A stretch of 22,807 nucleotides of DNA from a virus, in the IMG/VR virus record IMGVR_UViG_3300028920_000281, positions 1-22,807 of that record. The stretch is one strand, 5' to 3'. The translations under genes were made by a program, and so were the position numbers. The notes beneath the pieces were generated by a model that did no database searches, was not told the origin of the DNA, and saw only the letters and a list, made by a program, of their open reading frames with translations. Positions 1 through 22,807 of this stretch are shown piece after piece; the first letter of the stretch is position 1; every line of letters starts with the position of its first letter.

Positions 1-300
1 GGTAGCCTTGAATGTTGTACGTGTACCTTTCATCTTGGCGCTGATAAAGCCTATATATTCCTCTGTAGGTGTGAACCTTCGCGTATTGCTGAAGGCCAGT
101 CCTGCAGCAAGGTTGCCTGTCTCGTTCTCTATCACGTTGGTAATATGAGAAAGTTCCCCCTTCCTAAGCTTGTCCAGGACTACTATCACCTGAGCATTAT
201 TAAGAAGGGGATATATCTCATTATCCTCATATTCAGGGCCGTCAAGATTAGCTATATCATAGTGAATCCTGAACGCATCAACCATCTCAGCTTCCGTCAT
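1..300 (-). CDS. Partial gene downstream of capsid: head-tail connector/ring-protein candidate
   Basis: The first 100 codons are visible and stay open to the window edge, so the C-terminus is missing. The start is the ATG at 298-300. Residues 22-37 (PEYEDNEIYPLLNNAQ) resemble the acidic 'sx-E-I..fLn.AQ' N-terminus seen in small virion proteins encoded after the capsid gene in many Bacteroidota phages; I recall this pattern from family knowledge and could not search it. It is the next gene after the capsid-adjacent 380-residue protein, 18 bases beyond that stop, in the position where crAss-like phages encode head-completion or ring proteins. No catalytic motif is seen. The role is inferred from position and a weak motif; the gene itself is very likely real. 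Confidence 0.75.
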   Translation of the reverse strand, partial: MTEAEMVDAFRIHYDIANLDGPEYEDNEIYPLLNNAQVIVVLDKLRKGELSHITNVIENETGNLAAGLAFSNTRRFTPTEEYIGFISAKMKGTRTTFKAT

Positions 301-318
301 ATCCGGAGATATTAATTA

Positions 319-1461
319 TTACTCTTTGTCTTCTCCCTCTTTGGGCTTGACCTCTTTAACATTATCATCTTTCCTGGCTTCAACCTTTGGCTTGGCAGTT
401 CGCTTGATTGGTTTCTTCTTATCTGTTACACCACCGATCTTCTTCTCAAGCTCTTCAAGCTTTTTCTTCAGCTCATCATTCTGCTGCTGAAGCTTTTCCC
501 TCTCATCATCATACTCCTTTGTTTGTGAAGCCATCTTTGTCTCATCCTTGCTCTCACTAACTCCACTCTCAAGCATCTCAGTCTTACCTATCAGTGAAAG
601 ACGGATAGTATTGTTCCTTTCATCTTCAAGGAAATTAACAAGCTCATCCAGCGAGTTAAGCTGCATATTCTCATTAAATATCCTGAAAGACATACCATCA
701 CGATGAATAAGGCCATGGTTCATAGCTTTCTGTATGATAACCTTTGTCTCAAAGTGTGGATCCGTAAGTATACTCAGGAACTTGCCCGGTGACTCTTCAA
801 TGATAGTACCAATAGTACTCTTCATATATTCCATGGAAGGGTTGTTCGGCAGTCTCTTGCTCTTTGGCTCAACAAGATAGTATATCCATAAAAAGTCAGC
901 CATCTTCTTGCTGCTGCCATCGATCTTGCCAAACTGCATATAAGCCTCCCTCTTTGAATCGATCTCATTAAGCTTAAGCTTATACTGCTCTTCCTCGAAC
1001 ACAATAGCGAATTTATACTCACCCCTTTCATACCTGTCGGACCATGAGGGAGCTATATATTCTTTATTGCTCTGAAGAATCTTAAACTTGATAAAGTCAC
1101 CTACATCTGTTAGGTCAAGAAACAGTCCGTTCTTATCTATCACCACGTTCCTGTTAAGCCAGAAATTCTCACTCGGCTTTCTTCGTGGATTAAGCTCTTC
1201 CCTGCTTTCCAGACCCAGTTCCCTGGCGACCTTATCTTTCTGCTCATCTGTCAGATCCTCAAGGGGATCAACGATAGAGCCTGTACGGGCATGTAAAGGT
1301 ACGACATAAGAGACTGTTGCCCCGGTGTTCAAGAACGCACTGTCTGAATCCGGTGGCAACCAGTCACTTGATCGTTTGATAGGCACAATCTTCACTTTTC
1401 CGTGCCTTATGTAACCTAACTTATTTCCCGTTTTCTGTTGTTCCATTGTAATATTTTCCAT
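319..1461 (-). CDS. Capsid-downstream protein of unknown function, coiled-coil and lysine-rich tail
   Basis: A 380-residue protein encoded directly after the major capsid gene (43-base gap). About 300 residues look folded, with mixed hydrophobic and charged sequence and aromatic patches such as WIYYLVEP. A strongly predicted coiled coil follows at roughly residues 308-340 (repeated LQQQNDELKKKLEELEKK pattern), then a K/E/P-rich, probably disordered tail. A second in-frame Met at residue 6 is an alternative start. I do not recognise the family. The position next to the capsid gene suggests a virion or assembly protein; the charged coiled-coil tail could mediate oligomerisation or nucleic-acid contact. 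The role is inference from context. Confidence 0.85.
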   Translation of the reverse strand: MENITMEQQKTGNKLGYIRHGKVKIVPIKRSSDWLPPDSDSAFLNTGATVSYVVPLHARTGSIVDPLEDLTDEQKDKVARELGLESREELNPRRKPSENFWLNRNVVIDKNGLFLDLTDVGDFIKFKILQSNKEYIAPSWSDRYERGEYKFAIVFEEEQYKLKLNEIDSKREAYMQFGKIDGSSKKMADFLWIYYLVEPKSKRLPNNPSMEYMKSTIGTIIEESPGKFLSILTDPHFETKVIIQKAMNHGLIHRDGMSFRIFNENMQLNSLDELVNFLEDERNNTIRLSLIGKTEMLESGVSESKDETKMASQTKEYDDEREKLQQQNDELKKKLEELEKKIGGVTDKKKPIKRTAKPKVEARKDDNVKEVKPKEGEDKE

Positions 1462-1504
1462 GCTGCTACAATTTATTTATTAAAAATTAATTACCACTTT
1501 TCTC

Positions 1505-2992
1505 TTACGGAGCAAGAACGTTTGGCCTGATGGTTGCACACCTTGTAGGATCTTTAACCATTATGCCACCAACAAATCCTCTGTGGATAGTATATCCATC
1601 TTTACCTGTCGACATGAAGCGTGAAGGCATATTGGGCTGGAAGGGATCACGAAGACCCGGCTCCATACCGAATATATCATCTGCTCCCCTCTGGTATACA
1701 GGCCTGATATTATCTTCTCCACCAACTTTACCAACGTTGAGTATCTGATACTCATAACTCTTGGCTACACCTTTGTTGCTTGGGTGCTTGATCTTGTTAC
1801 GTGCCCTGTCATCATAGGCAGGATCAACAAGAACACTGACAATAGAACCATCGGGTCCACGGTACTCAAGGAAGTTATCCTTGAAGCCGAAGCCGTCACC
1901 AGTCTTATATATCATATCATTTGTAGCAAGAGGTGTATAGAGTGCTGAGTAATCCTTGATAGCCAGATGCCAGTTGTAAGCACCCCACTTACCTGTACGC
2001 ATGATGATACGCCTGGTCTCTCCATATCCTTTCTCACTGTCAGTAAGGTCCATGATATGCTCGGTCAGCCACTTGATGTCAAGCTCATAACCATTGTAGT
2101 ATGATATATTACTTGATTCGATCTGCTGCTCAAGACCTGCTCCCTGCTCAAGCTCGAAGCCTGATATACCTTTCTGCAGGAATTCGCCATTATCAGTCCT
2201 GTTGAGGGTGGCGAAGTTGAGAAGCTTGTCTTTCATATCCTGAAACTGCCTTTCAAGCTCCCAGTCAGCATACTGAGTCCATGTGGTAAACAATTTCTGC
2301 TTACCATTCTCATCTATTGCCGGCCATGAGAAAGCTACGGGCCTTGATATCATGTTACCAGGGCGAGTATCTTCCATACGGATCATTGAGAAGACATTCC
2401 TCATTGCGAATGGACTGGTGTATGACGGTGTTCCACCCTTAACGGACAGAGTCTTACTTACCAGAGACCATTCCTTACTGAAACGCTTGCCAGCTGTCAG
2501 TTCACTATATGGTATGTATAGGGTCTGATCTCCTGTAAGCAATTCACAATGGTATAGCCACAGACCTGCTCCATAAGGTTCAGGTATGCCGACAATACGG
2601 ATAGGATAAACCTGGTTCTTTTCACCAACGATTATGTTAGTGTCAGAAAAATACCTCTCAGGAAATATAAGGTCAAACCTGGCTCCTGCTATACCAGTCT
2701 TGGTAGTTGCAGAGATATCAGATCCATTGACCATAGCCCCTATCAGAGGAATGTTCTTGTTTGAGTCACCCTGCAGATGCCAGCGAAAATCAGCATCAGT
2801 ATCAAGGTATAGTGGTTCGAAGTTTTTAAGTACCATGCCGAAATTCATCCCGACATTGGTACGATACATCATCGTTACCAGCTTTGATGTCTCAGTAGGC
2901 TTTTCCTGATAGAGAGCACCAAGATGGTTTGTAGTCACAAGACCACTAAAATCTTGTGGTTCATACTCCTGTAATGGTGAAATAAGTTTCAT
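1505..2992 (-). CDS. Major capsid protein (HK97-fold, crAss-like type)
   Basis: A 495-residue protein with the length and place in the gene order (large terminase, portal, scaffold, capsid) expected for the crAss-like major capsid protein, the icosahedral shell subunit. The N-terminus (MKLISPLQEYEP..) leads straight into an alpha/beta sequence with no signal peptide or membrane segment. Tryptophan/tyrosine-rich stretches (residues about 220-240, TWTQYADWELERQFQ) and the glycine-rich C-terminal third (GFVGGIMVKDPTRC) fit a mature virion protein. HK97-fold capsids share very little sequence, so the fold is inferred from context rather than a diagnostic motif. It follows the scaffold-like gene by 19 bases and is probably co-transcribed with it from the repeat-bearing region at 4398-4448. 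Confidence 0.82.
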   Translation of the reverse strand: MKLISPLQEYEPQDFSGLVTTNHLGALYQEKPTETSKLVTMMYRTNVGMNFGMVLKNFEPLYLDTDADFRWHLQGDSNKNIPLIGAMVNGSDISATTKTGIAGARFDLIFPERYFSDTNIIVGEKNQVYPIRIVGIPEPYGAGLWLYHCELLTGDQTLYIPYSELTAGKRFSKEWSLVSKTLSVKGGTPSYTSPFAMRNVFSMIRMEDTRPGNMISRPVAFSWPAIDENGKQKLFTTWTQYADWELERQFQDMKDKLLNFATLNRTDNGEFLQKGISGFELEQGAGLEQQIESSNISYYNGYELDIKWLTEHIMDLTDSEKGYGETRRIIMRTGKWGAYNWHLAIKDYSALYTPLATNDMIYKTGDGFGFKDNFLEYRGPDGSIVSVLVDPAYDDRARNKIKHPSNKGVAKSYEYQILNVGKVGGEDNIRPVYQRGADDIFGMEPGLRDPFQPNMPSRFMSTGKDGYTIHRGFVGGIMVKDPTRCATIRPNVLAP

Positions 2993-3011
2993 AATTATTA
3001 CTATTTATTAG

Positions 3012-4277
3012 TTATTGTATTTCCGGTGGAAAAATTATTTTACTCTTCTTTCCCGTTTCTCCACCAGGCTTATTTACTTTAATACTCTCAGAGGTATCAT
3101 CACCCCTGAGCTTTTCAGAGAATCGCTTTGCTGCCGTGCTGTTGGTTTTTTTCATCAGCTTGGACAGGTTAGCATCTTTATCAAAAAGACCAAGCTCAAT
3201 ATAATAATTGAGCCTGATATCAAAATTGATCTTATCTTCGTTACGCTTCTGGTTGATCCTTGAGACAGGTATACGCCTGCCATTATGGTTAACATAGTCA
3301 ACCGGCTTGGTCATATACTCAAGTATCCTTTTCTTCTGTGCCTCGGTAACCTCTATATCCGGAAGGATATGCTTTGTCTCATTGACACTCTTCTCAACAT
3401 CTGCCCTTATCCTTTCCTCTTCCCTCCTGGCTTCATCCTCTCTCTCCTGTGCCTTGTTGAGCATGTCCTGTTTCTGCTCGGCAAGATAAGCATCAATGTC
3501 AGCCTTGGCATCCTTGGCTTCCTCAAAAAGCTTCTCATCTTCCCTGGCCTTATCGATGATAACCTTTATTTTCTCATCTTTCAGGCCCTTGATCTTATTG
3601 GCATTATATATGACACTCTCCATCAGCTCTTCATTATCTGCAAGAACCTCATCGGTAAGATCTCCATAAGCTTTCTCAAGTGATGCCTGCTGGCGAGCAG
3701 TATCGTCTGGTACACCCTTGTCTATCATCTCAAGATAGTTCTTTTGGCTATCGGTCAGTGACTCGCGATATTCATCACGGCCCTTATCGATATATTCCTG
3801 TTGCTTATCAAAGATGTACTTTTCTGCCTCTTCGTAGGTAAGCTCTTTTAGTTCGTCTAAGTCAAGGTTTGGAAGGATGCCCTTTTCCTGAAGAGTAGCA
3901 GCATGGAGATAAAGTGGTGAATCTTCTTTGATCTTGGCATCCTCCCCTTCACCCTGACCAGTGTCATCGGTTTCCTCCTTTTTTGTTTCACCACCATCAG
4001 TCTCTCCACTTGCTGCCGGAATTGTTTCTTCATTTGTATTTTCTTCCGGTTTACCATACATCTGTTCCCATTCTTCTTTCGTGTCAGGAACTTTAATAAG
4101 GTTGTCGTCACCAACAGGTAACTCTACTTTTAGTTTCTCTTTCTCTTCACCAGATCCCTCACCACCGGAATCTGTTTGTTGTTGCGTTGAAGGTATCTTC
4201 ATAGACAACCCCTGTTCAATAGCTTCGATATCAAATCCATCGAACACGCTTGATTGATTACTTTTCTGCTTTTCCAT
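3012..4277 (-). CDS. Scaffold-like acidic coiled-coil protein between portal and capsid
   Basis: A 421-residue, highly charged protein. The first 130 residues are acidic, Gly/Glu/Thr-rich and look disordered (GGETKKEETDDTGQGEGED region). Residues about 150-300 are long charged helices with E/K/R-rich heptads (QEREDEARREEERIRADVE). A more globular C-terminus follows (residues about 315-385) and the protein ends in a basic segment. Sitting between portal and major capsid genes with this helical composition is the classic profile of a procapsid scaffolding protein; crAss-like phages carry an equivalent gene here. No Ser-His-Asp protease signature is evident, so a separate protease would be needed if one is used. 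It is the first gene after the repeat region 4398-4448. Confidence 0.75.
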   Translation of the reverse strand: MEKQKSNQSSVFDGFDIEAIEQGLSMKIPSTQQQTDSGGEGSGEEKEKLKVELPVGDDNLIKVPDTKEEWEQMYGKPEENTNEETIPAASGETDGGETKKEETDDTGQGEGEDAKIKEDSPLYLHAATLQEKGILPNLDLDELKELTYEEAEKYIFDKQQEYIDKGRDEYRESLTDSQKNYLEMIDKGVPDDTARQQASLEKAYGDLTDEVLADNEELMESVIYNANKIKGLKDEKIKVIIDKAREDEKLFEEAKDAKADIDAYLAEQKQDMLNKAQEREDEARREEERIRADVEKSVNETKHILPDIEVTEAQKKRILEYMTKPVDYVNHNGRRIPVSRINQKRNEDKINFDIRLNYYIELGLFDKDANLSKLMKKTNSTAAKRFSEKLRGDDTSESIKVNKPGGETGKKSKIIFPPEIQ

Positions 4278-4397
4278 GCTTTTTTATTTAAAACAATTTT
4301 ACAATTTAATAGATCATGATTCAACTTATTTCACCACTATAACTGTCAAATCAGATTTTCATTATATATTTTTATCGTTAGTAAATATTAATTTATT

Positions 4398-4448
4398 TTT
4401 AATAGAGTATCAAAATAAAATTAATAGTCTATCAACGTATTCATTAAT
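4398..4448. repeat. AT-rich 29-base repeat locus A, upstream of scaffold/capsid genes
   Basis: One full unit lies at 4420-4448: ATTAAT, A+3 bases, TATCAA, 2 bases, TATTC, ATTAAT. An overlapping degenerate unit lies at 4398-4425 (TTTAAT..TATCAA..ATTAAT). The unit at 4420-4448 matches the reverse complement of 11083-11111 at 25 of 29 positions. It begins right after the portal stop codon and precedes the scaffold and capsid genes by about 120 bases of AT-rich sequence (4278-4451 holds no gene). I infer a phage-specific promoter or operator for the capsid block. Confidence 0.7.
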
Positions 4449-4451
4449 TTA

Positions 4452-6878
4452 TCATTTGCTTGTCGCCGCAGGTTGTGATAGCTTCTTGCTTTCAAGCCTT
4501 ATCTCCTTATTGAATTGTTCTCTCTCCTGTGCCAGTTCTTTGTTGAATTGCTCATTCTTATCCCTCAGTTTATCATATTCGAGCTTTATCTTGGCCTTCA
4601 TATTTTCTATATCAGCCTCTATCCTTTTATTCTCAAGCTGGTTCGTGCTGTCCGTTTTTATCCTCAGCATCTCAAGGTCAAGTAGCTTCTCATGCAGTCT
4701 TTCCTCAAGCTCTTTTATCTTTATCTGCTGTTCCTGCTCGAACTTCATCTGTTCCCATCTTATATTATCCATGGCTATCTGCTTCTGCTGTTCCATCTGT
4801 GACTGTAGCTCATGGGTACGCTCATCTTCTGCATCCTGTTCAGCTTCCTGCAGCCTGTTGCCTATGGCAGCTATGCTCTTAGTCTTCATGACCTCGAAGA
4901 TATCCTTAAACTTGGCCTTGTCGTTCTGCAGTGCAGCATGACCGTATTGCTTAACAAAGTTGATAAGCTCAAGGTCGTTCCTTCCGTCACTAAGGTAATA
5001 GCCGAATGATGTCTCACTAAGCATGGCACCATCAACCTCAAGGGCCTTGCTTATAAGCCCGTCATCCATAACACTCAAGGACAGCTTCTCATTCTTATAG
5101 CAGTGCTTGGCTGTCTCAAGGTTAAGCTCAAGCAGCCGTAGCTTGGTATTGTCGTGTATATAGAAATATTCTTCCGTTATGAATGTGCTTTGCTGCAATG
5201 AACGATTGATGCCACCAAGGGTCTCACGGTTACCCATCATTCCTTCCCTCTGTTGTGTGATGCCGGTTATCTCGTTTATCTCGTTCTTTATATACCTGGC
5301 AAACTCAAGGTTGGATATTATCACCTGTGAAGAGTCAAGGTTCATAGATGAAGGAGCACGGTTATTAAGAGTAGCCAGCAGTTTACCTGTGGCAGCACCC
5401 TCATTACCCTGCTTGAAGGAGTCAGTGACGAAGTAACCGTTAAGCTCTGCATACATCATCCATATCTCAGGATCCCATCCCTCAGGCACCCTGGCAAGGT
5501 CCATCTCTGCCAGTATGCCTTTGTTACGTGCACTGGCCATCTCAGCCCTTGTCATCGTTATATTATATAAGTATTTGTATGGTCTTATCCTATCTACCAG
5601 CGAATATGCCTTATTACCCATGGTGTATATCGTTCCTACATAGGGTGGTAATACTTTTGAAGGGTTCTCATATGTCATGCCCAGCCTTGGAAGGCGTTCC
5701 ATCTTAACATATATATCATTGCCTATACGGTATCCCTGCCACCATTCGCTTATCCATTCCCATTTTATCTTCTCTCCCCTGGCTTCATCAGCCTTGTAGT
5801 ATTCCGATACATAGTCATACTGCTCTTCCCCGTCTTCATCATAGTATGTCAGCTTACCCACTTTCGTTTTGCTCTTCCATACAACACGTATGACCCTCAC
5901 ATTTCCTTCCTGGTCAAAGCTGCCACCAAACTTAAAGGTGTCCTTGCTTGATATAGGTATCAGCTGTGTACCATATTGTATGGCATATTCCTCTTCAAGA
6001 TTTACAGGTCCTGCAAGCACAATATTATTACTGCTGTCATACTTATTGGCCAGGCTTCCATCGTCAAGCATCTTAACCTGTTCCTCGGTAAGCTCATCAT
6101 AGAATAGATCCTGCACACTGCCTACATTCATCATCGTGTCTTCGACAAAGATCATGCTGTCATCAAGATATATGCTGTTACCGTTACCTACTACTGATAG
6201 CTCATTCGGTCTCACCTTCCTGTTCTTTGGCACGCCATGGAATATGTCACATGCATACACCTCTTCAGCCACGGTCACTATATCATAGAATGCCTCACTT
6301 GTCAGTATAGGTACTTTCTGGCTTCCCCATATATGTTCGAGCAGTCGGGTACCCATCTCTTCACGCAGATCCTGGTAGTCATAGGTATAGTACCTTTTCA
6401 TCTTTGTCAGGTCTTTCTTTATCTGGGAGTTGCTAAGATCCCTGTTAATCATTGCTGCAGCTATATAGTTCTGCACCTCGTCAGACTCCCTTTCCTGTTT
6501 CTCTATAACAACATGGTCATTTGTGGCCCTGAGGAACCAGTTAAAAGGCCTTGAAACTTCCTCACCCTTCAGCACTCCTATCTTTGTTAGCTCTATAGGG
6601 TAGTTCTGTACCTTGGCAGGGAAATTAACGCCCTTAAATCCCATAGGGTTTAGTGATTTGTCTATGTCACTCTCATCAAAGTCACCTGATATAAGACGAT
6701 AGTTAAGATCCATCTGGTCTTTTGTCTTACGCATCTTGCCAGGATCATAATTGCTTATAGCTATGCCGGCCTTGATGTTCTCTATTGCCCAGTCTTCAGT
6801 CTTCTCTTTACGTGATATCTTTTGTCGGGGAAACTTTAGCACATTTGTACTACTGTCTGTTCCTGTAGAATTAGCCAT
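4452..6878 (-). CDS. Portal protein (crAss-like)
   Basis: An 808-residue protein whose length and place directly after the large terminase gene match the crAss-like portal, the dodecameric ring at one capsid vertex through which DNA is packaged. The central region has the conserved portal-type stretch at about residues 545-575 (GITQQREGMMGNRETLGGINRS, then Q-rich QQSTFITEEYF), preceded by a helix likely to form the wing/stem (SNLEFARYIKNEINEITG). The last 130 residues are a long E/Q/K-rich coiled coil, typical of the C-terminal barrel or crown extension. The start ATG is preceded by AAACTACCGAAAT, a leader shared with the gene at 10024. Gap to the terminase stop is 71 bases. Confidence 0.88.
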   Translation of the reverse strand: MANSTGTDSSTNVLKFPRQKISRKEKTEDWAIENIKAGIAISNYDPGKMRKTKDQMDLNYRLISGDFDESDIDKSLNPMGFKGVNFPAKVQNYPIELTKIGVLKGEEVSRPFNWFLRATNDHVVIEKQERESDEVQNYIAAAMINRDLSNSQIKKDLTKMKRYYTYDYQDLREEMGTRLLEHIWGSQKVPILTSEAFYDIVTVAEEVYACDIFHGVPKNRKVRPNELSVVGNGNSIYLDDSMIFVEDTMMNVGSVQDLFYDELTEEQVKMLDDGSLANKYDSSNNIVLAGPVNLEEEYAIQYGTQLIPISSKDTFKFGGSFDQEGNVRVIRVVWKSKTKVGKLTYYDEDGEEQYDYVSEYYKADEARGEKIKWEWISEWWQGYRIGNDIYVKMERLPRLGMTYENPSKVLPPYVGTIYTMGNKAYSLVDRIRPYKYLYNITMTRAEMASARNKGILAEMDLARVPEGWDPEIWMMYAELNGYFVTDSFKQGNEGAATGKLLATLNNRAPSSMNLDSSQVIISNLEFARYIKNEINEITGITQQREGMMGNRETLGGINRSLQQSTFITEEYFYIHDNTKLRLLELNLETAKHCYKNEKLSLSVMDDGLISKALEVDGAMLSETSFGYYLSDGRNDLELINFVKQYGHAALQNDKAKFKDIFEVMKTKSIAAIGNRLQEAEQDAEDERTHELQSQMEQQKQIAMDNIRWEQMKFEQEQQIKIKELEERLHEKLLDLEMLRIKTDSTNQLENKRIEADIENMKAKIKLEYDKLRDKNEQFNKELAQEREQFNKEIRLESKKLSQPAATSK

Positions 6879-6949
6879 ATTTCGGTAGTTTTATTTTTAT
6901 TACTGCTATGATTATGTGCAAATTATTATAATATGATATATATTCCTAA

Positions 6950-9133
6950 TCATTGCTTGAAAAGGGTTTTATTATTGGATGTTGACATTATAATTTTATT
7001 GTTATCTTTCATATTCTGCTTAAAAAGTGGATTTTCAGCGAAAAAAGGATGTATTTTTGGCTTGTTAGTTTGCTCAGGATCGGGTATATGATGATACATA
7101 TCTTCGTGAAGGATAAAAAGGTATATCAGGGCATCCACACGGTCAAAGTTACCCTTACTGTTCCAGTATATAAGCTCATCAAGAAGGGCTATGCTGCGTA
7201 TCTTGTGAAGGTTGTATATCCCTGTTCCTTTCTCTACCTCTCTAAGCAGCCATTCAAGGATCCTCTGCATACCATATTTCTTTATCGGTGCTGTTCCCGG
7301 AGTGCCTTTTTTCCTGTTCAGCACCCTTGCATCAGCCACCTTGTCCTTTATTATCTCAGGCGTGTCTACAAGAAGATGGTCTTTTCTCACTTTACGCATG
7401 TGCTGCTCTAGACCACGAAGGTTATTCTCAAAATTCTGCCTGGCATTATAATATTCAAGCAACATACGATTACGTTCATAGAACCTGTCAGCTGTTATCG
7501 GCCTGCCTGTATATTCAGCCACTATCCTTTCGGTTATACGATCAAGTATGAATGTACTGCCCAGTGATGATGTTGTAGCATCATCATGATCATAGTTATC
7601 ATTGCCACTTATATACCTTCCAAATGGTATTATCCCATCACGATTCTTTATCGGTGGCTCATATATCGCTATAGCACCGGACCAGTCCATTATATCATCA
7701 TGTGGATAATGGTCTATGATGCTCATTGTAGGGGCAAGCTTAAACTCAGGCTCTCCTGTCTCTGGATTAGGCATCAGGTCGCCTATCCATGTGCTATCAA
7801 GCCATGTGCTTTTATGAGTAAGAAGGTATGCCTTATGCTGCTTCAGCAGATCTATAGGGAACATGTTGCTTCCTATCTGCAACAGTGCTTCCGATGGCTT
7901 TGTTGGTTTCTCTGCTATATACCTGAGGTACGATTCCCTGTTCTGGCTGTCCTTGAGGATCTGTTCACGATCTGTTTCTATCATACCCATGGCCTTATCA
8001 ACAAGACTATTACCATTCTTATCCATGGCAGCTTCATTATTATGCTGCTCACCTACAAAAAAGCCTGTCTTATCATACCCCATCTCTGGCTCTATTTTGT
8101 TGGGTATCATATATACCTTGTATCCTTTGCCACGACTATATAGTGTCTCAAGGCCAAGAAGGTCGTCTGTATCTGTTCCACCGGTACCAAAAGCCACCAT
8201 CAATCCGTAAACCATCCTGCCCTGTGCCATTGAGCTTAGTGCTATATTCCACGCTCTCAACAGGTCAGGGAATACACCTGACTCTTCCCATAATATCAAC
8301 TTACCCCTTTTACCCCTGGCTTTATCAGGATTATTCTTGAAGGACACGCCTATTATCTCGCTTAAGAATCCCAGTTCACTCTGTATGCCTTTATGCATCT
8401 TCAGATACGATGCTTTCTTGTGCATCATGGTATCTGTCCGTGCCTTACGCTTGCCCCATGGTGTATGTGTCTCTATATGGCCCATCATATCCCATGTCTT
8501 AGTAAGCAGTCCGTCACTGATAAGGTATTCTTTCTCATTGGCAAAAGCATAGGACTTGCTTCTTGGCAATAGATAAAAGTTCCTGTTAAGCATTGATCCA
8601 CCCTTATAACTGTATCCACGGCCCCTGGTCTTAAGGACAGCGGCATGCTCACCATTTATCTCTGCCTCATTGAGGTAGTGAAAGTATTTATAGTCGTAAT
8701 CCCAGTAATCGGGGAATGATGTTACCCTCTCTGCCATAAAGGTATCATAATCATCTTCATCAGGTATGGTCAGTCCGAATATATCATCATCATCACTGTA
8801 GGAAAGGTTATTCTCATTAAGGGTGAATATGCTCTCTTTGTCTGCATCTTCAATAGGAACAGCTTTTTCGATAGGACAGTAATTAAGGTACCAGTAGAAA
8901 TATCCTGGTATATAGTCACGACCTATATTATATCCATACACGCTTCTCCGTGCTTCCTCGACCCAAAACTTATACCACTTGCTCTTCGGTGATGTGTTGA
9001 CAGGATGGTTGGTGTATGCACCAAACTCCTTAAAATGCTGTGCTGCAACAGTAAATTCATCAGCATTATAATGTGGCTCCTTGCGATATAAGCCTATCCT
9101 CTGTTCTTTTAGCTGTTCTATTGTTAACCTCAT
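6950..9133 (-). CDS. Terminase large subunit (DNA-packaging ATPase/nuclease)
   Basis: A 727-residue packaging motor. The ATPase half has a divergent Walker A-like loop at residues 168-180 (KTRGRGYSYKGGS), a Walker B with catalytic acids at 277-284 (GKLILWEE), and the coupling-type motif FGTGGT near 315-320. The nuclease half begins near residue 508 with an Asp-rich metal-binding motif (GNDNYDHDD, 510-518) followed by TSSLGSTFILDR, and ends with an FDRVDALIYLF helix typical of large terminase C-termini. The Walker A is atypical in lacking the standard GxxGxGK(T/S), as is common for crAss-like and T4-like terminases. The gene overlaps its upstream neighbour by ATGA (9130-9133), so translation is probably coupled. 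Confidence 0.93.
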   Translation of the reverse strand: MRLTIEQLKEQRIGLYRKEPHYNADEFTVAAQHFKEFGAYTNHPVNTSPKSKWYKFWVEEARRSVYGYNIGRDYIPGYFYWYLNYCPIEKAVPIEDADKESIFTLNENNLSYSDDDDIFGLTIPDEDDYDTFMAERVTSFPDYWDYDYKYFHYLNEAEINGEHAAVLKTRGRGYSYKGGSMLNRNFYLLPRSKSYAFANEKEYLISDGLLTKTWDMMGHIETHTPWGKRKARTDTMMHKKASYLKMHKGIQSELGFLSEIIGVSFKNNPDKARGKRGKLILWEESGVFPDLLRAWNIALSSMAQGRMVYGLMVAFGTGGTDTDDLLGLETLYSRGKGYKVYMIPNKIEPEMGYDKTGFFVGEQHNNEAAMDKNGNSLVDKAMGMIETDREQILKDSQNRESYLRYIAEKPTKPSEALLQIGSNMFPIDLLKQHKAYLLTHKSTWLDSTWIGDLMPNPETGEPEFKLAPTMSIIDHYPHDDIMDWSGAIAIYEPPIKNRDGIIPFGRYISGNDNYDHDDATTSSLGSTFILDRITERIVAEYTGRPITADRFYERNRMLLEYYNARQNFENNLRGLEQHMRKVRKDHLLVDTPEIIKDKVADARVLNRKKGTPGTAPIKKYGMQRILEWLLREVEKGTGIYNLHKIRSIALLDELIYWNSKGNFDRVDALIYLFILHEDMYHHIPDPEQTNKPKIHPFFAENPLFKQNMKDNNKIIMSTSNNKTLFKQ

Positions 9134-9744
9134 TGCATAGCTTTAGTTTTCCTGTTCCACTCGGCTGATTGTGGATCTTCAAATACATTAAGCACTCCAC
9201 CACCCCTTATACGCATATCTTCCTCTTCATGATACACTTTCTTTTCCCATTTCTCCAGTTTCTCAAGCACATCTTCCATCTTCTGCATGGCCTGTGTAGC
9301 CTGGTTGATAGCTATAAAGTCGGGATCATCCTTTTTGTTCTCCCTCTTCATGAATTTGTCCAGGTATCCTATGTTCTGGTCTATCCTGTTGCGTATGGCA
9401 CGAAGGTACCTCATTGATGGTGACTGCTGCAATATCTCGTACTTATATATAGCTTTCTTAACTACAGGATCCGGCCTGTACCTCTTATCATTAAAAACAT
9501 CACTGGCTATCATGCTTTCCTTGCTTAGTCCATAAGCATTATATTCACTGTCAAAGTCGCTCATCAGGTAGACATATATAAGCTCATTGGTAGCTTTTGT
9601 CTTCCTTACACTCCTGTCTCTCTCCCATATCTCCCTGAATTCAGGCACTATCAGAACCTTTGGGTTGATCATCAGCTTGTTATTCTTCTCTACAAAGAAG
9701 CTGTTGCTGGTAATATTTGACATTCCTTCATTACTGTTCTTCAT
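9130..9744 (-). CDS. Conserved terminase-upstream protein, small-terminase candidate
   Basis: A 204-residue, mostly helical protein overlapping the large terminase start by four bases. Residues about 25-110 contain a compact region (NPKVLIVPEFREIWERDR..YVYLMSDFDSEYNAYG..) that I recognise as a type found just upstream of large terminase in large Bacteroidota phages. Residues about 140-175 form a charged coiled coil (QAMQKMEDVLEKLEKWEKK). Position and helical, oligomerising architecture are consistent with a small terminase that recognises the packaging site, but no HTH DNA-binding signature stands out. The functional name is therefore a positional inference. Confidence 0.8.
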   Translation of the reverse strand: MKNSNEGMSNITSNSFFVEKNNKLMINPKVLIVPEFREIWERDRSVRKTKATNELIYVYLMSDFDSEYNAYGLSKESMIASDVFNDKRYRPDPVVKKAIYKYEILQQSPSMRYLRAIRNRIDQNIGYLDKFMKRENKKDDPDFIAINQATQAMQKMEDVLEKLEKWEKKVYHEEEDMRIRGGGVLNVFEDPQSAEWNRKTKAMQ

Positions 9745-9745
9745 G

Positions 9746-10024
9746 CTATTTCTTTATTTTTTTCTGGTAAGAGCGATCCCTTTTCTCTTTTTCATAATGT
9801 TCACGCCCCTTAAACCTTTTGAACCGTTTCTTTATAACCTTGAAGTTACAGAAGGCATTAAGCCTGATATCCTTGAATGTCTCAGGTTTATCAGGCTCAG
9901 CACTACGCATTATACGTGCAGTGTTCTCAAACTGGCTGGACACTATAAGGTGTACGGCCCATTCACTCATGCCTTCCTCTGCTGCTATCTCCCGGATTAT
10001 ACGTTTTGTCACCTGGCTCTTCAT
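9746..10024 (-). CDS. Small basic protein, HU/IHF-like candidate
   Basis: A 92-residue, strongly basic protein. Residues 1-35 form predicted helices (TKRIIREIAAEEGMSEWAVHL) like the N-terminal helical hairpin of HU/IHF. Residues about 49-65 (TFKDIRLNAFCNFKVIKKR) resemble the HU 'I.L.gFG.F.v..r' beta segment, followed by a K/R-rich tail. The canonical Gly-Phe-Gly is replaced by Ala-Phe-Cys and the arm is short, so the match is partial. IHF-like genes do occur in crAss-like phages. It overlaps the upstream gene by ATGA and lies one base from the next gene, so it belongs to the terminase operon and may help organise DNA for packaging. A plain unknown basic protein is the alternative. Confidence 0.6.
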   Translation of the reverse strand: MKSQVTKRIIREIAAEEGMSEWAVHLIVSSQFENTARIMRSAEPDKPETFKDIRLNAFCNFKVIKKRFKRFKGREHYEKEKRDRSYQKKIKK

Positions 10025-10449
10025 GCTTCGGTAGTTTCACTTTTGCCATTAAAATCAAAACGGAAAGTAAGCTCAAAGCCACTTTCCGGATAAAAAATGA
10101 ACGGCTTGCTTATGCTCTTACCGTTCAGTAGTTTAATGTTTCTCAGTGTTGACAGGTAGGTGTTAAGCTGTCCTTCGCTTATATCTAGCGTTTCCATTAT
10201 CCTTACCTTCGTGTCATAGTCAAAGACCATCTTCCACTTGATCTCATCATCATATTCACGATAAAGATAATTATAGTACAGCAGTAATGCGAATACACGT
10301 AATGGCTTGGGATGGATAACAACCTTCGTCTTGTTGACCTTGCTAAGTATGATCTCTAAAAAAGGCTTCTTGATAATGAGATATTCGATAAAGAACCTTT
10401 CCTCTGTTGTTTTGACAGGGATGGACTCCTGTTTGCTGTTAATCTCCAT
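10021..10449 (-). CDS. Winged-helix-like protein heading the terminase operon
   Basis: A 142-residue protein. Residues about 80-120 (KVRIMETLDISEGQLNTYLSTLRNIKLL) read like a helix-turn-helix with recognition helix QLNTYLSTLRN, followed by a beta wing (FIFYPESGFELTFRFDF). A long N-terminal helix pair precedes it. This is the first gene of the terminase/portal/capsid run. It is preceded by the repeat locus at 10473-10545 and the terminator at 10551-10587, so it begins a new transcription unit. It could be a transcription factor or a DNA-recognition subunit for packaging (a second small-terminase candidate). No specific family is recognised. Confidence 0.72.
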   Translation of the reverse strand: MEINSKQESIPVKTTEERFFIEYLIIKKPFLEIILSKVNKTKVVIHPKPLRVFALLLYYNYLYREYDDEIKWKMVFDYDTKVRIMETLDISEGQLNTYLSTLRNIKLLNGKSISKPFIFYPESGFELTFRFDFNGKSETTEA

Positions 10450-10460
10450 GTTGATATTAT

Positions 10461-10545
10461 ATTAATGAATACCTGTATATTCTATCAATGTATAAATTAA
10501 TACTGTAAATTAACGAATAAATTAATAGAATGTCAAGGAATTAAT
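10461..10545. repeat. AT-rich 29-base repeat locus B, upstream of the terminase operon
   Basis: Degenerate tandem copies of the repeat described at 11036-11111 lie here. A unit at 10473-10501 keeps TATCAA and the right-hand ATTAAT. A shortened unit at 10521-10545 keeps ATTAATA, TGTCAA and ATTAAT. An intermediate ATTAAT-flanked stretch joins them. The array fills the space between the terminator at 10551-10587 and the start of the winged-helix-like gene, exactly where a promoter should be. It has the same orientation as locus A and the opposite orientation to locus C. Confidence 0.6.
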
Positions 10546-10550
10546 GTATA

Positions 10551-10587
10551 CATAAATAAAAAACCCGTAACCGGGGTGGCTACGGGT
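10551..10587 (-). terminator. Rho-independent terminator after the GroES-like gene
   Basis: Read on the minus strand, ACCCGTA (10587-10581) pairs perfectly with TACGGGT (10569-10563). The 11-base loop holds a further GG/CC pair, and a run of six T (10563-10558) and further T-rich sequence follows. It lies about 25 bases after the stop of the gene at 10613-11032 and separates it from the terminase operon. Confidence 0.88.
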
Positions 10588-10612
10588 ACACGTAAAGTGT
10601 TTGGTAGGGGGA

Positions 10613-11032
10613 TCAGGTCTGTTCTGTTAAGTACCTGGATATAAGTGATGATACACGATATGCACGATATACTTTCTTATTGAAAACAACCACGTATGCA
10701 GCATCTTTTATTCCAAGGTACATCACTTTATCTCCAACTGATAAACCATGTTCCTCTGCATCTTCAGGTCTTATAGCCATTATAATGCCCTGGTCCGGGT
10801 GTTCCTTATATACTTCAGTCACGCCTTTACTCTGCATCTCCTGCCGTATCTGGTTCTGTAGCTTCTCTTTGTCAGGCACCTGTAGTTTCTGCTTTTCCAT
10901 TCGTTTTTCAATTTCACTCCTAACATCGATAACATCCATGATAATCATTCCTCTCATAGGTTCGATGGGGATCCTGGGAGTTACCTTACAGACTCTCCCT
11001 GTCTTTTCGTAAATTACTGTTTTTTCTGGCAT
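10613..11032 (-). CDS. GroES-like co-chaperonin candidate
   Basis: A 139-residue protein. The C-terminal half follows the GroES order: a strand with G-I-I-x-A (residues 82-86, GIIMA), a mobile-loop-like polar stretch, GLSVGDKVMY (96-105) equivalent to the family's vkvGDkVlf, then alternating strands and a final hydrophobic segment (YRVSSLISRYL). GroES is normally about 95 residues; the extra N-terminal 70 include a charged helix (EIEKRMEKQKLQVPDKEKLQ) that might sit in the mobile-loop position. Phage GroES substitutes (T4 gp31 type) pair with host GroEL to fold large capsid proteins. The gene is preceded by repeat locus C and followed by a terminator, so it is a monocistronic unit. Assignment is from motif order only and is moderate. 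Confidence 0.55.
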   Translation of the reverse strand: MPEKTVIYEKTGRVCKVTPRIPIEPMRGMIIMDVIDVRSEIEKRMEKQKLQVPDKEKLQNQIRQEMQSKGVTEVYKEHPDQGIIMAIRPEDAEEHGLSVGDKVMYLGIKDAAYVVVFNKKVYRAYRVSSLISRYLTEQT

Positions 11033-11035
11033 AGT

Positions 11036-11111
11036 ATTAATGTATTAATTGATATAGTATTAATGTTTACGTAAATATTAATATTAATGAATAGCTTGAT
11101 AAAGTATTAAT
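11036..11111. repeat. AT-rich 29-base repeat locus C, directly upstream of the GroES-like gene
   Basis: Two full 29-base units lie at 11036-11064 and 11083-11111. On the minus strand each reads ATTAATA, 3 bases, TATCAA, 7 bases, ATTAAT (ending TNCATTAAT). The unit at 11083-11111 differs from locus A (4420-4448) at four positions. The spacer between them contains TTTACGTAAA, a 10-base perfect palindrome (11066-11075). The near unit ends four bases before the GroES-like start codon. It is presumably a promoter/operator array, since no gene occupies 11033-11125. Confidence 0.75.
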
Positions 11112-11125
11112 GAATACATTTATTT

Positions 11126-11479
11126 TTATTCATCTTTATCTTTTCCCTCAACTTCATCATTGAGGTCCTTAAGGTACTTTATCAGCCTCTCATTATTCTG
11201 CTGTAACAGCAGCTTGGCCTCCTCATTCTGTTTGTACTTATCTTCAGCAAGGTTCCTTATAGCCTTGTTAAGAACATCGAGCTGTTCCTGGCTCATAGTC
11301 TTCACATCGATAATGGCAACGTACTCAACGCTTGCCCTGTCATCTACAACGAATGGTGGCAGGCATGTGCCTGATTTACCCTGTCCGTCATAGATGCATA
11401 AGTTCTGTTTTGTAAGTAGTTCAAACCATGAGTCGGTATTAAGTCCTTCAACCATGGAGTTAATATCAAATATTAGCAT
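11126..11479 (-). CDS. Hypothetical protein with C-terminal charged coiled coil
   Basis: A 117-residue protein I do not recognise. Residues 1-60 look globular (a cysteine pair at Cys28/Cys39 and a VEYVAIIDVKTMS strand-turn). Residues about 62-110 are a charged helix likely to form a coiled coil (QEQLDVLNKAIRNLAEDKYK). It ends in an acidic/basic tail. It begins 12 bases after the stop of the SSB-like gene and probably shares its transcript, so a link to DNA metabolism is possible but unproven. Confidence 0.75.
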   Translation of the reverse strand: MLIFDINSMVEGLNTDSWFELLTKQNLCIYDGQGKSGTCLPPFVVDDRASVEYVAIIDVKTMSQEQLDVLNKAIRNLAEDKYKQNEEAKLLLQQNNERLIKYLKDLNDEVEGKDKDE

Positions 11480-11490
11480 AGTATTATGTT

Positions 11491-12120
11491 TTAAAATGGT
11501 AAATCATCAAATTCATCAAGAGCCTTGTCTGGAGAATCTTTTTTTATCTCCTTATCCATGTCCTCAAGAGCTTCCTTCTCTGTCTCATTAAGTTCTTTCT
11601 CCTTAGCAGGCTTGATCACCTTATAGTCATCATCTTTCTCAACCTCTTCTTTCTCCTGTTTCTTACTGAAGATATCAAGGTTGTCATCAGAGGAAAAAGC
11701 ACTATCTATAGCTTTATTAAATATGTCTCTCGGATCTTCTTCTTTCTTCTTATCTTCTCTTAGTCCATCCATATTGTCAAGATTGACAAGCCCTATGGCA
11801 GCCAGAGAGGTAAAGTTATTGGTCACTCCATCCTTGGTGTAATCTCTTCCATCGACATAGAACAGGACCTCAACCTGGTCATCTTCACGCACATTCTCAA
11901 GCAGTCGTATATCTTCATTGATAAGCGTAAACTTAATATTCCTCTCGGCCACCCTGTTATTAAAAGGGTTAATATCGGTAAAGCGAATACTGAATTCTTG
12001 CTTCATGAATCGTTCTGAACGCTTCTGCAGAGGGTATATACGCGTTACCGTGCCACTGATATTAAACCGGTTAAAGTCAACCTGTCTGCTTTTTTCTTTT
12101 ATTTGTCTGTCTTCAGCCAT
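11491..12120 (-). CDS. SSB-like OB-fold protein (DUF3127-type) with acidic DDLPF tail
   Basis: A 209-residue protein. Residues about 15-115 have the OB-fold rhythm of the DUF3127/SSB-like family: a first strand FNISGTVTRIYPLQ, a KQEFSIRFTD strand, NIKFTLINED, then DDQVEVLFYVDGRDY and a final strand NFTSLAAIGLVNL. A long disordered E/D/K-rich linker follows. The extreme C-terminus is DEFDDLPF, the acidic-aromatic tip by which SSBs recruit replication partners (E. coli SSB ends DDDIPF). It most likely coats single-stranded phage DNA and recruits replication or repair proteins. OB-fold is inferred from strand pattern; the tail is clear. It sits in the same run as the neighbours at 11126 and 12123. 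Confidence 0.8.
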   Translation of the reverse strand: MAEDRQIKEKSRQVDFNRFNISGTVTRIYPLQKRSERFMKQEFSIRFTDINPFNNRVAERNIKFTLINEDIRLLENVREDDQVEVLFYVDGRDYTKDGVTNNFTSLAAIGLVNLDNMDGLREDKKKEEDPRDIFNKAIDSAFSSDDNLDIFSKKQEKEEVEKDDDYKVIKPAKEKELNETEKEALEDMDKEIKKDSPDKALDEFDDLPF

Positions 12121-12122
12121 TA

Positions 12123-12455
12123 TTACTTATATTTCTTTTTTATCCAATTAATGAAACCGTTAAGAGTAGGTATTTCGTGTGGTTCGTATACGTCTTTTAA
12201 GGCATTATCTGATACATCAAACCATGTTAAATTTTGGGAAAGCACACTATCACTATAACAATACTCTTGATAGTCTATAAGATCTTGTACTGTTATGTAG
12301 TTGCCATTATAAGGTTCAACAGAGTAATTCATAGAATCCCATGATACATAAATAAGATAATTTGCATTTGTCGGTGTCACTATTGAGGTGTCTTTCTGCC
12401 CAAATCCACTAAGGCAAATAACAGCTAATACAAAACTAATTATTGTCTTTTTCAT
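12123..12455 (-). CDS. Small secreted protein of unknown function
   Basis: A 110-residue protein with an evident Sec signal peptide: MKK, then hydrophobic residues 5-17 (IISFVLAVICLSG), then FGQK, where cleavage before Gln is typical of Bacteroidota exports. Cys14 lacks the small residue expected at -1 of a lipobox, so a soluble periplasmic or secreted product is more likely than a lipoprotein. The mature part is about 90 residues, acidic and Tyr/Asp/Trp-rich (SWDSMNYSVEPYNGNYITVQ), ending NWIKKKYK. No family is recognised. Secretion from the infected cell suggests cell-surface or periplasmic action such as envelope modification or superinfection exclusion; this is inference. Confidence 0.78.
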   Translation of the reverse strand: MKKTIISFVLAVICLSGFGQKDTSIVTPTNANYLIYVSWDSMNYSVEPYNGNYITVQDLIDYQEYCYSDSVLSQNLTWFDVSDNALKDVYEPHEIPTLNGFINWIKKKYK

Positions 12456-12462
12456 AGGTTTC

Positions 12463-12969
12463 TTATTTTTTCTTACCTACAGCACTTATCCCATCCTTTG
12501 ACTTTCTTTCAAAACTGTGTCTCTTAAAATCTTTATTGGGGATCCTCCGGTCTCTACCATCGATAGGAGCATCACCACTAATGATCTTGTTCCAGTCAAG
12601 CCAGTCCTCACCTTTCAGAACATACTGTATAATATTAGATGCTATATGCCTGTCTGATTCCTGAATTATTTCCATCTGATCCTTAAGGCTTGCATAAATA
12701 TCATACTCAAAACCACTTGTCATTATAGGCTTGATAAGATTGCATGTTGGAAATTCTGAGAAATCCCTATTCTTATTAGAATAATATATAGCCGCAAGGC
12801 TTACACTCACATGAACTTTATTATATCCCTTATTAATATCGCCACTTATCTCAAGTTCAAGGTTCATGTCATTACCACTGGCATTTCTTGACAGGGCAAG
12901 AAATACAGTATTCGTCACAGGGAAAAAATCCCTTCTCAATACAATATTAAAAATCTTTGAATCATTCAT
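12463..12969 (-). CDS. Hypothetical protein, 168 residues
   Basis: I do not recognise this protein. The N-terminal half is strand-rich (KIFNIVLRRDFFPVTNTVFLAL..LELEISGDI..VHVSVSLAAIYYS), followed by helices (SLKDQMEIIQESDRHIASNII) and a basic, disordered tail ending SAVGKKK. It overlaps the upstream 67-residue gene by eight bases (12962-12969), and the secreted-protein gene starts eight bases after its stop, indicating one transcription unit of small accessory genes. No signal peptide or membrane segment is seen. Confidence 0.75.
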   Translation of the reverse strand: MNDSKIFNIVLRRDFFPVTNTVFLALSRNASGNDMNLELEISGDINKGYNKVHVSVSLAAIYYSNKNRDFSEFPTCNLIKPIMTSGFEYDIYASLKDQMEIIQESDRHIASNIIQYVLKGEDWLDWNKIISGDAPIDGRDRRIPNKDFKRHSFERKSKDGISAVGKKK

Positions 12970-13165
12970 CTTTCTTAATTTTTAAATCTGATTTCTTTGT
13001 TATAGTTATATGATAGTCATCTACAGGGTCTGCCCCTGCGATGTATTTGTCAAAAAACTCATCAACATCCTTCTTTGTTATCTCCGGCTCAGGATATATC
13101 GTTATCTTCCTTTTGGGATTATGCTCGGGTATGAGCTTTATCACCTTACAATCTTTATGGCTCAT
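12962..13165 (-). CDS. Small hypothetical protein, 67 residues
   Basis: A short charged protein (MSHKDCKVIKLIPEHNPKRK..). A central acidic helix EITKKDVDEFFDKYIAG is flanked by short strands (KITIYPEPE and DDYHITITKKSD). It overlaps both neighbours by a few bases (11 with the upstream gene, eight with the downstream gene), the tight packing expected of real phage genes. Family and function are unknown. Confidence 0.68.
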   Translation of the reverse strand: MSHKDCKVIKLIPEHNPKRKITIYPEPEITKKDVDEFFDKYIAGADPVDDYHITITKKSDLKIKKDE

Positions 13166-13448
13166 TACTTAGTAAATTTATCTTCTTAAAAACAATATTA
13201 AACAATACTATATGTACTTCAATTATCTGAATAGTGTACATATATGAACCATTCTCAACCTGCTTAGGCTTAGAGAGGACTTTAGATTTCCACCTGTACT
13301 TAAACCCAAGCATTCTTAGTAACCATGGAAGGCTTTTCCTTGTTATTATATCTTTTACAAGCTTATTATGAATTTGCTGCTCATAAGCTTTATGAGCATC
13401 CCATTCCTCTTTTGTTATCCAGATCTTACTGTTTGCTTTTCCTATCAT
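13155..13448 (-). CDS. Hypothetical protein, about 97 residues
   Basis: A basic protein (KIWITKEEWDAHKAYEQQIHNKLVKDIITRK..) with an N-terminal amphipathic helix and a C-terminal strand-rich hydrophobic stretch (YTIQIIEVHIVLFNIVF). The ATG at 13446-13448 is chosen; a GTG one codon upstream is possible. The first 23 bases overlap the 33-residue membrane ORF at 13426-13527 in another frame. No family is recognised. The stretch LPWLLRMLGFKYRWK may be an amphipathic membrane-contact helix. Confidence 0.65.
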   Translation of the reverse strand: MIGKANSKIWITKEEWDAHKAYEQQIHNKLVKDIITRKSLPWLLRMLGFKYRWKSKVLSKPKQVENGSYMYTIQIIEVHIVLFNIVFKKINLLSNEP

Positions 13449-13527
13449 CACCGAGATATTTAAACACCAGGTATATAAATACTGATATTATAATTATTGA
13501 TATGAGCAGTTCAAATCCTTCAGTCAT
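13426..13527 (-). CDS. 33-residue single-span membrane protein
   Basis: A very small open frame fills the otherwise empty gap between the radical SAM gene and the 97-residue gene. It starts at ATG 13525-13527, three bases after the radical SAM stop, and ends TAA at 13426-13428. The product is MTEGFELL, a roughly 16-residue hydrophobic span rich in Ile/Val (residues 8-22), then a charged tail KYLGDDRKSKQ. The N-out/C-in charge pattern fits a single transmembrane helix. Placement and packing support a real gene; function is unknown. Confidence 0.55.
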   Translation of the reverse strand: MTEGFELLISIIIISVFIYLVFKYLGDDRKSKQ

Positions 13528-13529
13528 AA

Positions 13530-14129
13530 CTACCTCCCTGCCTGGTCAAGCTCATGACAGCTGTAGAACAGCCTTCCGTCAGGAGCATATATTTCAACAT
13601 ACTCATCATCCTGAAACTCGTACTCATACTTTATCTTGCTAAAGTCAAGCCTTCTCTCTGACTCATGCCCTTTCTTAAGCACTTCCCTTGCCGTTATATA
13701 GAAACGGCTGAAAAGGAAGGAATAGTTCTCAAGGTACTTATCAAGGGCAAAGACAGGGTGATAACTGGCAAGGAAGATGACCCTCCATGTCTTCTTGATC
13801 TTAAGGAACTCATCTATCTTTGTCAGGTTGGTAAAGATCAGCACTATGTACTTATCATCCACCAGTTCATTGACAAGATCGGACAGGCCCTTATATAGCC
13901 CCGGCTCACCACCACTGATAGTTACCTGTCTCACATTATCGGTATATTTTATCTTGCTAAGCCAGTAATTATAACCATATTCATCAAATACCGGGGCCCT
14001 GCCATGTGCCTTATTAACGCTGCAATAGGGGCAGTTAAGGTTACATCTCATCGTAGGCTTGAAGATAAATGGTTTGCCTCTCTTAAGCTTCTTAGCCAGT
14101 TCCCATCTGACCTTTCTTATATCTTTCAT
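13530..14129 (-). CDS. Short radical SAM protein
   Basis: A 199-residue radical S-adenosylmethionine protein. The cluster-binding motif CX3CX2C is at Cys29, Cys33 and Cys36 (MRCNLNCPYCS), and the SAM-contacting GGEP at 73-76 (ISGGEPGLYK). The alternating strand/helix pattern continues (YIVLIFTNLTK, WRVIFLASYHP) to about residue 140, so a shortened barrel is present. No full SPASM domain with extra iron-sulfur cysteines is visible; a lone Cys lies near the end (YSCHELDQ). The start overlaps the stop of the glycosyltransferase gene as TAATG (14127-14131), which couples the two. Substrate is unknown; a role in peptide, nucleotide or glycan modification is possible. Confidence 0.88.
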   Translation of the reverse strand: MKDIRKVRWELAKKLKRGKPFIFKPTMRCNLNCPYCSVNKAHGRAPVFDEYGYNYWLSKIKYTDNVRQVTISGGEPGLYKGLSDLVNELVDDKYIVLIFTNLTKIDEFLKIKKTWRVIFLASYHPVFALDKYLENYSFLFSRFYITAREVLKKGHESERRLDFSKIKYEYEFQDDEYVEIYAPDGRLFYSCHELDQAGR

Positions 14130-14998
14130 TACTGTATACTTTTAAAAAATGGAACAACAAGATTCTCTTCATTATATTCGTCTATCACGGCTCTCTTCGC
14201 ATTGTCAGCCTTGATACCTATATATGGATCATCCATTGCTTTTTTTATGGCCTGATCAATGGTATCTTCATAATAGCCACATCCATACTTATCAATAACC
14301 TTGACCACCTCTCTCATGTGACTGGCACAGACAACGGGCATGCCACTATTCATATAGCAGAACAGCTTGTTAGGGCTGGCATGGTTGTTTTGTGGATTAT
14401 CGGGATTGGGCAACAGCCCTATGCCTCTTATCTTGAGAAAGACGGTGCATTCACTTTTTATATGGTATATATCATGATCTACATCTTTGAGGCCACGGTC
14501 ACGACCAATAAAGACAAGCCTTTTATGCATGACACCCAATGACTCATTGCTGTTAACACCTACATTGGGATAGTACAGGTCTGTACCATACATGTCGGCT
14601 ATGCCCTTTGTCACGGTGACAATGGTGCCATGCTTCTTGACCTTACGTATCATCCTGTTTATCCTTGCAGGGCGAAAGAACCACTTAAGGAACCTGAACC
14701 TGAACCTGGCATGGTTAAAGCAATCGTAGAAATTCTCATGCAGGTCACATATTACTTTCTTTCTTCTCCATCTCTTCACGCCTGCACAGCTGAGGAACAG
14801 GTCGTGGCAATAGAGGGCATCGAAACGATAGAAAAGGGTTATCAGCCATACCATCCATGTATACCCCGGCACCCAAAAGAATTTGGCCACCATAGGTGGT
14901 ATATATAATGTCTTACTGTCAACAAGGTATTTCTGGCTCTTGGACACACGCAGGTCATTATATTTACTTGGGTGGTCCGTAAGTATTAAATATCTCAT
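14129..14998 (-). CDS. GT4-type glycosyltransferase
   Basis: A 289-residue protein with the hallmarks of bacterial GT-B (GT4-like) glycosyltransferases, which move a sugar from a nucleotide-sugar donor. In the N-terminal acceptor domain CHDLF (64-68) and VICDLHENF (82-90) match the family's 'HD...D.HE.f'. In the donor domain FIGRDRGLKD (163-172) is a degenerate start, and SPNKLFCYMNSGMPVV (208-223) is the conserved nucleotide-sugar-binding stretch normally SPnKlfEYma.G.PVv. The usual acidic residue (E in EYM) is Cys here (LFCYM), which may alter catalysis. At 289 residues it is shorter than the roughly 350-400 typical of the family, the donor domain being trimmed. It may glycosylate host envelope or phage structures. 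Confidence 0.88.
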   Translation of the reverse strand: MRYLILTDHPSKYNDLRVSKSQKYLVDSKTLYIPPMVAKFFWVPGYTWMVWLITLFYRFDALYCHDLFLSCAGVKRWRRKKVICDLHENFYDCFNHARFRFRFLKWFFRPARINRMIRKVKKHGTIVTVTKGIADMYGTDLYYPNVGVNSNESLGVMHKRLVFIGRDRGLKDVDHDIYHIKSECTVFLKIRGIGLLPNPDNPQNNHASPNKLFCYMNSGMPVVCASHMREVVKVIDKYGCGYYEDTIDQAIKKAMDDPYIGIKADNAKRAVIDEYNEENLVVPFFKSIQ

Positions 14999-15029
14999 AG
15001 CTTTATCTCCATACTGCTACTATATGTTA

Positions 15030-15230
15030 TTAATTAAGGTTTACATATGTCTGTCCACCGGGCATATTGAACACATAGACCTCATAACGGGTGCCCTCCA
15101 TCTTATTAAGCACCTTGGGATTCATCAGAAAGTCAAGCATCTGCCTACGCCTGGTGATATAGTCTTTGTACTGCTGGTTGAAGTTGCTTCCCCCAGGGTC
15201 CATCCTTTTATCTCTTCCATTGTAGCCCAT
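15030..15230 (-). CDS. Small hypothetical protein, 66 residues
   Basis: A hydrophilic, aromatic-rich protein (MGYNGRDKRMDPGGSNFNQQ..) with a central basic helix (YKDYITRRRQMLDFLMNPKV) and a short C-terminal strand segment (RYEVYVFNMPGGQTYVNLN). It starts 11 bases after the HTH gene stop and ends 31 bases before the glycosyltransferase start, so all of these probably share a transcript. The family is unknown. Confidence 0.65.
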   Translation of the reverse strand: MGYNGRDKRMDPGGSNFNQQYKDYITRRRQMLDFLMNPKVLNKMEGTRYEVYVFNMPGGQTYVNLN

Positions 15231-15241
15231 GACATTGTTTT

Positions 15242-15457
15242 TTACGTTTTTTTACCTCTACGGCTTTTATAATAAGGAAGGCTCATAACACGGTATCCAT
15301 TAAGAGAAAAATCCTCACCTTCATTACGGATCCTTCGCCTTACCGTGGAGGGGCTGACACTAAGAAACTCGGCTATCATGCTCACATCTGTTATTATCCA
15401 CCCCACACCTTGCTCATTGTTTAAAAGAACCCACTTATGACCATCACTTATCTCCAT
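15242..15457 (-). CDS. Small helix-turn-helix DNA-binding protein
   Basis: A 71-residue protein. Residues 23-47 form a clear HTH of the excisionase/MerR-like or homeodomain-like class (TDVSMIAEFLSVSPSTVRRR, then IRNEG), followed by a segment resembling a wing (EDFSLNGYRVMSLPYYKSRRG). Members of this class read a target word and act as excisionases or small transcription regulators. It is the first gene after the terminator at 15550-15592, and its upstream region carries an inverted repeat (15477-15535). It may therefore autoregulate the operon that follows. Function beyond DNA binding is inferred. Confidence 0.78.
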   Translation of the reverse strand: MEISDGHKWVLLNNEQGVGWIITDVSMIAEFLSVSPSTVRRRIRNEGEDFSLNGYRVMSLPYYKSRRGKKT

Positions 15458-15476
15458 ATATGACCACTTATTCTAC

Positions 15477-15535
15477 AAAAACTAGTCAAATATATGTTTT
15501 TATATAATACGAGTCAAGAAAAATGACCAGTTTTT
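15477..15535. promoter_or_regulatory. Inverted repeat upstream of the HTH gene, candidate operator
   Basis: AAAAACTAGTCA at 15477-15488 and TGACCAGTTTTT at 15524-15535 are inverted copies (11 of 12 positions), 35 bases apart. Related words TGACCA recur at 15429-15434 and 15461-15466, and AAAAACTATCC at 15540-15550. The cluster sits just before the start of the HTH gene (15457), so it may be its binding site. The range 15458-15648 has no gene. Confidence 0.5.
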
Positions 15536-15549
15536 ACGCAAAAACTATC

Positions 15550-15592
15550 CAAAATAGAAAATCCGGGCAGCTACTTTGATTCGCTACCCGGA
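15550..15592 (-). terminator. Rho-independent terminator after the LamG-like gene
   Basis: On the minus strand TCCGGGTAGC (15592-15583) pairs with GCTGCCCGGA (15571-15562) as a 10-bp stem with one wobble pair and an 11-base loop, followed by TTTTCTATTTT (15561-15551). It lies about 55 bases beyond the stop of the gene at 15649-16506 and insulates it from the HTH operon. Confidence 0.88.
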
Positions 15593-15648
15593 CAAACTAT
15601 AAAAGAAAAATTAAGAAAGAAAATATATGGGACCGAAAAATCCTCTTA

Positions 15649-16506
15649 TTACCTTCTCTCGTGTGCCACGGCCACATAGTCCACAAGAAGGGTCTCTTCT
15701 GCATCACCACCGGACTTAACACCCATGATGATATGCATCTCCTGCAGCCCTGCTATAGTGATAGCATGACGTGAGTAAGCCACACCATTGACTATAGGAG
15801 TGATATATCCTGTCACACCGTCATTATAGTCAAAGATAAAGGCCAGGTTATATGTCGTTGCTGTGACAAAGGTACATAGGCTCTGTGTTACCTGTGTGCC
15901 GGCATTCGATGTCTCGAACTGTATCTCCATGGTACCGTCAACCTTGAAGAATACAGCACCATCATACGTGGCAGCTGGACCGGCACCATCATCCTGCAGG
16001 AAGTCGGCAGCCACGGTATCGCTGAACCCTACGCACCAGTTGGAATCATCAGTGGCAGCCTCGGTAAGCTGTATACGAGCTTTAAAGGCCACCTTCTTAT
16101 CCGTATCAAACAGGAAGGCTTCACTACGCGAAGTGACATAACAATCATCATTGTTATCCCCGTCACTGGTAATGCTTAACCATCCACCAAGGCCATCAGC
16201 TGAGGTAACAGCAGCAGAAGCTGTTCCACCACCTCTTGTTATGGCCCAATGAGTGATCTCGCCACTATCAAGAGGCATATTAACAAAGTCATCCATAAAT
16301 GTTATCCAGTCTGAAGGGTCAACACCGTTCCAGATAGGAAAACCATAGACAAGGGGATTGGCAGAGAGTATGCCATCTACATATAACAGGGATCCCACGG
16401 GAGCCACATCATTAAGCTTCTCAATGATCTCGTTTACCTTCTCGGCATAGGCCGGAACAGCGAGCTTACTGGGAGTGAAATTAGTTTTCGTAATCTTTTC
16501 AATCAT
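15649..16506 (-). CDS. LamG-like/jelly-roll virion protein candidate
   Basis: A 285-residue protein. The N-terminal 35 residues are a helical segment (PAYAEKVNEIIEKLNDVAP) of a type seen at the start of many phage structural proteins. From about residue 67 onward it is almost entirely beta strands with Gly/Ala/Thr/Asp-rich turns, alternating aromatics and acid residues (DWITFMDDFVNM, GWLSITSDGDNNDD, YNLAFIFDYNDG, HIIMGVKSGGDAEETLLVDYVAV). This fits a LamG/concanavalin-like sandwich used as a head decoration, fibre or receptor-binding domain. It has its own transcription unit, starting at the divergence zone and ending at 15550-15592. Function is from fold pattern only. Confidence 0.72.
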   Translation of the reverse strand: MIEKITKTNFTPSKLAVPAYAEKVNEIIEKLNDVAPVGSLLYVDGILSANPLVYGFPIWNGVDPSDWITFMDDFVNMPLDSGEITHWAITRGGGTASAAVTSADGLGGWLSITSDGDNNDDCYVTSRSEAFLFDTDKKVAFKARIQLTEAATDDSNWCVGFSDTVAADFLQDDGAGPAATYDGAVFFKVDGTMEIQFETSNAGTQVTQSLCTFVTATTYNLAFIFDYNDGVTGYITPIVNGVAYSRHAITIAGLQEMHIIMGVKSGGDAEETLLVDYVAVAHERR

Positions 16507-16924
16507 GACTATAAATATTTAATTGTTCATATTCGCGTATTTCTAAGCCAATATATACCTATTATATATATATAACAATATAAACACCACCCCCCATAAT
16601 AAAACACCCCCACCCAATTATATGTAAATCGTTAAAGATAAACACACCAACACACCAAATCGTTACAAAAATCAAAAAATACCCATACACCATAATACCG
16701 TCCCCAGGCAAATTCACTTTCATCCATTTTCACATCATACAACACAATCACCACAAACAAAGCAAAAGAGACCACCCCCCAACCATATAAAAGAGAGAAG
16801 GGAACACCTCATAATAACCCCTCTATGGTTCCAGCAATGCTGGGCGCTCCGCCGTCTGTCGGCGATGGTGCAGCCTATTGTATTGCTACAAATAACTATC
16901 TTTTATTAATTAAACTAATTACAA
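16507..16924. other. Divergence zone, left part: C-rich and G-poor on the plus strand, no gene
   Basis: Between 16561 and 16800 the plus strand holds, by hand count, 71 C and only 14 G in 240 bases, giving runs of CACC/ACACACC. No open frame is supported. The right end contains the three-way-junction element. A short AT-rich leader with no obvious Shine-Dalgarno site precedes the start at 16925. Confidence 0.75.
16827..16875. other. Perfectly abutted three-way-junction structured element
   Basis: A 49-base segment folds with no unpaired base at the junction. P1 is GGTT (16827-16830) with AGCC (16872-16875). P2 is CCAGC (16831-16835) with GCTGG (16839-16843), loop AAT. P3 is GCGC (16844-16847) with GTGC (16868-16871), then a small internal loop, then CGCCG (16850-16854) with CGGCG (16860-16864), loop TCTGT. 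It is much more GC-rich than its surroundings. It lies about 50 bases before the gene at 16925 and ahead of it in the plus direction. It may act as DNA (origin, nick site) or as RNA (5' leader element); the strand is not decided. Confidence 0.6.
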
Positions 16925-17305
16925 ATGAAAAAATTTAATTTAGGTCTCGAGGCAGGTAAAAAAGTACTTGCAGAGCTGGAAAAAAACGGCGTTATCATTA
17001 CAAAGCCAATCCCAAATATTCCTGAGGGATTATATTCGGGTGAATTCGTTACGCAAGAAATTGACGGTAAAACCGATATTGTGATGAATGTTATTGACTA
17101 TGAAAGGAACGAGGAACAAAGGGCTTTCCCTCAAATACTTGTTAATATAGTCAATACAAAAACAGGAGACAAATACCAGAGAATTGGTATTGCTTTGAGT
17201 GATGAAGTAGAAAACATCATTTCTAAGCCTGAAAATTTGAAGCTAAAATATGACTTCAGAGCAGAAAAAGGCAGAGTAAGAACATTCTTGAGTCTTGCAT
17301 CGTAG
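16925..17305 (+). CDS. Isolated gene in the divergence zone; beta-rich protein of unknown family
   Basis: A 126-residue protein. The N-terminus is helical (FNLGLEAGKKVLAELEKNGV). From about residue 30 it is strand-rich (GLYSGEFVTQEIDGKTDIVM, FPQILVNIVNTKTG, YQRIGIALS) and would suit a small OB-type or beta-barrel nucleic-acid-binding fold, but I recognise no family. It is the only gene in the 1.3 kb between the left and right gene arrays, flanked by the structured element at 16827-16875 and the terminator at 17310-17334, so it is a self-contained unit. It uses TAG as stop, and Ile codons are 8 ATT, 3 ATC and 2 ATA, whereas neighbours use ATA often; this hints at a different origin. Confidence 0.72.
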   Translation: MKKFNLGLEAGKKVLAELEKNGVIITKPIPNIPEGLYSGEFVTQEIDGKTDIVMNVIDYERNEEQRAFPQILVNIVNTKTGDKYQRIGIALSDEVENIISKPENLKLKYDFRAEKGRVRTFLSLAS

Positions 17306-17309
17306 AAAT

Positions 17310-17334
17310 AAGCACCTTCGGGTGCTTTTTTTTT
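17310..17334 (+). terminator. Strong rho-independent terminator after the isolated gene
   Basis: AAGCACC (17310-17316), tetraloop TTCG, GGTGCTT (17321-17327), then T to 17334. The 7-bp stem is perfect, the loop is the stable UUCG class, and it follows the stop codon (17303-17305) by four bases. Confidence 0.95.
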
Positions 17335-17337
17335 CTT

Positions 17338-17856
17338 ATGAATACAGGGATTTAGTGCGTTTTTTAACCAAAAGTATCGATTTAGTGTCATTATAGGTCT
17401 TTTTTGCCTGTTTTGACATGTTCTATCGGAATAGAATGGTCAAATTTGGGTGCTTGAGAGCTCATTTTAGCTCGTTCCAGAGCTTATCCATTCAACACAT
17501 CACAATAACGTCAACATGCCTCAAGCGCCCATCGTTTGGCCTTGCCAGAGCGATTGGTGAGTACACGTGCTGGAAGCACCTTCATATCATAGGTATATCT
17601 ATATGATGTATGATGGTATAATAATGTTGTTGATAATTATAATGATATGGCTGGATTGTTACACTTGACCTGTTCTCCTGGTTGTTGTGCGTTGAGCGGT
17701 TTATGTATGATAACTGGGTGTTTTGGGTTATGTTTTCTCATGATGATTTGATTGATTGGGTTTTGGTTTGATTGTCAGTGATGTAGCAATTCAGCCTATT
17801 TTTAATATATTGTTTTAATGTTAGTGTGTATAACTATATAAATAAATAATTAAATC
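17338..17856. other. Divergence zone, right part: G/T-rich multi-hairpin region, no gene
   Basis: No supported open frame occurs in 519 bases. Hairpins in order: TTCTAT/ATAGAA with loop CGGA (17421-17436); GAGCT/AGCTC, loop CATTTT (17458-17473); CGCCCATCG with CGATTGGTG (eight of nine positions pair, one of them G-T), loop itself containing TGGC/GCCA (17526-17559); GTGCT/AGCAC, loop GGA (17567-17579). A 9-base direct repeat GATTTAGTG is at 17349-17357 and 17379-17387. From 17581 to 17820 the plus strand has, by hand count, 56 G and 21 C, opposite to the left part. The region could be a replication origin or an untranslated leader of the rightward operon. Confidence 0.6.
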
Positions 17857-18084
17857 ATGTACGAAGATAAATATGATAAGAAAAATATCATCTATAAATA
17901 TAAAAAATCAGTTGAGCAAATGAATGACATAACAAAGTTTATGTTAAAAAAGCGTATGCAGTCTTATAGCTGCCAGATACGCGAAGAGATGAGACTACCC
18001 AAGGATAAAAGAAATCAACGTAAGATTGATGATTACAAGAATCGCATTCTTATAATAAGAAAATGGTTAAACGATAATAATTAA
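17857..18084 (+). CDS. Small basic hypothetical protein, 75 residues
   Basis: The first gene of the rightward cluster, starting after an AT-rich leader (AAATAAATAATTAAATC before the ATG). The product is strongly basic and helical (YKKSVEQMNDITKFMLKKRM, then CQIREEMRLPKDKRNQRKID), with no signal peptide. The next gene follows four bases after the stop. Family unknown; the K/R-rich helices would suit nucleic-acid or ribosome contact, which is speculation. Confidence 0.68.
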   Translation: MYEDKYDKKNIIYKYKKSVEQMNDITKFMLKKRMQSYSCQIREEMRLPKDKRNQRKIDDYKNRILIIRKWLNDNN

Positions 18085-18088
18085 TACT

Positions 18089-18271
18089 ATGAAGAGAATA
18101 TATTACCTGTTACTGATATTGCTATCACTCGCTTGTATAGTTGCTCTATTTATATCTCTCTTCATGGGTAATCATGACATACCAAACATCATGATACATG
18201 TGTTTATAATAGCCTTGTGTGTTGGTGTTTGCTACACTGGATTATTAATGTTGATAAAACATAAAGAATAA
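18089..18271 (+). CDS. Two-span small membrane protein, 60 residues
   Basis: Two clear hydrophobic spans: residues about 5-26 (YYLLLILLSLACIVALFISLF) and about 34-56 (IMIHVFIIALCVGVCYTGLLML), joined by a short polar turn (MGNHDIPN), with a basic C-terminus (IKHKE). Length and topology resemble small holin-like or envelope-associated phage proteins, but nothing identifies a specific family. It is tightly packed with its neighbours (four bases on each side), so it is probably co-transcribed. Confidence 0.7.
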   Translation: MKRIYYLLLILLSLACIVALFISLFMGNHDIPNIMIHVFIIALCVGVCYTGLLMLIKHKE

Positions 18272-18275
18272 AACT

Positions 18276-18578
18276 ATGAAAACACAACACACACCCGGAG
18301 AATGGGTAATTGTTAAAGAGAAAAACAACTTTGATGTTGAATCTATAGATGGCGAAACACTTATAGCTATAATTGTAAACCAAGCAGGAGAAAACGTGAC
18401 TCAAGACAATGCCAAGCTTATTGCAGCAGCACCTGAAATGCTTGAGGCACTAAACAGCCTTATGGAATATAAACGCATTATAGATCAATGGATGGCTTCA
18501 AGTAGAGATTCACAAGCTGGTAAATTTGAATCTATATTCAATAAGGCAGAAGCAGCGATCAAAAAAGCAACTGAATAA
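18276..18578 (+). CDS. Phage protein with HTPG-W start and AAPEMLEAL motif
   Basis: A 100-residue protein of a family widespread in phages and prophages. It has the N-terminal HTPGEW (residues 5-10) and the conserved DNAKLIAAAPEMLEAL (44-59), followed by a charged helix ending IKKATE. I recognise the pattern 'HTPGPW...NA.LIAAAPELLEAL' from many tailed-phage genomes; no function is established that I can name. The start ATG is preceded by AAAACT, a context shared with the genes at 18590 and 22666. It is one of a string of small genes that are likely early or accessory. Confidence 0.88.
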   Translation: MKTQHTPGEWVIVKEKNNFDVESIDGETLIAIIVNQAGENVTQDNAKLIAAAPEMLEALNSLMEYKRIIDQWMASSRDSQAGKFESIFNKAEAAIKKATE

Positions 18579-18589
18579 AACTTAAAACT

Positions 18590-18928
18590 ATGAAAAAGAG
18601 AATTTATCCCTTAGCATTTATTGTCCTGTTAGCTCTATTTGTTCTTGTCACAGGACTTTTATCATCATGCACTCCTAAGAGTGCGAAACAGATAGAAATG
18701 TCTAATAATGATGCAAGAATAAATGATGAGCTTGGTGATTACCAATTTAATGAATTTGGTGTTATCAAATTTTTTAGTGGTGCTGACGCATATAATGTAA
18801 CAACTGTAGCTATAGGTGATCTTGATGGTGATGGTGACAATGATGTTATCATAGCCAATCAAGATGGTTCTGTTATTGCTATGGAAAATGTAATGGTAAA
18901 TAAATTCAGCCATTATCCACTACGTTAA
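18590..18928 (+). CDS. Lipoprotein with a VCBS/FG-GAP-type calcium motif
   Basis: A 112-residue protein with a lipoprotein signal peptide: basic MKKR, hydrophobic span to residue 24, then lipobox LSSC with Cys27 as the lipidated residue. The mature part is only 86 residues. At 77-85 it carries DLDGDGDND, the calcium-binding repeat loop of VCBS/FG-GAP repeats, in the context VAIGDLDGDGDNDVIIANQD, the typical repeat core. Such repeats usually occur several times in large surface proteins; a single unit here suggests a truncated or miniature version. The product should be anchored in the envelope facing periplasm or outside. A surface-display or exclusion role is inference. Confidence 0.8.
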   Translation: MKKRIYPLAFIVLLALFVLVTGLLSSCTPKSAKQIEMSNNDARINDELGDYQFNEFGVIKFFSGADAYNVTTVAIGDLDGDGDNDVIIANQDGSVIAMENVMVNKFSHYPLR

Positions 18929-18958
18929 TCGAATCAAATCATTTTAAATGGTAATATT

Positions 18959-19501
18959 ATGTGCTTAATAACAAGACAACAAAAATCAATCACTGCTAAA
19001 AAAGATATAGTGGTGTTTAAACAGATTAAGGTCAATCCTGTTATGACAAATGATGAAAATATCATTGAATACATGTCACCATACAATCACTTTTACTGGA
19101 AGAAAGGTGTTACATATAAACAGAAGATGATGTTTACCAATAAAAATAAACTTGTTAAGAGATATATTATTCATGTATATGATTTTACATGTCGTGAATA
19201 TTATTTTGTAGGGTTTACTACATTGGAATGTTTACGTTATCCTGAATCAAGGATTATACAAAATGGTTTTCATGCTGCAATAAGTCCAAAGAGATTTGCC
19301 AAGTTTCAATATCTCAAAACATATCCATTTGTAATTCCTAAGGGTGCAAAGTATTATCTCGATGATACAGGTCTCATTGTTAGTAATATAATGAAGATAC
19401 ATGATGATCTTATCGATGTCACTGACTATGATAATGATTATGTAGCTCTTTTATATGGTAAAAACATGTTAAATATTAAAATACCATCTGTTATCAGATA
19501 A
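18959..19501 (+). CDS. Conserved phage protein, GFH...IPKGAKYY type
   Basis: A 180-residue protein beginning MCLITRQQKSITAKKDIVVF. Near residues 103-105 is GFH, and IPKGAKYYLDDTGLIVSN lies around residues 125-142. The pattern 'MCL.t......AkkDI..yK......GFHs........IPkGA.Yy' recurs in phages of diverse hosts in my experience, without known function. Mostly beta-type sequence with many aromatic residues (YIIHVYDFTCREYYFVGFTT). A cluster of small genes follows. Start: ATG at 18959, 30 bases after the previous stop. Confidence 0.82.
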   Translation: MCLITRQQKSITAKKDIVVFKQIKVNPVMTNDENIIEYMSPYNHFYWKKGVTYKQKMMFTNKNKLVKRYIIHVYDFTCREYYFVGFTTLECLRYPESRIIQNGFHAAISPKRFAKFQYLKTYPFVIPKGAKYYLDDTGLIVSNIMKIHDDLIDVTDYDNDYVALLYGKNMLNIKIPSVIR

Positions 19502-19506
19502 TAATT

Positions 19507-19758
19507 ATGAAAAGATTAATATTTCTGTTTTTCCTTGTGCTATCACCATTACATAGCATAGGTGATCCTCAACCTGTCAAATGTGATATGTTTACTGTTG
19601 GCAGGTTTGTTATCTATCAACGTGAAAGCCTTAGAGATAATATAATGACTGAATACAAGGTTTATTGCCAGGGATACTATTCAGCCTGGCATAAGAGAGT
19701 AATAACCGGAATAAATGAAACCAAAACACATATAGATTATGATAATGATAAAGATTAA
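19507..19758 (+). CDS. Small secreted protein, 83 residues
   Basis: A signal peptide is evident: MKR, hydrophobic residues 4-14 (LIFLFFLVLSP), then a polar stretch with a plausible cleavage near HSIG. The mature part (about 64 residues) contains two cysteines, in VKCDM and VYCQG, that could form a disulfide outside the cytoplasm, and ends in a run of Asp/Asn/Lys. It overlaps the next gene by 20 bases. Family unknown; export of a small two-cysteine protein suggests an envelope role. Confidence 0.68.
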   Translation: MKRLIFLFFLVLSPLHSIGDPQPVKCDMFTVGRFVIYQRESLRDNIMTEYKVYCQGYYSAWHKRVITGINETKTHIDYDNDKD

Positions 19759-20071
19759 TGACAAAAGCTATCGTTTAGATGGTGCTCAATATTCGAATTT
19801 ACGCAGAGCTATGTTCATCACTGATCCTATCACTGCTGAACCATACGCTACATGCACTGTAAACCTTCCTGAGCTAAGATGTGCTTCAAATGAAGTATTT
19901 GTCAAGGACTATTCAGAAAATGAAGGAATGGCCCAGATATTGATTGATAATGGCATAATTGAACCAGGACCATTATCTACATTCAAATATAATTTTGTTG
20001 AGATAAGCAAGTACAAATTGACAAGAACAGCAATATTCAAGCTATGGCAGAAGATAAATATACACTCGTAG
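19739..20071 (+). CDS. Hypothetical protein, 110 residues
   Basis: Start by ATG at 19739 or two codons later at 19745 (M-I-M-I-K). Mixed alpha/beta: RLDGAQYSNLRRAMF, then ATCTVNLPELRCASNEVFVK (two cysteines), then EGMAQILIDNGIIEPG. It overlaps both neighbours (20 and 28 bases), an arrangement seen only in compact phage operons. The middle and end (acidic, with SENEGMAQILIDNG) resemble small phage proteins of the type 'vkdySENEGv...L...GiI.p', but I cannot name a family. No membrane segment or catalytic motif is visible. Confidence 0.75.
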   Translation: MIMIKINDKSYRLDGAQYSNLRRAMFITDPITAEPYATCTVNLPELRCASNEVFVKDYSENEGMAQILIDNGIIEPGPLSTFKYNFVEISKYKLTRTAIFKLWQKINIHS

Positions 20072-20310
20072 ATAGTGAAGATATTATCGATATGCTCAGG
20101 ACATATCTTCCATTGATGGTTCTATCAATGAGAAAGATAACAATGATATGGGATAAAGATCCTGAATTTGTTGACACTTTTCTTAATCCTGAATATCCTT
20201 TTGAACATTCATTTGACGAGCTATCAGTAAGTGTTCGTAAATGGTGTGATGATGCTCTTAATAGGATAAATGATCATGAATATCAAGATAATAATGATAC
20301 TAATATTTAA
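20044..20310 (+). CDS. Hypothetical acidic protein, 88 residues
   Basis: Starts inside the end of the previous gene (28-base overlap). Helical throughout: SEDIIDMLRTYLPLMVLSMRK, an acidic WDKDPEFVDTFLN, and SVSVRKWCDDALNRIND. The C-terminus (EYQDNNDTNI) is polar. No family recognised. It is followed two bases later by the next start. Confidence 0.65.
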   Translation: MAEDKYTLVDSEDIIDMLRTYLPLMVLSMRKITMIWDKDPEFVDTFLNPEYPFEHSFDELSVSVRKWCDDALNRINDHEYQDNNDTNI

Positions 20311-20312
20311 TT

Positions 20313-20525
20313 ATGAATGAACTAACAGCATTAACATTTCATCATTTCTTTATGAAGTGGGGAATAAAAAAAGCTACTTTCGATTACACTAAAGATGGAA
20401 AGATACAATATGAATATATCTATTTATCAAGATATGAATTTCAGCTTGGTAAAATAGGTGATGTACCAACTAATTATACAATACCAGAAAGTGAGGAGGT
20501 AAACAATGAGAATGATAGAAATTGA
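20313..20525 (+). CDS. Hypothetical protein, 70 residues
   Basis: A short protein (MNELTALTFHHFFMKWGIKK..) with an amphipathic N-terminal helix and a strand segment (KIQYEYIYLSRYEFQLGKI), ending in a polar SEEVNNENDRN tail. Its last 20 bases overlap the next gene and contain the next gene's ribosome-binding site. Family unknown. Confidence 0.6.
   Translation: MNELTALTFHHFFMKWGIKKATFDYTKDGKIQYEYIYLSRYEFQLGKIGDVPTNYTIPESEEVNNENDRN
20494..20499 (+). promoter_or_regulatory. Unusual Shine-Dalgarno site AGGAGG before the gene at 20506
   Basis: AGGAGG lies six bases before the ATG at 20506. Almost every other start in this window has only an A/T-rich leader, as expected for Bacteroidota. Here the site lies inside the coding end of the previous gene (SEEVNNEN), so the match could be a coding accident. 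Confidence 0.45.
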
Positions 20526-20724
20526 CAAAGACGATTGGATCCCTGTAATGTCAATAATTAATGTATCATATAATTATTTAAAACATCATGACAGACATGC
20601 AATCGTAATCTTGACAAAAGAAACAAAGTATGTTAAAGACTATGATAGCAAACATAGTGCTATTACTTATATGCGTTATCTTATCAGAGAGATAGATCCT
20701 GAAGTACAAATAGATAAATATTAA
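20506..20724 (+). CDS. Hypothetical protein, 72 residues
   Basis: A compact protein (MRMIEIDKDDWIPVMSIINV..) with a basic middle and a strand-helix pattern (HAIVILTKETKYVKDYDSKH, AITYMRYLIREIDPEVQ). A Met at residue 3 is an alternative start. A Shine-Dalgarno-like AGGAGG precedes it. The following membrane-protein gene starts four bases after the stop. Family unknown. Confidence 0.62.
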   Translation: MRMIEIDKDDWIPVMSIINVSYNYLKHHDRHAIVILTKETKYVKDYDSKHSAITYMRYLIREIDPEVQIDKY

Positions 20725-20728
20725 ATAT

Positions 20729-20941
20729 ATGAATAAATTAAAAAAAGTTTTATTTGCCATAACAACAATAGGTTATTTTGTAGGATCATACTACCTTGGT
20801 AATTTTCTCACACAATCATTTGATGAACCTATAGATGACAAACTTATCGGAACACTTTTTGGAATGCTTATATTGATCTTTGCTATTTTTATTATTGTTA
20901 TTATTTATGTGATTTATAACGAAATATTTGATGATGAATAA
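20729..20941 (+). CDS. Two-span small membrane protein, 70 residues
   Basis: Two hydrophobic spans: residues about 8-25 (LFAITTIGYFVGSYYLGN) and 40-63 (LIGTLFGMLILIFAIFIIVI), linked by an acidic loop (SFDEPIDDK) and ending in an acidic tail (NEIFDDE). A small two-span membrane protein in a phage early-type cluster; a holin-like or envelope role is possible. It overlaps the next gene by eight bases. Confidence 0.7.
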   Translation: MNKLKKVLFAITTIGYFVGSYYLGNFLTQSFDEPIDDKLIGTLFGMLILIFAIFIIVIIYVIYNEIFDDE

Positions 20942-21098
20942 ATATATAATAGTTCAGTGGCCGGAGAGCCAATATTTTATGGGCAGATCAGATTGTCACC
21001 TTATATGTGATGATATAGGGATGCAAAAGTATGGATCTAGTGCCTATTTCGTTCCTGAGAAAGTATATGATGAAGTTATTGATGAAATGACAGAATAA
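20934..21098 (+). CDS. 54-residue phage protein with VQWPESQ and SSAYFVP motifs
   Basis: An unlisted small gene: ATG at 20934-20936 within the last bases of the membrane-protein gene, TAA at 21096-21098. The product (MNKYIIVQWPESQYFMGRSD..) has the diagnostic VQWPESQ (7-13) and GSSAYFVPEKVYDEV. I recognise this as a small protein family common in Bacteroides phages, of unknown function. It ends in TAATG with the next gene, so translation is coupled. High confidence that it is real despite its size. Confidence 0.82.
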   Translation: MNKYIIVQWPESQYFMGRSDCHLICDDIGMQKYGSSAYFVPEKVYDEVIDEMTE

Positions 21099-21505
21099 TG
21101 GAAAAATATAAAACTCCATATAAAGATCATTCCGATTATGCTTGGACTACTAAAAATGGTTCTAAGATAAAGATATCAGATATATCAGATAAACATCTTG
21201 TTAATATCTATAATTATATACTTGATAAAATTAACGGATGTGAAGAGATGGTTTCTTTTGTCCTCGGACCACTTGCTCCTAACTCTGATACCATAGCTTC
21301 TTATTATGCAGATATGGCAATGGATGAATCAATGAATAGAAAGCTTGCTCTTGAAAGACATCTTTACTACATAGGCCATGAAATGTATAAAAGGAATCTA
21401 ACATCAGATTACAAGCCTGTCAATGAATTTGAAAAGATACATAGAAAGATTAAAAGTATTTCTACAGGACCTAATGGGATAGGTAGAATTATTGAATTCG
21501 ATTAA
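21098..21505 (+). CDS. Phage protein with W-T-T-K-[DN]-G and ISD-x-SD-x-HL start
   Basis: A 135-residue protein. The N-terminus YAWTTKNGSKIKISDISD, followed by KHLVNIYNYI, matches a family recurrent in Bacteroidota phages ('W.TKdG..I.IsdMsd.HL.N.i..L'). The rest is helical (MDESMNRKLALERHLYYIGHEM) and includes a conserved-looking middle (EEMVSFVLGPLAPNSDTIAS). Function unknown. It begins at the shared TAATG with the 54-residue gene. Confidence 0.8.
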   Translation: MEKYKTPYKDHSDYAWTTKNGSKIKISDISDKHLVNIYNYILDKINGCEEMVSFVLGPLAPNSDTIASYYADMAMDESMNRKLALERHLYYIGHEMYKRNLTSDYKPVNEFEKIHRKIKSISTGPNGIGRIIEFD

Positions 21506-21508
21506 AAT

Positions 21509-21754
21509 ATGTATAAATATTATCTATTTGGTGGTGTCGTCATAGAATATTATCGTAAGGGTGTTCATCACCTTATGTATAAGATATATACAGATAAAGA
21601 ACAGGTTAAGTTTGATCTCTGTAAATACAAGCTTGGCGATGATCCAAAGATATTACTTAATCTGTTATCCAAGTGGTTTAATTACCTGGAAATTAGTAAA
21701 GATGAATATGAATTCCTCATAGCTAATAAAAAAGATTATGATGAGATGGAATAA
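21509..21754 (+). CDS. Hypothetical protein, 81 residues
   Basis: A short protein starting MYKYYLFGGVVIEYYRKGVH, with a strand-rich first half and a helical second half (DPKILLNLLSKWFNYLEISK, KDEYEFLIANKKDYDE). No family recognised. It is the last gene before the tmRNA, whose 5' end lies 26 bases after this stop, so the tmRNA may be processed from the same transcript. Confidence 0.68.
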   Translation: MYKYYLFGGVVIEYYRKGVHHLMYKIYTDKEQVKFDLCKYKLGDDPKILLNLLSKWFNYLEISKDEYEFLIANKKDYDEME

Positions 21755-21780
21755 TTATCTATTTTTACAACACGTTCTTT

Positions 21781-22073
21781 GGGGCTGACATTGGTATCGA
21801 CAGCAGTATTGAGTTACCCAACACAATCAGAGCAATGACAGATAATCTCTTTAACTTTTCTGTCAATCAATTAAATGACGAGAATATAATATCTCTTCAT
21901 GCTGACCAGCAGCTCAAGGTAGCTGCATAATCAGCCGGGCAAACCAGGATGCCTCGGAACAGAATATCCTGGCATTTACCTAGTTCGAATAGGTTTTCAT
22001 AGCAGGTTTTTATGATTGGTTAATGTTGGATATGATTGCTGACTGGACAGGGGTTCGAATCCCCTCAGCTCCA
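21781..22073 (+). ncRNA. ssrA: tmRNA (transfer-messenger RNA), phage-encoded
   Basis: A complete tmRNA of 293 bases. The acceptor stem pairs GGGGCTG (21781-21787) with CAGCTCC (22066-22072), discriminator A at 22073, and CCA not encoded. The T arm is AGGGG/CCCCT with the standard TTCGAAT loop (22049-22065). Helix P2 pairs CAGCA (21801-21805) with TGCTG (22037-22041), CCAACA (21818-21823) with TGTTGG (22024-22029), and CAATC (21824-21828) with GATTG (22014-22018). The tag frame ends VAA and TAA at 21928-21930, within helix H5 (GCTGA 21901-21905 with TCAGC 21931-21935; GCAGCT with AGCTGC, loop CAAGGT). A downstream helix CCAGGAT/ATCCTGG fits a pseudoknot. It rescues stalled ribosomes and tags proteins for degradation. 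At 293 nt it is shorter than the usual 350-360. Confidence 0.96.
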
Positions 22074-22126
22074 CAATATGCTTCGGGAGAATAGTCTTCG
22101 CCTAGTCTATTAATCCTTGTCATGAT

Positions 22127-22169
22127 GAGGAATCGGGTTTTTTGCTGTTAACCTGGTTCCTCTTTTTTT
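22127..22169 (+). terminator. Rho-independent terminator after the tmRNA
   Basis: GAGGAATCGGGTT (22127-22139) pairs with AACCTGGTTCCTC (22150-22162) as a 13-bp stem with two wobble pairs and a 10-base loop, followed by seven T (22163-22169). It follows the tmRNA by about 50 bases of unannotated sequence (22074-22126, no gene seen). Confidence 0.95.
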
Positions 22170-22189
22170 ATTCACAAATATTTATAGTT

Positions 22190-22636
22190 ATGAATGGAGA
22201 ATCTATAGTTAGAGAAATAGCTAAAGGTGTTTACCTATTGAGCAGTAACAGGATACTTAATACACATACACAAACAATATATACCCCTGATTATTTATGG
22301 CTTATAGATGACAATAATATGAGCATCAATATTGGTGGTAAAGTGATAAGAGTGGCCAGATCATTCAATGATATTAAGCTTAAAGATAAAGATACACGTA
22401 TGATAGTGTTCGTGTATTGCTGGGATATAATATTGATAAAGAAAATAAAATATGCCGAATTACATGATAACTTCTCACATATAGAATATCCTATTGAGGG
22501 ATCAAGGCATATAATAGATACATGGATTGAATTTAATTATAAGTTCCAAAAGAAAACAGCCTATAAACTTCTTATCCGTTGTGATGATGACTTTCCCGGT
22601 GGATTTGAGATTATCGATTATAAGGCTGTCAAATAA
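22190..22636 (+). CDS. Hypothetical protein, 148 residues
   Basis: The start chosen is the ATG at 22190-22192 (MNGESIVREI..), after the tmRNA terminator; a longer frame from 22142 would place the start inside the terminator stem and add a spurious hydrophobic leader. Strand-rich throughout with aromatic/basic content (WLIDDNNMSINIGGKVIRVA, VFVYCWDIILIKKIKY), ending in a short polar tail (EIIDYKAVK). Family unknown. It starts a new transcription unit with the next partial gene. Confidence 0.75.
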   Translation: MNGESIVREIAKGVYLLSSNRILNTHTQTIYTPDYLWLIDDNNMSINIGGKVIRVARSFNDIKLKDKDTRMIVFVYCWDIILIKKIKYAELHDNFSHIEYPIEGSRHIIDTWIEFNYKFQKKTAYKLLIRCDDDFPGGFEIIDYKAVK

Positions 22637-22665
22637 CCATATTTCGTAATGTAAAACTATAAACT

Positions 22666-22807
22666 ATGAAAGAAAATGATGTTCAAGAATTAACAAAACA
22701 AAGAAACACCCTAACACGTATCAATGAAGATATATTTATCTTTATTGGTGAAGATGTTTACCTCAAAATGTCAAAGGTATTTACTTTTGATGGTAAGACA
22801 TGTATCG
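22666..22807 (+). CDS. Partial gene at the right edge, unknown
   Basis: Starts at ATG 22666-22668 after TATAAACT and stays open to the window end (47 full codons). The visible product is MKENDVQELTKQRNTLTRIN, then a strand-like stretch EDIFIFIGEDVYLKMSKVFTFDGK. A helix followed by strands; no family recognised. It shares the AAACT-ATG start context with the genes at 18276 and 18590. Confidence 0.65.
   Translation, partial: MKENDVQELTKQRNTLTRINEDIFIFIGEDVYLKMSKVFTFDGKTCI

Follow-up and report, generated by a model that had tools for sequence, protein, structure and literature searches.

A one-piece tmRNA gene with a long predicted tag in a crAss-like phage fragment, and two tmRNA layouts among Crassvirales

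Results

A tmRNA gene in a phage fragment

The DNA analyzed here, a 22,807-base IMG/VR virus record that we refer to as the window, was scanned with ARAGORN and with all of Rfam, and the sole RNA gene to emerge from both scans was one tmRNA on the + strand. Specifically, cmscan aligned positions 21781-22076 (+) with the full length of RF00023 (model 1-374 of 374) at 83.1 bits and an E value of 3.5e-31, against a gathering score of 47, and ARAGORN placed the gene at 21781-22074. A first-pass annotation had proposed a tmRNA at 21781-22073 and had named a covariance-model search and a tmRNA finder as checks; the covariance score is strong rather than failing, and the finder concurs (Table 1).

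The ends of the gene are those of a standard tmRNA, with seven of seven acceptor pairs, the G3-U70 pair and the T arm GGGGTTCGAATCCCC. G3-U70 is the alanine identity pair read by AlaRS. The CCA end is absent from the gene sequence, positions 22074-22076 reading CAA. The order of the parts is likewise standard and not permuted, in that the 3′ tRNA-like part does not come first as in RF04321. A long P2 links the tRNA-like and mRNA-like parts in both the RF00023 alignment and the fold, its 5′ side pairing with the 22013-22041 region in a somewhat ambiguous register. Overall, the 296-nt strand has a predicted folding energy of -88 kcal/mol (z -3.27 against 200 dinucleotide shuffles, 0/200 of which were as good), and the predicted H5 helix consists of GCUGA/UCAGC with an inner GCAGCU/AGCUGC. 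The pseudoknot region is seen as hairpins only, by tools that fold no pseudoknots and without close relatives for covariation. The gene is too short for four pseudoknots of typical size (PK1-PK4); at 293 nt, compared with ~394 nt for host-type tmRNAs, one or more of them is therefore probably missing.

Downstream of the gene, the modeled hairpin at 22127-22169 is likely a terminator, and it was missed by a consensus terminator scan because its loop is 10 nt. Consensus promoter matches numbered 13, against 13.7 expected by chance.

Table 1. Features of the window tmRNA gene and of tmRNAs in other Crassvirales
Feature	Location or length	Strand	Basis or remark
One-piece tmRNA (ssrA) gene	21781..22073	+	293 nt before CCA addition; RF00023, ARAGORN, fold
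Acceptor stem, 5′ strand GGGGCTG	21781..21787	+	pairs with 22066-22072, 7/7 standard including G3-U70
Helix P2, 5′ side (segments CAGCA, CCAACA, AATCA)	21801..21829	+	RF00023 alignment and fold
H3-type hairpin GACAGA...TCTGTC	21837..21864	+	fold, coordinates; ends 12 nt before resume codon
Frame-setting pentamer TAAAT	21872..21876	+	A at -4 corresponds to E. coli A86
Predicted tag frame DENIISLHADQQLKVAA and stop TAA; resume codon GAC	21877..21930	+	ARAGORN coding part 97-150
H5-type hairpin around codons 9-17 and stop	21901..21935	+	fold, coordinates
Two more hairpins, pseudoknot region: CCAGGAT../..ATCCTGG, ACCTA../..TAGGT	21944..21994	+	fold
Acceptor stem, 3′ strand CAGCTCC, and discriminator A at 22073	22066..22073	+	
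Likely intrinsic terminator: 13-bp hairpin, then seven T	22127..22169	+	fold of 22074-22175, z -3.39
cr106 tag DNTYRVAA	8 codons		resume rule
G076 tag ADTYTTAYDMAA	12 codons		resume rule
G072 tag GNVINLQPSQEVRLTA	16 codons		resume rule
G077 tag GKTIVFVPAAKLALVA	16 codons		resume rule
G061 tag AKNNILSMSFPTMQIAA	17 codons		resume rule
G067 tag AKVVVMTPASSTVIRLAA	18 codons		resume rule
G049 tag GKSNMISFGFAAPRVYAMAS	20 codons		resume rule
G048 tag GKSNVISFGFAAPVAVRMAA	20 codons		resume rule
phi14:2 (L183) one-piece tmRNA	KC821624 4031-4502		unannotated in record
Permuted two-piece tmRNAs, Suoliviridae	L061 (NC_055895 20629-20985), L062, L203-L210, L089		

Tag frame and resume codon

With respect to the tag, the window gene is predicted to resume translation at GAC 21877 and to encode a long peptide of 17 codons, DENIISLHADQQLKVAA, which follows the charged Ala and precedes a TAA stop at 21928-21930. 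In E. coli, the UAGUC that precedes the resume codon sets the frame; A86, 4 bases upstream of that codon, is essential, with every change strongly damaging, and the resume codon is found 12 nt past pseudoknot 1 (PMC2481249). Around GAC 21877 the matching bases are present (A at -4, U at -5), and exactly 12 nt separate this codon from the end of the 21837-21864 hairpin. When a UA-NNN-resume rule was applied by script to nt 70-115 of the gene, the sole fitting frame was that of GAC at nt 97. As a yardstick we used eight Bacteroidota-type tmRNAs fetched from viral contigs by the tag pattern GE[NT/S..]NYALAA; these have resume codons at nt 95-97, a length of ~394 nt and 9-codon tags, and having been picked by tag they say nothing on the uniformity of host tags, although resume position and length are independent of the picking. 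Three observations thus lead to GAC 21877: the fit to the UA-NNN rule, the distance of 12 nt from H3 and the host-matching nt 97.

The first-pass annotation had begun the tag at AAT 21874, giving 18 residues over 21874-21927. The long tag holds, as does the argument that a resume codon upstream of H5 favors it, since both ARAGORN and the frame rule place GAC 21877 there. The AAT start was dropped because it has A at both -5 and -4, and U85A in E. coli tmRNA shifts the frame (PMC2481249); GAC, which fits exactly, yields 17 codons. With Asp and not Asn in first place, only DEN is left of the NDEN that had been likened to the E. coli tag. In agreement with the suggestion that H5 takes in the second half of the tag, the fold puts the last nine codons and the stop inside the predicted H5-type hairpin at 21901-21935. 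Near the end of the tag, K at -4 and V at -3 stand where the host tag has A and L, and a search of viral contigs with the tag end DQQLKVAA returned no match. Tags of 10 aa are the most frequent in the tmRNA database of 2025 (PMC11915505).

The phage and its nearest relatives

The phage origin of the window, already proposed in the first pass, is upheld by its structural proteins. The capsid scores 383 bits against the Crassvirus capsid model of Pfam (Crass_capsid, PF23898), and the portal, terminase and head (capsid) proteins match PHROG head and packaging families with E below 1e-86. On the strength of these matches, we assign the window to a crAss-like phage (Crassvirales). Neither terminase nor capsid reaches 60% identity to any entry of the phage collection. 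The MCP is 34-36% identical to those of named Steigviridae and 27% identical to those of Suoliviridae, the best terminase matches are from Suoliviridae at 37-39% identity, and metagenomic contigs come closest, their capsids being 53-83% identical. The lineage belongs within Crassvirales and appears to lie near no named family. The window is a single metagenomic fragment, and a tmRNA was found in 0/32 of the records nearest to it by terminase or capsid, most of which are short fragments but which include one 94-kb and one 86-kb contig; consequently, there is no close relative to show conservation of the tag. A search with the neighboring gene at 18959-19501 as bait recovered no relative, and a contig that had seemed related by score (L007) turned out to be an unrelated high-GC contig. 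At 13530-14998, within the structural half of the fragment, a radical SAM protein and a weak glycosyltransferase match are neighbors.

tmRNAs across Crassvirales

Judging from our survey, tmRNA genes are common across Crassvirales and come in two layouts, one-piece and permuted. One-piece tmRNAs (RF00023) were found in cr106_1, in phi14:2 and in seven IMG/VR contigs, counted as Steigviridae-like on a capsid identity of 65-85% to crAss001. Two of these nine matches fall under the gathering score (phi14:2, 46.0; G077, 46.2), and ARAGORN calls both. Of 15 distinct Steigviridae-like records that reach 90 kb, six have a one-piece gene, the grouping being by capsid similarity and not by tree; the survey negatives are lower bounds, given stricter filters in the RF00023 scan and the many records that are fragments. 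Weak RF00023 matches confined to the T arm, seen in many genomes, were set aside as ordinary tRNAs, and matches in cr118_1 and cr4_1 likewise proved on checking to be tRNAs.

Read by the resume rule, the Steigviridae-like tags span 8-38 codons and are mostly 16-20 (Table 1). The tag of phi14:2, a cultured phage whose host is Cellulophaga baltica #14, could be 38 codons by the A-at-minus-4 rule and is 11 by ARAGORN. Intact tmRNAs elsewhere in Crassvirales have open tag frames with small or hydrophobic ends (cr106, G067, G061 and G048). Long tags recur in Steigviridae-like phages, so that the length of the window tag reflects a wider pattern among such phages and is no quirk of one fragment. The window gene and the Steigviridae genes are alike in phage order, gene form and mostly long tags, and the window tag, like that of cr106, is read from GAC and ends in [RK]VAA. 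Nonetheless, the Steigviridae tags cannot be aligned with that of the window, whose lineage is distant.

Circularly permuted tmRNAs (RF04321) were found in 11/14 Suoliviridae genomes, the exceptions being cr118, cr55 and cr4; eight of these matches are above the cut-off, and the other three are called permuted by ARAGORN. A core of the [VI][TVM]DYT type (NYS in cr115) is present in 10/11 of the tags read by rule, and in cr53 this reading found no tag. The result is a tag of 12-14 codons, GN..V.DYT, that is both conserved and specific to these phages, as exemplified by GNFYVTDYTRIAA, GNTSYVMDYTRLAA, GNNFVTDYTQLAVA and GNVNNIVDYTNVA. Within DYT, 32/50 pairwise codon differences are synonymous, and this mostly synonymous pattern supports selection acting on the tag as translated, with the caveat that the sequences share ancestry. 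A control Bacteroides genome gave an RF00023 match and no RF04321 match. Permuted tmRNA has its three main bacterial clades in Alphaproteobacteria, Betaproteobacteria and Cyanobacteria (PMC11915505) and is also known from aquatic phages (PMC9004378). The Suoliviridae form belongs to the same phage order as the window gene and the same function is expected of it, yet it is a two-piece gene with a conserved tag, whereas the window gene has the standard one-piece form.

Predicted function and alternative readings

Taken together, these observations make it most probable that this crAss-like phage encodes a working one-piece tmRNA that relies on host SmpB, each functional step being modeled on homologous systems. 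SmpB was found neither in the window nor in 20 tmRNA-bearing Crassvirales records, with the same model matching 10 bacterial controls, so that the RNA would have to use the SmpB, AlaRS and CCA enzyme of the host. Transcription would run rightward with the adjoining small early-type genes and end at the terminator; host RNases would trim the transcript, the host CCA enzyme would finish its 3′ end, and host AlaRS would charge it via G3-U70. Host SmpB would bring the charged RNA into ribosomes stalled on truncated mRNA, where translation would restart at GAC 21877, append Ala-DENIISLHADQQLKVAA and halt at TAA. The likely gain for the phage is that ribosomes would be freed from mRNA destroyed in the course of infection, and the released fragments would carry the phage's longer tag in place of the 9-codon host tag. 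Such a change could alter how these fragments are handled, and an altered tip may change ClpXP recognition or redirect tagged proteins, as the first pass had suggested.

Other readings of the locus were weighed against this one. Were translation to resume at GCT 21901, the frame would be identical and the tag, ADQQLKVAA, would have the nine codons of the host. We give this start next to no weight, as its T at -4 breaks the A that is essential in E. coli, where changes to A86 are all strongly damaging (PMC2481249), it would sit at nt 121, inside H5, and not at 95-97, and ARAGORN picks GAC over it. Comparison with host-type tmRNAs, another check named in the first pass, places the resume codon nowhere else (nt 97 versus 95-97), and the short host-like tag was not found. 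It is also very improbable that the RNA acts as a tRNA-like decoy, tying up host SmpB or AlaRS and so inhibiting host trans-translation, even though such a role has been suggested for the pared-down tmRNA of mycobacteriophage DS6A, and phage tmRNAs with a TLD only do exist, both in DS6A (PMC4131195, PMC11915505) and, in our survey, in L029. A decoy needs no frame-setting pentamer, no open tag frame with its stop, no P2 and no set of several hairpins, and the window gene has all of these.

The gene might alternatively be a captured host gene, decaying or transient, that has no phage role and is present as an attachment-site remnant or through recent transfer. The absence of a tmRNA from all 32 nearest-relative records and its patchy distribution in Steigviridae are in line with capture, which we rate as improbable all the same: the seven acceptor pairs, the tag frame and the stop are all intact, and no integrase-type match came up when 14 rightward genes, with all those near the tmRNA among them, were scanned in Pfam and/or PHROGs. 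Moreover, neither the exact 5′ end of the tmRNA nor a looser variant had a match in the GTDB-set genomes, and the gene is therefore not a fresh host copy.

Discussion

The window gene resembles Bacteroidota host tmRNAs (tags GENNYALAA/GETNYALAA) in its tRNA-like ends, G3-U70, P2, nt-97 resume position and TAA stop. It differs from them in length (293 versus ~394 nt), in a 17- versus 9-codon tag that ends in LKVAA and not YALAA, and in a GAC resume codon where the host has GGC. Phage tmRNAs are already established, and the survey pattern across Crassvirales is more interesting than the window gene itself. They are known in mycobacteriophages Bxz1, Cali and Wildcat and in Bacillus phage G (PMC4131195), and the Melnitz phage has a two-piece tmRNA (PMC9004378); these are phage-borne like that of the window, but the phages and their hosts are unrelated. 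A 2025 tmRNA database holds 79 unique phage sequences (PMC11915505). The first-pass statement that tmRNAs are rare in phages is sound overall, with 402/18,146 phage genomes carrying one (PMC9004378), but it fails for Crassvirales, where they are common. RefSeq annotates a tmRNA in cr7_1, cr124_1, cr50_1 and cr106_1, and the phi14:2 record is without such annotation. Our full-text search of the open-licence literature found no paper discussing Crassvirales tmRNA genes.

It is conceivable, and we offer it only tentatively, that Crassvirales tmRNAs as a group overwrite the host protein-tagging signal during infection. One-piece genes with long, variable tags (Steigviridae and the window lineage) and independently permuted two-piece genes with a conserved GN..V.DYT (Suoliviridae), the latter in phages that infect Bacteroidota, a phylum not among the three bacterial groups from which permuted tmRNA has chiefly been described, might then both carry tags that steer stalled proteins to a fate suiting the phage. 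crAss-like phages are among the most abundant human gut viruses. If they commonly bring their own rescue RNA and degradation tag, protein quality control would be a regular target of infection. Having a cultured host, phi14:2 makes the question directly testable, and long phage tags are natural variants for asking what the ClpXP of Bacteroidota recognizes.

Other RNA elements were observed in the surveyed records. At L029 9506-9588 lies a tmRNA of ~83 nt that consists of the tRNA-like domain alone, like that of mycobacteriophage DS6A. cr4_1 (NC_055893) is a crAss-like phage carrying a Hatchet ribozyme match (L228 881-1001; 51.6 bits, cut-off 51), which lies at the edge of the stretch and is incomplete. 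On L005, a 96.9-kb contig, a GOLLD RNA (159 bits), a tmRNA encoding the tag AEPLKLAA and ten tRNAs lie together in one 10.8-kb stretch. The phage contigs L025 and L027 have one-piece tmRNAs with tags ending in PTYAYA or PTYAYAA, another non-LAA family.
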